Assembly (NCBI RefSeq): GCF_900156505.1
Contig: NZ_FTPR01000001.1
Location: 930,001-994,000, forward strand
Reading direction: 5' to 3'
DNA from: Yoonia rosea
Lineage (GTDB): Bacteria; Pseudomonadota; Alphaproteobacteria; Rhodobacterales; Rhodobacteraceae
DNA length: 64,000 nucleotides
Both the position numbers and the translations under genes were made by a program. This document shows positions 1 through 64,000 of the stretch, one piece after another. Every line of letters starts with the position of its first letter. Position 1 is the stretch's first letter. The notes beneath the pieces are model-generated. The model was not told where the DNA came from. It worked only from the letters and a program-made list of their open reading frames with translations, and did no database searches.

Positions 1-288
1 ACTCCAGAACCGCTGCGCAAACGCTGGCTTGATGTGATCATTTCGGTCGGCTTGGGCTTTGTGACGACGGTGATCCTGCTCAAGGTCACAACAGGTCCGA
101 TTGATCGCGAATTGACCACATTCTTTGAAACCGCCAGCTATCCGCAGGCGTTCGGGCAAAACATCGTCAACGTGATCCTCGTGGATTTCCGCGCGCTGGA
201 TACATTCGGCGAAATCGCGGTCGTTCTGATCGCCGCGATCAGCATCTTTGCCCTGCTCAAGAGTAAGCCCGAGGAGGATAAGCCATGA
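1..288 (+). CDS. mnhA: Cation/proton antiporter subunit A, C-terminal end (partial)
   Basis: Only the last 95 codons lie in the window; the start is off the left edge. The residues form two hydrophobic helices (about 14-28 and 70-87 of the visible part) around a polar loop with the sequence GQNIVNVILVDFR, which is characteristic of the MrpA/MnhA C-terminal extension. The stop overlaps the ATG of mnhB by 4 bases, and six further Mnh subunits follow, so assignment rests on both sequence and operon position. The complex exchanges Na+ (or K+) for protons across the inner membrane. Confidence 0.9.
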   Translation, partial: TPEPLRKRWLDVIISVGLGFVTTVILLKVTTGPIDRELTTFFETASYPQAFGQNIVNVILVDFRALDTFGEIAVVLIAAISIFALLKSKPEEDKP

Positions 289-704
289 ACTCCGTCATTC
301 TGCGCGCAGGTGCGCGGCTGCAGGTCGTTCTGCTCTTGGTGTTTTCCGCCTATATGCTGCTGCGCGGGCACAACGCACCGGGCGGCGGGTTTATTGGCGG
401 ACTGATCGCCGCCACGGGTTTTGTCGTCTATGCCATCGCCTGTGGCACGGCAGATGCTCGCAAGGCACTGCGTTTTGATCCGGGCAGTATCGCGGGTGCG
501 GGTCTTGGGATCGCGCTGGTCGCGGGTCTGATGGCCGTGCTCTGGGGTGATGCGCTCTTTACCGGACAATGGCTCTTTATCGGCGCGACCGAGACCGAAA
601 AAGGCCTGCCACTGTCCACCGTGCTGGTGTTTGATATCGGGGTTTATCTGGTGGTCTTGGGGGCGATCCTGTCGATCACCTTTGCATTGGAGGAGGCGGT
701 CTGA
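285..704 (+). CDS. mnhB: Cation/proton antiporter subunit B
   Basis: A 139-residue integral membrane protein with about four hydrophobic helices. The N-terminal segment with LLRGHNAPGGGFIGGL is the recognisable MnhB/MrpB signature (H-N-x-P-G-G-G-F). It is a small subunit of the multisubunit Mrp antiporter and is needed for complex assembly and ion exchange. ATGA overlaps join it to mnhA and mnhC, so translation is probably coupled. Length is normal for the family. Confidence 0.95.
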   Translation: MNSVILRAGARLQVVLLLVFSAYMLLRGHNAPGGGFIGGLIAATGFVVYAIACGTADARKALRFDPGSIAGAGLGIALVAGLMAVLWGDALFTGQWLFIGATETEKGLPLSTVLVFDIGVYLVVLGAILSITFALEEAV

Positions 705-1066
705 TGGAACAGCTTCTCTCGATCCTGATCGGCATTCTGGTCGCGGCGGCGGTTTATCTGATGCTTGCGCGGAACCTGCTGCGGTTCCTCTTCGGGCTGA
801 TCTTGTTGTCCAACGCGGCCAACCTGACGATCTTTGTCGCAGGCCGCCTGACGCCAGGTGCGCCGCCGCTGGTGCCTGACGGGCTGGATGCGCCTGCCGG
901 TGTAGTGGCCAACGCCCTGCCCCAGGCACTCGTGTTGACTGCGATCGTTATCGGCTTTGGCCTTTTCGCCTTTGCCCTCATCCTTGCCTTCCGCGCTTAT
1001 CAAAGCCTTGGCACCCTGAATACCGACGAGATGCGCGTCGCCGAACCAAAAGAACCCCATTCATGA
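704..1066 (+). CDS. mnhC: Cation/proton antiporter subunit C
   Basis: A 120-residue, three-helix membrane protein related to the NuoK subunit of complex I. The helix-2 segment RFLFGLILLSNAANL and the following PLVPDG and LPQALVLTAIVIG segments are typical of MnhC/MrpC. It starts within the mnhB stop region and its own stop overlaps mnhD by 4 bases. The role is structural and ion-conducting within the Mrp complex. Confidence 0.95.
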   Translation: MEQLLSILIGILVAAAVYLMLARNLLRFLFGLILLSNAANLTIFVAGRLTPGAPPLVPDGLDAPAGVVANALPQALVLTAIVIGFGLFAFALILAFRAYQSLGTLNTDEMRVAEPKEPHS

Positions 1067-2556
1067 GTTGGTATCTGACACTTCCCCTCGCCATTCCGTT
1101 CCTGACGGCGATTGTAGCCTATCTGCTGCGGGCCAATCCCCTTGGCGCGTGGGTGTCGATCATCGGATCGGGGCTTGGGCTCTTGGCCTCTATCGCGCTG
1201 ATGGTTGTCGTGCTCGACGCGGGCGTCGTTGCCGGGCAGATGGGCAATTGGCCCGCGCCTTTCGGGATCACACTGGTGGCGGACTTGCTGTCTGCTGTCA
1301 TGGTCCTGATCACCGCCATCACCGGCTTTGCCGTCGCTATCTATGCCTTGGGTGACATCACAGAGCGGCAGGCGAAACTGGGCTATCATGCGCTGTTCCA
1401 ACTGCTGCTCGCGGGTGTAACAGGCGCCTTTATGACAGGCGATCTTTTCAACCTTTATGTCTGGTTCGAGGTGATGTTGATCGCCTCCTTCGGCCTGCTG
1501 ATCCTGAACGGCGGCAAAGAGCAGATCGACGGCGGCGTGAAATACGTGGCCTTGAACCTGATTTCGACGATCCTGTTCCTGACCGGCATCGGCCTCCTCT
1601 ATGGCATGACCGGCACATTGAACTTTGCCGATCTTGCGCTGAAGGTCGAAGGCGTTGAAAATCAAGGCCTGCTGACCGTTGTCGCGATGATGTTCATGGT
1701 GGCCTTCGGCGTCAAAGCAGCGGTGTTTCCGCTCTTCTTCTGGCTGCCTGCTGCCTATCACACGCCCAGCTTTTCGGTTTCGGCGGTCTTCGCGGGCCTG
1801 CTGACCAAGGTCGGGGTCTATGCGCTGATCCGGATGTTCACGCTGGTCTTTGACCACGACATCGGCTTTACGCACACGGTCCTGTTGTGGGTCGCCTGTC
1901 TGACCATGGTGATCGGCGTTCTGGGGGCTGCGGCGCAATCGGATTTCCGCAAGATCCTGTCGTTTCATATCATCAGCCAGATCGGCTATATGATCCTCGG
2001 GCTGGCGTTGATGACGCCGCTGGCACTGGTCGGCGCTGTCTTCTATCTGGTGCACCATATCATCGTGAAAGCGAACCTGTTCCTGATCGCGGGTATTGCC
2101 AAACGCCTGACCGGCGGCACCGAGGTTTACCAGATCGGTGGTCTCTATAAATCCGCGCCACTGCTTGCGATCCTGTTCCTGATCCCCGCATTTTCGCTGG
2201 CGGGTTTTCCCCCGCTGTCAGGGTTCTGGGCGAAATACATTATCGTTAAGGCAACCCTTGATATCGAAATGTGGTTTGTCGCCTTTATCGCGCTGGCGGT
2301 AGGTCTGATGACGATCTATTCGATGACAAAAATCTGGGCCGAGGCCTTTTGGAAGAACCATCCCGACGGAATCCAGCCCGAGCTGAAGAACCTTGAGCAC
2401 AAATGGCCGCAACTGATCCCGGTCGCAGGCCTTGCCGCACTGACTATCTTTATCGGGCTCAACCCCGAACCCTTCGTCCAGTTTGCCGAGCGCACAACAG
2501 CCCAACTGCTTGATCCGACCGCCTATATCACCACCGTGTTGGGAGACATGCGATGA
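1063..2556 (+). CDS. mnhD: Cation/proton antiporter subunit D
   Basis: A 497-residue protein with about fourteen hydrophobic helices, homologous to the antiporter-like NuoL/M/N subunits (Proton_antipo_M domain, roughly residues 120-410). Diagnostic stretches include DLFNLYVWFEVMLIASFGLL, the lysine in FGVKAAVFPLFFWLP and the histidine-rich FYLVHHIIVKANLFL. It is one of the two large proton- or cation-conducting subunits of the Mrp complex. Full length, coupled to both neighbours by 4-base overlaps. Confidence 0.96.
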   Translation: MSWYLTLPLAIPFLTAIVAYLLRANPLGAWVSIIGSGLGLLASIALMVVVLDAGVVAGQMGNWPAPFGITLVADLLSAVMVLITAITGFAVAIYALGDITERQAKLGYHALFQLLLAGVTGAFMTGDLFNLYVWFEVMLIASFGLLILNGGKEQIDGGVKYVALNLISTILFLTGIGLLYGMTGTLNFADLALKVEGVENQGLLTVVAMMFMVAFGVKAAVFPLFFWLPAAYHTPSFSVSAVFAGLLTKVGVYALIRMFTLVFDHDIGFTHTVLLWVACLTMVIGVLGAAAQSDFRKILSFHIISQIGYMILGLALMTPLALVGAVFYLVHHIIVKANLFLIAGIAKRLTGGTEVYQIGGLYKSAPLLAILFLIPAFSLAGFPPLSGFWAKYIIVKATLDIEMWFVAFIALAVGLMTIYSMTKIWAEAFWKNHPDGIQPELKNLEHKWPQLIPVAGLAALTIFIGLNPEPFVQFAERTTAQLLDPTAYITTVLGDMR

Positions 2557-3032
2557 ACCTGTTTCTTCTCAACCTGCTGCTGGCGGTGATCTGGGCGTCA
2601 CTCTGGGGCAGCCTGACCTCGTTCCAGCTGGTGACGGGCTTTATCGTGGGCTTTGTGACGCTGTGGATCGCGCAGCCGCTCTTTGGCGGGCCAAGCGGAT
2701 ATTACCTGCGCGCCTACCGTATCGTGCGGCTGGTGCTGTATTTCCTCTATGATCTCTGCGTCTCTAGTTTCCGTGTCGCCTATGACGTGATCACACCGAC
2801 CGATTACAGCAACCCCAAGATTCTCGAGATGCCGCTGGATGTGAAATCCGACATCGAGATTCTGCTGGTGACTAACCTGATATCACTTACCCCCGGTACG
2901 CTGTCGCTTGATGTGACGCCCGACCGCAAAACACTGATCGTCCATGCAATGTTTGCCGATGACCCTGATGCGGTGATCGCAAGCCTGAAGAATGGCATGG
3001 AACGTATGGTCAAAGAGGTATTCGAAGAATGA
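2553..3032 (+). CDS. mnhE: Cation/proton antiporter subunit E
   Basis: A 159-residue MnhE/MrpE family protein: N-terminal membrane segments and a cytoplasmic C-terminal half containing LVTNLISLTPGTLSLDV, which is the family hallmark. The position between mnhD and mnhF with 4-base overlaps on both sides confirms identity. It is an accessory subunit of the Mrp antiporter; exact mechanism is not evident from sequence. Confidence 0.95.
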   Translation: MNLFLLNLLLAVIWASLWGSLTSFQLVTGFIVGFVTLWIAQPLFGGPSGYYLRAYRIVRLVLYFLYDLCVSSFRVAYDVITPTDYSNPKILEMPLDVKSDIEILLVTNLISLTPGTLSLDVTPDRKTLIVHAMFADDPDAVIASLKNGMERMVKEVFEE

Positions 3033-3331
3033 CATCCGCCGCATTTCTGGATCTCGCGATCTACGCAAGTTTTCTGATGGTGATGCTGTCGCTCGCCATC
3101 GCTTTTATCCGTCTTGCCAAAGGCCCCACCCTCGCCGACCGCGTGGTGGCGCTTGATATGATGACGGTATCGATCATCGCCGTCTGTGGTGTGGTTGTCG
3201 TCGGAACCGGTGAGCCTGCCTTGCTTGATGTCGCGCTTGTGCTTGCGCTGGTTGGTTTTCTTGCCACCGTCGCACTTGCCCGTTTCGCCGAACGTCGCGA
3301 CGCCCGTGAAGAGGACAGCACCAATGGTTAA
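3029..3331 (+). CDS. mnhF: Cation/proton antiporter subunit F
   Basis: A 100-residue protein with three hydrophobic helices and the motif RLAKGPTLADRVVALDM, diagnostic for MnhF/MrpF (family consensus R-x-x-x-G-P-x-x-x-D-R-x-x-A-x-D). It starts in the mnhE stop region and its stop overlaps mnhG. Small membrane subunit of the Mrp complex. Confidence 0.95.
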   Translation: MTSAAFLDLAIYASFLMVMLSLAIAFIRLAKGPTLADRVVALDMMTVSIIAVCGVVVVGTGEPALLDVALVLALVGFLATVALARFAERRDAREEDSTNG

Positions 3332-3632
3332 CGTCATCATCGGTATCTTTCTGCTTTTGGGCGGTTTCTTTGCCCTTGTCGCCGCAATCGGCGTCCTGCG
3401 CCTGCCCGATGTGCTGACCCGCATGCACGCCTCGACGAAGGCCGGTATCCTTGGCAGTAGTCTGATCCTGATCGGCGGTGCGATCTATCTGGCCGAAACC
3501 GAGATCACCGCCCGAGTTGTCGCGACGATCCTGTTCCTGATGCTCACGTCGCCGATTGGCGCACATATGATCGGGCGCGCCTCTGTGCGTGATCTCAAAC
3601 ACCGGCATACCAAGACCGGGAATAGCGACTAA
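3324..3632 (+). CDS. mnhG: Cation/proton antiporter subunit G
   Basis: A 102-residue protein beginning MVNVIIGIFLLLGG, with three membrane segments and the MnhG signature RLPDVLTRMHASTKAG followed by PIGAHMIGRA. I chose the ATG at 3324, overlapping the end of mnhF by 8 bases, rather than an upstream in-frame ATG inside mnhF, because the family starts with this hydrophobic helix. It closes the operon; the next gene is 64 bases away and unrelated. Confidence 0.93.
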   Translation: MVNVIIGIFLLLGGFFALVAAIGVLRLPDVLTRMHASTKAGILGSSLILIGGAIYLAETEITARVVATILFLMLTSPIGAHMIGRASVRDLKHRHTKTGNSD

Positions 3633-3696
3633 GGGACTTGCGGAAACGGCGGTGTGAAGGGCAACATGCACCCAACACGCCGCAAGGAGCCGCCCC

Positions 3697-5112
3697 ATGT
3701 CCGACCCGTTCGATTTACTGATCACAGGCGGCCGGATCGTGACACCGGCCGGTGTGGTGGCAGGTGATCTTGCTGTGCGCGGGGAAAATATCGCGGCGAT
3801 CGGTACACAGCTCGGTCCTGCGAAAACGACCATGAACGCGGCGGGAAAATACGTCATGCCCGGGGGCATCGACCCGCATGCGCATATCGAACAGATGTCC
3901 GGCATGGGTGTGATGAACGCCGACACCTTCGAGACCGCCACAAGGTCTGCGGCCCTTGGCGGCACCACAAGCGTGATCTCTTTCGCGGCGCAGGCCAAAG
4001 GCGAGCGGCTGGCCCAGACCGTCGCCGATTACAGCGCCCGCGCCGAACGTGGTGCAATGATCGACTATGCATTTCACATGACAGTCACCGACACGGTCGT
4101 TCCCGATTTCGCCGATGATCTGGCGGCGCTTGTCAGCGGCGGCAACCGGTCCATCAAGGTCTTTACCACATACAACATCCAGCTGTCGGATGCGCAGATC
4201 CTGTCCGTGATGACGCAAGCCCGCGCACATGGTGCATTGGTCTGTGTTCATGCCGAAACCGATGCCATCATCGCACAGGCCAAATCCGCGCTGATCGCTG
4301 CAGGCAAGACCGCCCCCCATTTCCACGCAGCCTCGCATCCGCGCATGGCCGAGATCGAGGCGGTGGAACGCATCTGCCGCTTTGCCGAATATCTGGGGCA
4401 GCCGGTGATGCTCTTTCACATCTCCACCACTGAGGGTGCCGCCGCCGTCAGCAGCGCCCGCGCACGCGGTGCGCCGGTCTGGGCCGAGACCTGCCCCCAT
4501 TACCTGTTCATGACCGAGGACATCCTGCGCCAGCCCGGATTGGAGGGCGGAAAATGGATGTGCTCTCCCCCGCAGCGACAGGTCGCGGATCAAGAGGCGC
4601 TCTGGTCCGCTCTTCTAGAGGGTGATCTGCAAATCGTCTCTTCCGACCACGCGCCTTACCGTTTTGACGAAAGCGGCAAACTCTCGGCCGGACCTGACGC
4701 AGGGTTCCACGAAATCGCAAATGGGCTTCCCGGGCTGGAAACCCGCCTGCCACTGATGTTCGACGCGATGGTCAGCCAGGGCCGTGGCGGGCCCGCGGCC
4801 TTTGCCCGCCTTACCGCCACCGCCGCTGCCGAAATCTATGGCCTGCCGCAAAAGGGGGCTTTGGCTGTCGGCATGCACGCCGATATCACCCTGTGGGACC
4901 CTGAAAAGACGGTCACCTACGGCGCGAACGACCTGCATGACAACGTGGGCTACAATCCGTGGGTGGGCCGCACCGTCACAGGTTGGCCCACGGATGTCTG
5001 GCTGCGAGGCAAGCGGATTGTGACAGACGGTGCCCTGACCACAACGCCCGGCACGGGCCGCAAGATAGACCGCCCCACGCTTGCTGTCACGCCAACTGCC
5101 CCCCAAAGCTGA
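3697..5112 (+). CDS. Hydantoinase/dihydropyrimidinase-family cyclic amidohydrolase
   Basis: A 471-residue amidohydrolase-superfamily enzyme that should open a cyclic ureide or imide ring. All ligands of a binuclear metal site can be seen: H61 and H63 (DPHAH), the lysine that is normally carboxylated, K154 (SIKVFTTYN), H185 (CVHAET), H241 (LFHIST) and D317 (SSDHAPY). The ribosome site AAGGAG lies about 8 bases before the ATG. It leads an operon with a hydantoin-racemase-like gene, favouring a hydantoin-type substrate, but no carbamoylase is present. The true substrate (hydantoin, dihydropyrimidine, allantoin-like) cannot be read from sequence. Confidence 0.85.
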   Translation: MSDPFDLLITGGRIVTPAGVVAGDLAVRGENIAAIGTQLGPAKTTMNAAGKYVMPGGIDPHAHIEQMSGMGVMNADTFETATRSAALGGTTSVISFAAQAKGERLAQTVADYSARAERGAMIDYAFHMTVTDTVVPDFADDLAALVSGGNRSIKVFTTYNIQLSDAQILSVMTQARAHGALVCVHAETDAIIAQAKSALIAAGKTAPHFHAASHPRMAEIEAVERICRFAEYLGQPVMLFHISTTEGAAAVSSARARGAPVWAETCPHYLFMTEDILRQPGLEGGKWMCSPPQRQVADQEALWSALLEGDLQIVSSDHAPYRFDESGKLSAGPDAGFHEIANGLPGLETRLPLMFDAMVSQGRGGPAAFARLTATAAAEIYGLPQKGALAVGMHADITLWDPEKTVTYGANDLHDNVGYNPWVGRTVTGWPTDVWLRGKRIVTDGALTTTPGTGRKIDRPTLAVTPTAPQS

Positions 5113-5121
5113 GGATCACGC

Positions 5122-5511
5122 ATGCCCCGTCCCAACGCCCCGAACACGCTTGCCATCACCTTTCTCTATTACCGCGACCTGCCCACCGCGATGGCGTTCT
5201 ACGAAGATATTCTCGGGCTGCCGCTCGCCATTGATCAGGGATGGTGCAAAATCTACCGGATCTGCGCGGGCGCGCATGTGGGGCTGGTCGATGAAAGCCG
5301 TGGCATGAACAAATGGCAGGCGGTCAAACCCGTACAGCTTTGCATCCGTGTGCCCGATGTGGATGCGTGGTATGCCTACGCGCAAGAGGAAGATCTTGCC
5401 AACCTGTCCAAGCTCTTTGTCAATGATGCCTTGGGCATCTGCGCTTTTGTTTTCAACGACCCCGAGGGCTATCAAATCGAAATCCAGTCCGCCACGCGTG
5501 AGGGTGCATGA
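5122..5511 (+). CDS. VOC (glyoxalase/bleomycin resistance) family protein
   Basis: A 129-residue single-module vicinal oxygen chelate protein: the opening ITFLYYRDLPTAMAFYEDIL and the closing FNDPEGYQIEIQS are the usual beta-alpha-beta ends, and the last Glu is a typical metal ligand position. It lies 9 bases after the amidohydrolase and overlaps the racemase by 4 bases, so it is part of the same operon. The metal-dependent reaction (lyase, isomerase or dioxygenase-like) cannot be predicted. Confidence 0.82.
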   Translation: MPRPNAPNTLAITFLYYRDLPTAMAFYEDILGLPLAIDQGWCKIYRICAGAHVGLVDESRGMNKWQAVKPVQLCIRVPDVDAWYAYAQEEDLANLSKLFVNDALGICAFVFNDPEGYQIEIQSATREGA

Positions 5512-6188
5512 CCAGTAAAACCTTGATTGTGATCAATCCCAATTCCTCCCAGACCGTCACGGACGGGATCAAACGCGCACTTGATCCGCTGCGTCAATTC
5601 GGCACCCCGATCCGTTGTCTGACACTCGCCGATGGCCCACCCGGCATCGAAAACCAACGGCAGGCCGATCTGACCATCGCCCCGATGCTGGCACTTGCGG
5701 CAGCACAAACCGATGCGGCGGGCTATGTGATCGCCTGTTTCGGCGATCCGGGGCTGCATGCACTGCGCGATCAAACCGGCCTGCCCGTCGCGGGTATCCA
5801 GGAGGCCGCCGTGATGACCGCGCTAACCCTCGGGCAGCGCTTTGGCGTCATCGCAATCCTGTCCGCCTCGATCCCGCGCCACTTGCGCGCCTTTGGCGCG
5901 ATGGGTGTGCTTGACCGGCTGGCCGGCGACCGCGCCCTTGGCCTCGGGGTGGCCGACCTCGCTGATCCGGACAAGAGCCTTGCGGCCATGATCGCCACTG
6001 GCAAACGGCTGCGCGATGAGGACGGGGCGAATGTGCTGATCATGGGGTGCGCGGGCATGGCGCAATACCGCGCCACCCTTGAACACGAAACCGGCCTGCC
6101 CGTGGTCGAACCCTGTCAGGCCGCCGCCGCAATGGTGCTTGGCCAGATCGCCCTGCAACTTAGCCACAAAGGAAATTCACATGCTTGA
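5508..6188 (+). CDS. Asp/Glu/hydantoin racemase family protein
   Basis: A 226-residue member of the Asp/Glu/hydantoin racemase family. It opens with LIVINPNSS, the typical hydantoin-racemase start, and has both catalytic cysteines of a two-base racemase: C77 in ACFGDPG and C181 in MGCAGM. Known relatives racemise 5-substituted hydantoins, aspartate or glutamate, or isomerise maleate. Position next to a hydantoinase-type enzyme favours hydantoin racemisation, so that a stereospecific hydrolase can use both enantiomers. Its stop overlaps the start of the next gene. Confidence 0.85.
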   Translation: MTSKTLIVINPNSSQTVTDGIKRALDPLRQFGTPIRCLTLADGPPGIENQRQADLTIAPMLALAAAQTDAAGYVIACFGDPGLHALRDQTGLPVAGIQEAAVMTALTLGQRFGVIAILSASIPRHLRAFGAMGVLDRLAGDRALGLGVADLADPDKSLAAMIATGKRLRDEDGANVLIMGCAGMAQYRATLEHETGLPVVEPCQAAAAMVLGQIALQLSHKGNSHA

Positions 6189-7098
6189 TGAAACCGCCAA
6201 AGGTGTCTTCACCATTGCAGTGACCCCTTTCAAGCCGGATGGCGCATTGGATTGGGACAGCGTGGACCGGATGGTTGATTTCTACATCGCACAAGGTGCG
6301 ACGGGGCTGACCATTCTGGGCATGATGGGCGAAGCGGGAAAACTCTCGGCCGCGGAATCAATTGCCGTGGTCAAACGTGTCACAGCGCGCAGCACTGTGC
6401 CCATTGTCGTTGGCGTTTCGGCACCGGGGTTTGCCGCTATGAAAACGCTGTCTGATGCGGCGATGGATCTTGGCGCCGCCGGCGTGATGGTGGCACCCCC
6501 CGGCAATCTTAAGACTGACGACCAGATCCTGACCTATTATCACAACACGGCCGAGACCTTGGGGGATGCACCTTTCGTGTTGCAGGACTTTCCGCTTGTC
6601 ACCAATGTTGTGATCCCCACCAAAGTCATCCTGCAAGTGGTTGCGGACTGTCCGACCTGCGTGATGCTGAAACACGAGGACTGGCCGGGGCTGGAAAAGA
6701 TCAGCGCCCTGCGCCGCGCATCAGACGCAGGCGCGCGGCGAATCTCGATCCTGTGCGGCAATGGCGGGCTCTACCTGCTGGAAGAAATGCTGCGCGGGGC
6801 AGACGGGGCCATGACTGGTTTTGCCTATCCCGAAATGATGGCGCAGGTGATTGCCGCCCATAACGCGGGGAATATCGAACACGCACGCGATATCTTTGAC
6901 GCCTATATGCCGATGGTGCGTTATGAGGCGCAACCGGGTCTGGGGCTGGCGATCCGAAAATATACGCTGGCGCAGCGCGGAGTCATTGCGCATGACACGC
7001 TGCGCAAACCGGGCGGTGTTCTGAGTGCCGCCACAAAGGCCGAAGTCGATGCCTTAGCTGCGCGGCAGGCGGTAAAGCTTCAGGCTCTTGGTCTATAA
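6181..7098 (+). CDS. DapA/DHDPS-family lyase with altered catalytic residues
   Basis: A 305-residue (beta/alpha)8 aldolase of the dihydrodipicolinate synthase/N-acetylneuraminate lyase family, with the Schiff-base lysine at K164 in VMLKHEDW. The tyrosine conserved in DapA and NanA (before the N-x-P motif) is replaced by Q135 (VLQDFP), and the usual G-T-T-G-E is GMMGE at 48-52, so it is very unlikely to be a true DapA. The ATG at 6181 follows a ribosome site (AAAGGAA) and overlaps the racemase stop. A retro-aldol or dehydratase step on the product of the upstream enzymes is a plausible role, by inference only. Confidence 0.85.
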   Translation: MLDETAKGVFTIAVTPFKPDGALDWDSVDRMVDFYIAQGATGLTILGMMGEAGKLSAAESIAVVKRVTARSTVPIVVGVSAPGFAAMKTLSDAAMDLGAAGVMVAPPGNLKTDDQILTYYHNTAETLGDAPFVLQDFPLVTNVVIPTKVILQVVADCPTCVMLKHEDWPGLEKISALRRASDAGARRISILCGNGGLYLLEEMLRGADGAMTGFAYPEMMAQVIAAHNAGNIEHARDIFDAYMPMVRYEAQPGLGLAIRKYTLAQRGVIAHDTLRKPGGVLSAATKAEVDALAARQAVKLQALGL

Positions 7099-7102
7099 AA
7101 AT

Positions 7103-7179
<77 letters not shown>

Positions 7180-7231
7180 CTGAGGGTTCTATAGCGGCGC
7201 ACAATATCTGTCGCAACGCCTATGATTGAAC

Positions 7232-8455
7232 TTACGCAAAAAGATCGTGGCAAAGTTCCAGCGCGTCGATCAACACATCCACCTCGTCGGTGGTGTTATA
7301 CATGCCAAAGGATGCACGGCAGGTGGCCCCCACGCCCATATGTTCCATCAATGGCATCGCACAATGGGTGCCGGCACGCACAGCGACACCTTTTTTGTCC
7401 AACACGGTCGAGATGTCATGCGCATGCGCCGCCCCTTCCAGCGTGAACGAGAAAATAGCCCCCTTGGTCGCGGACTGCCCCTGCACGCTGAGCCAGTTCA
7501 ACCCGCCCAGACGGTCGCGGGCATAGTCGCGCAAACCACGTTCATGGGCGGCAATCGCCTCCATGCCGACATCCATCATGTATTCCAGCGCCACACCAAG
7601 GCCGATTGTCTGCACAATCCCCGGCGTGCCTGCTTCAAACTTCATCGGCGGGTCATTCCATGTGACCGTATCGCGGGTCACATCGCGGATCATGTCGCCA
7701 CCGCCCATGAAGGGGCGCATTTCGGCCATACGCTCCTTGCGCACATAGATCGCACCCGACCCCGACGGACCGTAGAGTTTGTGCCCCGTCACCGCATAGA
7801 AATCGCACCCGATATCCGACACATCCACCGGCATATGCACGGCGGCCTGACTGCCATCGACCAGCACAGGCACGCCTTTGGCGTGGGCTGCGGCGGTGAT
7901 GGTTTTGACGTCAACGACGGTGCCCAACACGTTGGACATATGGGTAATCGCCACCAGCTTGGTCTTGGGGCCGATCGCATCAATCACTTTCTGCGGGTCC
8001 AGATCGCCGTTGGCATCCACATCGACCCATTTGATCACCACGCCCTGCCGTTCGCGCAGGAAATGCCACGGCACGATATTGGCGTGGTGCTCCATGATCG
8101 AAAGCACGATTTCATCACCCGCCTGCAGATGCGGCATGGCCCACCCGTAGGCCACCATATTGATACCCTCGGTCGTGCCGGAATTGATGATGATGTCATC
8201 CTCGGAGGGCGCGTTCAAAAAGCGCGCGATAATCCCGCGCACGCCTTCATAGCGTTCGGTCGACAGGTTGCTGAGGTAATGCAAACCGCGGTGCACATTG
8301 GCGTATTCCTCGGCATAGGCACGGGTGACCGCATCAATCACGACCTGTGGTTTCTGGGCCGATGCGCCATTGTCGAGATAGACCAGAGGCTTTTTGTTCA
8401 CCTCACGCGACAGGATCGGAAAATCGGACCGGATTTTATTGATGTCATAGCTCAT
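7232..8455 (-). CDS. sufS: Cysteine desulfurase SufS (group II)
   Basis: A 407-residue PLP enzyme that removes sulfur from cysteine as a persulfide for Fe-S assembly. The PLP lysine is in TGHKLYGPSG and the catalytic cysteine near residue 365 in RAGTHCAMPLM, the hallmark of SufS-type rather than IscS-type desulfurases. It is the last gene of the suf operon and overlaps the YIP1 gene upstream by 4 bases. No sufE, sufU, sufA or sufT follows; the next feature is tRNA-Arg. Full length. Confidence 0.96.
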   Translation of the reverse strand: MSYDINKIRSDFPILSREVNKKPLVYLDNGASAQKPQVVIDAVTRAYAEEYANVHRGLHYLSNLSTERYEGVRGIIARFLNAPSEDDIIINSGTTEGINMVAYGWAMPHLQAGDEIVLSIMEHHANIVPWHFLRERQGVVIKWVDVDANGDLDPQKVIDAIGPKTKLVAITHMSNVLGTVVDVKTITAAAHAKGVPVLVDGSQAAVHMPVDVSDIGCDFYAVTGHKLYGPSGSGAIYVRKERMAEMRPFMGGGDMIRDVTRDTVTWNDPPMKFEAGTPGIVQTIGLGVALEYMMDVGMEAIAAHERGLRDYARDRLGGLNWLSVQGQSATKGAIFSFTLEGAAHAHDISTVLDKKGVAVRAGTHCAMPLMEHMGVGATCRASFGMYNTTDEVDVLIDALELCHDLFA

Positions 8456-9048
8456 GCCATACCTCCTGTCGGACTTGCGCCCAGAACAGCCAAAATGATG
8501 CCGGAGACGAGTGCCGTACCAATCAGGGCCAGAACAATCGCACCCAAGGCTTTGCCGAGATTATTAAAACCGTGCAAGACGTTGATAAAATTCATAAAAC
8601 ACCAGATCAAAGCACCAAGCGTCAACAGCCCGAAGATCGACCCGATCGCGGGGCTGATCAGCACAAGCACAAACTGCATCCCCTCAAGCGTCAGACTGAC
8701 CGCCTGAAACCAGACCACGATCGTCAAGGTGGCTTGCAAGGTGCCTTGGCCACCGATCATCCGGCCCGCATAGAAAATGCCGTAAACAAACAGCACGAAA
8801 AAGATGCCGATAATCCCGAAGAAACCAAAGGGCGACAGCGCGAACCCTTGCTCCTGCATCGCTTGTGGCATGGGCGATATCACCTGCAACAGCGCCACAA
8901 GCATCACGTTCAGCACTGCGACAAGCGCCAGCCCTGTCCAAAGCGCCTGCGCAGGAATATCCATTGCAAGCGCTTTACGTGCGCTCTCCGTCGGTTCCAC
9001 AATGCTGGTCCAGACCGCCCGCATCCAGGTTTGAAAATCAATTGTCAT
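8452..9048 (-). CDS. YIP1-family membrane protein (second of pair)
   Basis: A 198-residue protein with a short soluble N-terminus (MTIDFQTWMRAVWTSI) and about five hydrophobic helices ending with an Ala/Gly-rich tail, resembling the YIP1 domain. I use the ATG at 9048, which overlaps the stop of the upstream paralogue (ATGA), rather than an upstream in-frame ATG. Overlaps on both sides lock it between the other YIP1 gene and sufS, so it is co-translated with Fe-S assembly genes. Function unknown. Confidence 0.85.
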   Translation of the reverse strand: MTIDFQTWMRAVWTSIVEPTESARKALAMDIPAQALWTGLALVAVLNVMLVALLQVISPMPQAMQEQGFALSPFGFFGIIGIFFVLFVYGIFYAGRMIGGQGTLQATLTIVVWFQAVSLTLEGMQFVLVLISPAIGSIFGLLTLGALIWCFMNFINVLHGFNNLGKALGAIVLALIGTALVSGIILAVLGASPTGGMA

Positions 9049-9548
9049 GAATGGCTTTCCGCCTCGCGCAAGCATTGTACCCAGATAAAAACAAAGGCAA
9101 GTGCACCGATCGCACCCACAAGAACCGCCTGTGTGCCGTGGCCAATCAGGCCGCGCACCAGACCGTAGAACAAGAACATGGGCGTGGTCGCCAGCAAGGT
9201 CCAGAACAGGGCCAACCGCGCCCCGAACCAAGTGCCCTGCCCGCCCAGCACTTTTGCGACAAGATGTGACAGTGCCGCGATCCCGTACATGACCAAAGGC
9301 AAGATGATGACCGATCCGAAGAATGTATAGGTCATCATGCCTTCAAAGTTCATATCAGGCGGAAACGGAGAGGGTTCAAATCCTTCCGCCACCCGACGCA
9401 AACGGGGCCATTGCGCGACAAAGATCAAAAAACAGCTGACCATCAGATACATGATCGCCCTGTCTTCGCGCGGCCCTTGAGCAAGCAGATCACGCATAAC
9501 AGCGCGCGGCCTGCGCCACGTCCGCATGATGTCGTTTGTGACAGGCAT
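9045..9548 (-). CDS. YIP1-family membrane protein (first of pair)
   Basis: A 167-residue integral membrane protein with four to five hydrophobic helices. It opens with MPVTNDIMRTWRRPRAVMRDLLAQG, a soluble amphipathic segment like that of its neighbour, and continues with FLIFVAQWPRLRR and GGQGTWFGARLALFW. YIP1-domain proteins in bacteria have no settled function. It begins in the last base of the sufD stop and overlaps the next YIP1 gene by 4 bases, so it is an integral part of the suf operon. Confidence 0.85.
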   Translation of the reverse strand: MPVTNDIMRTWRRPRAVMRDLLAQGPREDRAIMYLMVSCFLIFVAQWPRLRRVAEGFEPSPFPPDMNFEGMMTYTFFGSVIILPLVMYGIAALSHLVAKVLGGQGTWFGARLALFWTLLATTPMFLFYGLVRGLIGHGTQAVLVGAIGALAFVFIWVQCLREAESHS

Positions 9549-10834
9549 TACCGATGCCGCGCCAGCCAGCCTTCAAGCCGGTCGCGCAAATCTTCCGCCA
9601 AAGTCTCGTCCTCGATTTCTTCCAGCGCCTCAGCCAAAAAGGACAAGGTCAACAGATTGCGTGCCTCGTCATGCGGTACACCGCGCGAGCGCAGATAAAA
9701 CAAAGCTGTTTCATCAATCGCACCCGAGGTGGAGCCGTGCGAACAGGCCACGTCATCGGCGTAAATCTCAAGCTCGGGCTTGGCAAGAAACTGGCTGTCA
9801 TCATCAAGCAAAAGCGACTGGCTGATCTGGTAGCCATCGGTCTTTTGCGCGCCTTCCTTAACCAGAATCTTACCCTGAAAGACGCCCGTAGCACCATTGC
9901 GCAGCACCTTTTTGAACACCTGACGGCTTTCGCCATTCAGCGCGTCATGGGTGATGAACACGGTGTCGTCGTGATGGAAATCCTTGCCGTCACCGACACA
10001 GACACCCGCCACATGGGCGACAGCATCGTCACCGGCAATCTCAAGCACACATTCGTTGCGTGTCAGCACCCCGTTGAAGGTGAGCGTGAAGGACTTGAAA
10101 GTCGATTCCGCAGCAATCCTTGCAAAACAATGGGTTACAGCACGGCGTTCATGATCGCGCCCTTGGGCACGGACGTGGTTGAACTTGCCGCCATCAGCAA
10201 CGTCGACTTCCAACAGCTTAGAAAACCGCGCCGCAGCGGGCCCGGTTTCCAGCAAGGTCATCTCGGCCCCCGCTTCAACCTTTACCACATTGTGCAGGAT
10301 CGCGTCAGAGGTGGTATCATTGTGCAGGTAAATAAAGTTCACGGGCTTTGTGGCCTTGCCGGTGACACGAATCACGACGCCATCGGTGGCAAGGGCCGTG
10401 TTCAGTGTCGCCAAAGGCCGCGCCACAGGTTTCTGACCGCGCGCTTCCAGCACACCATAGATGTCCTTGGCCCAGTGGATATCCGTCGCCATGGCATCAG
10501 AGAGGCGTTCGATCTCAAGGCCTGTCGCCTCCAGATCGTCAGACGCATCCGCATCGAACACACCGTCCACAAAAACGACCTTTACACGGTCTACTGTGTC
10601 AAAAAGCGGCGCTTCATCGCTGGCAAAGAGCGCGGCCTCTGGCGCATCTACCGCAGTCAAAGATGTCGGATCGGTATATTTCCAGTATTCATCACGCTTA
10701 GTCGGCAGACCCATCTGGCGCACGCGCACCAAAGCGTCTGCCCGCGCGGCATTGCCCCACGCAGCCCCTTGCGGCACATCGGCATCGGCCAAACGCGCCT
10801 CTGTTGTATCAATTTTCAACTGTGCCAGTGCCAT
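9548..10834 (-). CDS. sufD: Fe-S cluster assembly scaffold subunit SufD
   Basis: A 428-residue SufB/SufD-family beta-helix protein. The C-terminal region carries VACSHGSTSGAIDE, containing the conserved histidine that contributes to cluster building at the SufB-SufD interface, and ALFYLRSRGV. It partners with SufB and the ATPase SufC in the SufBC2D scaffold. Start and stop overlap sufC and the YIP1 gene by one base each, implying tight translational coupling. Confidence 0.95.
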   Translation of the reverse strand: MALAQLKIDTTEARLADADVPQGAAWGNAARADALVRVRQMGLPTKRDEYWKYTDPTSLTAVDAPEAALFASDEAPLFDTVDRVKVVFVDGVFDADASDDLEATGLEIERLSDAMATDIHWAKDIYGVLEARGQKPVARPLATLNTALATDGVVIRVTGKATKPVNFIYLHNDTTSDAILHNVVKVEAGAEMTLLETGPAAARFSKLLEVDVADGGKFNHVRAQGRDHERRAVTHCFARIAAESTFKSFTLTFNGVLTRNECVLEIAGDDAVAHVAGVCVGDGKDFHHDDTVFITHDALNGESRQVFKKVLRNGATGVFQGKILVKEGAQKTDGYQISQSLLLDDDSQFLAKPELEIYADDVACSHGSTSGAIDETALFYLRSRGVPHDEARNLLTLSFLAEALEEIEDETLAEDLRDRLEGWLARHR

Positions 10835-11589
10835 TAGGCCACCTCGGACAAGATATCAGCATAACCGTTGTTTTCGACCTCAAGCGCAAGCTCGGGGCCA
10901 CCGGATTTGATGATCCGGCCATTCGCCATGATATGCACGATATCTGGCTTAATGTGGTCCAGCAGACGCTGATAGTGAGTGATCACAAGGAACGACCGCC
11001 CTTCGGAGCGCAGCGCATTCACGCCATCGGCAACCAGCTTCATGGCATCAACGTCAAGACCGGAATCAGTCTCGTCCAGAATGCACATCTTGGGCTCAAG
11101 CATGGCCATCTGCAGGATTTCATTGCGCTTTTTCTCACCACCGGAGAATCCGACGTTCACCGGACGCTTCAGCATCTCTGCGTCGATCTTCAGGCTTTTG
11201 GCTTTTTCGCGCACCTCTTTGAGGAAATCGGCGGCGCTCAATTCGTCCTCGCCGCGCGCCTTGCGCTGTGCGTTCACAGCGGTGCGCAGGAAAGTCATGT
11301 TGCCGACACCCGGAATTTCCACAGGGTACTGGAACGCAAGAAACAGGCCCAAGGCCGCGCGCTCTTCGGGCTCCATATCCAGCAGGTCTTCGCCGTCCAG
11401 CGTGGCGGATCCACCGGTGACCTCATAACCGTCCTTGCCCGAGAGCACATAGGACAAGGTCGATTTGCCGGACCCGTTCGGCCCCATGATCGCATGCACG
11501 GTTCCCGGTGCGATCGACAGGTCCACGCCTTTCAGGATCTGCTTGTCTTCTTCTTCCAGTTTGACCTCTAGGCCTTTGATTTCCAGCAT
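10834..11589 (-). CDS. sufC: Fe-S assembly ATPase SufC
   Basis: A 251-residue ABC-type ATPase: Walker A GPNGSGKST near 36-44, signature FSGGEKKRNE, Walker B MCILDETDSGLD with the SufC-type D-E-T-D-S, and the switch histidine in FLVITHYQRLL. It drives conformational change in the SufBC2D scaffold and is not a transporter. It lies directly upstream of sufD with a one-base overlap and 93 bases after the preceding membrane-protein gene. Confidence 0.97.
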   Translation of the reverse strand: MLEIKGLEVKLEEEDKQILKGVDLSIAPGTVHAIMGPNGSGKSTLSYVLSGKDGYEVTGGSATLDGEDLLDMEPEERAALGLFLAFQYPVEIPGVGNMTFLRTAVNAQRKARGEDELSAADFLKEVREKAKSLKIDAEMLKRPVNVGFSGGEKKRNEILQMAMLEPKMCILDETDSGLDVDAMKLVADGVNALRSEGRSFLVITHYQRLLDHIKPDIVHIMANGRIIKSGGPELALEVENNGYADILSEVA

Positions 11590-11682
11590 TTTATTCTCCT
11601 GAAGATGATTGTGTTACGCCAACGCGCATGGCCCCGAGACGGGCAAAGCCGCGCAGGGTTTTCGCATTGCGATAGAGTGGGT

Positions 11683-12192
11683 TTACAGGCCGAAAACGGT
11701 CCCGCGATACACAACGGAATGTTGTGTTGTAACTTCCATGACCTGATCCACGTATTCCGCGGTATAGATCATTGCCATCGGTTCGGGCCAGCGCCAGATC
11801 AGGTTGTGCCCTGCGGTCAGCATCACTGCGATACCCGCGACCTGCGCGAACCGCTCGGTTATCTTGCGCCGATCCAGCATGGCCGAGAAAAGCACCATGG
11901 CCCAAAACGCGATGAACAGTTCCAGATAGAACACCACATCGCTTTGATCGAGCAGACCGAAATACCGGACCCGCACCACTTGCGCAAAAAGCAACGCCAG
12001 CGCGCCGATAATCATCGAGACGATAAACTTGCCCAGAAACGATGGTTCCTGCGGTTTTGTGATCTTTTCGCGCGTAACGCGCTTGGGAATGTGCATTCCC
12101 AGATCTGGATCGTAATAGGACTTGTTGCGCGGGTTTTTGATGTTCTTCACCCGCGCATTGAAATCGTTGATATCGTACTTCCGCGTCGCCAT
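11683..12192 (-). CDS. Uncharacterised membrane protein inside the suf operon
   Basis: A 169-residue protein starting MATRKYDINDFNARVKNIKNP: about 60 basic soluble residues, then two hydrophobic stretches (FIVSMIIGALALLFAQ, FYLELFIAFWAMVLF), probable further helices and a polar C-terminus. I prefer the ATG at 12192 to one ten codons upstream because the conserved-looking basic segment begins here. It sits between sufB and sufC with 114 and 93 bases on either side, unlike the tightly overlapping downstream genes. I do not recognise the family. Confidence 0.75.
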   Translation of the reverse strand: MATRKYDINDFNARVKNIKNPRNKSYYDPDLGMHIPKRVTREKITKPQEPSFLGKFIVSMIIGALALLFAQVVRVRYFGLLDQSDVVFYLELFIAFWAMVLFSAMLDRRKITERFAQVAGIAVMLTAGHNLIWRWPEPMAMIYTAEYVDQVMEVTTQHSVVYRGTVFGL

Positions 12193-12262
12193 AGGCTGTT
12201 GACCCACCAAAATATTGCTCAATCCCTAATAGCATTGAACTGGGGCAAGAAATTGGCCGCAG

Positions 12263-12277
12263 CGTGACAAGGTCACG
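12263..12277. promoter_or_regulatory. Perfect 6-3-6 dyad upstream of the sufB-sufC membrane gene
   Basis: CGTGAC-AAG-GTCACG is a perfect inverted repeat in the 114-base gap after sufB, about 70 bases before the start of the small membrane-protein gene. It could be an operator or a short RNA hairpin; nothing else identifies it. Confidence 0.3.
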
Positions 12278-12306
12278 ACAGTTATGTTGACGTAGGGGAA
12301 GCATAT

Positions 12307-13830
12307 TTAGCCAACAGACCCTTCCAGCGAAATCGCAACAAGCGCCTGCGCTTCCATGGCAAACTCCATGGGCAGCGCTTGCAGCACTTCCTTACAGAAC
12401 CCGTTTACGACCAGCGCGACCGCCTCTTCCTCGTCCATGCCGCGCGAACGGCAATAGAACAGCTGATCATCATCCACCTTGGATGTGGTGGCCTCATGTT
12501 CAACCCGGGACGAGTTATTCTTGACCTCGATGTAGGGCACGGTGTGCGCGCCGCATTTATCGCCAATCAGAAGGCTGTCACACTGCGTATAGTTGCGCGA
12601 TTTCGTGGCCTTGGGGTGCATCGACACCAACCCGCGATAGGTGTTCTGTGCCTTACCGGCGCTGATGCCTTTCGACACGATCCGCGACTTGGTGTTCTTG
12701 CCCAAATGGATCATCTTGGTGCCGGTATCGGCTTGCTGCATGTTGTTCGCAATCGCGATGGAATAGAACTCACCCTGGCTGTCATCACCGCGCAGAATAC
12801 AGCTTGGGTATTTCCAAGTCACAGCAGAGCCCGTTTCCACCTGCGTCCACATCACCTTGGACCGGTCGCCACGGCAATCGGCGCGCTTGGTCACAAAGTT
12901 ATAGATGCCGCCCACACCGTTCTCATCACCGGGGTACCAGTTCTGCACGGTCGAATACTTCACCTCGGCATCTTCCTCGACGATGATTTCCACAACAGCC
13001 GCATGCAGCTGGGCCACATCGCGCTTGGGCGCTGTACAGCCTTCAAGATAGGACACGTAAGAGCCTTTATCGGCGATAATCAGCGTCCGCTCGAACTGGC
13101 CGGTATTTTCGGCATTGATGCGGAAATAGGTCGACAGCTCCATCGGGCAGCGCACACCCGGCGGGATGTAAACAAACGAACCATCTGAAAACACAGCAGA
13201 ATTCAGCGTAGCATAAAAGTTGTCCGACGGCGGCACCACGGTGCCAAGGTACTTCTTAACCAGCTCGGGGTGCTTCTCAATCGCCTCTGAGATCGAGCAG
13301 AAGATCACCCCCGCTTTTTCCAGTTCCTTCTGGAAGGTCGTCCCAACGGACACGGAATCGAACACCGCATCCACAGCCACCTTGCGGCCCTCGGCAGGCG
13401 CATCTTCGGCCCCTTCGACACCGGCCAAAATCATCTGCTCTTTCAGCGGAATACCCAGCTTTTCGTAAGTGGCCAACAGCTTGGGATCGACGTCATCCAG
13501 CGATTTCGGCTTCTCTTCCATGCTCTTGGGACGCGCGTAGTAATAGATGTCCTGAAAATCGATGTCAGGATAGTTCACCATTGCCCATGTGGGCTCATCC
13601 ATCTTTTCCCAGCGGGTGAACGCGGACAGACGCCACTCGGTCATCCACTCGGGCTCTTTGTTCTTGCTTGAGATCAGGCGCACGATATCGGGGTTCACGC
13701 CTTTGGGGGCGTAATCCATCTCGATCTCGGTGTTCCAGCCGTATTTATAGTTGCCAGAGAGTTCCTTGACCGCATCCACGGTCTCCTGATCAACGCCTTC
13801 TTTGACCTCTACGGTATCCAAAGCTGTCAT
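12307..13830 (-). CDS. sufB: Fe-S cluster assembly scaffold subunit SufB
   Basis: A 507-residue SufB, longer than SufD as usual. The C-terminal core holds [14 protein letters not shown], the cysteine of QLFYCRSRG (the sulfur-acceptor and cluster-assembly cysteine in the family) and the glutamate of [10 protein letters not shown]. It is the scaffold on which Fe-S clusters are built with SufC and SufD. It starts 12 bases after the upstream desulfurase gene, so both are probably on one transcript from the iscR promoter. Confidence 0.97.
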
Positions 13831-13842
13831 CTTTTCATCCTC

Positions 13843-14874
13843 TCAAGCGGCCCTGCGCCGCGCCCGTTTTTCGTTCCAGGCCTGCGCAAAACGCAAAACC
13901 TCATCCTCAGTTGTCTCGATGCCCAGTGACACGCGGATTGCGCTTGATGCCACCTCATCGTTCAGTCCCAGCGCCTGTAGCACCCGGCTTGTCTTGACCT
14001 TGCCACTCGAACAGGCCGAGCCTGCCGAGACAGCAAATCCAGCCAGATCCATCGCCATCACCTGCGTCTCACCCTTCCAGCCCGGAGAGGCAAAACAGCT
14101 CGTGTTCGGCAAACGCTGCGATCCTTTCCCGACAAAAATAGTGCTCTTTTCAGAGGCCTCAATGGCTCTTTCTAGAATATTTCTAAGTTTGGCAACCCGC
14201 TCCCATTTTCCGGCCGCCAGATCGGCCTGTGCCGCCAACGCGGCAGCCCCCATTCCGGCAATCGCCACGACGTTCTCGGTGCCGGACCGACGGCCCATTT
14301 CCTGTCCGCCGCCTTTGATTTGTGCTGCGATATCGGTCCCTTGCGGGAATATCAACGCACCCACCCCTTTGGGGCCACCAAATTTATGCGCCGACAAAAA
14401 CACCATCTGCACGCCAGACCACGAAAAGGCGAAAGGCACTTTGCCGAATCCTTGGGTAATGTCGCTGACCGCCAGCCCTTGCGGCAAATCCTGCACAATG
14501 CCGGTTTCCGAATTCGCCAGTTGCACGCAGGATCCGGCAGGATCATCCACCTGCACCACCCCATCGACAACCGCCAGACAAGGATCAACCCACGCATGCA
14601 CAGCGTCATGTTCGATCGGGGCGGCCTGCAACCCACGCCCTGCCAATGCCAGTGCGGCCGCCTCCGTCGCCCCCGACGTAAAGACAACATCCGCACCCGA
14701 TGCACCCACAGCTTCGGCAATCTGCTGCCGTGCGGTTTCAACAACCCCTTTGGCTGCGCGCCCCTCGGCATGGACAGACGACGGATTGCCAACCACATCC
14801 ATGGCCGCCAGCATCGCGGTCCGCGCCTCGGCCCGCAACGGGGTTGTCGCATTGTGATCCAGATAGGTTCTCAT
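13843..14874 (-). CDS. Cysteine desulfurase, IscS/NifS type (group I)
   Basis: A 343-residue PLP enzyme beginning MRTYLDHNATTPLR, the usual NifS/IscS start. The PLP lysine is in LSAHKFGGPKG, and the mobile-loop cysteine in SAGSACSSGKVKTS, so the active site is group I, distinct from SufS in the same operon. It is shorter than E. coli IscS. The operon thus carries two desulfurases. Around 14171-14187 the gene uses rare codons (AGA, CTA) that create an Irr-box-like palindrome. Confidence 0.9.
   Translation of the reverse strand: MRTYLDHNATTPLRAEARTAMLAAMDVVGNPSSVHAEGRAAKGVVETARQQIAEAVGASGADVVFTSGATEAAALALAGRGLQAAPIEHDAVHAWVDPCLAVVDGVVQVDDPAGSCVQLANSETGIVQDLPQGLAVSDITQGFGKVPFAFSWSGVQMVFLSAHKFGGPKGVGALIFPQGTDIAAQIKGGGQEMGRRSGTENVVAIAGMGAAALAAQADLAAGKWERVAKLRNILERAIEASEKSTIFVGKGSQRLPNTSCFASPGWKGETQVMAMDLAGFAVSAGSACSSGKVKTSRVLQALGLNDEVASSAIRVSLGIETTEDEVLRFAQAWNEKRARRRAA
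14171..14187. promoter_or_regulatory. Irr-box-like palindrome inside the desulfurase gene
   Basis: TCTAGAA-TAT-TTCTAAG contains the perfect core TAGAA-N3-TTCTA of the iron control element. It lies within coding sequence, about 690 bases after the start codon, in a run of codons rare in this GC-rich region (AGA, CTA). Whether it binds Irr is untested. Confidence 0.3.
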
Positions 14875-14918
14875 CGCATCATCTTGCCTAAAATACTCCG
14901 GGGGAGCGCGGAACGCGC

Positions 14919-14933
14919 GGGGGCAGCGCCCCC
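14919..14933 (-). terminator. GC hairpin just after iscR (possible attenuator)
   Basis: GGGGGC-AGC-GCCCCC is a perfect 6-bp stem immediately after the iscR stop codon, without a following T run. It is followed on the minus strand by CCCCCGGAGTATTTTAGG (14889-14906), which looks like a degenerate dispersed intergenic element. It may reduce read-through from iscR into the desulfurase gene. Confidence 0.4.
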
Positions 14934-15398
14934 TTAAGTCTCTTCATCAACAACTTCGAACAACGCCGGTACAGCAGGACAAGGGGCAAGCTCGTTACTG
15001 ACAACATCGGACAGGCGCGCCTGGTGCAGGAACACATAGACATGCGCGCTTAGCCCCTCCCACAAGCGGTTCGTCATGGACTGCGCCCGCGATCCCGACG
15101 CCCCGCCAGAGGCCCCCGCACCTTTGTGCATTGCGGACACGGTTTCATCCACCGCACCCAGAATCTCGACCACGCGAATGTCCGACGCAGGCCGCGCAAG
15201 GCGGTATCCGCCCCCCGGCCCGCGCACAGAATCAACCAGTCCCGCACGGCGCAACTTGACAAAAAGCTGCTCAAGATAGGGCAGTGAAATGTCCTGACGT
15301 TTGGAAATCTCGGTCAAATTGACCAAAGCATTTTCGGGCTGCAACGCCAAATCTGCCAAAGCAACCATCGCATAGCGGCCCTTCGTGCTTAATTTCAT
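14934..15398 (-). CDS. iscR: Rrf2-family regulator IscR with a single cysteine
   Basis: A 154-residue Rrf2 regulator: winged helix-turn-helix at about 3-75 (MKLSTKGRYAMVALADLA, VRGPGGGYRLAR). In E. coli IscR three cysteines and a histidine bind a [2Fe-2S] cluster; here the corresponding loop (about 90-108) is Gly/Ala/Ser-rich without cysteine, and the only cysteine is C140 (APCPA). Reduced cysteine content is known for Rhodobacterales IscR. I chose the ATG at 15398 because it gives the canonical Rrf2 start. It heads the suf operon and probably represses it. Confidence 0.9.
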   Translation of the reverse strand: MKLSTKGRYAMVALADLALQPENALVNLTEISKRQDISLPYLEQLFVKLRRAGLVDSVRGPGGGYRLARPASDIRVVEILGAVDETVSAMHKGAGASGGASGSRAQSMTNRLWEGLSAHVYVFLHQARLSDVVSNELAPCPAVPALFEVVDEET

Positions 15399-15493
15399 TG
15401 GCTTTCCCCAGATAAACAGGCGCAATTTCATTGACGGCGCAGGCTGGCGTCATTAGGTCACTTTGACTACAACAACATGGGCCCGCGCCCAAG

Positions 15494-15510
15494 TTTAGAA
15501 TCTTTCTAAG
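15494..15510. promoter_or_regulatory. Irr box (iron control element) between iscR and hydrolase
   Basis: TTTAGAA-TCT-TTCTAAG is a 7-3-7 inverted repeat with one end mismatch and matches the alphaproteobacterial ICE/Irr-box consensus TTTAGAA-N3-TTCTAAA. It is 95 bases upstream of the iscR start and 57 upstream of the divergent hydrolase start. Irr is an iron- and haem-responsive regulator; control of iscR-suf by it is the expected role. Confidence 0.7.
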
Positions 15511-15567
15511 GTGTCTGAGCATTTTCGTCAAGAATGTGAACGCACCGACAGCAGCAACGGAAATACC

Positions 15568-16221
15568 ATGCCCGAAGTCATTTTTCCTGGTCCAGAAGGT
15601 CGCCTCGAAGGGCGCTATCACCCGCAAAAAGACCGGGATGCGCCAATCGCGATCGTTCTGCACCCCCACCCGCAATTCGGCGGGACGATGAACAACCGCG
15701 TCGTCTATAATCTGCACTATGCGTTCTACAACATGGGCTTTACGGTCCTGCGGTTTAACTTCCGCGGCGTCGGGCGGTCCCAGGGTGAATACGATCAGGG
15801 TGTGGGGGAACTCTCGGATGCGGCCTCGGCGCTGGATTATCTGCAGTCCATGAACAACAACGCCAAACATTGCTGGGTGGCGGGTTTCTCCTTCGGGGCA
15901 TGGATTGGCATGCAGCTTTTGATGCGCCGCCCCGAGATCACGGGTTTCATCTCGGTGAGCCCGCCTGCAAATATGTACGACTTCAGCTTCCTTGCGCCCT
16001 GCCCGTCTTCCGGCCTTATCATCAACGGCTCGAACGACCGCGTGGCCCCGCCCGCGGATACGGTAAACCTTGTGAACAAACTGCACGAGCAAAAGGGCAT
16101 CACGGTCACCCACGACGTGATGGAAGGTGCGGGGCACTTCTTTGAAGACCCCCACATGGACCCGATGATCGACACTGTGCGGACCTATGTGCGCCGCCGT
16201 CTAACAGAGAACACACGCTAA
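15568..16221 (+). CDS. Alpha/beta hydrolase
   Basis: A 217-residue compact alpha/beta hydrolase. Visible elements are HPHPQFGGTMNN after strand 3, the nucleophile elbow G-F-S-F-G near residue 110, the acid in NGSNDRVAP and the catalytic histidine in GAGHFFEDP. The size fits the COG2945-like hydrolases; substrate unknown. I chose the ATG at 15568 (MPEVIF), since the upstream in-frame ATG would run into the Irr-box region. It is divergent from iscR and followed by a small gene 2 bases on. Confidence 0.85.
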   Translation: MPEVIFPGPEGRLEGRYHPQKDRDAPIAIVLHPHPQFGGTMNNRVVYNLHYAFYNMGFTVLRFNFRGVGRSQGEYDQGVGELSDAASALDYLQSMNNNAKHCWVAGFSFGAWIGMQLLMRRPEITGFISVSPPANMYDFSFLAPCPSSGLIINGSNDRVAPPADTVNLVNKLHEQKGITVTHDVMEGAGHFFEDPHMDPMIDTVRTYVRRRLTENTR

Positions 16222-16223
16222 CC

Positions 16224-16679
16224 ATGGCCGATAGCTATCTCGAACGCGTCGCTGGCGAACTTGCCGATCTTGCTTTGGAAGATGCCAAGGCCAACGAAGA
16301 CGAAAACATTGTTGATACAATCGGTGAAATTCTCGGCTCCTCCTCGCAAACCCTGCAAGAGGCTTTTCTGACCGCAGTGCGCGTCCGGCGCGCAGAAGCG
16401 CGCGCACGCAAGCTTTTGGCAGAACGCGCCGGCAAGAAAACAAGGGTAAAGTCGCGGCTCTTGTCTGATGGCGAGCAAACAAAAGCGTGCGCGAAGCCCA
16501 TCGAAATGGGCGGCAAAGCACCCGAGGCCGCTGCGCCGGAAGCACCCGCCGCGCCGCAGTCACAAGAGGATGCGGCCTTTGCCGATGCGTTAAGCTCGCT
16601 TGACGAATTCCTGCAGTCCGAGGACACCGACGACACCCCGCCACCAGGTATTCAGCCCGCGCGCCCGTCGCGCGGCTAA
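16224..16679 (+). CDS. Conserved hypothetical soluble protein
   Basis: A 151-residue hydrophilic protein. The first 75 residues (MADSYLERVAGELADLALED on) are predicted helical with heptad-like spacing and many Arg/Ala; residues 95-151 are Pro/Ala/Glu-rich and probably disordered. It starts 2 bases after the hydrolase stop and ends 9 bases before the HD gene, so it belongs to the same transcript. I do not recognise the family. Confidence 0.7.
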   Translation: MADSYLERVAGELADLALEDAKANEDENIVDTIGEILGSSSQTLQEAFLTAVRVRRAEARARKLLAERAGKKTRVKSRLLSDGEQTKACAKPIEMGGKAPEAAAPEAPAAPQSQEDAAFADALSSLDEFLQSEDTDDTPPPGIQPARPSRG

Positions 16680-16688
16680 GAACGCAAC

Positions 16689-17279
16689 ATGTCGCGCATA
16701 GATGCACAACTCGCCTTTTTGAATGAGGCCGACAAACTCAAAACGGTGCTGCGCGGTACCACGCTTTGCGATGGTTCGCGGCGCGAAAATTCAGGCGAGC
16801 ATAGCTGGCATATCGCCCTTTACGCGATGGTCATGGCCGAACATGCCGTCCGGCCGGTCAATATCGACCGTGTGATCAAAATGCTGTTGATCCATGATAT
16901 CGTTGAGATTGATGCAGGCGATAACCCGATCCACGGTGATCACGATCCCGCAGACCAGGACCGTATTGAACAAGCTGCCGCCGCCCGTATCTTCGGCCTC
17001 TTGCCGGATGATCAAGCCGCAGCGTTCCGTTTGCTTTGGGATGAGTTCGAAGCAGCCGAAACGGACGACGCCATTTTTGCCAAATCCATCGACCGTGTGC
17101 AGCCCGTCATCGCCAATCTGGAATCCGGCGGCGGCACATGGCCGGAATACAAGGTGACTGCAGCGCAGCTGCAAGCCCGCGTCGGTGTAAAGGTCGAAAA
17201 GGGCGCACCTGCAATCTGGTCTGCGCTCAAGACACGTATTGACGCGTGGTTTGCCAAGCACGCGCCGCATCATGACTGA
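16689..17279 (+). CDS. HD-domain phosphohydrolase (YfbR-like)
   Basis: A 196-residue HD-domain protein. Metal ligands are visible as the histidine of NSGEHSWHIALYAM, the HD pair in LLIHDIVEIDAGD and a downstream aspartate in AKSIDRVQP. The architecture resembles YfbR/YGK1-type 5'-deoxynucleotidases, which hydrolyse dNMPs, but substrate is not certain. Its stop overlaps the start of the next gene by 8 bases. Confidence 0.85.
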   Translation: MSRIDAQLAFLNEADKLKTVLRGTTLCDGSRRENSGEHSWHIALYAMVMAEHAVRPVNIDRVIKMLLIHDIVEIDAGDNPIHGDHDPADQDRIEQAAAARIFGLLPDDQAAAFRLLWDEFEAAETDDAIFAKSIDRVQPVIANLESGGGTWPEYKVTAAQLQARVGVKVEKGAPAIWSALKTRIDAWFAKHAPHHD

Positions 17280-17676
17280 TCCACAAGAAAGCGCTACGAC
17301 ACGTCCCGTGACCGGTGGCTGCCTTTGCGGCAAAGTCCGCCTGACTGTCCCGCAACAGCCCCTGCGCGTGGGGCTCTGTCATTGTCTGCACTGCCGAAAA
17401 CACCACGGTGCGCCATTCTTTGCCGCCGCTGTCTTTGCGCGCGGCGATGTGCAGATAACAGGCAAGACGCGGCACTATCAGAACCGTCACTTCTGTGGGA
17501 CCTGCGGATCATCGGTCTTTGCGGTTAGCGGGGATGAAATTGAGGTGCATATTGGCGCACTCGATCAGCCGAATGTTTTTGCGCCCAGCTATGAACTCTG
17601 GACCGACCGCCGCGAAAGCTGGCTGCCCACACTTTCAGGGGTGAGGCAATATCCACGCAATCGCGATACCGCTTAG
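17272..17676 (+). CDS. GFA-domain (CENP-V/GFA) zinc protein
   Basis: A 134-residue protein with the zinc-binding pattern of glutathione-dependent formaldehyde-activating-like proteins: GGCLCGKVRL, LCHCLHCRKHHG and FCGTCGSSVF. I use the ATG at 17272 within the HD gene end because it places the first Cys cluster at the usual distance from the N-terminus. GFA-domain proteins often lack demonstrated formaldehyde activity, so function is open. Confidence 0.85.
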   Translation: MTDPQESATTRPVTGGCLCGKVRLTVPQQPLRVGLCHCLHCRKHHGAPFFAAAVFARGDVQITGKTRHYQNRHFCGTCGSSVFAVSGDEIEVHIGALDQPNVFAPSYELWTDRRESWLPTLSGVRQYPRNRDTA

Positions 17677-17771
17677 CCGATGCACAGACGCCGCAATCGC
17701 AGATTTCCCTCTATACAAACAACCAACACAGGCGTAGGGCGCAGGTCTAACGCCGAAGAAAGCACGTTTTT

Positions 17772-19868
17772 ATGATCACGACCCTCGCCGACGCCCTTGC
17801 CAAACAGGGCTATACTGACCTTACCCCCGTCCAGGAGGCCGTGACGGACGACGCACTCGTCGGGCAGGACCTTCTTGTGTCCGCGCAAACGGGGTCAGGT
17901 AAAACAGTCGGCTTCGGGTTGGCCATTGGTCCCACCATTCTGAACGAAGAGGGCCAGTTCGGCCCGCAGAGTGCGCCGCAGGCGCTGATCATTGCGCCCA
18001 CACGCGAACTGGCGCTGCAGGTCAAACGCGAATTGCAGTGGCTTTACGCGGGTGCCGGTGCAACGCTGGCCTCTTGCGTCGGGGGCATGGATTTCCGCGA
18101 TGAACGCCGCCATCTGGAACGCGGCGCGCATATCGTCGTCGCAACCCCCGGCCGTCTGCGTGACCATATCATGCGCGGCACGATTGACCTGTCCGAGATC
18201 AAGGCCGTCGTGCTGGATGAAGCGGACGAGATGCTTGATCTGGGTTTTCGCGAAGACCTCGAATTCATTCTTGATCAGGCCCCCGCGACCCGCCGCACCC
18301 TGATGTTTTCTGCCACCGTCCCGCCGATGATTGCGACACTGGCCAAATCCTATCAGCGTGACGGCGTCCGGATTGCGACGACCAGCAAGGAAAGCCAGCA
18401 CGCCGATATCGAATACCGCGCGCTGACCGTTGCCAACCATGACATCGACGCCGCCATCGTAAATGTGCTGCGCTACTACGATGCGCCCAATTCCATCGTC
18501 TTCTGCAACACCCGTGCGATGGTCACACGGCTGACCACACGCCTGTCAAACCGTGGCTTCTCGGTTGTGGCCCTCTCCGGTGAACTGACACAATCCGAGC
18601 GCTCCAACGCGCTGCAAGCCATGCGCGACGGGCGGGCCAAAGTCTGTGTGGCGACCGATGTGGCTGCGCGCGGCATCGACCTGCCCAACCTCGAACTGGT
18701 GATCCACGCCGAACTGCCAACAAACGCCGAAACGCTCCTGCACCGCTCGGGCCGGACAGGCCGCGCGGGCCGCAAAGGCATCTCTGCGCTGATCGTGCCC
18801 GCCAAGATGAAGCGGCGCGGTGAAAACCTGCTGAAATGGGGCAAACTGACCGCAACTTGGGCCCTGCCGCCTTCTGCCGAAGAGGTTGCGGCCAAAGACG
18901 AAGAGCGTCTGCTGACCGATCCGGTCTGGTCCGAAGATTTCACCGACGAAGAAATCACATTCGCCGCACGCCTGCTGGAACAGCATGCGCCCGAAAAAAT
19001 CGCCGCGGCCTACCTGCGCCTTTATGCGGGCAAGCAATCGGCCCCCGAGTTCATTTCCGAATACAAAGATGGCCCCGCCGCCAAGGAACGCGCCCCGCGC
19101 GAAGTGAAATCCTTTGGCCCCTCCAAATGGTTCAGCGTCGATATCGGGCGCGAAGGCAAGGCCGAGGCGCGCTGGCTCTTGCCGATGATCTGCAAGGCCG
19201 GCGGGATCACCAAAAACGAGATCGGCGCGATCCGCATCCAGCCCAACGAGACCTTTATCGAGATCTCAGCCCCTGCTGTGCCCGGTTTTCTGGACAGCGT
19301 CGGCAGCGATATGAAGTTGGAAAATCAGGCCACCCTGACTGCCCTTGATGGCGCGCCGCAACTGGGCGAACGCGGTCCGCGCAAGACCAAGCGCGATTAT
19401 GACGATGGCCCGAAGCGCGCGCCCAAGCGCGATTTTGGCGACAAGCCCAAGCGCGACTACGGCGATAAACCCAAACGCCACGCCCCCCGCGATCAGGCCG
19501 CCCCGCCGCCATCGCAACAAGATCATGTACCTGCGATCCAACCGATCCCCGGTGCCGCTGACGACTACAAAGCGCGCAAACCGCGCCACAAACCCGAACG
19601 CCGCGACCATGGTGATGCGCTGACCGAGAAGCGCAGCAAACCACCCTATAAGGGCAAATCTGACGGTAAAAAACCCGCAGGCAAAGGCAAACCGCCTTAC
19701 AGCGCCGACAGCAAGCCGCGCAAACCCGGCGCGGGCAAGCCCGGCGGCAAACCCGCGGGCAATGCCAAGGATACGTCCAAAAGGTTCGTCCCGCCGGGCG
19801 GAAAAGCGAAGCCGCGCAAGGGCTTAGGCAAAGGCGGCAGCGGCGCGCCAAAGCGCGGAAAATCCTAA
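17772..19868 (+). CDS. DEAD-box RNA helicase with DbpA-like and basic C-terminal parts
   Basis: A 698-residue RNA helicase. Core motifs in order: AQTGSGKT, PTRELALQ, ATPGRL, DEADEML, SAT, VFCNTR, TDVAARGID and HRSGRTGRAG. Residues about 445-525 look like the DbpA RNA-binding domain (KWFSVDIGREGKAEARWLLP). The last 170 residues are basic and low-complexity, with repeated RDYGDKPKR-type units and many KPG/KP motifs, probably an RNA-binding tail. Expected roles are ribosome assembly and cold-condition RNA unwinding (DeaD/CsdA-like). Confidence 0.92.
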   Translation: MITTLADALAKQGYTDLTPVQEAVTDDALVGQDLLVSAQTGSGKTVGFGLAIGPTILNEEGQFGPQSAPQALIIAPTRELALQVKRELQWLYAGAGATLASCVGGMDFRDERRHLERGAHIVVATPGRLRDHIMRGTIDLSEIKAVVLDEADEMLDLGFREDLEFILDQAPATRRTLMFSATVPPMIATLAKSYQRDGVRIATTSKESQHADIEYRALTVANHDIDAAIVNVLRYYDAPNSIVFCNTRAMVTRLTTRLSNRGFSVVALSGELTQSERSNALQAMRDGRAKVCVATDVAARGIDLPNLELVIHAELPTNAETLLHRSGRTGRAGRKGISALIVPAKMKRRGENLLKWGKLTATWALPPSAEEVAAKDEERLLTDPVWSEDFTDEEITFAARLLEQHAPEKIAAAYLRLYAGKQSAPEFISEYKDGPAAKERAPREVKSFGPSKWFSVDIGREGKAEARWLLPMICKAGGITKNEIGAIRIQPNETFIEISAPAVPGFLDSVGSDMKLENQATLTALDGAPQLGERGPRKTKRDYDDGPKRAPKRDFGDKPKRDYGDKPKRHAPRDQAAPPPSQQDHVPAIQPIPGAADDYKARKPRHKPERRDHGDALTEKRSKPPYKGKSDGKKPAGKGKPPYSADSKPRKPGAGKPGGKPAGNAKDTSKRFVPPGGKAKPRKGLGKGGSGAPKRGKS

Positions 19869-19987
19869 AACCCGCCCAATTGGTCACATTTATGTCACGC
19901 CAACCCCATGTTGTGGGCACAGGACCCTAGTGCTGTGGCTGCAATCATTCCTATCATCAACCCACGAGCAAGCTAAAGGACCAGCAA

Positions 19988-20095
19988 ATGGCCACTGCAA
20001 CATCAACGCCCCGCACAGCAGCACCAACACCACCGGCACCGCAGCAACAGGGCAAACCGACAGCGCCCGTCTATACCGATTACGCGAGTATCTAG
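19988..20095 (+). CDS. Candidate 35-aa small protein
   Basis: ATG at 19988 is preceded by AAAGGA (19975-19980) at seven bases, an excellent ribosome site. The product, beginning MATATSTPRTAAPTPPAPQQ and ending VYTDYASI, is rich in Ala, Thr and Pro and has no membrane segment. It is followed 18 bases later by the structured terminator-like RNA at 20114. No homologue is recognised. The ribosome site plus a terminator make a real transcript plausible. Confidence 0.5.
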   Translation: MATATSTPRTAAPTPPAPQQQGKPTAPVYTDYASI

Positions 20096-20113
20096 CCGTT
20101 CACGCGCGCCAAT

Positions 20114-20184
20114 GGCCGGTGAGGCCACGCCCGGACCGATCGCCCTCCCCGATCAGCCGTCCGGAACCTCACTGGCCCTTTTTT
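20114..20184 (+). ncRNA. Three-stem hairpin with CCCUCCC loop and T run (candidate sRNA or 3' UTR element)
   Basis: The outer stem pairs 20114-20124 with 20167-20177 (11 bp, one G-U); the middle stem pairs CCGGAC 20131-20136 with GTCCGG 20159-20164; the inner stem pairs GATCG 20138-20142 with CGATC 20150-20154, exposing a seven-base loop CCCTCCC. Six T residues follow (20179-20184), so it can act as a Rho-independent terminator. The C-rich loop is complementary to Shine-Dalgarno sequences, as in the alphaproteobacterial CCUCCUCCC (cuckoo/CcsR) sRNAs; the relationship is an inference. Confidence 0.6.
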
Positions 20185-20207
20185 CGCAGCCTCGCTAATA
20201 TCCGGGG

Positions 20208-20540
20208 ATGGCGGAACTGACTTCCATCAAGAATATCGGACCGGCGTTTGCAGCGTCTTTGAAAGCTGTGGGGATAACCACAGCCGAAGAACTGCGCGCG
20301 CTTGGCGCAGATGCGGCTTATGCAAAGATGCTGGAAGGCGGCACCCGCCCCCATTTCATCGGCTATTACGTGCTGCATATGGCGCTGCAAGGGCGGCCGT
20401 GGAATGACTGCAAGGGCGAAGAGAAAAAGGCGCTGCGTAAGCAGTTTGACCAGATCAAAGCGGGCAGCTTTGATCAGGACCGCTCGGAACTGGAGCGCAT
20501 CCTGAACCAAATCGGCGTTGTGCCAACAGTGCGTGAATAA
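20208..20540 (+). CDS. TfoX C-terminal domain protein
   Basis: A 110-residue protein matching the TfoX/Sxy C-terminal domain: a helix-hairpin-helix-like opening LTSIKNIGPAFAASLKAVGI, then TAEELRALGADAAYAKML, and a C-terminal helical region. The N-terminal TfoX domain found in competence regulators is absent. Stand-alone TfoX-C proteins are common in alphaproteobacteria; role unknown, possibly nucleic-acid binding through the hairpin-helix motif. Confidence 0.8.
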   Translation: MAELTSIKNIGPAFAASLKAVGITTAEELRALGADAAYAKMLEGGTRPHFIGYYVLHMALQGRPWNDCKGEEKKALRKQFDQIKAGSFDQDRSELERILNQIGVVPTVRE

Positions 20541-20716
20541 CGAATCATGCCATGCCTCCCGCGCCGCTCATCGATACAATCGCACCGAAAACGCGCCATT
20601 GTATCCATGCTGAAGGCTAACATAGTGCGTTCGGGGCATGATTTAGACGATTTCACACACTAGCACTCGTCGCCAACGTGTCGCTCCTTGATTCTCGCAT
20701 GATATGATGTTGTGTA

Positions 20717-20731
20717 TTAACATCGAGTTAA
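20717..20731. promoter_or_regulatory. CtrA-type site
   Basis: TTAA-CATCGAG-TTAA matches the full CtrA consensus TTAA-N7-TTAA and is also a near-perfect dyad (TTAAC-5-GTTAA). It lies 24 bases before the ATG of the pilin-like Gly/Asn gene. CtrA regulates motility, pili and gene-transfer-agent functions in alphaproteobacteria. Confidence 0.6.
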
Positions 20732-20755
20732 CGCGTATGTGAGTGAGCCGAGCAA

Positions 20756-21244
20756 ATGACACGATTTCCGGAAGAAGCACATTTAGCGTGCAAGCCTGCA
20801 GGCAAATCAGCCAGATCTGGTGGCTTTTCCTTTATAAAGTCGTTCCGTGAAGACGAGCGCGGCGTCGTCTCTATTGATTTCGTGGTTGTGGCCGCGTTGG
20901 CGACCATGCTTGGTATCAGCATTTCTGTTGCGATCACGAACGGCGTAACAGAATTTGCGTCAACAATGGAAGATGCACTGAGCGCAACGCCCCAAGCCCC
21001 AGGTAACGGTGGCGGCAACGGCGGTAATGGCGGCGGCAACGGTGGGAACGGCGGCGGCAACGGCGGTAATGGCGGCGGCAACGGCGGTAATGGTGGCGGC
21101 AACGGCGGTAATGGCGGCGGCAACGGCGGTAACGGTGGCGGCAACGGGAACGGAAACAGCAACGGGAACGGCAACAGCAATGGTGGCGGGAACAACAGCA
21201 ACGGAAACGGTAACAGCAGTGGTGGTGGCGGCGGGAATAGCTAG
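20756..21244 (+). CDS. Flp-pilin-like protein with Gly/Asn repeat tail
   Basis: A 162-residue protein. Residues 32-60 (EDERGVVSIDFVVVAALATM and following) resemble a type IVb prepilin: a glycine cleavage site, D at +5 and F at +6 where Flp pilins have E and Y, then one hydrophobic helix. Residues 83-131 are seven copies of GNGGGNG, followed by an Asn/Ser/Gly tail to the C-terminus. No tad/cpa secretion genes are nearby. A CtrA-type site precedes the gene. Function is unknown; a surface or matrix polymer is one possibility. Confidence 0.75.
   Translation: MTRFPEEAHLACKPAGKSARSGGFSFIKSFREDERGVVSIDFVVVAALATMLGISISVAITNGVTEFASTMEDALSATPQAPGNGGGNGGNGGGNGGNGGGNGGNGGGNGGNGGGNGGNGGGNGGNGGGNGNGNSNGNGNSNGGGNNSNGNGNSSGGGGGNS
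21002..21148 (+). repeat. Seven 21-bp tandem repeats coding GNGGGNG
   Basis: Seven in-frame units of 21 bases, differing mostly at third codon positions (GGT/GGC/GGG, AAC/AAT). The array is coding, so copy number changes would lengthen or shorten the protein by 7 residues without frameshift. Confidence 0.95.
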
Positions 21245-21366
21245 GCTGCTTTGCTAGTTAACAGCGCTCAACCAAAAAATATGATGCGCTGCCACAAGCC
21301 TTTCTGACGCTACCGACGCTGCGATTTTGTCCCTTAGCCTCATCGATTTACAAAATCTCAGACATG

Positions 21367-21403
21367 AAAAAGCCGCCAGCGCCAATCAGGCACGGGCGGC
21401 TTT
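21367..21403 (-). terminator. Rho-independent terminator of ndk
   Basis: AAAGCCGCC (21369-21377) pairs with GGCGGCTTT (21395-21403); on the minus strand the stem is followed by a T run (TTTTTCA). It lies 41 bases beyond the ndk stop. Confidence 0.85.
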
Positions 21404-21444
21404 CACATTTTGGGACAGGCAGGATGGAACCCGCCCGCCATCAA

Positions 21445-21867
21445 TTAGCCAACCAGTTCAAGACCGGAGAAAAAGAAAGCAATTTCTTCTGCGGCAGTTT
21501 CCGGCGCGTCGGAGCCGTGAACCGAGTTCTCACCGATGGAGAGCGCGAATTCCTTGCGGATCGTGCCAGGTGCTGCGTCTGCTGGGTTTGTGGCACCCAT
21601 GACTTCACGGTTCTTTGCAATCGCGTCTTCGCCTTCCAGAACCTGCACAACGATCGGCTCGGAGATCATGAATTCGCACAGTTCGTCAAAGAATGGGCGC
21701 GCGGCATGTACACCGTAGAACTGCTGCGCTTGTGCCAGTGTCAGCTGGATGCGCTTGGATGCGACGATGCGCAGGCCTGCTTCTTCGAATTTCGCGGTGA
21801 TTGCGCCGGTCAGGTTACGCTTGGTCGCGTCTGGTTTGATGATGGAAAAAGTACGCTGGATAGCCAT
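21445..21867 (-). CDS. ndk: Nucleoside diphosphate kinase
   Basis: A 140-residue NDK that transfers phosphate from NTPs to NDPs. It starts [18 protein letters not shown] and has the catalytic histidine in [14 protein letters not shown], the universal NDK signature. Length is standard. It is a single gene ending at a strong terminator; the exporter gene upstream on the same strand ends about 100 bases away. Confidence 0.98.
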
Positions 21868-21966
21868 GTGAGCCTCTTGATGATTTACAAGGCGAATGCC
21901 TCGATGAAATGATGGCTGCGCCCTATCACGCGCATCTGTCCGTGAAAAGGCGTGAATTGCGCGCCC

Positions 21967-22866
21967 CTAGGCGGGGCGTGGTTTGCGCAGCGGCAAAAAC
22001 TCCAGCACACCCGCGATCAAGACCAAACTGCCGCCGATCCATTCGCCAGGCGACAAGACCTCACCGGCGATCACCGATGCTGACACAACACTGACCAGCA
22101 CCTCCGAGAACATCAAGATGCCCACGCGCGCGGGCTCCAGCTTTGTCGTGGCCCAGAGCAGGCCCACGATCGACAGCGCCCACCACAGGATGGCACTCAA
22201 CACCACCCAAAAGGCAACAGCACCGGGCTGTGGCAGTGCCGCGATATCCGGCAAAGGGGCCACAAGCGGCGCCAGAATCAGCCCGCCCCCCAAGGCACCT
22301 ACGGCAAACAGGAACGTGCTTTCCGCTGGCCCCGCCGTCGCCTTGACCTTGATCCCGATCGAGGCCACGGCCCAGCAAACCCCGCTTGTGAGGCCAAGCC
22401 ATTCGCCAAGCCCGCGGGGCACCGGCAATTCACCATCTCCGCCCAACATCAGCACCAGCCCCGCGACCCCCGCCAGAAGCGCGGCAATGCGCGGTCCCGT
22501 GATCGGCCACCCCATCAGGTAGCGCCCGATCAGCGTGCTCCAGATCGGGGTGAGATAGAACAGGATCACAATGATCGCCACGCGCCCGTACAGCAGGCCC
22601 AGCGAGTAAAACATCAGGGAACAGCCACCGAGGATCAGCGAGGCCACAGCCATCGGATGTGAGCGGCGCAACGCGTGCCGGCCCCGCCACCCCCACGGGG
22701 CCAGCACCGTGACAGCGATGACCATAATGGCCACCGTCCCCCATGGCCCCGTCAGCCCCAGCGCATCAATCTGGCGCAACGGCAGCCAGTAAAAGCCCCA
22801 AAGCATGCCAAACCCGACGATGGTCAGACTGGCCAGAAAGATCGTGCGCGGCGTCTCCATACCCAT
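21967..22866 (-). CDS. EamA/DMT-family transporter
   Basis: A 299-residue membrane protein with ten hydrophobic helices in two EamA repeats (first half up to about residue 140, second from about 150, WLGLTSGVCWAVASIGIK). Motifs such as LGLLYGRVAIIVILFYLTPIWSTLIGRYLMG are typical of DMT exporters for amino acids or metabolites. Substrate cannot be predicted. Divergent from the ABC-F gene. Confidence 0.85.
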   Translation of the reverse strand: MGMETPRTIFLASLTIVGFGMLWGFYWLPLRQIDALGLTGPWGTVAIMVIAVTVLAPWGWRGRHALRRSHPMAVASLILGGCSLMFYSLGLLYGRVAIIVILFYLTPIWSTLIGRYLMGWPITGPRIAALLAGVAGLVLMLGGDGELPVPRGLGEWLGLTSGVCWAVASIGIKVKATAGPAESTFLFAVGALGGGLILAPLVAPLPDIAALPQPGAVAFWVVLSAILWWALSIVGLLWATTKLEPARVGILMFSEVLVSVVSASVIAGEVLSPGEWIGGSLVLIAGVLEFLPLRKPRPA

Positions 22867-22965
22867 CGCTTAGCAACCCACCTCTCATGGCACCAGCCAC
22901 AACAATCGTAGGGCAGCAGAAAACGGGTGATTGACCCCGCCCAGACGATCAATCATAGCGCGCAT

Positions 22966-24819
22966 ATGCTCAAGATTTCAGATATCACTTATTCCGTCGA
23001 AGGCCGCACACTGGTCGAACACGCAACCGTCACCATCCCTGCCGGCCATAAGGTCGGGCTTGTGGGGCGCAATGGCTCGGGCAAGACCACGCTGTTTCGG
23101 GTGATCCGCGGCGAAATGGTACTTGATACCGGCAGTGTCAGCATTCCCAAAGGCTGGAAGATTGGCGGCGTCAGCCAGGAAGTGCCCGGTAACGAGGTAT
23201 CTTTGATCAACACCGTATTGCGCGCTGATACCGAACGCGAGGCGCTTTTGGCCGAGGCCGAGACCGCCACAGACCCCGCCCGCATTGCCGAGGTGCAGAC
23301 ACGTCTGGCCGATATCGAGGCATGGTCCGCCGAGGCGCGCGCCGCCACCATCCTGCGGGGTCTTGGCTTTACGCATGAAGAACAACAGATGCCCTGTTCC
23401 GCTTTTTCAGGCGGGTGGCGGATGCGTGTAGCATTGGCCGCAGTGCTGTTCTCCGAACCCGATCTGTTGCTCTTGGACGAACCGACAAACTATCTCGACC
23501 TCGAAGGCGCGCTCTGGCTCGAGGCCTATCTGGTCAAATACCCCCATACCGTGCTGATCGTCAGCCACGACCGTGAACTTCTCAACCGCTCCGTGGGCGG
23601 CATCCTGCACCTCGAAGACAAGGGGCTGATCTATTACACCGGCCCCTATGACACCTTCGCACGCCAACGCGCCGCCAACCGCGCGGTGCAGGCAGCAGCG
23701 GCCAAAAAACAGGACGCACAGCGCGCGCATTTGCAGGCCTTTGTTGACCGTTTCAAGGCGAAAGCCTCAAAGGCCAAACAGGCGCAAAGCCGCGTGAAAA
23801 TGCTGGAAAAGATGGAAACGATCCGCGCGCCCGAAGATGCGGCGCGCACGGTCTTTACCTTTCCCGAGCCTGAAGAACTCTCGCCCCCGATCATCGCGAC
23901 CGAAGGAGCGGCTGTGGGTTACGGCAACACCATTGTGCTGCATGATCTGAACCTGCGGATCGACCAGGACGACCGGATCGCACTGTTGGGCCGCAATGGT
24001 GAGGGCAAATCGACCCTGTCGAAAATGCTCTCGGACCGTCTGCCGCTGGCGCGCGGGAAAATGGTGACCTCGAACAAGTTGCGCATCGGCTTTTTCGCGC
24101 AGCATCAGGTGGATGAGCTGCGGATCGAAGAAACCCCGCTCGACCACCTGTTCCGCGAACGCCCCAATGAAGGCCAGGCCAAATTGCGTGCGCGCCTTGC
24201 GGGTTTCGGCCTTGGTGCGGATCAGGCCGATACCGAGGTAGGCCGCCTGTCCGGTGGGCAAAAGGCACGTCTGTCGCTGCTTTTGGCCACCCTGCCCGCG
24301 CCGCATCTTCTGATCCTCGACGAGCCGACCAACCACCTTGATATCGAAAGTCGCGAAGCGCTGGTCGAAGCACTGACCGCCTATTCCGGTGCGGTGATCC
24401 TTGTCAGCCACGACATGCACCTTTTGTCCATGGTGGCCGACCGTCTGTGGCTTGTTAAAGACGGCCATGTCACATCTTACGATGACGACCTGAACGCCTA
24501 TCGTAAAATGCTGCTGACGCCGGAAAAGCCCCGCGAAAAGGAAAAACCCGCCCCTGTCAAAGCGCCGAAACCCTCGCGCGAAGCGATTGCCGCGTTGCGC
24601 AAAGAGGTGCGCAACAACGAAGAGCGGGTCAAGAAAATCAACGAGATGCGTGACAAACTTGCCAAGAAACTGGCCGATCCCGTCCTTTACGAGGATGGCA
24701 AGGCGGGCGAGCTTGCCACATGGAACAAGAAATACGCCGAAGTGATGGACGGTCTGGACCGCGCAGAGGCCATGTGGATGGCATCGCTCGAGAAACTCGA
24801 AAAAGCCGAAAAAAGCTGA
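22966..24819 (+). CDS. ABC-F family ATPase (first copy)
   Basis: A 617-residue ABC-F protein with two ATPase domains and no membrane segments. Walker A motifs GRNGSGKTT and GRNGEGKST, signatures FSGGWRMR and LSGGQKAR, Walker B LLLLDEPTNYLD and LILDEPTNHLD. The C-terminal 80 residues form a charged coiled coil (KEVRNNEERVKKINEMRDKL). I prefer ATG 22966 (MLKISDITYSVEGR) over an upstream GTG since the family starts at this strand. ABC-F proteins act on ribosomes in translation control. A second ABC-F is at 43985. Confidence 0.92.
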   Translation: MLKISDITYSVEGRTLVEHATVTIPAGHKVGLVGRNGSGKTTLFRVIRGEMVLDTGSVSIPKGWKIGGVSQEVPGNEVSLINTVLRADTEREALLAEAETATDPARIAEVQTRLADIEAWSAEARAATILRGLGFTHEEQQMPCSAFSGGWRMRVALAAVLFSEPDLLLLDEPTNYLDLEGALWLEAYLVKYPHTVLIVSHDRELLNRSVGGILHLEDKGLIYYTGPYDTFARQRAANRAVQAAAAKKQDAQRAHLQAFVDRFKAKASKAKQAQSRVKMLEKMETIRAPEDAARTVFTFPEPEELSPPIIATEGAAVGYGNTIVLHDLNLRIDQDDRIALLGRNGEGKSTLSKMLSDRLPLARGKMVTSNKLRIGFFAQHQVDELRIEETPLDHLFRERPNEGQAKLRARLAGFGLGADQADTEVGRLSGGQKARLSLLLATLPAPHLLILDEPTNHLDIESREALVEALTAYSGAVILVSHDMHLLSMVADRLWLVKDGHVTSYDDDLNAYRKMLLTPEKPREKEKPAPVKAPKPSREAIAALRKEVRNNEERVKKINEMRDKLAKKLADPVLYEDGKAGELATWNKKYAEVMDGLDRAEAMWMASLEKLEKAEKS

Positions 24820-24822
24820 TCC

Positions 24823-24870
24823 CGGACTTTCTGCGTCCCCTCAAACTTCCGCCGGAGGCAATCCTGCCCT
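24823..24870 (+). repeat. Dispersed intergenic repeat, copy 1
   Basis: Between the ABC-F and marC genes; shares TCAAACTTCCGCCGGAGG and CAATCCTGCCC with copies at 35683 and 40833, and a weaker upstream match (GGACTTTCTGCGTCCC). No terminator T run. Confidence 0.7.
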
Positions 24871-24906
24871 TGCCACCGCGCGGCCCCATCTGGCAGACAC
24901 AAGACC

Positions 24907-25536
24907 ATGACTGAAATACCAGCCCTCATCGCAGCCTTCACCACGCTGTTCATCATCATCGACCCCCCCGGTCTTGCGCCTGTCTTCATTGCGCTGACCC
25001 AGGGGATGAGCGCGCAGCAACGCCGCGCCATCGGCATCCGCGCATTTCTCGTGGCGGCCGCGTTGATGATGGTGTTCCTGTTTCTGGGCGAAGCGGTCCT
25101 CGGCTTTATCGGGATTTCGATGGACGCGTTCCGCATCGCAGGTGGAATCCTGCTCTTTCTCACAGCCCTTGATATGCTCTTTCAGCGGCGTCAGGCGCGG
25201 CGCGAAGACAATGCCGCCGAAGGTCAGGCCGAACATCACGACGATCCATCGGTGTTTCCGCTGGCGCTGCCGCTCATCGTGGGGCCCGGGGCCATCACAA
25301 CCGTGATCCTGTTGGCAGGCGAAGCCCAAAGTGCAGCCGATATGGGCGCGATTGCCGCCGTGATCATCGTCGTGCTGCTGATCGTTTTGCTGGCCTTTCT
25401 TGCCGCACCTGCAATCGAACGCGCGCTGGGCAAAACCGGGCTGAACATCGTCACCCGTCTTTTGGGCATGTTGCTGGCGGCTCTGGCCGTGCAATTCGTG
25501 CTTGATGGTCTGCGGGGTTTTGGGATCGGCGCATAG
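24907..25536 (+). CDS. MarC-family integral membrane protein
   Basis: A 209-residue MarC/UPF0056 protein with about six helices. Typical elements are FTTLFIIIDPPGLAPVF near the N-terminus and PLALPLIVGPGAITTVILL in the middle, where the P-x-x-x-P and G-P-G patterns are conserved. The natural substrate is not established for the family. The following gene begins 16 bases on. Confidence 0.9.
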   Translation: MTEIPALIAAFTTLFIIIDPPGLAPVFIALTQGMSAQQRRAIGIRAFLVAAALMMVFLFLGEAVLGFIGISMDAFRIAGGILLFLTALDMLFQRRQARREDNAAEGQAEHHDDPSVFPLALPLIVGPGAITTVILLAGEAQSAADMGAIAAVIIVVLLIVLLAFLAAPAIERALGKTGLNIVTRLLGMLLAALAVQFVLDGLRGFGIGA

Positions 25537-25552
25537 TGCCTATATCTGTGCC

Positions 25553-26131
25553 ATGACCACTGACCAAATCATGCAACTGACCTATCTGGTCCTTCTGGGG
25601 GCCGCCGTTGGCGGCTCTGCTATCGTGGTCGGGCGCAAGAATATGGGCAAAATGGCGCAGCAGGCCGCGATCTGGGCGCTGATCTTTATTGGCGTGATCG
25701 GAGCTTACGGGCTGTGGGAAGATATCAGCAATAACGTCAACCCACGCCAGACTATCCTGAGCGAAAGCGCCATCGCGGTGCCGCGCAGCAATGACGGGCA
25801 CTATCACCTGACCCTTGATGTCAACGGCACAGCGGTTGATTTTGTCATCGACACCGGTGCCAGCCAGGTCGTGCTCTCCCAACGCGATGCCGCACGGATC
25901 GGGATTGATGCCAACAGCCTGAATTACTCGGGTGCGGCCAGCACCGCCAATGGCGTGGTGCGCACAGCCCCCGTGATGCTGGATCAGGTCCGCTTGGGTG
26001 CCATCACCGACCGTAATGTGCCAGCCGTGGTCAACGGTGGCGAAATGGACAATTCGCTGCTGGGGATGACCTATCTGGGGCTTTATAACCGGATCGAGAT
26101 TGCCAACGGTGAGCTGGTGTTGAACCGATGA
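25553..26131 (+). CDS. Retropepsin-like aspartic protease, membrane anchored
   Basis: A 192-residue protein with two N-terminal membrane segments (about 9-25 and 38-54) and a single retropepsin-like domain carrying the active-site D100-T-G-A-S in FVIDTGASQVV, plus the downstream LLGMTYL. This is the TIGR02281 clan-AA architecture; one catalytic Asp per chain means it should act as a homodimer, in the periplasm. I chose ATG 25553 (MTTDQIMQL); an earlier in-frame ATG lies within marC. A tiny lipoprotein gene overlaps its stop. Confidence 0.88.
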   Translation: MTTDQIMQLTYLVLLGAAVGGSAIVVGRKNMGKMAQQAAIWALIFIGVIGAYGLWEDISNNVNPRQTILSESAIAVPRSNDGHYHLTLDVNGTAVDFVIDTGASQVVLSQRDAARIGIDANSLNYSGAASTANGVVRTAPVMLDQVRLGAITDRNVPAVVNGGEMDNSLLGMTYLGLYNRIEIANGELVLNR

Positions 26132-26223
26132 TCCGCGCATTCGCCCTCCTGCTGCTTCTGGCGGCCTGCACGCCCGCGCCCGCCGAGCTGCCCGAAGGGT
26201 TTGATCCGACATTCACGTTCTAG
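26128..26223 (+). CDS. 31-aa predicted lipoprotein
   Basis: A short gene overlapping the protease stop by ATGA. The product, starting MIRAFALLLLLAACTPAP, has a charged n-region, a Leu-rich h-region and the lipobox L-A-A-C at residues 11-14, leaving a 17-18 residue mature peptide rich in Pro, Phe and Thr. It is followed at once by a convergent terminator. The lipobox and translational coupling argue that it is expressed; function unknown. Confidence 0.65.
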   Translation: MIRAFALLLLLAACTPAPAELPEGFDPTFTF

Positions 26224-26243
26224 CGGATCAGCGCATCAGGTAA

Positions 26244-26268
26244 GGTGGATCAGGATCCACCCTCCTTT
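26244..26268. terminator. Convergent terminator between lipoprotein and holC
   Basis: GGTGGATC (26244-26251) pairs with GATCCACC (26254-26261), followed on the plus strand by CTCCTTTT. It overlaps the holC stop codon and can serve the plus-strand unit. Confidence 0.6.
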
Positions 26269-26714
26269 TCGGCTTTCTTCGTCCAGCGCCCTGCCTCTTG
26301 CGCCCAGTATTGCGCAGCACAGCCTGCATCGGTCAGCGCCTTCCATTGGCCACGCGCCACATCAAGTGCGGCACCATCATGGCCATCAAACAAGATACAG
26401 GTCCGCTCGGCGGCGCTGACCTCCGCGGCGCTGACGGCCGCCCCGCCCACGCTCATGACGCAGGCAAACCCGTCACTGGGTACATCGCCCAACAACACAG
26501 GTTGGTCCGCGTCATGGGGCCCGCCTGCAAGGCCGTGGGGCAGAAAGCCGTCCTCTGGGCCCTGCCACAGCACCTCGTCCAACCGCTTCAAAAGTGCCGC
26601 GTCATGCCCACGCACCAGCACCCGCCAACCCGCGCCGCGCGCTTTGCCGATCAACATCGGCAAGGTCGCCTCAAGCGGGCTGTCGGTCAGGTGGTAGAAA
26701 AACGCAGCCCCCAT
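26250..26714 (-). CDS. holC: DNA polymerase III chi subunit
   Basis: A 154-residue HolC-type protein: MGAAFFYHLTDSPLEATLP at the start and RGHDAALLKRLDEVLW, GFLPHG and VLFDGHDGAALDVARGQWK-like segments in the family order. It links the clamp loader to single-strand binding protein. I use ATG 26714, overlapping the pepA stop, since upstream in-frame sequence is antisense-like. Co-transcribed with pepA, as in many proteobacteria. Confidence 0.88.
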   Translation of the reverse strand: MGAAFFYHLTDSPLEATLPMLIGKARGAGWRVLVRGHDAALLKRLDEVLWQGPEDGFLPHGLAGGPHDADQPVLLGDVPSDGFACVMSVGGAAVSAAEVSAAERTCILFDGHDGAALDVARGQWKALTDAGCAAQYWAQEAGRWTKKAEKEGGS

Positions 26715-28183
26715 CAGCCCTTCTCGTAATTGTCGGCAATCAACCGGTTCAGCGCCATCACACCCCAGCCCGTGGCCCCAGCAGGGGCCAGTGCGGTCTC
26801 TTTCTTGACGCTGGCGGTGCCTGCGATATCCAGATGTGCCCATGGCACGTCGGGTTTGACAAACCGCTGCAGGAATTGCGCGGCAATCACCGCACCACCC
26901 ATGCGCCCGCCAACGTTCTTCATATCCGCAATCCGCGATTTCAGTTCGGCGTCGTAGCCCGCCCCTAATGGCATCCGCCAGACGCCCTCGCCCTCGGCTG
27001 CGGCGGCTTTGGCAATCGACGTACTCAGGCCATCCGAGTTCGAGAACATCCCTGCATTTTCATGGCCCAAGGCCACCATGATCGCCCCTGTCAACGTGGC
27101 CAGATTGATCATGCCCACAGGCTTGAACCGCTCTTGCGTGTACCACAGCACATCGGCCAGCACCAAACGCCCCTCGGCGTCTGTGTTGATGATCTCGATC
27201 GTGTCGCCCTTCATGGATTTGACCACATCACCAGGGCGGGTCGCATTGCCCGATGGCATGTTTTCCACCAGCCCGACAAGCCCCACGACATTGGCCTTGG
27301 CCTTGCGCAGTGCCAGCGTGCGCATGACACCTGCCACAACGCCCGCACCGCCCATGTCCATGGTCATCTCTTCCATACCACCGGGCTGTTTGAGGCTGAT
27401 GCCGCCGGTGTCAAAGACCACGCCTTTGCCGACCAGCGCAAATGGCGCTTCCTTGCCGCCACCGTTCCACGACATCACAACCACTTTGGTGGGGCTGTCC
27501 GATCCTTGGCCGACACTCAACAGCGTGCGCATCCCCAGCTTGGCCAGAACATCCTCTTCGAGGATTTCCACCTCGAGCCCCAGTTCCTGCATCGCCGCAA
27601 GCCGTGCAGCGAAATCATCCGTGGTCAGCACATTGGCGGGTTCATTGGTCAGATCGCGGGTGAAGAACACGCCTTCGGCCACAGCCGCCAAAGGTGCGGC
27701 CGCTTTCGCAACCGCTTCGGGCTTGGACACCATGAAGGTCACCGTTCCAGCCGTCTTGGCCGGCGCGGTCTTGTGGGTCTCAAACGTGTACCCCCGCAGC
27801 GCGAGGCCCAAGGAAATCTCTTCGGCGCGCGCGATTGTACCGGCAAGGATCAGCAGGTCGTCACCGTTCTGGATTTTGGCCAGTTGCGCCCCGGCCTTGC
27901 GCGCATCCGCACAGCTCGGCTTGCGCCCCAGCTTCACCACAACCACAGCCACCGCCGCCATGCCCACCGGATATCCGAGCGGTGCTGCATCGCCCGCAGC
28001 CATCTTTTCAAAAGCTGCACTTTCAACAAACCGGGCCAGCGCCTTGCGGGTCAGCGTGTTCACCTTGCGCGCACCCGCATCCAGCTTGCCATCCTCCCCG
28101 ACAAAGACAACAACCTTGCCCGCAGCACTGGCGATAGCCTCAAGATCGACGTCTTTGAATTTGATTTCTGCGGGTGTGGTCAT
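26714..28183 (-). CDS. pepA: Leucyl aminopeptidase (M17)
   Basis: A 489-residue cytosol aminopeptidase with N-terminal macro-like domain and C-terminal dinuclear-metal catalytic domain. The family signature NTDAEGRLVLADV is present, with further ligands in VGKGVVFDTGGISLK and MDMGGAGVV. It releases N-terminal amino acids from peptides. The short distance to holC (4-base overlap) is the usual pepA-holC pair. Confidence 0.96.
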   Translation of the reverse strand: MTTPAEIKFKDVDLEAIASAAGKVVVFVGEDGKLDAGARKVNTLTRKALARFVESAAFEKMAAGDAAPLGYPVGMAAVAVVVVKLGRKPSCADARKAGAQLAKIQNGDDLLILAGTIARAEEISLGLALRGYTFETHKTAPAKTAGTVTFMVSKPEAVAKAAAPLAAVAEGVFFTRDLTNEPANVLTTDDFAARLAAMQELGLEVEILEEDVLAKLGMRTLLSVGQGSDSPTKVVVMSWNGGGKEAPFALVGKGVVFDTGGISLKQPGGMEEMTMDMGGAGVVAGVMRTLALRKAKANVVGLVGLVENMPSGNATRPGDVVKSMKGDTIEIINTDAEGRLVLADVLWYTQERFKPVGMINLATLTGAIMVALGHENAGMFSNSDGLSTSIAKAAAAEGEGVWRMPLGAGYDAELKSRIADMKNVGGRMGGAVIAAQFLQRFVKPDVPWAHLDIAGTASVKKETALAPAGATGWGVMALNRLIADNYEKG

Positions 28184-28310
28184 GGTCTCTCCGATCTGTG
28201 TGAATGTCTTGGCGGCAATAGGTAGCCCGCGACCACCCCTTTGACCAGATAGCTGTTCAAACTGGCGCGCGCTTGGGCTAGTTTGACCCCAATACAGCGA
28301 CAGGCATCAC

Positions 28311-28316
28311 AAAGGA
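28311..28316 (+). promoter_or_regulatory. Ribosome site fixing a TTG start for lptF
   Basis: AAAGGA ends seven bases before TTG at 28324. It supports that TTG as start over the next in-frame ATG at 28345, which would delete the conserved RFDRY N-terminus. Confidence 0.75.
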
Positions 28317-28323
28317 CACAGCA

Positions 28324-29454
28324 TTGGGGCGATTCGACAGATATATGTTGTCGCAACTGATGGTGCTGTTCGGCTTTTTCAGCCTCGTGCTGGTGTTGAT
28401 CTATTGGATCAACCGCGCGGTGTCCCTCTTTGACCAATTGATCGCCGACGGGCAGTCTGCGACGGTTTTCCTTGAGTTCACTGCGCTGTCACTTCCTTCT
28501 GTCATGCGACTGGCACTGCCTTTGGCGGCCTTTGCATCGGCGGTCTATGTGACCAACCGCATGACGACAGAATCTGAACTGACCGTCGTGCAGGCAACCG
28601 GCTATTCGCCGTTCCGCCTTGCGCGGCCCGTGATGTATTTCGGGCTGATTGTCGCGGTGATGATGTCGGCCCTGATGCACTTTCTCGTCCCCCTCAGCAG
28701 TGCGCGTCTGGTCGAGCGTGAGGCAGAGATCGCACAGAACATCACTGCACGCTTTCTGACCGAGGGCCGCTTTCTCGAACCAGTCAACGGCGTGACCTTC
28801 TATATCCGTGACATCACGCCCGAAGGGGAATTACGCGATGTGTTTCTATCCGACATCCGCGACGCAGATGAACAAATGACCTATACCGCCGCACAGGCGT
28901 TTCTGGTCCGGCAGGACGGCGCGACACAGCTGGTCATGATTGATGGCATGATCCAGATACTCAGGACAGCGGATCAACGCCTGTTCCGCACATCGTTTGA
29001 TGATTTCGCATTTAACATCAGCAGCTTGATGGCCGAACCCCGCACAGGCAGACGCCGCGAGACTGTTATACCGACGTGGGAATTGCTTAATCCGACGCAA
29101 GCCCTGCAAGATGAAACAAACCGCTCGGCCGCCCAGCTTCTGGCGACAGCACACGACCGGTTCAGCCAGTCCCTTCTGGGCGCCGTTGCCGCACTGCTTG
29201 GTTTCTCCGCATTGATGGTGGGCAGCTATAGCCGGTTCGGGGTGTGGAGGCAGATCATTTTCGCAATTGTCCTCATTATCATCGTCAAAGCCGTCGAGAC
29301 ATCCGGCTTGCGCACGGCGCGCAGTGATCCGGAACTCTGGTTTGTGGCTTACCTGCAATGTTTTGTCGGGTTTGTGATGATCTGGTTTTTGCTGTTCTGG
29401 GCCAGCCGCCCCTATCTTTTCAAACGCCGGATCCCAGAGGGCAGCGCACCATGA
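28324..29454 (+). CDS. lptF: Lipopolysaccharide export permease LptF
   Basis: A 376-residue inner-membrane permease of the LptB2FG transporter, starting at TTG. Six helices flank a periplasmic beta-jellyroll domain (about 130-265). The opening RFDRYMLSQLMVLFGFF and FEFTALSLPSVMRLALPLAAF-type segments are typical. It lifts lipopolysaccharide from the inner membrane into the Lpt bridge. Overlaps lptG by 4 bases. The ATPase LptB is not encoded in this window. Confidence 0.94.
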   Translation: MGRFDRYMLSQLMVLFGFFSLVLVLIYWINRAVSLFDQLIADGQSATVFLEFTALSLPSVMRLALPLAAFASAVYVTNRMTTESELTVVQATGYSPFRLARPVMYFGLIVAVMMSALMHFLVPLSSARLVEREAEIAQNITARFLTEGRFLEPVNGVTFYIRDITPEGELRDVFLSDIRDADEQMTYTAAQAFLVRQDGATQLVMIDGMIQILRTADQRLFRTSFDDFAFNISSLMAEPRTGRRRETVIPTWELLNPTQALQDETNRSAAQLLATAHDRFSQSLLGAVAALLGFSALMVGSYSRFGVWRQIIFAIVLIIIVKAVETSGLRTARSDPELWFVAYLQCFVGFVMIWFLLFWASRPYLFKRRIPEGSAP

Positions 29455-30545
29455 TCCTGCACCGCTATTTCGCACGCCGTTTCCTGATCACACTCATGGG
29501 TGTGGGCGGGGTTTTCTTTATGATCATGCTGTTTTCCGAACTGGTCGAGCAGTTGCGCCGTTTCGGAAGTGCCGACGCGACTTTCACCGATGTGCTGATC
29601 CTGAGCCTGCTGAACATCCCCGACGCGCTTTATACGATTATGCCGCTCATCGTCATTCTTGCGACCGTGGCGTTGTTCCTCAGCCTTGCGCGCTCCTCCG
29701 AGATGGTGGTGACGCGGGCGGCGGGGCGTTCGGCCCTCAAGGCATTGCTCGCCCCGTTGGCCGTGGCATTTATTGCGGGTGTGCTGGCCGTTGCAGTTTT
29801 GAACCCCATCGTCGCGGGCACCTCGAAAGAATATGAGGTGCGCAGCGACGCCCTGCGCGGCACAAGTTCGGTGCTTTCGATCGGCTCGTCGGGTCTTTGG
29901 TTGCGTCAGGGGGATGCGATAGGCCAGACCGTCATCCGCGCCCAAAGCGCAAATCTGGATGGGACGCGATTGAGCGACGTGACCTTCCTGACCTTCACAC
30001 CTGACGGCGAACCCAACCAGCGGATCAGTGCACAGGTCGCGGAATTGGTGGCGGGCGCATGGGTCTTGCAAGACGCCAAGTCGTGGTCCCTGTCCGAAGA
30101 CACAACGCCCGAAGCAACAGCACAGATATTGGACGAACTCAGCCTGCCCTCTACCCTGACACCTGATCAGATCCGCGACAGCTTTGGCACGCCGTCTTCC
30201 ATCTCGATCTGGGACTTGCCCGCTTTCATCGACCGGCTGCAAACGGCGGGTTTTTCGGCACAACGCCATCTGATGTGGTTCCATAAAGAGATGGCGCAAC
30301 CGCTCTTTCTGGTCGCGATGGTGATGATCGGGGCGAGTTTCACCTTGCGCCATCAGCGCGGCGGGCGCACCGGCCTGATGGTCATGTTCGCGATCCTGCT
30401 GGCCTTTGTGATCTATTTTATCCGCAATTTTGCGCAGGTGCTTGGCGAAAACGGGCAATTGCCGGTGTTGCTTGCGGCATGGGCCCCGCCCTTTGTCGCA
30501 ATCGGGATATCCATGGGTTTCCTGTTGCACAACGAGGACGGCTGA
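29451..30545 (+). CDS. lptG: Lipopolysaccharide export permease LptG
   Basis: A 364-residue partner of LptF with the same layout: MILHRYFARRFLITLMGVGG, helices, periplasmic domain, then C-terminal helices with FLVAMVMIGASFTLRHQRGGR. I start at ATG 29451, overlapping lptF, rather than at an earlier ATG inside lptF. Its stop shares a base with the lptD ATG. Confidence 0.95.
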   Translation: MILHRYFARRFLITLMGVGGVFFMIMLFSELVEQLRRFGSADATFTDVLILSLLNIPDALYTIMPLIVILATVALFLSLARSSEMVVTRAAGRSALKALLAPLAVAFIAGVLAVAVLNPIVAGTSKEYEVRSDALRGTSSVLSIGSSGLWLRQGDAIGQTVIRAQSANLDGTRLSDVTFLTFTPDGEPNQRISAQVAELVAGAWVLQDAKSWSLSEDTTPEATAQILDELSLPSTLTPDQIRDSFGTPSSISIWDLPAFIDRLQTAGFSAQRHLMWFHKEMAQPLFLVAMVMIGASFTLRHQRGGRTGLMVMFAILLAFVIYFIRNFAQVLGENGQLPVLLAAWAPPFVAIGISMGFLLHNEDG

Positions 30546-32644
30546 TGCGCGTTTTCCTGGTAATTTTGATGCTTTGTCTGCCTCTTTCGCTGCATGCTCA
30601 AGGGGCTGCAACGCTTGTCGCGGATCGTGTTGCGCTGACCGAGGATGAACAGCTGATTGCGTCGGGCAACGTCGAAGTGCTCTTTGACGGCAGCCGCCTG
30701 ACCGCCAGTGAGATTGTATTTGATCGCGCCAGCGACACGTTGCAGATTGTCGGGCCGATCATCGTTCAGGCGGCCGACGGCACCATCTTTACCGCAGACC
30801 GCGCCACGCTTGACCCCCGCCTTGAGAACGGCATCCTGCAAGGGGCGCGCATCGTGCTCCAGCAGCAGTTGCAAGTGGCATCAAACCAGATTGACCGCCG
30901 CGACGGACGGTATTCGCAACTCTACAAGACAACGGCGACGTCTTGCCGGGTTTGCGGCACGCAGACCCCGTTATGGGAAATCCGCGCCGAGCAGGTGATC
31001 CACGATTCAGAAGAACGGCAACTCTATTTCCGTAACGCCACCTTGCGTGTACGCGGCATACCGGTTTTGTGGTTGCCACGTATGCGCCTGCCCGACCCAT
31101 CGCTTGACCGGGCCAGCGGCCTGCTGACCCCCGAACAGCGGAACACAACACAACTGGGTTTCGGGATAAAGCTGCCCTATTTCATCACGCTTGGTGACCA
31201 TCGTGACCTGACGCTGACACCCTATATCTCACCGGAAACAACCACGCTGGAGCTGCGTTATCGTCAGGCGTCCGCAAATGGTAATCTGACGGTGCAAGGC
31301 GCAGTTAGCGACGACACATTGCTGCCGGAAGCGCGGTCTTATCTTTTCGCCGAAGGCCGGTTCAAACTTGCGGATGCCTATCAACTCAACTTTGACATCG
31401 AAACGGCCAGTGACCCCGCCTATCTTCTGGATTACGGCTATTCAGATATCGACCGGCTTGAGAGTGCGGTGCAACTCCTGCGCGTCATGGACGACACGCT
31501 CTTCAATGCAAGACTGACGAATTACGAGTCGCTCCGTGATGACGAAGACGACGAATCCCTCCCACCCATTATTGCAGATCTGGCTTATGAGACGCGCTAT
31601 GAGCCTGCCTTTGGCGGTGTCTTGCGCTATGGAACAAGCCTTGATGCCGCTTACAGATACAGCACAACCGACGGGGACGCCGGACGCGATATCGGCCGCA
31701 TCGGGGCGGCAGGCGCATGGTCCGACAGCTGGGTCCTGCCTTATGGCTTTGTCGCAGATATGCAAACCGGCTTGCGCACGGATGTCTATTTCGTCAGCGA
31801 TGACGTTGACTTCGAAAACGAGGATGTGCGCGCAGCCTCCAGTATCGGGGGGACATTGCGCTGGCCGCTGGGGCGCGTCGGCACAGCCGGTACCACCCAT
31901 CTTCTGGAACCTGTCGCCAGCCTCAGTTGGGCCGAAACCTATGGCGGCACGCCCCCCAACGAAGACAGCCTGCGGACCGAACTGGACCGCGCCAATCTTT
32001 TTGCCCTGTCACGCTATGCAGGCGATGATCGCATCGAAACAGGCCTGCAAGCAGCGGCCGGTCTGACATGGACGCGACTGGGCGGCCGGGGGGTCAACTC
32101 GGTTCTCAGCTTTGGGCGGGTGTTCCGCCAAGACGTGCAGGACGGGTTTACCAATACATCAGGTCTGAATGGACTGAATTCCGACTGGCTGATTGCCGGC
32201 CAGTTCACAGCCCCCGGCGGTTTTCTCTTTGACACGCGCAGCCTGTGGAATGGCGTACAGGACCTGACTGTCACCGACAGCCGGATCGCGTGGCAGAATG
32301 ACCGCATATCACTGGGCGCAAACTATGTCTGGCTGGGTCCGGACCCAGAGGAAGACCGCCTGGAAACCAGTTCGGAATGGACGGTCGATGCAGGCTTTGT
32401 CATCAATGATGCATGGTCGCTCGAGGTGGATGCACGCTATGATCTCGCCGCCGAGCGACCCGTCCGCGCAGGCGCGATCCTGCAATGGAGAAACGAATGT
32501 GTGACAGTCGACGTTTCGGCCTCGCGCCGCTTTACGTCTTCCAGTACGGTTGAACCCACAACAACTTTCGGGATAAGCGGCTCTATCGGAAGCTTTTCCA
32601 CAGGGCGTGCGACAGGCGGGCTCGCGACAGGATGCGGAAACTGA
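30545..32644 (+). CDS. lptD: LPS assembly outer-membrane protein LptD
   Basis: A 699-residue outer-membrane protein: signal peptide (MRVFLVILMLCLPLSLHAQG), an OstA-like periplasmic domain (about 22-150: LTEDEQLIASGNVEVLFDGS) and a large beta-barrel to the C-terminus. Cysteines at CRVCGTQTPLW and the C-terminal GCGN may form the disulfides needed in LptD. It inserts lipopolysaccharide into the outer leaflet. Coupled to lptG and overlapping surA. Confidence 0.94.
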   Translation: MRVFLVILMLCLPLSLHAQGAATLVADRVALTEDEQLIASGNVEVLFDGSRLTASEIVFDRASDTLQIVGPIIVQAADGTIFTADRATLDPRLENGILQGARIVLQQQLQVASNQIDRRDGRYSQLYKTTATSCRVCGTQTPLWEIRAEQVIHDSEERQLYFRNATLRVRGIPVLWLPRMRLPDPSLDRASGLLTPEQRNTTQLGFGIKLPYFITLGDHRDLTLTPYISPETTTLELRYRQASANGNLTVQGAVSDDTLLPEARSYLFAEGRFKLADAYQLNFDIETASDPAYLLDYGYSDIDRLESAVQLLRVMDDTLFNARLTNYESLRDDEDDESLPPIIADLAYETRYEPAFGGVLRYGTSLDAAYRYSTTDGDAGRDIGRIGAAGAWSDSWVLPYGFVADMQTGLRTDVYFVSDDVDFENEDVRAASSIGGTLRWPLGRVGTAGTTHLLEPVASLSWAETYGGTPPNEDSLRTELDRANLFALSRYAGDDRIETGLQAAAGLTWTRLGGRGVNSVLSFGRVFRQDVQDGFTNTSGLNGLNSDWLIAGQFTAPGGFLFDTRSLWNGVQDLTVTDSRIAWQNDRISLGANYVWLGPDPEEDRLETSSEWTVDAGFVINDAWSLEVDARYDLAAERPVRAGAILQWRNECVTVDVSASRRFTSSSTVEPTTTFGISGSIGSFSTGRATGGLATGCGN

Positions 32645-33885
32645 AACGAATGACGAGTTTTGAGATGCTTAGAAGTCGGTTTATGGCGGCAGTGGCCGTG
32701 GCACTTTTCGGGACATGTGTCGCGACAAATGCGGTCGCACAGGGCCAATTGACACCTGTGATTACAGTAGATGACCGCGTCATCACGCAATACGAACTGA
32801 CCCAGCGCATCCGCCTGCTTGAACTGTTCCGCACGCCGGGTGACCTGAATGAAGCCGCGCGCAATGCGCTGATCGACGATCGTCTGAAGCAACAGGAAAT
32901 GGCCCGGTTTGACGTGACCATATCCGACGATGTCCTCCAGCAGGAATTGGAAGCCTTTGCCCAACGCGCCAATATGACGCTGCCGCAATTCACACAGGTG
33001 CTCGCACAGAACGGTGTAGATTTCGGCACGCTGCGCGATTTCGTCGGGATCAGTGTCTTGTGGCGGGACTATGTGCGCGCCCGTTTCAGGCGTCAGGTGA
33101 CAATCACCGATAGTGATGTCGAACGCGCCATTGCACAGCGCGGCAACGCGCGCTCGCAACTTGAGGTCCTTTTGTCGGAAATCATCATTGCAGCCCCACC
33201 CGATCGCGCCGCACAGGCACGACAGGTGGCCGAGCAGATTTCGCGGATGCGCTCTTTTGCCGAATTTGAAGCCGCAGCACGTCAGGTCTCGGCGTTGCCG
33301 TCCCGTGAGGATGGCGGACGCCTTGGGTGGCTGCCCCTTGACAACTATCCACCACAGATTGGTGCCATAATCGTTGATCTGGAACCGGGCGAAGTCACTG
33401 AACCGATCGAAATCCCTAACGGTATCGCGCTGTTCCAACTGCGTGGCACGCGCGAGGCCCTGCGCCCCGCACAGGCCCCCGTCAGCCTTGAATATGCCGC
33501 CTATTATATTCCCGGTGGAAAATCAGACGCCGGCCTGCGCGCGGCGGCAACAGTCAGCGATCAGGTCGACACCTGCGACGATCTTTATGGCGTGGCGCGC
33601 AACCAACCGGTTGAGGCCCTCGACCGGTTGACCGTAGCCCCTTCTGAGATTCCCGACGAAATCGCGCTGGAACTGGCCCGCCTTGATCCGGGCGAGGTGT
33701 CTTACAACCTGACGCGCGACAATGGTGACACGCTTGTTTTCCTGATGCTCTGCGCGCGCAATACCGCAGACGCCGACACGATTGACCCCGCCGCCGTGCG
33801 CCAGCAGATTTTCAGCCAGCGCCTGACAGCGCTTGCTGATGCGTTGCTCGAAGACCTGCGAGCCTCTGCCGTTATCCGCCCCTGA
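32632..33885 (+). CDS. surA: Periplasmic chaperone/PPIase SurA
   Basis: A 417-residue exported protein with a signal peptide ending VATNAVAQ, an N-terminal SurA chaperone helix region (PVITVDDRVITQYELTQR) and one recognisable parvulin-like domain around residues 175-285 (SREDGGRLGWLPLD, GEVTEPIEIPNGIALFQL). E. coli SurA has two parvulin domains; the single active-like one here is common in alphaproteobacteria. It escorts outer-membrane proteins such as LptD, encoded next door. ATG at 32632 overlaps lptD; an ATG at 32650 is an alternative. Confidence 0.9.
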   Translation: MRKLKRMTSFEMLRSRFMAAVAVALFGTCVATNAVAQGQLTPVITVDDRVITQYELTQRIRLLELFRTPGDLNEAARNALIDDRLKQQEMARFDVTISDDVLQQELEAFAQRANMTLPQFTQVLAQNGVDFGTLRDFVGISVLWRDYVRARFRRQVTITDSDVERAIAQRGNARSQLEVLLSEIIIAAPPDRAAQARQVAEQISRMRSFAEFEAAARQVSALPSREDGGRLGWLPLDNYPPQIGAIIVDLEPGEVTEPIEIPNGIALFQLRGTREALRPAQAPVSLEYAAYYIPGGKSDAGLRAAATVSDQVDTCDDLYGVARNQPVEALDRLTVAPSEIPDEIALELARLDPGEVSYNLTRDNGDTLVFLMLCARNTADADTIDPAAVRQQIFSQRLTALADALLEDLRASAVIRP

Positions 33886-34841
33886 TGCAACCGATCGCCA
33901 TCAGTTGCGGCGAACCGGCAGGGATCGGCCCCGAGATCGCTGTTACGGCGTGGCAGGCGCTCCGAAACGAAGTGCCGCTGTTGTGGATCGGTGACCCAAC
34001 GCATCTGCCTGCAGGGACCGATGTGCATCGCGCCACTGATCCCAGCGATATCCATCCCTTCAAGATGACAGTGCTCGCCCGCGATTTCGGCAGCCCCGCC
34101 ACCCCGGGCAAACCTGACCCGCGCCATGCCAGCGGTGTCATTGCGGCCATCGCCGATGCCGTGGCGCTGGTGCAGGCCGGTGCTGCCCGCGCGCTTTGTA
34201 CTGCACCCATCCATAAGGCCGCCCTGATCGACGGTGCCGATTTCGCCTACCCCGGGCATACGGAATATCTGGCGGCCCTCGCGGGGACCGATCAGGTGGT
34301 GATGATGCTGGCCTGTGATGCGCTCCGCGTCGTGCCGACCACCATTCATATCCCGCTGTCGGACGTCCCCACCACACTGACCGCCAGCCTTCTGACCGAT
34401 ACCATTCTGATTACGCATGCCGCATTGCGCCGTGATTTCGGGATCGCCAAGCCGCGCATCGCCGTGGCAGGTTTGAACCCGCATGCAGGCGAAGACGGGA
34501 AAATGGGCCATGAAGAGCAGGACATGATCACCCCCGTGCTGAATGCCCTTCGCGCCCAAGGCATGGATATCAGCGGGCCAATGTCGGCCGACACGATGTT
34601 CCACGCGGGCGCGCGGGCGCGCTATGACGTGGCGGTCTGCATGTACCATGATCAGGCCCTGATCCCGATCAAGACGCTGGATTTTTCCGGCGGTGTGAAC
34701 GTGACGCTAGGCCTGCCCTTTATCCGCACGTCGCCCGACCACGGCACCGCCTTTGACATCGCTGGCAAAGGGATCGCCGACGCCACTTCGATGATCGCGG
34801 CCATCCGCATGGCCGCAACAATGGCCGATGCCCGTGATTGA
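33885..34841 (+). CDS. pdxA: 4-hydroxythreonine-4-phosphate dehydrogenase
   Basis: A 318-residue PdxA of pyridoxal phosphate synthesis. Family segments: [13 protein letters not shown] at the N-terminus, [32 protein letters not shown] and [15 protein letters not shown] containing metal-binding histidines. Coupled to surA and overlapping rsmA by 14 bases, the usual order in this family. Confidence 0.96.
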
Positions 34842-35670
34842 CAACCTGCCGCCCCTGCGCGAGGTGATCGCAACGCATGAACTGGCGGCGAAAAAATCGC
34901 TCGGCCAGAACTTTCTGCTCGATCTGAACCTGACAGCCAAGATTGCGCGGCTGGCGGGCGATCTCACTGGCGCTGACGTGCTCGAAATCGGTCCCGGTCC
35001 GGGTGGCCTTACGCGGGGTCTCTTGGCCGAAGGGGCGCGCCGCGTGCTGGCGATTGAAAAAGACCCCCGGTGCATGCCCGCCTTGGCCGAAATTGCCGCA
35101 GCCTATCCCGGCAGGTTACAGGCCATCAACGGCGATGCGCTCACGGTCAATCCGCTCGAACACCTGACACAACCGATCAAGATTACGGCCAACCTGCCCT
35201 ATAACGTCGGCACGGAGCTCTTGGTGCGCTGGCTGACACCACCGGAATGGCCCCCGTTCTGGGACAGCCTGACACTGATGTTCCAACGCGAAGTGGCGCA
35301 AAGGATCGTCGCGACACCGGGCAGCAAAGCCTACGGGCGTCTGGCGCTCTTGGCGCAGTGGCGCACGGATGCCAGGATCGTGCTGGAACTGCCGCCCGAG
35401 GCCTTCAGCCCCCCACCCAAAGTGAATTCCGCCGTGGTCCACCTGACCGCCCTGCCCGCACCGCGCTATCCTGCGGATCCTGCCACGCTCAATAAAGTGG
35501 TGGCCGCCGCGTTCAATCAACGCCGCAAGATGCTGCGCTCGGCACTCAAATCCGTCAGCCCTGATATCGAAGACCACCTGAATGCGGTCGGCATCAAACC
35601 CACGGAACGCGCCGAACAGGTCGGATTAGAGGCCTTCTGCGCTTTGGCAAGAAGCCTCGACGCGTCCTAG
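34828..35670 (+). CDS. rsmA: 16S rRNA dimethyladenosine transferase
   Basis: A 280-residue KsgA/RsmA methyltransferase that dimethylates A1518 and A1519 in helix 45. S-adenosylmethionine-binding [14 protein letters not shown], the catalytic-site [11 protein letters not shown] and C-terminal [14 protein letters not shown] are present. Last gene of the lpt-surA-pdxA-rsmA operon; the dispersed repeat and a convergent terminator follow. Confidence 0.97.
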
Positions 35671-35682
35671 GGCCCTTGGCCC

Positions 35683-35736
35683 CCGGGCTTTCCATGTCCC
35701 ATCAAACTTCCGCCGGAGGCAATCCTGCCCCCGCCA
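35683..35736 (+). repeat. Dispersed intergenic repeat, copy 2
   Basis: Between rsmA and the DUF4167 gene; shares ATCAAACTTCCGCCGGAGGC and AATCCTGCCCCCGCC with the other copies. It sits immediately before the convergent terminator. Confidence 0.75.
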
Positions 35737-35742
35737 AACAAA

Positions 35743-35766
35743 AAGCCCCCCGAAATCGGAGGGCTT
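35743..35766. terminator. Bidirectional terminator between rsmA and DUF4167
   Basis: AAGCCCCCCGA pairs with TCGGAGGGCTT (one mismatch, two-base loop). T-rich tails occur on both strands (TTTTTGTTT on minus; TGTCTTTATT on plus). Confidence 0.8.
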
Positions 35767-35770
35767 GTCT

Positions 35771-36286
35771 TTATTCAGCAGCCTCTGGGGCGCTGTCGCT
35801 CTTTGGCCCCTCATCGGGGGCCTTGCGCGGTTTGCGCGGCTGACGCGGGCGCTTGGGCTTGGCCTCGGGCGTTTCCACCAGGCCGCTGTCACCTTCGTGC
35901 ACATGATCCGGCTGATCCGTCTCCAAGGGCGCGTTCGCGGCCTCTTCCTGCGCGTTCAAACGTTCCTGACGCTCGCGGTCACGCTCGGCCTGACGCTGAC
36001 GGTTCTGTTCTTCCTGTTCTTCGCGCTTTGCATCCACTTCGCGCTGCGCCTCGGCCAGCATCCGCGTGTAGTGCTCTGCGTGTTGGGCAAAGTTTTCCGC
36101 ATCCACACGGTCGCCTGACAAAACGGCATCGCGGTGAAGTTGGTTATATTTTTCAATAATTTGCTGCGGCGTACCGCGCACTTTGCCATCAGGGCCCGAG
36201 CTGTCAAACACCCGGTTGATGATGTTACCGCCCGTGGGTCGGTTGTTGCGATTTTTATTTCGCGACCGTGACTTAGATGATCTCAT
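35771..36286 (-). CDS. DUF4167-domain protein
   Basis: A 171-residue highly charged protein. The first 75 residues (RSRNKNRNNRPTGGNIINRV, FDSSGPDGKVRGTPQQIIEK, YNQLHRDA) are the DUF4167 domain found in alphaproteobacteria. Residues 80-110 are a Glu/Arg/Gln-rich single helix; the tail is Lys/Pro-rich (PKRPRQPRKPRK). It may bind RNA or ribosomes given its composition, but function is unestablished. Proximity to prmC-prfA is a common association. Confidence 0.88.
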   Translation of the reverse strand: MRSSKSRSRNKNRNNRPTGGNIINRVFDSSGPDGKVRGTPQQIIEKYNQLHRDAVLSGDRVDAENFAQHAEHYTRMLAEAQREVDAKREEQEEQNRQRQAERDRERQERLNAQEEAANAPLETDQPDHVHEGDSGLVETPEAKPKRPRQPRKPRKAPDEGPKSDSAPEAAE

Positions 36287-36504
36287 AAGTTGCTTTCAAG
36301 CCTTTGGCTGTCGTTGCTGGGCCAATGTCGCGCCAAAAGCGCGTCTCAAATCTGTAGCCTTGCGATGTTTGGCGGCTGATCGGGGGGAGGTTAGTGGCGA
36401 GCCTCGTCCCATCCGATGGGAATGAATAAGCATGTGGGCGAGTGCAAGACAAGACTAAAGTGAGTAAAAGGCGCGTTTTTGCCGGTTAATGTGGTGCTGG
36501 CGGG

Positions 36505-37353
36505 TCAGGAGCGCCGGGTTTTGCCGGTTACAACGCGGTCACGGCCATCAAGGTCGGGAATCACAAAAACATGCGCCAGCCCCCCCTGCCGCATCAGTTC
36601 AGCCACAGCTTTGCCTTGCGTCGATCCGATCTCAAAGATCAACCGGCCCTCCGGTTCCAGCACATGCTGCGCCTGCGCAATGATGGTGCGGTAGGCGGAC
36701 AAACCATCTGCTTCATCGGTGAGTGCCAAACGCGGTTCCCATTCGCGCACATCACGCGACAGGCCCGCCATTTCATCGGCGGCAATATAGGGCGGGTTCG
36801 CCACGATCAGATCAAAGGGCCGCCTGATACCCGCCATCCAGTCGCTTTGCACAAAGGTTGCTCTGTCATCCACGTGGTTGCGCTGCGCGTTGCGCAAGGC
36901 CACGGCAAGCGCCTTGGGCGACACATCGGCCCCCACACCGACCGCGCCCGGGTTTTCCGCCAGCAGCGTGATCAGAATACAACCAGACCCCGTCCCGAGA
37001 TCCAGCACACGCGCGAAGGGATCGCGCAACGCCACATCAATCAGCGTTTCCGTTTCAGGGCGCGGGTCGAGCACATCCTTTGTCACCTCGAAATCGCGCC
37101 CATAAAACGCACGTGACCCGATCAGATGCGACACAGGCTCGAACCGCGACCGGCGCGCGATCAGGTGATCAAACCGTGTCATGACCTCTGCCGACACAGG
37201 CTCTGGCAAGATCAGCGTCAGCCGCCCTGCATCCGCGCCAGAGGCATAAGCAAAGAGCTTGCGCGCATCCCGCGCGGCATCAGGCACACCGGCTTTGGTC
37301 AGGTGCTGAACAGCCGCTGCCAGAACCTGACTGCCGGTTCTGGCGTCATTCAC
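36505..37353 (-). CDS. prmC: Release factor glutamine methyltransferase
   Basis: A 282-residue PrmC/HemK with N-terminal helical domain and Rossmann methyltransferase domain: [16 protein letters not shown] and the catalytic NPPY in VANPPYIA. It methylates the glutamine of the GGQ motif in release factors; its substrate gene prfA lies directly upstream with a 4-base overlap. The gap of 218 bases to DUF4167 probably holds that gene's promoter. Confidence 0.97.
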
Positions 37354-38405
37354 GCGCCCATCTCGGCCAACATCGTGGCTTGTGCGTCAGATTGCAGGGC
37401 ATCGATGATTTCATCCAGATCGCCCTGCATCACCTGCCCCAAGGAATAGAGCGTGAGGTTGATCCGGTGATCCGTCAGGCGCCCTTGCGGGAAGTTGTAG
37501 GTTCTGATCCGCTCCGAGCGGTCGCCCGAGCCGACCTGGCTTTTCCGATCCGCAGAGCGTTGGCTGTCCACGCGCTGGCGCTCCATATCAAACAGCCGCG
37601 TTTTCAGCACCTGCATCGCAATCTCGCGGTTGCGGTGCTGGGATTTCTCGGAACTGACAACAATGATGCCGGTGGGAATATGCAGGATCCGCACCGCACT
37701 GTCCGTGGTATTGACGTGCTGTCCCCCCGATCCGGAGGCACGCATTGTATCAATGCGGAGATCATTCGCGTTGATCTCGATATCGACGTCTTCCGCCTCG
37801 GGCAGCACGGCCACCGTCGCAGCAGAGGTATGAATGCGCCCGCCACTCTCGGTTTCAGGCACGCGCTGCACGCGGTGCACGCCGCTTTCGTATTTCAGCC
37901 TTGCGAAGACACCATCACCGACAACCCGCGCGACAACCTCTTTCACGCCGCCAAGTTCGCTCAGGCTTTCTTCGAGGATTTCGAATTTCCAGCCCTGCTT
38001 TTCGGCATAACGCTGATACATCCGCAGCAAATCTGCCGCGAAAAGCCCCGCTTCATCACCGCCCGTGCCGGGCCGGATTTCCAGCAATGCAGGGCGGCCG
38101 TCAGCGGCATCTTTGGGCAAAAGCGCCAGCTGCACGTCATGTTCTGACGCTTCCAGCGCCGCTTTCAAATCAGGCAATTCCGCCTCGGCCAGTTCCTTCA
38201 TCTCCGGATCGGCCAGCATCGCCTCGGCATCAGCGATCTGCGCGAGCAGGTCCTTGTAGGCGGTCACGGTTTCCACGACGGGGCGCAGATCGGCATATTC
38301 CTTGCCCAATTTGGCGATATCATTGCCGGCGGCACCACTGGACATTTTCGCCTCCAGAAACTGGAAACGGTCAATCAGCTGTTCAATTTTATCAGATGCG
38401 ATCAT
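37350..38405 (-). CDS. prfA: Peptide chain release factor 1
   Basis: A 351-residue RF1 terminating at UAA and UAG. GGQ motif in [18 protein letters not shown], PxT-type recognition region near 180-190 and typical [13 protein letters not shown]. Overlaps prmC by ATGA, so factor and modifier are made together. Confidence 0.98.
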
Positions 38406-38423
38406 GGATCACCGATTGGCGGA

Positions 38424-38855
38424 TCAAAGCGGCTCGGTCAAGGGGGCAAGCGTTTCAAGCCAGCTTTCAACGCGGGCCTTGTTCACACCCATATCGGACT
38501 GGCCGAACCGCAACCTGCCATAAATCACAAGCAGATCGTCCTGCACGGCAACAGTTGTATGATCTGGAAACCCCCACAAAAGCGACCGTGTCTGAAAAGT
38601 CATCATACCCTCTGCTACACTGCCCGCCAGCAACCGTGTCCGTGGTGTCGCCAAGGCCCGCTGTTCAGCCAGCGCCAGCACGTCGGCAGCGGGGGCATTG
38701 ATGCGGCGCACGGCAAGGAACGACCCCGGCCCCTCCGTATCGCCCGGCGCAGTCACTTCGGGCACTTGATGCCAGCGCGCTATGTCCGTCGGCGCAAACC
38801 GCACATAGGCCATAAGACCGGCAACAATGAGAATGATCAGATAAAGAATGCGCAT
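38424..38855 (-). CDS. DUF1499-domain membrane-anchored protein
   Basis: A 143-residue protein with an N-terminal membrane segment (MRILYLIILIVAGLMAYVRF) and a DUF1499-like domain ending LLVIYGRLRFGQSDMGVNKARVESWL. The topology suggests a periplasmic domain. Function unknown. It lies 18 bases upstream of prfA on the same strand, so it may head that transcript. Confidence 0.85.
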   Translation of the reverse strand: MRILYLIILIVAGLMAYVRFAPTDIARWHQVPEVTAPGDTEGPGSFLAVRRINAPAADVLALAEQRALATPRTRLLAGSVAEGMMTFQTRSLLWGFPDHTTVAVQDDLLVIYGRLRFGQSDMGVNKARVESWLETLAPLTEPL

Positions 38856-38912
38856 AGGGCCCTCATAATTAATTTAAAATGCACCTAATGCGCCGCTGGC
38901 CACTTGTGAAGC

Positions 38913-39854
38913 CTAGCGGTACGGCACACCCGGCAAGATCGACAGCATTTCAAACATCAAATTCGCCCCTGTCAGCGCAGTATTGCCCGACGGATCATAG
39001 GGCGGCGACACCTCGACCAGATCGCAGCCCACGATATTCAAGCCCCGCAAACCACGGATCAGCTCCATCGCCTGCGGTGTGGTCAGCCCGCCAATCTCGG
39101 GCGTGCCTGTGCCCGGCGCATAGGCGGGGTCCAGACTGTCGATGTCATAGGTGATATAACAGGGCTGATCGCCGATCGCGGCCTTGATCTCGGCCGCGAG
39201 GGGCGTCAGCGACTTATGCCACAACGCGGGCGCAAGATATTGGTTGAACCCCCAGCCCGCGGCTTCGGTAAAATCATCTGCGGTATAACCCGTACCCCGC
39301 AGCCCGATCTGGAACACCTTGTTGGCGGTAATCAGCCCCTCCTCATAGGCACGACGAAACACTGTACCGTGGGTCTCGCGTTCGCCGAACATCTCGTCGT
39401 TCACATCGGCATGGGCATCGACATGGATCAGCGCGACCGGCCCGTGTTTTGCCGCCACCGCGCGCAGCACAGGCAAGGTCAGCGTGTGATCACCGCCCAG
39501 CGTCATCGGAATGAAATCATGCTTGAGGTGTGAAGTATAAGTATCTGTAATAATGCGGATACTTTCCGATAGCGAAAACGTATTGATCGCCACATCCCCG
39601 ATGTCGGCACATTGCAGCGCATCAAAGGGGGCCGCACCCGTCTGGATGTTATAGGGGCGGATCATCGCCGATTGTTCGCGCAATTGCTTGGGCCCCATCC
39701 GCGTCCCTGATCGCCAAGAGGTGCCGATATCCATCGGAATGCCGATAAATCCCACATCAAGCCCTTGCGCGCTGCTCACATCCGGCAAACGCATAAAGGT
39801 CTGCGGCCCTGAAAACCGCGCCAGATCATTCCCTGATATCGGTTGGTTTGGCAT
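38913..39854 (-). CDS. Ureohydrolase (agmatinase family), second of pair
   Basis: A 313-residue arginase/agmatinase-fold enzyme. Metal ligands: H in LGGDHTLTLP, HVDAHADV and the aspartates of TYDIDSLDPAYAPGTGTPE. It releases urea from a guanidino compound; agmatine, guanidinobutyrate, guanidinopropionate or guanidine are candidates. I use ATG 39854 (MPNQPISGND), which overlaps by one base the stop of the upstream paralogue, so the two are translationally coupled. Confidence 0.88.
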   Translation of the reverse strand: MPNQPISGNDLARFSGPQTFMRLPDVSSAQGLDVGFIGIPMDIGTSWRSGTRMGPKQLREQSAMIRPYNIQTGAAPFDALQCADIGDVAINTFSLSESIRIITDTYTSHLKHDFIPMTLGGDHTLTLPVLRAVAAKHGPVALIHVDAHADVNDEMFGERETHGTVFRRAYEEGLITANKVFQIGLRGTGYTADDFTEAAGWGFNQYLAPALWHKSLTPLAAEIKAAIGDQPCYITYDIDSLDPAYAPGTGTPEIGGLTTPQAMELIRGLRGLNIVGCDLVEVSPPYDPSGNTALTGANLMFEMLSILPGVPYR

Positions 39855-40825
39855 CACTTTTTCCTTTTGTTCCAGAGTGAAAGACAGCAAAGCTCCATTG
39901 CGATATGTGCCCCCGCAATCGCGGTGGCGCCCGTGGTATCATAGGGCGGCGAAACTTCGACCACATCCCCCCCCACCATGTCGATCCCCGCGATATCCCG
40001 CAGGATCGCGGCGGCCTGCCAAGACGCCAGACCACCCCAGACAGGCGTGCCGGTGCCCGGCGCAAAAGCGGGATCAAGTGCGTCAATATCAAAGCTCACA
40101 TAGGTCGGATGATCGCCCACGCGTGCTTTGATCTGTTCGGCCACCCAACCGCTGCCCTTTTCGTGGCACCTGCGGGCGGCAATATAGGGCATCCCCAAAT
40201 AGTCTGCGCATTCCGTCCGAATGCCGATCTGGATCGAGCGCGTCACATCAACAAGGCCCAGTTTCACCGCCTTATACATCATCGTGCCGTGATCAATGCG
40301 GGCCATATCGTCATCCGGCCAAAGATCGGAATGGGCGTCAAACTGCACCACCGACATCGGCCCGTATTTTGCGGCATAGGCGCGCAGGATCGGCAGGGTG
40401 ATAAAGTGATCACCGCCCAAGGTCACCGCTCCGCAGCCCTGCCCCAATATTCCCGCTGTATGGGCCTCTACCAGATCGGGCACACCGGCCACATTGGCAT
40501 AATCAAAGGCCATATCGCCATAATCGGCGATGGCGAACTCGCTCAATGGATCAAACCCGTCCCAGCCGTAAGGCGGATCATAAGGTTGCAGGCTTGACGC
40601 CTCGCGGATCGCGCGGGGCCCGAAACGGGTGCCCGGGCGGTGGGTGACGGCCTGATCGAATGGCACACCTGTGACGGCCAGATCAAAGCCCGTCAGATCC
40701 TTGGTGTACATCCGGCGCAAGAACGACGTGGCCCCGCCAAAAGCGTTTTCATAGGCCAACCCACGCCGATCTACCGCCGTAAATGCCCCGTCGACCGCCT
40801 CTTTCGCTTTATCAAGTGTCACCAC
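39854..40825 (-). CDS. Ureohydrolase (agmatinase family), first of pair
   Basis: A 323-residue paralogue of the next gene, with complete metal motifs: LGGDHFITLP, QFDAHSDLWPD and SFDIDALDPAFAPGTGTPV. The two differ in the N-terminal 70 residues and substrate loops, which suggests different substrates or a mixed complex. The intergenic repeat lies just upstream of its start, after an M20 amidohydrolase gene on the same strand. Confidence 0.88.
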   Translation of the reverse strand: MVTLDKAKEAVDGAFTAVDRRGLAYENAFGGATSFLRRMYTKDLTGFDLAVTGVPFDQAVTHRPGTRFGPRAIREASSLQPYDPPYGWDGFDPLSEFAIADYGDMAFDYANVAGVPDLVEAHTAGILGQGCGAVTLGGDHFITLPILRAYAAKYGPMSVVQFDAHSDLWPDDDMARIDHGTMMYKAVKLGLVDVTRSIQIGIRTECADYLGMPYIAARRCHEKGSGWVAEQIKARVGDHPTYVSFDIDALDPAFAPGTGTPVWGGLASWQAAAILRDIAGIDMVGGDVVEVSPPYDTTGATAIAGAHIAMELCCLSLWNKRKK

Positions 40826-40832
40826 ACCACCT

Positions 40833-40880
40833 CATTTTCCATGTTCAATCAAACTTCCGCCGGAGGCTCCTGCCCCCGGA
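40833..40880 (+). repeat. Dispersed intergenic repeat, copy 3
   Basis: Between the M20 amidohydrolase and the first ureohydrolase; shares AATCAAACTTCCGCCGGAGG and CTCCTGCCCCC with copies at 24823 and 35683. Here the flanking genes are on the minus strand, opposite to the repeat orientation. Confidence 0.7.
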
Positions 40881-40889
40881 CCGCGCGCC

Positions 40890-42047
40890 TTAGGCCGCTG
40901 GCAAAGCCCGCTCGACCAACCGCGCGAAATAGGACGCCCCCACAGGGGCCGCCCCATCGGCAAAATCATACTTGGGGTGATGCAACCCCGCACTGTCGCC
41001 GTTACCGACATACACATAGGCACCGGGGCGCTTTTCGAGAAAATAGGAAAAATCCTCTGCCCCCATGTCATACTGGCGGGCATCGTCCACATCCGGCGAG
41101 ATTTCCCGCGCGACAGCGGCGGCAAAGGCAGTCTTTTCAGGGTCATTGATCGTGGCCGGATAGCCGCGTTCGTAAATTACCTCGGCCTGCACACCGTAAG
41201 CTGCCGCATGGCCCGCGACGATCTCGGTCAGCCGCTTTTCCACCATGTCCTGCACCGATTTTGCCATCGTGCGGACTGTGCCGTTGATATAGGCTTTCTC
41301 GGGGACGATGTTATCGGCTGATCCCGTATGAATTTGCGTGACCGAGACGACCAGATCCTCGAACGGCACATGGTTGCGGCTCACAATCGTCTGGATCGCA
41401 TTGACCATCCCCACAGCCGCAACCACCGGATCAGCGGTTTCGTAAGGGTAGGCCCCGTGCCCGCCGATCCCTGTGATATGAATATGAAAGCTATCGACAG
41501 CGGCCATAATCGGCCCCGGGGTGGTATAGAAGGCCCCCACCGCATCGCCCGGTCCACTGTGCAGGGCATAGACCTCGGCGATATCAAACCGCTCGAGAAT
41601 ACCTTCCCTGACCATCACCTCACCGCCGCCGCCATTCTCTTCGGCAGGCTGGAAAATCAACGCCACGCGCCCCGCAAAATTGCGCGTTTCCGCCAGATAA
41701 CGCGCCGCCCCCAGCAGCATCGTCGTATGCCCGTCATGGCCGCAGGCATGCATCCGGCCCGCCACCTTTGAGGCATACTCCAACCCCGTTTCCTCTTGCA
41801 TCGGGAGCGCATCCATGTCGGCGCGCAGACCAATGGTCGGTCCCGCGGCCTTGCCGTTGATAATCGCCACGACGCCGGATGTCGCAATCCCTTCATGGAT
41901 CTCATCGACACCAAATGCGCGCAGTTTCTCGACCACGAAAGCCGCCGTTTCATGGCAGTCAAACCCCAACTCGGGATGCTGGTGCAGATGCCTGCGCCAT
42001 GCGGTCATATCCTCCGCAAAATCGGCGATACGGTTAATCACTGGCAT
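40890..42047 (-). CDS. M20-family amidohydrolase (hippurate hydrolase-like)
   Basis: A 385-residue M20D peptidase/amidohydrolase. Metal site residues are in HACGHDGHT, FQPAEENGGG and a final histidine near HHPKYDF; the lid domain insertion spans about 185-300. Relatives cleave N-acyl amino acids (hippurate, N-acetyl amino acids, indole conjugates). The ATG at 42047 gives the normal length; upstream in-frame codons run antisense into mazG. It precedes two ureohydrolases on the same strand. Confidence 0.9.
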   Translation of the reverse strand: MPVINRIADFAEDMTAWRRHLHQHPELGFDCHETAAFVVEKLRAFGVDEIHEGIATSGVVAIINGKAAGPTIGLRADMDALPMQEETGLEYASKVAGRMHACGHDGHTTMLLGAARYLAETRNFAGRVALIFQPAEENGGGGEVMVREGILERFDIAEVYALHSGPGDAVGAFYTTPGPIMAAVDSFHIHITGIGGHGAYPYETADPVVAAVGMVNAIQTIVSRNHVPFEDLVVSVTQIHTGSADNIVPEKAYINGTVRTMAKSVQDMVEKRLTEIVAGHAAAYGVQAEVIYERGYPATINDPEKTAFAAAVAREISPDVDDARQYDMGAEDFSYFLEKRPGAYVYVGNGDSAGLHHPKYDFADGAAPVGASYFARLVERALPAA

Positions 42048-42110
42048 GTCTGGTGCTCCGGGAGTTCTGCTCTTACGGTGCCACTTGACCCCAACAAGAG
42101 GCCCCGTGCA

Positions 42111-42929
42111 ATGCCTGATGACACCCTGATCCATGATCCCGATGGCGGAATGCCGCGTCTGCTGGAAATCATGCGCCGCCTGCGTGATCCCGACACCGGC
42201 TGCCCTTGGGATATCGCACAGGATTTCGCCAGCATCGCCCCCTACACCATTGAAGAGGCCTATGAGGTCGCTGATGCCATCGCCCGCGCCGACTGGAAGG
42301 ATCTTGAGGGTGAATTGGGCGATCTTCTGCTGCAAACCGTTTATCACACGCAGATGGGGTCCGAGGCGGGGCATTTCACCTTTGACAGCGTGGTCAAGGC
42401 GATTGCCGACAAGATGGTCGCGCGGCATCCGCATGTCTTTGGTGACGAATCGCGTGATAAAAGCCCCGCGCAACAAACCCAGGACTGGGAAAGGATCAAA
42501 GCCGCCGAACGCGCAGGCAAGGCCCAGACCCGCACGCTGGACGGTATCGCCACCGGCCTGCCCGCCCTGACCCGCGCGGTCAAACTGCAAAACCGGGCGG
42601 CCCGTGTGGGCTTTGACTGGCCCGACACATCCCATGTGATCGCCAAGATCGTAGAAGAGGCCGGTGAATTGGTCGAAGCGCGCGCGACCTTGTCCCAAAC
42701 AGAGGTCGCCGAAGAATTCGGTGATCTGATGTTTGTGGTGGCCAATCTTGCCCGCCATCTTGATATCGATCCCGAAACCGCCCTGCGTGCCGCCAACGCC
42801 AAATTTACACGGCGCTTTGAGGCGGTAGAAGATGCATTGAAAGCAAAGGGTAAAACCCCCGCTGACAGCGATCTGGCCGAGATGGACGCGCTATGGGATC
42901 AGGTTAAAGCGGCCGAAAAGGCGCGTTGA
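42111..42929 (+). CDS. mazG: Nucleoside triphosphate pyrophosphohydrolase MazG
   Basis: A 272-residue protein with two MazG domains (about 15-120 and 150-250). Metal-binding E-x-x-E-x-x-x-D patterns are visible in TIEEAYEVADAI, LEGELGDLLLQ and EEAGELVEA, AEEFGDLMF. It hydrolyses NTPs to NMPs and pyrophosphate. I choose ATG 42111 (MPDDTLIHDP), divergent from the M20 gene, rather than an upstream ATG inside that gene. Confidence 0.93.
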   Translation: MPDDTLIHDPDGGMPRLLEIMRRLRDPDTGCPWDIAQDFASIAPYTIEEAYEVADAIARADWKDLEGELGDLLLQTVYHTQMGSEAGHFTFDSVVKAIADKMVARHPHVFGDESRDKSPAQQTQDWERIKAAERAGKAQTRTLDGIATGLPALTRAVKLQNRAARVGFDWPDTSHVIAKIVEEAGELVEARATLSQTEVAEEFGDLMFVVANLARHLDIDPETALRAANAKFTRRFEAVEDALKAKGKTPADSDLAEMDALWDQVKAAEKAR

Positions 42930-42972
42930 CCCACGCGCGACACCACTTGCCTGACAGCAAAGAAGCATTCGA

Positions 42973-43647
42973 ATGGTCGCTATGATGAATTTTGCACCAA
43001 CAACCGAAGATTACGGACTGCTCGCCATGCCTTTGGCTGCGGCGGCGCAGGCTTATGAAAGGCTGTTTGCGGCGGCTGACCAGTCACTGACGCGGCAGAA
43101 CATCGAGGGCAAGCCGTCCGCGCTTTTTCACGCACTCGAACCACTGACCATGGCACTTGACCGAACCATGCTGATTGCCCACGGGCCAACCTGGACCAGC
43201 TATTTTGCAAACGGGCTGCTTGGGTCCGATGCAGTCCTGCCCGTGTCGCGTATCGCGGCCATGAACGGGTGCACCGGCCTGCGTATCTGCCGATCATCCA
43301 AAGCGACGCTTCTTGAGGTCTATGAAAGCCCCGAACGCGGTGGCGATGGTTTAAATCTGCGCCGCACGATCTATGCCGCGCAGGATGGCAAATGGACATT
43401 CGGCAACAGCGGCACCCCATATCCATTTGAAAGCACTGAACAATACACAGAGAAGCGCATCAAAGACCGGTTCACACCAAAGCATCTGGATGCCATGCTT
43501 GACGGCCTTGGTGCACCCGTGACCCCCCTGCCACCTCTCGATCAGCATAACGCGGTGCTTTTTGTGCAGGATGGCGCAAAGGCATCGCGGCTTACGTTAT
43601 ATTCCTATGCGCAGGTGCAGGCCAAAGAACCGTGGAAGCGCAACTAG
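42973..43647 (+). CDS. Hypothetical protein, 224 aa
   Basis: A soluble protein starting MVAMMNFAPTTEDYGLL. It has no signal peptide or membrane helix. A central segment with NGCTGLRICRSSKATLLEVYESPE and a tryptophan-rich GKWTFGNSGTPYPFE look like an alpha/beta fold, but I recognise no family. Codon use matches neighbours, so it is probably a genuine gene. It converges with the small lipoprotein gene, their ends overlapping by 4 bases. Confidence 0.7.
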   Translation: MVAMMNFAPTTEDYGLLAMPLAAAAQAYERLFAAADQSLTRQNIEGKPSALFHALEPLTMALDRTMLIAHGPTWTSYFANGLLGSDAVLPVSRIAAMNGCTGLRICRSSKATLLEVYESPERGGDGLNLRRTIYAAQDGKWTFGNSGTPYPFESTEQYTEKRIKDRFTPKHLDAMLDGLGAPVTPLPPLDQHNAVLFVQDGAKASRLTLYSYAQVQAKEPWKRN

Positions 43648-43949
43648 GTCAACGCGCAAGCAACACGGTGCCCGTCTGTCGCACGCGCCAAAAGCCCATC
43701 CACGAATGTGGCATGCACGAATTTCACGTCAATCGCTTCGTCATAAATGTAAGATAAACAAACGGTATCTTCAGCACCAGATGCGCGGCTTTCGAATTGA
43801 TGTGCGCCAATAACAGCAGCGACTTGCGCCTGATCCATCCCAACTTCGAGCCGATTTGCCAGACTGTCAGAACTTGCGAAAATCGCGGGCTGTTCGCAGG
43901 CGGCCAATAGCAGAGCGGCGGCGGCCAGAACTGTTTTCAGATGTGACAT
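43644..43949 (-). CDS. Small predicted lipoprotein (BamE/SmpA-like motif)
   Basis: A 101-residue protein with a signal peptide and lipobox LLLAAC (Cys 18), followed by NRLEVGMDQAQVAAVIGAHQFES, which resembles the SmpA/BamE-type G-M-x-x-x-x-V repeat, and a later VCLSYIYDEA. Two further cysteines could form a disulfide. I start at 43949 (MSHLKTVLAA), giving the signal peptide; upstream in-frame sequence overlaps the ABC-F gene end. Role unknown. Confidence 0.75.
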   Translation of the reverse strand: MSHLKTVLAAAALLLAACEQPAIFASSDSLANRLEVGMDQAQVAAVIGAHQFESRASGAEDTVCLSYIYDEAIDVKFVHATFVDGLLARATDGHRVACALT

Positions 43950-43984
43950 TTCTTTCCCCGGTCGTGGTAAACTATGATGACAGG

Positions 43985-45790
43985 CTAGCCCGCTTTGTCT
44001 TCCAGCATCAACCATTCTTCCTCGGCATCCTGCAGCGCGTTTTGCCGCGCGACCAACGCGTCAGTGGCTTTTTGGAACTTCACAGGCTGCTTGGTGAAGA
44101 GCTCAGGATCGGCCAGCAACTCCTCAAGCTTTGTGATCTCGGCGGTCAGTTTGTCGATAACCGAAGGCAGTTCTTCAAGACGATGTTTTTCGGTAAAAGA
44201 CAGACCCGAAACCTCTTTCTTCGGTGCTTCTTTTTCCTTCTTGGCCAATGGCTTGCTGGCCTGTTTGGCCTCGGTAAAATCACCGCCGCGTTGGGCGCGA
44301 TAGTCTGTCCAACCGCCAGCATAGACGACCGCCTCGCCATTTCCTTCCATGGCAATCGTCGTGGTCGCGACACGGTCGAGAAAGTCACGGTCGTGACTGA
44401 CGAGAAGCACCGTGCCCTCGTAATCGCCCAATATATCCTGCAACAGATCCAGCGTTTCGATATCCAGATCGTTGGTCGGTTCGTCAAGGATCAGCAGATT
44501 GCTTTCCCGCGCCATCAGCCGCGCCAGCAAGAGCCGCGCTTTTTCACCGCCCGAAAGCGACCGCACGGGCGCACGTGCTTGCGCTTCGTTGAACAAAAAT
44601 TCCTTCAGATAGCCGACCACATGTTTGGGCGTGCCGCGCACCATGATCTGGTCGGATTTTCCGGACACACCCAGTTCGGGGTCATTGGCCAGATTTTCCC
44701 ACAGCGTCATGTCTTCGTTCAACGCCGCGCGCGTCTGGTCAAACACCGCAATATCAAGGTTCGTGCCCAGCTTGATCGACCCTTCATCAGGTGCCACCTG
44801 CCCCAAAAGCATCTTGATCAGTGTGGTTTTGCCCACACCATTCGGCCCCACAAAGGCAATGCGGTCACCGCGCTGCACGGTCAGATCGAAATTGCGGACA
44901 ATATTCTTGCCATCAAAGGCTTTGCTTAGACCGAAGGCCTCAACCACCTTCTTGCCGGAGGTCGACCCGCCGTCAAAGGCCATCGCCGCCGTGCCCTGCC
45001 GTGTGATCTGTGCGGCACGTTGGGCGCGCAATTCCTGCAAGGCACGCACGCGGCCTTGGTTGCGCTTGCGGCGTGCAGAAATGCCCTCCACCGCCCAACG
45101 CGCCTCGGCCTTGATTTTACGGTTCAGCTTGTGGCGTTGCTGGTCTTCCTCTTCCCAGATTTTATCGCGCCACGCCTCGAAGTTCTCGAAACCCTCTTCA
45201 GCACGCCGCACCTGCCCGCGGTCAATCCACAGCGTCGCACGCGTCAGCGCACGCAAAAATGCTCGGTCGTGGCTAATCAGTACGAATCCCGCACGGGTGG
45301 ATTTGAGTTCATTCTCAAGCCAGGCAATCGCTTCGATATCAAGGTGGTTCGTCGGCTCGTCCAGCAGCATCAATTCGGGCGCTTCGGCCATCAGCTTGGC
45401 CAAGGCGGCGCGCCGGCGCTCACCGCCCGAGGCGGTATTCACATCACCTGCGGGATCGAATTTCAGCCCCTCGGCCACCATATCAACCTTATAGGCCTCA
45501 TCAATATCCAGCCCGCTGGCGGCATAATCCCCCAAGGTGGCAAAACCCGCCATTGTCGGGTCCTGCTCCATATAGCCCACCCGCACACCGGGGGCGGCGG
45601 TGCGCGCGCCACTGTCGGGCAGGACCAGCCCCGCCATCACCTTCATCAAGGTGGATTTGCCCGATCCGTTGCGCCCCACCAGCGCCACACGGTCACCGGG
45701 TTGGACGACCAAGGACAGGTCTTCGAATACAGGATCGCCGCCGAAGGTCAGCGCGATTTCAGAGAGTTGGAGTAAGGGTGCTCTAGCCAT
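43985..45790 (-). CDS. ABC-F family ATPase, Uup-like
   Basis: A 601-residue ABC-F protein. Walker A GRNGSGKST and GPNGVGKTT; signatures SGGERRRAAL and LSGGEKARLLL; Walker B LMLLDEPTNHLD and LLILDEPTNDLD. The C-terminal region (KASKPLAKKEKEAPKK then a coiled coil with EEWLMLEDKAG) matches the Uup type, which is linked to ribosome and branched-DNA functions. Paralogue of the gene at 22966. Confidence 0.92.
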   Translation of the reverse strand: MARAPLLQLSEIALTFGGDPVFEDLSLVVQPGDRVALVGRNGSGKSTLMKVMAGLVLPDSGARTAAPGVRVGYMEQDPTMAGFATLGDYAASGLDIDEAYKVDMVAEGLKFDPAGDVNTASGGERRRAALAKLMAEAPELMLLDEPTNHLDIEAIAWLENELKSTRAGFVLISHDRAFLRALTRATLWIDRGQVRRAEEGFENFEAWRDKIWEEEDQQRHKLNRKIKAEARWAVEGISARRKRNQGRVRALQELRAQRAAQITRQGTAAMAFDGGSTSGKKVVEAFGLSKAFDGKNIVRNFDLTVQRGDRIAFVGPNGVGKTTLIKMLLGQVAPDEGSIKLGTNLDIAVFDQTRAALNEDMTLWENLANDPELGVSGKSDQIMVRGTPKHVVGYLKEFLFNEAQARAPVRSLSGGEKARLLLARLMARESNLLILDEPTNDLDIETLDLLQDILGDYEGTVLLVSHDRDFLDRVATTTIAMEGNGEAVVYAGGWTDYRAQRGGDFTEAKQASKPLAKKEKEAPKKEVSGLSFTEKHRLEELPSVIDKLTAEITKLEELLADPELFTKQPVKFQKATDALVARQNALQDAEEEWLMLEDKAG

Positions 45791-45799
45791 ATCCGCCTG

Positions 45800-46528
45800 C
45801 TATGGCAGAGATGCTGTCTGCGCAAGGGCCCTCAGTGCAGCGGCACGCGCAGGCGGCACCGATGCGACCTCAAGACAGGTGAAAACATGCAGCGTCTGCA
45901 TATGCCGGTCGATCACCGCGTGGTCACAGACCCAGCCGCCCATGGCCAGATAGGTGCGCAAAAGCGGCGGCATCGGCACGGTGCCATGGCACGGGATATC
46001 GGCAAAGCGCACGACCTCTGCGGCTTTCGGGCCGGGGCGCAAGGTTTCAGGCCCCAGATGACGCGCGGCAAGTCGTTGAAAGGCCCGCCCGTATGGCGCG
46101 GGATCGGTACCTGCAAAACTGGTACAGCCGAACAGGACCGCGATACCGCGCGCATCCACCAGCCCGGTCAACGCCCCCCACGCTACGCGCAAAACATCCG
46201 CATCACGCGCATCAGCAGCAATACAAAAGCGGCCCACCTCGATCATCGGGGCGGCGCAGGTCGCAAGCCCCGATAGATCATAATACCCCGCCGCATAGCA
46301 CTTGCCGATCTCGGCCCCTGACGCGATTTCAAGCAACCGTGCCGTCGCCACCAGCCGCCCCGCCTGATCCTCGACCATCACATGGGCGCAAATCGCATCA
46401 TAGGCATCGCGGTCCTGCCCCTTGCCGCCAAAAAAGCACTGATGCCGCAGGCGGTGACAGGCAACAAGATCATCATCGGTTCTTGCCAACCGTGCCGCAT
46501 AGCGTCCGTCCTGAAACGAAATTGTCAT
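45800..46528 (-). CDS. olsB: Ornithine lipid acyltransferase OlsB-like (GNAT)
   Basis: A 242-residue GNAT-fold acyltransferase of the OlsB/hemolysin-like group: RHQCFFGGKGQDRDAYDAICAHV, EIGKCYAAGYYDLS, and IEVGRFCI with the following ADARDADVLRVAW. OlsB transfers a 3-hydroxyacyl group from ACP to ornithine in the first step of ornithine lipid synthesis. The second acyltransferase OlsA is not in this window. It starts divergently from msrB. Confidence 0.8.
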   Translation of the reverse strand: MTISFQDGRYAARLARTDDDLVACHRLRHQCFFGGKGQDRDAYDAICAHVMVEDQAGRLVATARLLEIASGAEIGKCYAAGYYDLSGLATCAAPMIEVGRFCIAADARDADVLRVAWGALTGLVDARGIAVLFGCTSFAGTDPAPYGRAFQRLAARHLGPETLRPGPKAAEVVRFADIPCHGTVPMPPLLRTYLAMGGWVCDHAVIDRHMQTLHVFTCLEVASVPPARAAALRALAQTASLP

Positions 46529-46603
46529 CTGGGCCTGCCTTGGCGAACTACCGTTGTCGACCTAAGTTAACGCTAGAAAAGTTACGAAAGGAATGGGGAA
46601 ACC

Positions 46604-46996
46604 ATGGATAAAGTTGTCAAATCTGATGCCGAATGGCGGGCGCAGCTCTCGGATATGGCCTATAAGGTTACGCGCAAGCATGGCACGGAACGGGCTGGCA
46701 CGCATGAGGATTTCCCGAAAGGTCCGGGCACTTACATGTGTGTTTGCTGTGGTGCGCCGCTCTTTGAACAGGCGGCCAAATTCGAAAGCGGCACAGGCTG
46801 GCCTTCGTTCTATCAACCCATCGATTCCGAAATGGTTGGCGAGAGTGTCGACCGCAGCTTTTTCATGAAGCGCACCGAGGTGCATTGTAACCGCTGCGAC
46901 GCGCATCTGGGCCATGTGTTCCCCGACGGACCGCAGCCAACCGGTCTGCGCTACTGTATCAACGGGGTCGCGCTGGAATTCGAACCGGAAGAATAG
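46604..46996 (+). CDS. msrB: Peptide-methionine (R)-S-oxide reductase
   Basis: A 130-residue MsrB. Zinc cysteines in YMCVCCGAPLF and CNRCDAHLGHVF, substrate segment GTGWPSFYQP and the catalytic cysteine in RYCINGVALEF. It repairs oxidised methionine in proteins. An ATG at 46593 in another frame is a shadow. Preceded by GAAAGG. Confidence 0.96.
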   Translation: MDKVVKSDAEWRAQLSDMAYKVTRKHGTERAGTHEDFPKGPGTYMCVCCGAPLFEQAAKFESGTGWPSFYQPIDSEMVGESVDRSFFMKRTEVHCNRCDAHLGHVFPDGPQPTGLRYCINGVALEFEPEE

Positions 46997-47010
46997 TCAC
47001 TTATGCGTCG

Positions 47011-47871
47011 CTATGGGCATTTGCGCGCATGCCGCGACACATTCGACATGTTCGTTACAAACCGCGGGAGTGTACACAGGCCACCTGGACAACGCGCCAC
47101 GCCCTGATCGGTTGGAAACAGAAAAACCTGTGTGTCGACAGTGGCAAACGGAACGTTATTATCATTCAGCAGTACGGGAATATCATTGAAAATCAGCCTG
47201 AAAAATGTAGGCGAAGCAGGCGAAACAACATCCACATCATCATAGGGAAACCTGCGCTCAATACCCAAGGGTATGCCCGACGACGTCGTCTGAACGTATC
47301 TCAGATACAAGCGTGGCCCAAGCACCTGCACAGCATTCTCGCAGCCCTCGACGGGGTTTTGAAAGACAGTGCCCGTCACTTCAGACGGCCCCTTCGGTTC
47401 GTTGATTTGCGCACGCCAACTACTGTCCATGATCTCGAAAGCGAAAGGTGAGTGACACGCAGTAAATGTTCCAGAGATCGAGATGGACGTCTGAGAAAGA
47501 TTGCGTGCATCGAAAGGCGAACGCTGCAATTCGCCGCCGTTGCAGCTGACTTCGACTTGTGTGAGTTCAGTGCCAGACCTGTGACCTACAAAGCATCTTG
47601 CTTCTTCCTCTAGGATGACACCATCCGATGATATGCTAGCTTCCCGCAAAGACTGCACATGCTGCGCCGTATAGGACACTTCGCCGGTCTCGAATTCCAC
47701 TTTGAACGCGATTTGGCCGGGACCATTGCATTGAGGGTGATCTTCAATGATCGTGAGCGGAGCAAATAATCCATTTGGAATATCTGATGCAATTGTGTCC
47801 GCATCGCTGGCGACAGGTGCTGCGATAAAAGACGCGCAAACCACACCACCTAGGAAAAGTGAATTCTGCAT
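47011..47871 (-). CDS. Orphan exported cysteine-containing protein
   Basis: A 286-residue protein with a probable signal peptide (MQNSLFLGGVVCASFIAAPV) and about eight cysteines, including ARCFVG, QVEVSCNGGELQ, FTACHSP, EGCENAV and ARCPGGLC. Beta-rich sequence with no recognisable domain. Base composition looks lower in GC than neighbours, which with the absence of a family suggests recent acquisition. It lies between convergent msrB and bamE with its own 130-base upstream gap. Confidence 0.65.
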   Translation of the reverse strand: MQNSLFLGGVVCASFIAAPVASDADTIASDIPNGLFAPLTIIEDHPQCNGPGQIAFKVEFETGEVSYTAQHVQSLREASISSDGVILEEEARCFVGHRSGTELTQVEVSCNGGELQRSPFDARNLSQTSISISGTFTACHSPFAFEIMDSSWRAQINEPKGPSEVTGTVFQNPVEGCENAVQVLGPRLYLRYVQTTSSGIPLGIERRFPYDDVDVVSPASPTFFRLIFNDIPVLLNDNNVPFATVDTQVFLFPTDQGVARCPGGLCTLPRFVTNMSNVSRHARKCP

Positions 47872-47968
47872 CGATTCCCCCGCTCTACTTCAGGTAGAAC
47901 TATGGGCAACCTGATCTGTCACTTCAAGGTGCAGGCGTCTATGGCAGCAGCCTCCTGACCAAACCAGC

Positions 47969-47995
47969 GGGCATGACAAGTGATTGTCATTGCCC
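47969..47995 (-). terminator. Hairpin downstream of bamE
   Basis: GGGCATGACAA pairs with TTGTCATTGCCC with one bulged base and a GTGA-type loop. There is no clear T run, so termination strength is uncertain. Confidence 0.45.
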
Positions 47996-48004
47996 AAGTG
48001 CGCC

Positions 48005-48481
48005 TTACGGCTCGTCACCCAGGAATTGCCCGGCATCAATGCGGCCGAACGATCCCAACAGCTGACTGAGGAAAGTAATGTCGTTGATACCGTCCTCGGT
48101 CACCCGACGGTCAAGCACGACCACGCGGCCGTCTTCGAGCGTGTAGCGCGAGATATTGCGCACGCGGTCGCCCGCGTCAAAATCAATCGCCAGAACCTGC
48201 CTGTCCACTTCTTCCGGTGCGAAGGGTCCGAAGACTTCGAACTGGCTGGACGCATAGTAGATCGTGTTGTTCTGCAAGGCGCGGTCAGACACAGGCGGGC
48301 CGAAAAGTCCGATCACCTCGTCCTTGGTTGTGCTGCCGACATTCACCGCCGCAAGCTCTTCTGCGGGGGGGATAAAGCCGTGATAGCGGTCCATCGGGCT
48401 ACAACCAGCCGCAATGGCAAACACAGACACTAATCCTGCGGCCTTGATTGTTTTGCGCAGCTTTACTGTCATCGCACTCAT
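48005..48481 (-). CDS. bamE: Outer-membrane assembly lipoprotein BamE
   Basis: A 158-residue lipoprotein with lipobox VFAIAAGC and SmpA/OmlA domain: ELAAVNVGSTTKDEVIGLFGPP followed by NTIYYASSQF. It is part of the BAM complex that folds outer-membrane proteins. I start at ATG 48481, preceded by AAGAGG; 48472 is an alternative. Divergent from yceD, which is a frequent arrangement in Rhodobacteraceae. Confidence 0.9.
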   Translation of the reverse strand: MSAMTVKLRKTIKAAGLVSVFAIAAGCSPMDRYHGFIPPAEELAAVNVGSTTKDEVIGLFGPPVSDRALQNNTIYYASSQFEVFGPFAPEEVDRQVLAIDFDAGDRVRNISRYTLEDGRVVVLDRRVTEDGINDITFLSQLLGSFGRIDAGQFLGDEP

Positions 48482-48565
48482 ACCCGTCGCCTCTTGCCTT
48501 GGCGCCGCGCGCCTTTTATCCCCGATACAGTACACCCCGCCCCTGTTCAAGAATCGAAAGCAGTA

Positions 48566-49114
48566 ATGACCAACATACCCACGTCACATCTGCGTTTGGC
48601 TGATCTGGCAACGCGCAAACCAACATCTTTTGAACTTGTGCCGACGCCACAGGAACGCGCGGCGATTGCAGAGGAGCTTGGCATTGTCGGGATCAAGAAA
48701 CTGCGCTTTGCCGGAACACTGACACCGCAAGACCGCAAGGACTGGGTCTTGAACGGCGAACTGGGTGCCACGGTGGTGCAATCCTGCGTCGTCACGCTTG
48801 ATCCGGTGACCACCCGCATAGATGAGCCGCTTGTGCGGCACTACATGGCCGAACTGCCCGAGATTGAAGCCACCGAGATCGAAATGCCCGTGGAGGACAC
48901 AGTTGAGGCCTTGCCCGAAACGCTCGACCTTGCGCAGGTGATGATCGAGGCGCTGGCGCTGGCTTTGCCGCTTTATCCGCGCAAAGAGGATGCCGCGCTC
49001 ACAGATGCGGTTTTCACCAAACCGGGCGAAACCCCGATGACGGACGATGATGCCAAGCCCTTTGCGGGCCTAGGCGCCTTACGGGAAAATCTTGAAAAGA
49101 AAGAAGAAAAATAG
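48566..49114 (+). CDS. yceD: YceD/DUF177 protein
   Basis: A 182-residue DUF177 protein. LTPQDRKDWVLNGELGATVVQSCVV is the family core (Q-x-C-x-x-x-L-x-P); acidic segments follow (ATEIEMPVEDTVEALPE). Members are encoded next to rpmF and have been linked to ribosomal RNA biogenesis. I choose ATG 48566 (MTNIPTSHLRL). It leads the yceD-rpmF-plsX-fabH cluster. Confidence 0.9.
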   Translation: MTNIPTSHLRLADLATRKPTSFELVPTPQERAAIAEELGIVGIKKLRFAGTLTPQDRKDWVLNGELGATVVQSCVVTLDPVTTRIDEPLVRHYMAELPEIEATEIEMPVEDTVEALPETLDLAQVMIEALALALPLYPRKEDAALTDAVFTKPGETPMTDDDAKPFAGLGALRENLEKKEEK

Positions 49115-49139
49115 CGCCACGGCCCTTGGCGAAAAAGGG

Positions 49140-49167
49140 TTGCACTATAGAGGAATCGCAGTATGTT
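49140..49167 (+). promoter_or_regulatory. Candidate promoter for rpmF-plsX-fabH
   Basis: TTGCAC (49140-49145) and TATGTT (49162-49167) with a 16-base spacer, about 110 bases before the rpmF start. The long leader ends with a perfect 14-base palindrome at 49242-49255 (AGGGCCGCGGCCCT), which may affect translation or transcription. Confidence 0.45.
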
Positions 49168-49275
49168 CGCGGCCTCTTTGACATCGTGTCTCGACAGGGC
49201 TGCCACAATGGCGTAGGACCCCGCGCAGACGCACAGAAATCAGGGCCGCGGCCCTTTAAACCATAGGGTTGAGAC

Positions 49276-49482
49276 ATGGCTGTCCAGCAGAATAAAGTAT
49301 CCAAATCCCGCCGCAACAACCGGCGTGCACATGATTCACTCGTCGCGGCGAACCCGAACGAGTGTGACAACTGTGGTGAGCTCAAGCGCCCACACCACGT
49401 ATGCCCGTCTTGTGGCCACTATGCGACACGTGAAGTGATCGCAAACACCACAGAAATCGATCTCGACGACGACGCTGCATAA
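49276..49482 (+). CDS. rpmF: 50S ribosomal protein L32
   Basis: A 68-residue L32: basic N-terminus [20 protein letters not shown] and zinc ribbon with [18 protein letters not shown], so it is the zinc-binding C+ form. Conserved position between yceD and plsX. Ends IDLDDDAA. Confidence 0.98.
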
Positions 49483-49504
49483 CGTCACGCAAAGGCAAAG
49501 TAGC

Positions 49505-50629
49505 ATGACAACACCCCAGACGGACACCGCTCCGACACAGGGGCATGCAGCAAGCCAAGTGCTTTCCGTTGACGCCATGGGCGGCGACAAAGGGCCTGCA
49601 ACGGTTGTTGCGGGCCTTTCGGCGTTTTTACGCGACAAACCCGCCGCCCGTGCAATTCTTCATGGGCGCGAGGCCGAACTGGAATCGCTGGTTGCCAAAC
49701 ACGGGATCGGCGAGCGCGTGACGATCCATGATGCCGCTGACGTCGTGATGATGACCGACAAGCCCAGCCATGTGCTGCGCCATGGCAAGAACACTTCCAT
49801 GTGGTCGGCGATCGAAGCGGTGCGCAACCGCGAGGCCGCTGTTGCTGTCAGCTGCGGCAACACAGGCGGTCTGATGGCGATGTCCATGCTGCGCCTGCGC
49901 AAGGCCGAGGGCGTCAACCGCCCCGCCATCGCCTGTCTGTGGCCATCACGTAACCCCTCAGGGTTCAATGTGATGCTGGATGCGGGTGCCGATATCCGCG
50001 CCGATCAGGATGATCTGCTGACTTATGCGCTCATGGGGGCCTCTTATGCGCGCAACGGTCTTGATATCGCGCGCCCGCGCGTGGGGCTTTTGAATGTCGG
50101 CACCGAAGAGCACAAAGGCCGCGCCGAACTGAAAGTTGCCCATGAACTTATTGGAAACGCTGCAATAATCGGTGACTTTGACTATGTTGGCTTTGTAGAG
50201 GGCGGCGACCTTCCTTCCAACAAAGTCGATGTGATCGTCACCGACGGTTTCACCGGTAATGTCGCGTTGAAAACCGGCGAAGGCACCGCCACTCTGATCA
50301 GCGAGCTGCTGCGCGGTGCCTTGATGAAGAACCCTTGGTCCATGTTGGGTGCCGTGCTTGCAGGCGGGTCATTGCGTGCATTGCGCAAACGGATTGATCC
50401 GCGTCGCGTGAATGGTGGCGTCTTTCTGGGGCTCAACCAGACGGTGATCAAAAGCCACGGGTCTGCGGATGAAACGGGTGTTGCAGCGGCCCTACACCTT
50501 GCCTACCGGCTCGCAGAGAGCGGATTTTCAGATAAACTCGCGGCAAGGGTTGCGTCCGCTGCGTCGCTTGCCCAAGATGCCAGCACGGCAAGCGGAACTG
50601 ATGGTTCCAAGACAAAAACGGACAAATAA
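49505..50629 (+). CDS. plsX: Phosphate acyltransferase PlsX
   Basis: A 374-residue PlsX that makes acyl-phosphate from acyl-ACP for phospholipid synthesis. VDAMGGDKGPATVV near the N-terminus, SCGNTGGLMAMSMLRL, GADIRADQDDLLTYA and VDVIVTDGFTGNVALK are family hallmarks. About 20 residues longer at the start than usual; an internal ATG near VDAMGG is too late to be the start. Followed 2 bases later by fabH. Confidence 0.97.
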   Translation: MTTPQTDTAPTQGHAASQVLSVDAMGGDKGPATVVAGLSAFLRDKPAARAILHGREAELESLVAKHGIGERVTIHDAADVVMMTDKPSHVLRHGKNTSMWSAIEAVRNREAAVAVSCGNTGGLMAMSMLRLRKAEGVNRPAIACLWPSRNPSGFNVMLDAGADIRADQDDLLTYALMGASYARNGLDIARPRVGLLNVGTEEHKGRAELKVAHELIGNAAIIGDFDYVGFVEGGDLPSNKVDVIVTDGFTGNVALKTGEGTATLISELLRGALMKNPWSMLGAVLAGGSLRALRKRIDPRRVNGGVFLGLNQTVIKSHGSADETGVAAALHLAYRLAESGFSDKLAARVASAASLAQDASTASGTDGSKTKTDK

Positions 50630-50631
50630 AC

Positions 50632-51603
50632 ATGATGCGTCGCGCAGTGGTCAAAGGGGTTGGTCATTACCTTCCCGAACGCGTGGTTCTGAATGCTGAA
50701 TTCGAAGCAACACTCGATACTTCGGATGAATGGATCAAGACCCGCTCCGGCATCGAACGCCGCCATTTCGCCGCTGAAGGTGAAACCACATCAGACCTTG
50801 CAATCAAAGCCGCCAAGGCCGCACTTGCCATGGCGGGTATGGACGGAAACGATATCGACGCCATTGTTCTGGCCACATCAACCGCTGATCTGACTTTCCC
50901 CTCAGCCGCCACAATGGTGCAGAACGCCATTGGCAACACCACAGGCTATGCCTTTGATGTTCAAGCGGTTTGTGCCGGATTTGTTTATGCGTTGTCGAAT
51001 GCCAATGCGCTGATTGTCTCGGGTCAGGCGAATCGTGTTCTTGTCATCGGGGCGGAAACCTTCAGCCGGATCATGGACTGGACCGACCGCGCGACCTGCG
51101 TGCTTTTCGGGGATGGTGCGGGTGCGTTGATCCTTGAGGCCGAGGAAGGGACCGGTGAAACCACCGATCGCGGGATCCTGTCGGTCGATCTGAATTCTGA
51201 CGGCCGCTATAAAGACCTGCTTTATGTGGATGGCGGCGTCTCAACCCAAAACTCGGGCATGTTGCGGATGAAAGGCAGCGAGCTTTTCCGCCATGCGGTC
51301 GAGAAACTGGCGCAAACAGCCGACGCCGCATTGGAGAAGGTGGGGCTTGGCGCGGAAGATATCGACTGGGTTGTGCCGCATCAGGCCAATATCCGGATCA
51401 TCCAGTCCACCGCGAAAAAGCTGGGCGTGGGCATGGACCGGGTCATTGTGACCGTGCAGGACCACGGCAATACGTCGGCGGCATCGATTCCCCTCGCCCT
51501 TTCTGTTGGCGTGCAGAACGGGCAAATCAAACAGGGTGATCTGCTTGTGACCGAGGCAATTGGTGGCGGATTGGCGTGGGGCGCGGTTGTCATCCGCTGG
51601 TGA
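50632..51603 (+). CDS. fabH: Beta-ketoacyl-ACP synthase III
   Basis: A 323-residue FabH that condenses acetyl-CoA with malonyl-ACP. Catalytic triad: Cys in VQAVCAGFVYAL, His in VPHQANIRI and Asn in DHGNTSAAS. The first residue may be the second Met (MRRAVVKG at 50635). Co-transcribed with plsX. Confidence 0.97.
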   Translation: MMRRAVVKGVGHYLPERVVLNAEFEATLDTSDEWIKTRSGIERRHFAAEGETTSDLAIKAAKAALAMAGMDGNDIDAIVLATSTADLTFPSAATMVQNAIGNTTGYAFDVQAVCAGFVYALSNANALIVSGQANRVLVIGAETFSRIMDWTDRATCVLFGDGAGALILEAEEGTGETTDRGILSVDLNSDGRYKDLLYVDGGVSTQNSGMLRMKGSELFRHAVEKLAQTADAALEKVGLGAEDIDWVVPHQANIRIIQSTAKKLGVGMDRVIVTVQDHGNTSAASIPLALSVGVQNGQIKQGDLLVTEAIGGGLAWGAVVIRW

Positions 51604-51647
51604 GTGCCGGAAACACGCTGTTCACTATGCTTGCCAAGCCGTTGTTA

Positions 51648-51677
51648 TTGACTCTGAAAATACGCTGGGCCTATGCT
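51648..51677 (+). promoter_or_regulatory. Candidate promoter for ihfA
   Basis: TTGACT (51648-51653), 18-base spacer, TATGCT (51672-51677), 26 bases before the ihfA ATG. A good sigma-70 match in a 100-base gap after fabH. Confidence 0.55.
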
Positions 51678-51703
51678 ATTTGAAATTGTAAGGGGTTCCG
51701 ACG

Positions 51704-52006
51704 ATGGCTGACAAGACTTTGACGCGGATGGATTTGGCTGATGCAGTGCATAGTCAGGTCGGACTTTCCAGAAATGACAGCGCCGATCTGGTTGAAAGCG
51801 TCCTGACGCATGTTTCTGACAGTCTGGTGCGCGGTGAAACCGTCAAGATATCGTCTTTCGGGACTTTTTCCGTCCGCGAGAAAGCAGCCCGCATCGGGCG
51901 CAATCCCAAAACTGGCGAAGAAGTGCCCATCCACCCCCGTCGTGTGCTGACATTCCGCCCCTCGCATCTGATGAAAGATCGCGTCGCAGACGGAAACAAG
52001 CGCTAG
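51704..52006 (+). CDS. ihfA: Integration host factor alpha subunit
   Basis: A 100-residue HU/IHF protein: [43 protein letters not shown] with the DNA-intercalating proline in [11 protein letters not shown], and LTFRPSHLM. Alpha-type by its position between fabH and a merR gene and by its sequence. Bends DNA in replication, transcription and recombination. Confidence 0.95.
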
Positions 52007-52009
52007 GTC

Positions 52010-52588
52010 ATGGCCAAAGCCAAAGATGCATTCCGCACGATCAGTGAAGTCGCTGAATGGTTGGACACGCCCACCCATGTGCTACGTTTTTGGGAAAGCA
52101 AATTCAGCCAGATCAAACCTGTCAAAGGTGCCGGTGGCCGGCGGTATTACCGCCCTGCGGATATGGAACTGCTCGGCGGGATCAAACAGCTTCTCCACGT
52201 TGACGGGCTGACGATCAAAGGCACGCAGAAACTGCTGCGTGAAAAAGGCGTGAAATATGTCGCCAGCCTCGGGCCGTCGATGACGGCACAGGCCCCCGCC
52301 GATGAACCCGCACCAGCCAAGCCGGTTGACGCCACACCGGCACCGGTCGAAGCCACGCCGGCACCGGTAAAAGCGCCGCCAGCGCCGGTACAAGACACCC
52401 TGCCCTTCGCTCTAGATGCACCTGCTTTTGTGATCGACCTGCCGCTGCCCCCTAAGTCCTTGCCTGCTGCAAAACCGCGGCTGATCGGGCGCGCACCTGC
52501 TGATTCACGCACCTTACAGGCCCGCGCCGCACAGATCGCGCCACTCTTGGCGCGGCTGGAAGACATTCGTGCACGGATGCATGGCTGA
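52010..52588 (+). CDS. MerR-family regulator next to ihfA
   Basis: A 192-residue protein with a MerR DNA-binding domain ([38 protein letters not shown]) in residues 1-85, a Pro/Ala-rich linker (90-125, repeats of [11 protein letters not shown] type) and a C-terminal helix. No metal-binding cysteines. This MerR is a standard companion of ihfA in alphaproteobacteria; target genes are unknown. It starts 3 bases after ihfA. Confidence 0.92.
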
Positions 52589-52642
52589 GACATGTTTTTC
52601 GGGCTTGCCCTTGGATCAGTTTGGGGTATGAACGCCCACAGT

Positions 52643-52719
52643 CGGGCTATAGCGCAGCCTGGTAGCGCGTCCGTCTGGGGGACGGAAGGTCGCAGGTTCG
52701 AGTCCTGCTAGCCCGACCA
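52643..52719 (+). tRNA. tRNA-Pro (GGG)
   Basis: 77 bases: acceptor CGGGCTA/TAGCCCG, D arm GCGC/GCGC, anticodon stem TCCGT/ACGGA with loop CTGGGGG (anticodon GGG, reading CCC), T arm GCAGG-TTCGAGT-CCTGC, discriminator A and encoded CCA. Confidence 0.97.
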
Positions 52720-52727
52720 ATCATAAC

Positions 52728-52760
52728 CGCCCGCCACTGCCAACGCAGGGCGGGCGTTTT
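52728..52760 (+). terminator. Terminator of tRNA-Pro
   Basis: CGCCCGCC (52728-52735) pairs with GGCGGGCG (52749-52756), followed by TTTT. Confidence 0.85.
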
Positions 52761-52781
52761 GGTATCAAGAGGGAAGACGAC

Positions 52782-53861
52782 ATGACAAACGCTGGTGTCC
52801 TCGCCGACCATCAAATCAGCGATATGATCGCATCGGGTGGCATCACGGCAGAAGCCCCGATCAAGCCCGGCCAAATCCAGCCCGCTTCGCTTGATCTGCG
52901 TCTGGGCACCTCTGCCTACCGCGTCCGCGCATCCTTTCTGGCCGGTCGCCAGCGCACTGTAAAAGAGCGCCTTGCAGATTTTCAAATGCACGAAGTTGAC
53001 CTGACCGGTGGTGCCGTCTTGGAAAAAGGCTGTGTCTATGTCGTCCCCCTGATGGAACGCCTGACCCTGCCCCAAGGCATGACCGCCGCCGCCAGTGCGA
53101 AATCGTCCATCGGGCGGCTTGATCTTTTGACGCGCATTATCACCGACCACGGTGTCGAATTTGACCGCGTACCCGAAGGCTATGACGGTCCGCTTTACGT
53201 AGAAATCTGCCCGCGGTCCTTTTCGGTCGTGGCCCAGCCCGGGCAGATGCTGAACCAGATCATCTTCCGGCAGGGCAAAACCCTGATGTCAGACGATGAT
53301 CTGCGCGCCCTTCACGCGCAAACACCCATTGTATCGGGCGCACCTGTCATCTCGGATGGCTTGGGCTTTTCTGTCGACCTGCGGCCCGAGAGCGGCACCT
53401 TGGTCGGCTACCGCGCCAAACCGCACACGGGTGTCGTGGATCTGGCGAAACTGAACCATTACGACCCGACCGAATTCTGGGAAGAGGTCCATACCAAAGA
53501 CGGCTGGATCATCCTTGATCCCGGTGCGTTCTATATTTTGGTCAGCCGCGAGGCGATTGTGATCCCGCCGATGCAGGCGGCAGAAATGGCCCCCTATCTG
53601 GCGATGGTGGGTGAATTCCGTGTGCATTACGCGGGGTTCTTTGATCCCGGTTTCGGCTATGCCGAGGCGGGCGGCGCAGGATCACGCGGTGTGCTGGAAG
53701 TGCGCTGTCACGAAGCCCCCTTTGTGCTGGAACATGGGCAGGTCGTGGGGCGGTTGGTTTACGACCACATGTCAGCCATGCCAGCCGCTCTTTATGGCCG
53801 CGAGATCAAGTCAAACTATCAGGGTCAGGGCCTGAAGCTATCAAAGCACTTTAAGTCATAA
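52782..53861 (+). CDS. dcd: 2'-deoxycytidine 5'-triphosphate deaminase
   Basis: A 359-residue protein of the long Rhodobacteraceae Dcd type, roughly twice the E. coli length with two dUTPase-fold halves. The first half has IQPASLDLRLG, AASAKSSIGRLDLL (substrate Ser/Arg) and a nearby HGVEFD; the second half repeats strands such as EVRCHEAPFVLEHGQ. It supplies dUTP for thymidylate synthesis. Confidence 0.9.
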   Translation: MTNAGVLADHQISDMIASGGITAEAPIKPGQIQPASLDLRLGTSAYRVRASFLAGRQRTVKERLADFQMHEVDLTGGAVLEKGCVYVVPLMERLTLPQGMTAAASAKSSIGRLDLLTRIITDHGVEFDRVPEGYDGPLYVEICPRSFSVVAQPGQMLNQIIFRQGKTLMSDDDLRALHAQTPIVSGAPVISDGLGFSVDLRPESGTLVGYRAKPHTGVVDLAKLNHYDPTEFWEEVHTKDGWIILDPGAFYILVSREAIVIPPMQAAEMAPYLAMVGEFRVHYAGFFDPGFGYAEAGGAGSRGVLEVRCHEAPFVLEHGQVVGRLVYDHMSAMPAALYGREIKSNYQGQGLKLSKHFKS

Positions 53862-54175
53862 ACTTGGACAAATGGGGCTGTTATGAAGGCCAAGCATCAG
53901 GCGCTGCGTTACGGCACGGACTATCTGTCGTCGCACGGTTTTTGTTCTCAACATATTCAAGAAATGATTTAAATCCAGCGTCATAGCGGGTGCAGGACCC
54001 ACTCATTTGATTGATCCACTTCTGCCCAAAAATCGCCTTTTTTGATATCTAACCCTCACATCAACCATGTTTGGGTATGCAAAATTTACGTTGTTTTCGA
54101 TCCTGTTGGTTAACGGAAAACAATCATGCAGCATCAAGTTTATGTGGTTATCGAGACTTAAAAAGGAATGACTGA
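53862..54175. other. Non-coding interval before the LysM gene
   Basis: 314 bases. I see one 29-codon ORF (53883-53972) with a weak ribosome site and no homologue, and AAAAAGGA near the end as the ribosome site for the LysM gene. The base composition is AT-richer than the flanks. No promoter boxes are convincing. Confidence 0.4.
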
Positions 54176-55225
54176 ATGAAAACGAAATTAATGGTTGCCG
54201 GTGCAATTTTTCTAACAGGAGCTGCGGCAGCAAGCGCACAGGAAGCTTGCACATCTTATACTGTACAGGCGGGCGACTCGCTGAGTGCAATCTCGCGGAC
54301 AGCTTATGGCACAATCAGCTTTCAGCAGATTTGGGATGCCAATCGCGCGGTAATTGGAAGCAACCCCAACGCAATTTCCGTGGGCATGCGCCTTGAGTTG
54401 CCTTGCCTGGACGGAACGCTCGCCAGCGCAACCGACGCAGCCCCGACGCAACGCACCCCAAGCACGAACACAAGCGGCGATAAGGTTAACATCCATCTGA
54501 TCACTGGCAACGACTACAAGCCTTTCACAGACGAAAGCATGGATGGCGGTGGTGTTGTGACACAACTTGTCCGCAATGCTTTGGCAACGGTCCAAGATGA
54601 CGCAGATACGCAGATCACCTTCATCAACGACTGGGGTTCACACATGGAGGTGTTGCTTCCAACAGGCGCCTTTGACGGTACGTTCCCTTGGGTCTTGCCA
54701 AACTGCGAAGCAGCGACATTGACCGCAGACATGCAGGCACGGTGCGATAACTACCGGTTTGCAGATCCCGTTTACGAAATCGTAACCGGTATGTTCACTC
54801 TGAACGGCAACCCACTTGGCACGACAACATCGGCTGCAGATTTTTCTGGCAAGAACGTATGTGTTCCTGAAGGCTACAGCGCAATCGTTCTTGCAGCCGC
54901 TGGCGTTGATGCTGACAGCGTAAACTATGTTTCCCCCGCTACGCCCGAAGCATGCTTCGACGCGCTGTTGGCCGGTACTGTGGATGCTGTCGAACTTGAG
55001 CAAGCGCAGGCCGCCGATATCGTTACGCGCCTTGGTTTGGATGATCAAATTGCCGTGAACGATCAGGTATCATCGGTGAGCGTGCTGACTGTATATGTTC
55101 ACAAGAATAACCCTGATGGGGATGCGATCTTGGAAGCAATCAACACTGGTCTCGAAAACATTCGTAGCAACGGTGTGTGGTTCCGGACGGTGCAGGACGG
55201 CTTCAGAGCTTACTACAACGAGTAA
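54176..55225 (+). CDS. Exported LysM plus solute-binding (SBP_bac_3) fusion protein
   Basis: A 349-residue protein. Signal peptide MKTKLMVAGAIFLTGAAAASA; LysM domain about 25-75 (SYTVQAGDSLSAISRTAYG, IWDANR, AISVGMRLELP); polar linker 78-100; then a family-3 extracellular solute-binding domain 103-349 (NDYKPFTDESMDGGGVVTQL, FADPVYEIVTGMF, GKNVCVPEGYS). The LysM should tether it to peptidoglycan. No permease or ATPase is nearby, so a sensing or receptor role is possible. Ends at a strong hairpin. Confidence 0.85.
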   Translation: MKTKLMVAGAIFLTGAAAASAQEACTSYTVQAGDSLSAISRTAYGTISFQQIWDANRAVIGSNPNAISVGMRLELPCLDGTLASATDAAPTQRTPSTNTSGDKVNIHLITGNDYKPFTDESMDGGGVVTQLVRNALATVQDDADTQITFINDWGSHMEVLLPTGAFDGTFPWVLPNCEAATLTADMQARCDNYRFADPVYEIVTGMFTLNGNPLGTTTSAADFSGKNVCVPEGYSAIVLAAAGVDADSVNYVSPATPEACFDALLAGTVDAVELEQAQAADIVTRLGLDDQIAVNDQVSSVSVLTVYVHKNNPDGDAILEAINTGLENIRSNGVWFRTVQDGFRAYYNE

Positions 55226-55236
55226 ACAAACAACAC

Positions 55237-55265
55237 TGCCTGGCAGCGCACCACGTTGCCAGGCA
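55237..55265 (+). terminator. Hairpin after the LysM gene
   Basis: TGCCTGGCA pairs perfectly with TGCCAGGCA (9 bp, 11-base loop), 12 bases after the stop. The tail is ACTTATACC, so termination is likely but not classical. Confidence 0.6.
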
Positions 55266-55469
55266 ACTTATACCGACGACCAGCCCCGAAAAAATTGGCC
55301 CGACGAGGGTGCAGGACATTTGGCTGAACGTCCTCAGTTTTCTTCCTGAAACTGCCCACCTTGATGGTTGCGATGCGGTTGCAAAAAAGCAAAGAATAAG
55401 CCATGCAAAATGCAACAACAGACGGATATCTCAGGATGTTTTGGTTTAGGATAGTATCGGAAATTTAAG

Positions 55470-56090
55470 ATGAAAATCAAACTTGCACGCAGAATAAATG
55501 CATGCCACGCAACATTTCGGTTGTTTTTATGTACGATCTCGACGGCCTTGGGCCTTTGCGCAGCTTTCGTCGGCACTGCCTCCGCACAAGCCGCGAATAC
55601 AGTCACGCTTAAGACTGATGGCGGGGAAGATGTTACCGGAGAGCTTGTTGAATTTTCCAATAATTTGTTCCGGATTCAGGCGCGTGTGGGCCTTATTGCA
55701 ATCCCGGCCGACGGGGTGACTTGCATCGGGGCAGCCTGCCCCGAAGGAACACGCCTGGAAACCACAGGTCCTGTGATCACGCTCACTGCTCGTGACGGCT
55801 CGGCGACCGTCTCAGGAAATCTTATCGAAATTTCAAATGGGCAATATGTGCTTGCAACAGACATCGGCGAGATGCGTATCGATCAGTCGATGGTGGATTG
55901 CGAAGGATCAGCCTGTGTCGAAGCTCAGACCGCGATTGGCGGCAACGTTGTACTGACCGGCGGTGGCGCGACAATTGAAGGTATTCTGGTCGAAGACTTG
56001 GAAGATTCATTTCTTGTCGATGTTGCCAATCTCGGTGTTGTTCGCGTGCGGAAGGATACGTTCACTTGCACGGGTGCAGGATGCCCCTAG
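55470..56090 (+). CDS. Exported protein of three cysteine-pair repeats
   Basis: A 206-residue protein with a signal peptide (cleavage near GTASAQA) and three tandem repeats of about 45-48 residues. Each starts V-x-L-(K/T/..)-x-D-G, has G-x-L-(V/I)-E-x-(S/D)-N-x-x-(F/Y), and ends C-x-G-x-x-C: TCIGAACP, DCEGSACV, TCTGAGCP. Similar single modules occur, to my memory, in front of substrate-binding/OmpA proteins in Rhodobacteraceae. Here the module stands alone. Each cysteine pair likely forms a local disulfide. Function unknown. Confidence 0.75.
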   Translation: MKIKLARRINACHATFRLFLCTISTALGLCAAFVGTASAQAANTVTLKTDGGEDVTGELVEFSNNLFRIQARVGLIAIPADGVTCIGAACPEGTRLETTGPVITLTARDGSATVSGNLIEISNGQYVLATDIGEMRIDQSMVDCEGSACVEAQTAIGGNVVLTGGGATIEGILVEDLEDSFLVDVANLGVVRVRKDTFTCTGAGCP

Positions 56091-56393
56091 CGATACATCA
56101 CCGGTTTCCTGTTTGCTGCGAAAGACAAACCGCCAACGCAAATCCTTAAAGCCGTTGATGCACTTTCGGGCGTGAGGTGTGAGGTGATCGTAAGATAAGG
56201 CAATGTAGGCCATACCGGCCCACTGGCAGCTAAAAAACTCGATATTTAGCGGGCTTATCCATCTTCGAACGCGCGGCTGGTTCTCATGATTTGTCGCTTG
56301 TTTCTGCCAAAAATAGCAGATGGTTCTGCCTCCTATTTACAAGTGTTCCAGCGACTCGTTACGCAGGAAAGACTGGCTCGTCTGGAGATTTGA
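56091..56393. other. Non-coding interval before the VWA gene
   Basis: 303 bases. The frame of the preceding gene stays open for 35 codons after its stop, but nothing recognisable is encoded. GGAG about 7 bases before 56394 is the VWA ribosome site. No clear promoter, terminator or repeat. Confidence 0.4.
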
Positions 56394-58070
56394 ATGCGCT
56401 TCTTTGCTTTGGTTTTGGCTGCAACGATATCGACAACTGCTGTCGCTCAAGACAGCGCAGGTACCGTCTTGGTGCTCGACGGCTCTGGGTCCATGTGGGG
56501 ACAGATTGATGGCGAGGCCAAGATCACTATTGCGCAGCAGGCTGTTGGTGCAATTTTGGATGATTTTCCGCAGGATCAGCGGCTAGGCCTCACGCTCTAT
56601 GGGCATCGACAGGAAGGAAGCTGCCGAGATATCCAGACGATCGTTGCTCCTGCGCTCGGCACTGCAAGCGAAGTGCGCACCGCAGTGAATAATATACGTC
56701 CACTTGGCAAGACACCAATGACCGACGCGATTATCGCCGCGGCAGAGACGCTCGATTACACCAACCAAGCTGCGACCGTCATTTTGGTATCCGATGGGGT
56801 TGAAACCTGTAACCCAGATCCATGTGCCGCGGCACGCCGTCTTGATGATGCGGGCGTCAATTTCACTGCACATGTGATTGGCTTCGATGTCGATGACCCT
56901 ATCGCGCTTGGGCAGATGCAGTGTATCGCGTATGAAACCGGAGGTCGCTTTCTGAGGGCTGCAGATGCGACGGAACTCAAAGATGCTATTGCAACCGTTG
57001 CTGCAGAACCAGAGATTGAAACAGAGGTGCTCGTTACGCCCGACGCAACGCTCGATGCGCCCGCGACGGCTATGGCAGGTGCCACCATCACAGTGCGTTG
57101 GAATGGCCCGGCCGCAGCTGGCGATAGCCTGACCATCGCGGCTCCAGATACCCAGAGCTTTGTGTATGTCGCTGAAGGTCAGCCGGCTCAACTCCGAATG
57201 CCCGCCGATCCTGGTGTTTATGAAATACGCTATATCTACGGCCCAAACGATGAGATCGCAGCAACGCATCGCATTACGGTAACGCCTGCTGACGCTTTCA
57301 TTGACGCGCCTGCAAACGCCATTGCTGGTGAAACGCTCCTCTTGGTCTGGTCCGGCCCTGACAACGAAGGCGATTACCTTGCAGTTGGTCCGGCGGGTAG
57401 CGAAGCTTACATTAATTTTGCTTACCTTTACCAAGGCAATCCCGCGCCATTGGTGATGCCCATTGAGCCGGGTGTCTACGAACTCCGATATCATGAGGGA
57501 CAGAACGACGCCGTCGTCTTCGCAAGATCTATAGAAGTGAATGCCGCTGATATTCACGTCGCGGTACCCGCTTCAGCGCCTGCCGGTGAAACGCTTCAGT
57601 TGCCCTGGGTCGGGCCGGAAAATGAGGGGGACTACCTTGCTGTCGGTCAGGTTGGCGGAGAGGGGTACATCAACTTCGCTTACCTCTATGAAGGAAACCC
57701 CGCACCTTTGGTAATGCCGGTTGTGCCGGGTGAGTATGAAATCAGATATCATGCGGGTCAGGACGAGACTGTCCTGTTCACCAGCACGATTGATCTGACA
57801 CCGGTTACAGCGACCCTCGAAGCGGCGGAAACGGCCAAAGCAGGCGAAATACTCACCGTCACTTGGGATGGTCCAGGCTATGTGTACGACTTTGTCGCGA
57901 TTGGTGCATTGGATGAAGAAGGATACCAGTCGGGAAGCTGGCGCTATACCCACGAAGGCAACCCGTTGACGATCACCGCACCATTGGCGCCCGGCCAGTA
58001 TGAGGTGAGGTATTTTCTAGGACAGGGCGAAGTGGCGATCGCAAGCCGACCGCTCATTGTCACCGAATAA
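56394..58070 (+). CDS. Exported VWA-domain protein with four Ig-like repeats
   Basis: A 558-residue protein. Signal peptide to AVAQ (about residue 19); von Willebrand A domain 22-205 with MIDAS D29-G-S-G-S and the threonine in GKTPMTDAI; then four beta-sandwich repeats of 80-90 residues, each opening with (D/A)APA-x-A-x-AGxT-(I/L)-x-(V/L)-x-W-x-GP and closing PGxYEIRYxxG. The repeats resemble each other closely in WSGPDNEGDYLAVG and WVGPENEGDYLAVG. It probably binds partners through a metal ion at the cell envelope or outside the cell; no partner is visible. Confidence 0.85.
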   Translation: MRFFALVLAATISTTAVAQDSAGTVLVLDGSGSMWGQIDGEAKITIAQQAVGAILDDFPQDQRLGLTLYGHRQEGSCRDIQTIVAPALGTASEVRTAVNNIRPLGKTPMTDAIIAAAETLDYTNQAATVILVSDGVETCNPDPCAAARRLDDAGVNFTAHVIGFDVDDPIALGQMQCIAYETGGRFLRAADATELKDAIATVAAEPEIETEVLVTPDATLDAPATAMAGATITVRWNGPAAAGDSLTIAAPDTQSFVYVAEGQPAQLRMPADPGVYEIRYIYGPNDEIAATHRITVTPADAFIDAPANAIAGETLLLVWSGPDNEGDYLAVGPAGSEAYINFAYLYQGNPAPLVMPIEPGVYELRYHEGQNDAVVFARSIEVNAADIHVAVPASAPAGETLQLPWVGPENEGDYLAVGQVGGEGYINFAYLYEGNPAPLVMPVVPGEYEIRYHAGQDETVLFTSTIDLTPVTATLEAAETAKAGEILTVTWDGPGYVYDFVAIGALDEEGYQSGSWRYTHEGNPLTITAPLAPGQYEVRYFLGQGEVAIASRPLIVTE

Positions 58071-58572
58071 TTGAATGGGGCAGATCAATTTCAAGTGGAC
58101 TGGCCAATGTCCTCAGGCTTTCACCTTTGCAACCGAAAGTCCTTTTGCACGCTGTTGTAAGAATTACTCGGCGGAACAGACGTCTTGAAAGGCTGCAATA
58201 CCAGGTGTGATGTGATCCACTTCACGATTGGATTGGGGTGTAATGAGGTCTTTCATTTTATTGGCGACGCCTGTTCATTCGCCATCTTCAGCTGGGTTGC
58301 GTTCGCCGAGGATGGTGTACGTCAATGTCGTAAGCGCCTGCAGTGTTTCCGCGTTGTGCTCTTCTCGTGCAGCCAACGTGGTGAGGGTGTTCGAAGTGCC
58401 GCGCACTCAGCTGCTGCAAGCTCACCAGCCGATCCGGGGGGCAGACGGTGTCAGGCAGGACATCGCGCCAACCGTAACGTTCAAACATCACAAAAACTGA
58501 ACGCCGGATGCTCTGGCTTGAAACAACGAGAGACCTGTCTGGACCAAAAACCAGAGCTAAAGCCCGGCTTTC
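58071..58572. other. 502-base interval without a recognisable gene
   Basis: Several ORFs of 60-130 codons exist on both strands but overlap one another in different frames and have poor starts and no familiar domain. The stretch looks like decayed sequence. It separates the accessory exported-protein region from conserved scpAB. Confidence 0.4.
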
Positions 58573-58773
58573 CTACCGCATGAACCGCCGCGCGGCATTA
58601 AGCCCGCGTTGCGCCTTTTGCGCGGTCTGCTGTGCGTTCTTGGCCTGCGCGCGTTCTTCCGATGTCATATCCTCGGGCCGTTTGCCCTTGTTCGCCATCA
58701 GAGCCATGCCCTTGCTCATGCCTTTGCGCATCAGCATCCGCAGGCCCATATTGATCAGTTGATTCATATTCAT
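58573..58773 (-). CDS. Small conserved Met/Lys-rich protein
   Basis: A 66-residue protein starting MNMNQLINMGLRMLMRKGMS and ending AQKAQRGLNAARRFMR, with many Met, Lys, Arg and Gln. Preceded by AGAGGG. The N-terminal half could be an amphipathic helix, the C-terminal half a basic helix. Adjacent to scpB on the same strand. Function unknown. Confidence 0.75.
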   Translation of the reverse strand: MNMNQLINMGLRMLMRKGMSKGMALMANKGKRPEDMTSEERAQAKNAQQTAQKAQRGLNAARRFMR

Positions 58774-58815
58774 CTGCGACTCCCTCTCTGCTTAACGCGA
58801 TATAAGACCTGCGGA

Positions 58816-59472
58816 TTAATCTTCAAATAATTCGGACTGATCATCGTCATCATCATCATCATCGTCGGTCTCGCCCAAAAGCTGGGCGCCCGGTGGTGGA
58901 CGGTTTTCCAGAAGGCCTGCAGAGCGCAATTCCTTGAGGCCCGGCAGATCACGGGCGTTTTCCAGACCGAAGTGATCAAGGAACCCCTGCGTCACCACAA
59001 ATGTCACAGGCCGCCCCGGTGTCATCTTGCGGCGGCCAAAGCGGATCCATTCCAGTTCGATCAACTGGTCAATCGTGCCACGGCTGACGCTGACACCGCG
59101 GATCTCTTCGATCTCGGCGCGCGTGACGGGCTGGTGGTAGGCCACAATTGCCAAGGTTTCGATCGCGGCACGGCTCAGCTTGCGCGTCTCGACCGTTTCT
59201 TTTTGCATCAAGAACCCCAGATCGGGTGCTGTGCGGATGGCCCAGGCATCGCCCACCTTTACCACATTCACCCCGCGCCCTTCATAGCGTTTGCGCAGAT
59301 GCGCAATCGCCTCGGCGGGGTCACACCCATGCGGCATCCGCCCAGTCAATTCAGTGATCGTCACCGGATCGGCGGTGGCAAACAAGATCGCCTCGACCAT
59401 GCGCTCCTGTTCGCCCATCGGCGGCGCTTCAAAGAGGCTTTCGTTCTTGGGGGTCTCTGTCTTAGCCATCAC
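58816..59472 (-). CDS. scpB: Segregation and condensation protein B
   Basis: A 218-residue ScpB with two winged-helix domains: EAILFATADPVTITEL, LSRAAIETLAIVAYHQPVTRAEIEEIRGVSV and GRPVTFVVTQGFLDHFGL. It binds ScpA and Smc in chromosome condensation. The C-terminus carries nine consecutive Asp from a CAT/CGT trinucleotide run (58845-58865 region). Overlaps scpA by 11 bases. Confidence 0.96.
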   Translation of the reverse strand: MMAKTETPKNESLFEAPPMGEQERMVEAILFATADPVTITELTGRMPHGCDPAEAIAHLRKRYEGRGVNVVKVGDAWAIRTAPDLGFLMQKETVETRKLSRAAIETLAIVAYHQPVTRAEIEEIRGVSVSRGTIDQLIELEWIRFGRRKMTPGRPVTFVVTQGFLDHFGLENARDLPGLKELRSAGLLENRPPPGAQLLGETDDDDDDDDDQSELFED

Positions 59473-60256
59473 GCGGGTCTTTCTTGCGGATTTCGATCGG
59501 GGCGAACATCTCGCCCTGCCGGATTTCTATTTTGCCTTCTTTCGCCAGTTCCAACGAAGCGGCAAAGGTTGCCGCAGTGGTCGAGCGGCGGCGTTGCGGG
59601 TCGGCATCCCAGCCATCGGGAAGGTAGCTTACAATATCGGTCCAGTTGCCCGCAAAGCCGATCAGCGACCGCATCCGCTCCAGCGCCTGTTCCATCGTCA
59701 TCACATGCTGACGGTCCATCACAAAGGGGCGGAAATCGTCGCGGGTGCGGATACGGGCATAGCCCTGCATCAGGTCCAGCAGCGTCGCGGTATAGGTCAC
59801 GCGGCGGACGCGCTGCACGTCTTCGGTGATCCCGCGTGCAAAAAAATCGCGGCCTAACTGATCGCGCGCCATCAATTGGGCTGCGGCATTGCGCATCGCC
59901 TCGAGCCGTTCCAACTGGAACGCAAGGTGTGCCGCCAATTCCTCGCCGGACGGCCCCTCCTCGGACGGGTCAGGTGGCAGCAAGAGCCGCGATTTGAGGA
60001 AGGCAAGCCAGGCCGCCATCACCAGATAATCCGCAGCAAGTTCCAGACGCAGCCGCTTGGCCTGTTCCACAAAGGCCAGATATTGTTCGGCCAAAGCCAG
60101 AATGGAAATCTGGCGCAGGTCCACTTTCTGTGTGCGCGACAGCGTCAACAACAGATCGAGCGGGCCCTCGAATGCGCCCACATCAACGATCAAGGCCTCA
60201 GCGGCGACACGCTCGCTGACACTGATCGTGTCTTCCTGGAAATCTTCGCCCTGCAT
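59462..60256 (-). CDS. scpA: Segregation and condensation protein A
   Basis: A 264-residue kleisin: DVGAFEGPLDLLLTLSRTQKVDLRQI at the N-terminus and a C-terminal winged helix around RRSTTAATFAASLELAKEG. It bridges Smc heads with ScpB. Starts 6 bases after the nagZ stop on the same strand. Confidence 0.96.
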   Translation of the reverse strand: MQGEDFQEDTISVSERVAAEALIVDVGAFEGPLDLLLTLSRTQKVDLRQISILALAEQYLAFVEQAKRLRLELAADYLVMAAWLAFLKSRLLLPPDPSEEGPSGEELAAHLAFQLERLEAMRNAAAQLMARDQLGRDFFARGITEDVQRVRRVTYTATLLDLMQGYARIRTRDDFRPFVMDRQHVMTMEQALERMRSLIGFAGNWTDIVSYLPDGWDADPQRRRSTTAATFAASLELAKEGKIEIRQGEMFAPIEIRKKDPRDG

Positions 60257-60262
60257 CTGCCC

Positions 60263-61252
60263 TCAGCCTAAGTGACGGCCAAGTTCCGCTTCCAGCGCCC
60301 CGATGTCAATATTTGCAGGTGTTTTTCGCAATGCCAAAGCACGATTTGCGCGGGTTATGGCCGCGTCCGTCATCACGCCCGACGCCTGTGCTACCGCCGC
60401 CATTTCATCCGCCTTGCCGTTGCAATGCAGGATAATATCACAGCCCGCCGCAATGCTGGCCGCTGCACGCTGCGCGACCGTCCCCGAGAGCGCCTCCATC
60501 GACAGATCATCGGTCATCAAAAGACCATCGAAACCAATGCCCTTGCGGATCACTTCCATCATTTTAGCGGATGTTGTGGCGGGATTGGCGGGATCGATAT
60601 CCGAGAACACGATATGCGCAGTCATCCCCATCGGCAGATCGGACAGCGCCGCAAAAGGCGCGAAATCCCATGCGTCCAATTCCGGCCGCGGCGCATCCAC
60701 ACGCGGCAGGTCCTTGTGGCTATCCACCGCCGCCCGCCCGTATCCCGGGATATGTTTCAGCACCGGCAGTACCCCACCGGCCAGATGCGCGTCCGCACAG
60801 ACGCGGCAGGCCTCAACGACGGTCTGCACATCATACCCGTAAAGGCGGTTTTTCAGGACCGGATGCGTTGCCTCTTCGGCGATATCGGCCAAGGGGGCGC
60901 AATTGGCATCAATCCCGACGTCATGCAGTTCTACGGCGATCAACCGGTTGCGGACCCAATGGGCCCGCAGCGGATCAGTGGCGCGCGCCATCTGGTCCAA
61001 GGCAGGCAGGTATTCGCGCCAATGCGGGCTCCGCATCCGCTGAACGCGCCCGCCCTCTTGATCAATCAGGATCATCGCGTCGCGCTGGACCGCTTCGCGC
61101 AGACTATGCGTCAGGCGGCGCAACTGGTCAGGGTTGTCGATATTGCGCGCAAAAAGGATAAAGCCAAGCGGCTGGACCTCGCGGAAAAAGCCGCGTTCCC
61201 AATCCGTGATCTTCAGCCCCTCGGGGCCGAAAATCGTCGCATTCATCGTCAC
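60263..61252 (-). CDS. nagZ: Beta-N-acetylhexosaminidase NagZ
   Basis: A 329-residue GH3 enzyme of peptidoglycan recycling. IDQEGGRVQRM, LKHIPGYG with K166-H167, and the catalytic D177-S-H179 in AVDSHKDLP are present; the nucleophile aspartate is in LLMTDDLSMEAL. The third residue of the usual PGHG motif is Tyr (Y171). It starts 1 base from the SPOR gene stop. Confidence 0.95.
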   Translation of the reverse strand: MTMNATIFGPEGLKITDWERGFFREVQPLGFILFARNIDNPDQLRRLTHSLREAVQRDAMILIDQEGGRVQRMRSPHWREYLPALDQMARATDPLRAHWVRNRLIAVELHDVGIDANCAPLADIAEEATHPVLKNRLYGYDVQTVVEACRVCADAHLAGGVLPVLKHIPGYGRAAVDSHKDLPRVDAPRPELDAWDFAPFAALSDLPMGMTAHIVFSDIDPANPATTSAKMMEVIRKGIGFDGLLMTDDLSMEALSGTVAQRAAASIAAGCDIILHCNGKADEMAAVAQASGVMTDAAITRANRALALRKTPANIDIGALEAELGRHLG

Positions 61253-62182
61253 TTAGTTGACCACCACGGCAATACATTCCGCACCTTCGGCCTGCAAGGC
61301 GGCACACAGGCGGCGGGCTTCGGCGCGGTCTTCAAACCCGCTGGCACGCAGACGGTACCACGTGGCACTGCTTTGGTTGCTGACCTGAATGACGCGCTCG
61401 CGCCCCGCCATCAACTTACCAAACTGCGATTGCAGCCGGTCCCATTCAGCAGCGGCAAGGCTGGGGTTGGGGAAAGCGCCAAGCTGCACAAGGTTGGTGC
61501 CAACAGGAAAGGTAGCGGTGGTGACGGCCACTTCGCTTGTGGCAGGCGCAGCTGTTGCCGCAGCAACCGGTGCCGGAATACGCATATTGGCGGGCCGGAT
61601 CACCGGGCGGACCGATGTCGCGACACCGGGCACAGTTGACGGAACGACACGCGGGTCTTGTGCCGCTTCGGCTTGCGCCAAGGGTGGTTCAGTGCTCAAC
61701 GCTGCCAATTGCGCGGCCAGTGCTGTGGCATCATCCTGCACTTCAGGGGCTGCGATGGTTTCATTCTCGAAAACCTCTGCTTCAAACCCTGCTGTGACGT
61801 CTTCAATGGCGGCCGATACGGTTGAGATCACCTCTTGCGCGGGTTGAACATCAAGGTCCTCAGGCGACAATCCGGCCGTGCGCGGCGCCAGCACCAAACG
61901 ATCCTCGGGACCGCCCGCTTCGCCCATCGCGGCAACTTCATTCACCGAAAGCCCGGTATGCGCGGCAACGCCACCGCCGGGATTGTCGGGCAGAACCCGC
62001 ATATCGCCTTCCATTGCGCGCACCACAGGGATCCCGCTGACATCACGCACAATCAACTTGTATCCCCAAAAGCTTACGCCGAGGATGAGCGCGAGCGAAA
62101 ACGCCGCACCTGCGAAGTTGACTAAACTGGTTGAGCGCGGCTCACTTGCCGCCCGGGCGAACCCGTCATCGTATACTGCCAT
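61253..62182 (-). CDS. SPOR-domain membrane protein
   Basis: A 309-residue protein: short cytoplasmic part, one membrane helix (about 24-44, FAGAAFSLALILGVSFWGYK), a long Pro/Ala/Glu periplasmic linker and a C-terminal SPOR domain (about 225-309: NLVQLGAFPNPSLAAAEWDRL). SPOR domains bind denuded glycan strands at the division site. Located between argS and nagZ, the usual place in this family. Confidence 0.92.
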   Translation of the reverse strand: MAVYDDGFARAASEPRSTSLVNFAGAAFSLALILGVSFWGYKLIVRDVSGIPVVRAMEGDMRVLPDNPGGGVAAHTGLSVNEVAAMGEAGGPEDRLVLAPRTAGLSPEDLDVQPAQEVISTVSAAIEDVTAGFEAEVFENETIAAPEVQDDATALAAQLAALSTEPPLAQAEAAQDPRVVPSTVPGVATSVRPVIRPANMRIPAPVAAATAAPATSEVAVTTATFPVGTNLVQLGAFPNPSLAAAEWDRLQSQFGKLMAGRERVIQVSNQSSATWYRLRASGFEDRAEARRLCAALQAEGAECIAVVVN

Positions 62183-62257
62183 CTCTGCCTCACTGCGCCC
62201 CAGACCTTATGGTTTTTTCGGGGTCAATATTTTCAGCTCGATCCGGCAGCCTGTGCG

Positions 62258-63997
62258 TTAACGCATCTCTTCCGCCGGAGTGACCCCAAGAATACCCAAA
62301 CCGTGCAAAATAACAATCGCTACGGCCCGAATGAGGGCAATTTTCGCTTGTGTGGTATCTGAGTCACCCTCTTGGACAAAGCGCAGCGCCTCATCCGCGT
62401 TCCCGTGGTGGTAAAGCGCGTGGAAATCTGACGCCAGATCATAGAGGTAAAAGGCAATCCGGTGCGGCTCGTGTCCGCGCGCCGCGATTTCTACCAGACG
62501 CGGCCATTCCGCCAGCTTTTTGATCAGTGTCAGTTCCGCTTCATGGGTCAGACCCGACAGATCAACGCCTGCCAAAGTGGCGTCAGACACATCTGTGAAC
62601 GCCCCCGCTTTGGCCACGGCGGAATTCACCCGCGCATAGGCATAGTTCACATAGAAAACCGGATTGTCCTTGGATTGCTCCAAAACCTTATCGAAATCGA
62701 AATCCAGCGGCGCATCGTTCTTGCGCGTCAGCATGTGGAAACGGGTGACATTGGGTCCGACCTGATCGACGACATCACGCAGGGTCACAAAGGTCCCTGC
62801 CCGCTTGGACATTTTGAAAGGTTCGCCGTTCTTATAGAGCTTCACCAGCTGCGTCAGCTTTACATCCAGCGGCACCTTGCCATCGGATAAGGCGGACACA
62901 GCCGCCTTCATCCGCTTGACGTACCCGCCGTGATCCGCGCCAAAGACGTCAATCAACTGGTCAAAACCGCGCTGCACCTTGTCATAGTGATAGGCGATAT
63001 CGGGTGCGAAATAGGTCCACGACCCGTCCGATTTCTGCACAGGCCGGTCCACGTCATCGCCGTGCGCGGTGGATTTGAAGAGCGTTTGTTCGCGCGGCTC
63101 CCAATCCTCGGGCATCTTGCCTTTGGGGGGTTCCAGCACGCCGCGATAGATCAGGCCCTTGGCGTCGAGTTCGGCAATCGCCTTTTCGATCAACCCCGTG
63201 CCATAGAGCGATTTTTCCGAAAAAAAGCTGTCCATGACCACACCAAGCTGGGCCAGATCCGCGCGGATCAGGTCCATCATGGCTTCGGTGGCGAATTCAC
63301 GGATCTCTTCAAGCCAGACCTCTTCGGGCTGCCCGACATAGGCATCGCCTGCCTTTTCTTTCAGCGCCTCGCCGACTGGGATCAGATAGTCGCCCGGATA
63401 GGTGCCATCCTCGAACGCCACTTCCTGTCCGTGCGCCTCAAGATACCGCAGGTACACCGACCGCGCGAGCACATCGACCTGCGCGCCGCCATCGTTGATG
63501 TAATATTCTTTGGTGACATCATAACCTGCGTAATCCAGCAACCGCGCCAAGGCATCACCAAAGACAGCGCCCCGCGTGTGGCCAACGTGCAAAGGCCCCG
63601 TGGGGTTGGCGGACACATATTCCACCATCATTTTCTGCCCTTGGCCCAGCGTGGATTGCCCGTAGGACGGATCGGCCAGTACGGTTTTGACCACGCCTTG
63701 CCACACGTCAGGCACAAGCCGCATGTTCAGGAACCCCGGCCCCGCCACTTCGGCCACCGCGATTTGCGGATCATCCAAGAGCTTTGCCGCCAGCGCATCC
63801 GCGATCACCCGCGGGTTCATTTTGGCAGGTTTTGCCAAGACCATCGCAGCATTCGTTGCCATATCACCGTGGGCCGCATCGCGTGGCGGCTCGACCGAGA
63901 CAGCAGCGGTCGAGAGGCCCTCAGGCAGCACACCGTCAACGACCAATTGGTCCAGACAGGCCAGCACACGGGTGCGAATATCAGCAAAAAGGTTCAT
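62258..63997 (-). CDS. argS: Arginyl-tRNA synthetase
   Basis: A 579-residue class I synthetase. HIGH-like [14 protein letters not shown] near residue 140, KMSK in [12 protein letters not shown]-terminal Add-1 domain and C-terminal anticodon-binding domain with [17 protein letters not shown]. Complete: the ATG is at 63997, three bases from the window edge, and the stop TAA at 62258. Confidence 0.97.
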
Positions 63998-64000
63998 GGG

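Follow-up and report, generated by a model that had tools for sequence, protein, structure and literature searches.

The question raised by this locus is whether the hairpin lying between a very small open reading frame (ORF) and a tfoX-like gene in Yoonia rosea only ends a transcript, or whether its exposed C-rich loop also makes it a regulatory RNA. In Rhodobacter CcsR and the rhizobial cuckoo sRNAs, loops of the anti-Shine-Dalgarno type are reportedly exposed after the gene of a small stress protein (DUF1127). A preliminary description of the window (that is, the whole stretch of 64,000 nucleotides analyzed here) had placed at 20114-20184 three stems of 11, 6, and 5 bp with a CCCTCCC loop and six T residues, starting 18 bases 3′ of a 35-codon ORF with a ribosome site, and all of these features were found where it had put them. 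The + strand has been taken as the transcript since the T-run lies 3′ of the stem on that strand. The outer stem comprises 11 pairs, including one G-U (20114-20124 with 20167-20177), and the inner stem five pairs (GATCG, 20138-20142, with CGATC, 20150-20154), both of them supported by folding and by covariation; the middle stem has six pairs (CCGGAC, 20131-20136, with GTCCGG, 20159-20164) and is supported by folding and by the alignment of close relatives. The apical loop, CCCUCCC in the RNA (20143-20149), is anti-Shine-Dalgarno-like in sequence and conserved as a loop, and the T6 tail (20179-20184), also conserved, marks a putative intrinsic terminator.

Segment 20105-20190 reaches a minimum free energy of −37.2 kcal/mol, compared with −26.69 on average (sd 3.21) for 200 shuffles, none of which was equally stable; the centroid (−37.1) has the three-stem form, whereas the middle stem is rearranged in the minimum free energy structure. 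The putative transcript of 266 nt, folded at full length, is of ordinary stability (z −0.77; 39 of 200 shuffles equally good). A terminator scan of 19800-20600 did not report the hairpin, presumably because the stretch inside the long outer stem greatly exceeds the loop of 3-8 bases that the scan allows. The motif CCCTCCC alone is not enriched in the window (three occurrences vs about eight expected), so that the case has to be built on the position of the loop and on its conservation. An unlikely alternative, yet one of some weight, is that the structure is an intrinsic terminator and nothing else, which separates the microprotein gene from tfoX and whose C-rich loop has no role in trans. A first point against plain termination is that, among 73 terminator-like hairpins collected by a fold-based script on both strands of the window (many of them surely not terminators), CUCC occupies the apical loop of one alone, that at 20114-20184.

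The gene preceding the hairpin is a protein gene, as established by sequence comparison. The ORF (19988-20095, + strand) encodes a Pro-rich microprotein ending in TDYASI, and the ribosome-binding site AAAGGA (19975-19980) stands 7 bases before its ATG. tfoX was matched in 214 of the 295 family genomes searched, and the upstream region was read in 110 of these 214 (the 30 best tfoX loci and 80 more; two of them in the genus of the window). An ORF with the tail pattern D-(Y/F/W/L/H)-A-(S/A/M/T/G)-(I/L/F/V/M) precedes tfoX in 65 of the 110 loci vs two on the reverse strand (shuffle mean 0.1, maximum 1), and the family tail can be written D-(Y/F/W)-A-S-(I/L) at the carboxyl end. Among 106 distinct tails, S is found in 96 and I in 92, D and A being fixed because they were selected on; the position two before D, which was not selected, holds F, Y, or I in every one of the 106. 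Pairwise differences over the last five codons number 3840, 5848, and 13744 at first, second, and third positions, with 9778 synonymous vs 6133 other codon differences (these counts over sequence pairs are not independent of one another). Five members, including that of the window, matched no Pfam or NCBIfam family at E 1, in agreement with the earlier remark that the ORF is not DUF1127-like. When nine members were searched against 5.8 billion proteins, 51 matches were obtained at E up to 1, the named ones being annotated as hypothetical protein (e.g., in Yoonia sp. R2-816 and Roseobacter sp. CCS2).

Within the genus, conservation of the hairpin is wide and incomplete. Relatives of the element were recovered by DNA search in 16 of 60 genomes, all within the genus, and a covariance model trained on 16 genus sequences matches 38 of 56 genus genomes, that of the window included (16 training genomes and 22 others). 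In each of the 38, the best match ends 21-37 bases upstream of tfoX on the same contig and strand, and genome G018 contains an additional weak match at another place. The tfoX gene itself is present in 55 of the 56. Of the 17 genomes with tfoX and without a model match, L207 alone keeps the CUCC hairpin and the T-run, which the model missed, and the other 16 lack CUCC over the interval from the ORF to tfoX (over the final 110 bases if no ORF was found). With 18 of 56 genomes unmatched by the model and 16 lacking CUCC, the CUCC loop is dispensable in some species, and the many relatives without any such element fit a hairpin that serves for termination only. A T5 run precedes tfoX in four of the CUCC-less genomes (L209, L212, L203, and L215); in L209 and L203 it follows a hairpin, and these two terminator-like structures devoid of CUCC again favor plain termination. 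The microprotein seems more durable than the hairpin, as its tail is kept in 12 of the 17 genomes without a model match. Two of the loci might represent stages of decay of the element, namely L209, with its T-run hairpin without CUCC, and L212, with a remnant-like stretch ending CTGGTCATTTTT. In a further group (L193, L198, L202, L206, L208, L210, L214, and L216) a gap of 36-54 bases, free of any hairpin, separates the end of the ORF from tfoX; given this gap, the microprotein gene and tfoX may be co-transcribed there.

The check by covariance model for compensatory changes, proposed in the preliminary description, came out in favor of the structure. For this purpose, the model was used to align 32 distinct sequences, drawn from the genus and from five other genera; this alignment leans towards the model itself. 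In this model-fitted alignment, standard pairs occupy 94.6% of the pair cells, vs at most 51.6% for slid structures, and two-sided changes are found in 11 of the 17 pairs (43 cells), a level reached by none of 500 shuffles, while the loop is kept. Pairing of the middle stem is confined to the closest relatives, where the matched changes CCGGAC/GTCCGG, CCAGAC/GTCTGG, and CCAGAG/CTCTGG occur. When 38 distinct sequences were each folded singly, CUCC appeared in the apical loop of 35, a frequency biased by the fact that some sequences had been gathered for a CUCC motif near a T-run. The closing stems of these loops differ, and include GATCG/CGATC, CATCG/TGATG, CATTG/CAATG, AGCGC/GTGCT, and GGCGC/GCGCC; in the three remaining sequences (L025, L031, and L046) the CUCC motif lies farther upstream in the spacer. 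Structure, covariation, and loop conservation are thus established by sequence comparison. A CUCC loop that stays constant while its stems change speaks against termination alone, and a constant CUCC-type loop on covarying stems is what characterizes the general kind of the anti-Shine-Dalgarno hairpin RNA.

The same locus in other genera points in this direction as well. Among the 65 loci with a microprotein tail, 42 have an ORF-tfoX spacer of at least 60 bases, and a CUCC-type motif is found in 14 of the 15 spacers with a T5 run (the exception is L095) vs none of the 27 without, an association that speaks against a mere terminator. Two or more motifs of the CUCC type, of which one lies in the terminator, are present in nine spacers (L027, L028, L029, L030, L033, L046, L112, L114, and L124), and the longer UCCUCCUCCC stands at the equivalent locus in L028 and L029, both from other genera. 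Forms with two hairpins, the first of which is not a terminator, have been found in L028, L029, and L112, and within the genus also in L217 and L222; such additional CUCC hairpins upstream of the terminator are a further argument against a role restricted to termination, and the one hairpin present in the window may reflect a reduction. The covariance model, searched family-wide, matched 10 of 295 genomes. Six of these matches precede tfoX (the own genome, L055, and L057-L060). The other four (L061-L064) lie elsewhere and without the ORF, and were set aside as they look like chance or other terminators.

The downstream gene helps to define the limits of the unit. tfoX (20208-20540, + strand; TfoX_C, PF04994) is the conserved neighbor of the element, has no clear Shine-Dalgarno site, and is preceded, 12 bases before its ATG, by the −10-like TAATAT (20196-20201, + strand). 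Comparison over the genus places TANNNT 12 bases before the ATG in 25 of 27 loci and 13 bases before it in the other two. The tfoX gene is probably its own unit, its mRNA probably being leaderless with TANNNT as the −10 element; if so, tfoX can be transcribed without read-through, and the microprotein unit most likely ends at the hairpin. The position of the hairpin between two units, the second having a −10-like element of its own, is also what would be expected of a plain terminator. Another explanation places the function in cis, with the loop pairing with the ribosome site or start region of its own mRNA, or with the hairpin shielding the mRNA 3′ end, in order to set the output of the microprotein or of tfoX. 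We regard such a role as quite improbable: the hairpin does lie in cis, and some loops contain UCCU, complementary to the AGGA of the ribosome site of the ORF, but the CCCUCCC loop of the window pairs with few bases of AAAGGA, tfoX lacks a clear Shine-Dalgarno site and looks leaderless, and two hairpins are present in several relatives.

Upstream of the ORF lies a direct repeat with a period of 11 bp, GTCAC-N6-GTCAC (19883-19898, + strand), recognized by pattern match as a possible ChvI-type operator. A motif search seeded with the window repeat gave an 11-bp direct repeat with a consensus near GCCACATTTTTGCCACATT, whose summed score over 64 loci was 988, whereas 20 shuffles reached at most 535 and averaged 496 (7.7 per locus); seven of the 64 loci fall below that mean per locus. 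The strict pattern occurs in 19 of 65 loci in forward orientation and in one in reverse (shuffle mean 0.23, maximum 2); when spacings from 7 to 15 were scanned, 11 was found in nine of the 65 and 15 in one, the others being absent. Over the genus and the family the repeat takes the form GCC/GTC-N8-GCC/GTC, with the GTC form in the window and the GCC form in many other genera, and this comparison establishes it as a conserved sequence. A second match in the window, GTCACAGGTGTGCCA at 40675 on the minus strand, could be due to chance. A sigma-70 consensus scan of 19800-20600 found no promoter. Elsewhere in the genome of the window, a response regulator, a Sensor_TM1 histidine kinase, and an HprK-type gene are consecutive, and this row has been read as a chvI-chvG-hprK cluster with the help of its flanking genes, which we take to be pckA and rapZ. 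The region before the chvI-like regulator, between it and the pckA-like gene (L257:2115-2426), contains GCCACGAAAACGCCATATTTGC, a repeat of the same 11-bp kind on the pckA strand. The 11-bp spacing is that of the Sinorhizobium meliloti ChvI consensus, N-GCC-N8-GCC as quoted in the available part of PMC9731502; the Caulobacter ChvI consensus given there differs (TTGC-N3-GCAA). As for CenR, it was set aside as the regulator since its motif, TGA-N8-TGA in the accessible text of PMC9275681, does not fit. These sequence matches make ChvI control of the microprotein unit likely.

How the element relates to known RNAs can be answered in part. The initial suggestion was of a related or convergent anti-Shine-Dalgarno sRNA, or a 3′ UTR element; a CcsR- or cuckoo-like 3′-UTR element fits best, while relationship to the Rfam models of CcsR1 (RF02791) and ar14 (RF02344) found no support, the region being unmatched by either at E up to 5. 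In a search of Rfam as a whole, no family passed the gathering cut-off in this region, and relaxing the threshold to E 5 brought up just two eukaryotic families, both at chance level; the related hairpin of L029 scores 23 bits with CcsR1, for which the cut-off is 65.3. The CcsR/CIN1 locus, also of Rhodobacterales, resembles that of the window in having hairpins with CCUCC-type loops after a small ORF, the last of them a terminator, and in its anti-Shine-Dalgarno logic. It differs in encoding a DUF1127 protein, whereas the window encodes a non-DUF1127 microprotein, and in its longer hairpin array, compared with one hairpin in the window and two in some relatives. In place of the CCUCCUCCC that defines CcsR/CIN1 loops, the window has CCCUCCC, and L028 and L029 have UCCUCCUCCC. 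Control differs too, with an RpoHI/RpoHII promoter for ccaF1, according to the available sections of PMC10253847, and a ChvI-like repeat in the window.

The genome of the window contains six DUF1127 matches, all away from the window ORF. In L050 (G000:C1, near 161700) a DUF1127 gene is followed by seven predicted hairpins, six with CCUCCUCCC and one with UCUCCUCCC, which score 54.1 bits with ar14 and 30.7 bits with CcsR1, both below the Rfam cut-offs. Since a CcsR-type array is thus present elsewhere in the genome, the window element is an additional locus with another protein. The L050 array is longer than the CcsR1-4 array of Rhodobacter sphaeroides.

Other RNAs share single traits with the element. 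In ar14/NfeR1 (RF02344) an anti-Shine-Dalgarno motif is likewise carried in loops on variable stems; NfeR1 has its own promoter, and ar14, as far as the accessible text of PMC10746234 goes, has three hairpins, each with CCUCCUCCC on differing stems, in contrast to the 3′-UTR location, CCCUCCC loop, and single apical hairpin of the window. Cuckoo RNAs, compared by description, also have a conserved loop motif on helices of unconserved sequence, and differ in the two to four hairpins described in the part available of PMC4504443, against one apical hairpin in the window and two in some relatives. Caulobacter ChvR is an RNA under ChvI-ChvG, judging from the available portion of PMC6237742; however, it comes from an 84-nt gene of its own before recF, with a single reported target (chvT) and no microprotein. 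A very improbable explanation is that the element is the counterpart of UdsC, the RSP_7527 3′-UTR sRNA of R. sphaeroides. UdsC, an RNA of about 70 nt, derives from the 3′ UTR of a hypothetical small ORF, and the layout, including the terminator at the end, is alike in the available text of PMC9779115, PMC8625941, and PMC6238624, but its terminator comprises only nt 39-67, its last 29 nt, and its promoter is RpoHII-dependent in the first two of these. Moreover, none of three Cereibacter-type genomes (Cereibacter johrii, Luteovulum azotoformans, and Cereibacter ovatus; of unstated completeness, R. sphaeroides not among them) has a tfoX match with the query that matched 214 of 295 family genomes, or the tail in the one exact pattern searched. 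UdsC is probably another locus. A search of the literature on CcsR, cuckoo, CCUCCUCCC, RSP_7527, ChvI, and Roseobacter sRNA/TfoX gave no title or abstract start describing the locus, many subscription papers being outside its coverage, and the main text of a Paracoccus sRNA paper (PMC5107571) does not mention tfoX, DUF1127, or CcsR.

The reading that we consider rather probable from the sequence data is that, within a microprotein unit of the ChvI type, the element serves both as the terminator and as an anti-Shine-Dalgarno RNA in the 3′ UTR. The scheme that follows is inferred as regards the regulator, termination, processing, target pairing, and any cooperation between microprotein and RNA. 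The repeat 5′ of the small ORF would be the site of action of an OmpR/PhoB-type regulator, with ChvI as the likeliest candidate, and the mRNA of this stand-alone unit, ending at the hairpin, would encode a microprotein of about 35-45 amino acids whose carboxyl tail hardly varies. The hairpin would stop transcription and expose CCCUCCC, with its CUCC core. Either cut off or kept as a stable 3′ end, it would act as an anti-Shine-Dalgarno RNA whose loop pairs with GGGAGG-type ribosome-binding sites, and the translation of several mRNAs would be damped, as in the proposals for CcsR, ar14/NfeR1, and cuckoo RNAs. This mode of action is plausible: the genome contains 124 GGGAGG-N4-10-ATG sites vs 19 for the reversed pattern, and among those listed three lie opposite the CcsR-type array. 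With so many candidate partners, the effect would be expected to be broad and weak, or else specificity would have to come from an additional determinant, and the shortness of the CCCUCCC loop, which implies poor target choice, counts against the anti-Shine-Dalgarno reading.

A bolder proposal, possible but on balance somewhat doubtful, is that the locus represents a second, independent class of protein plus anti-Shine-Dalgarno RNA in Rhodobacterales, in which ChvG-ChvI would respond to envelope stress, an undescribed microprotein would take the place of the DUF1127 protein (CcaF1) with its tail as a binding handle, and the RNA would damp mRNAs led by GGGAGG. If this were true, the association of RNAs mimicking the ribosomal anti-Shine-Dalgarno end with a tiny protein would have arisen at least twice in this group, with different proteins and regulators, and it could be asked whether the pairing of protein and RNA at the CcsR locus is functional or incidental. 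A conserved family of microproteins, recognizable by a short signature at the carboxyl terminus, would also become open to testing, and translation control in Rhodobacterales would be tied to envelope stress through the ChvG-ChvI system. Finally, a 162-aa ORF with a long Gly-Gly-Asn repeat tail was noted downstream of tfoX at 20756-21244 of the window; its hydrophobic start is presumably TadE/Flp-like.
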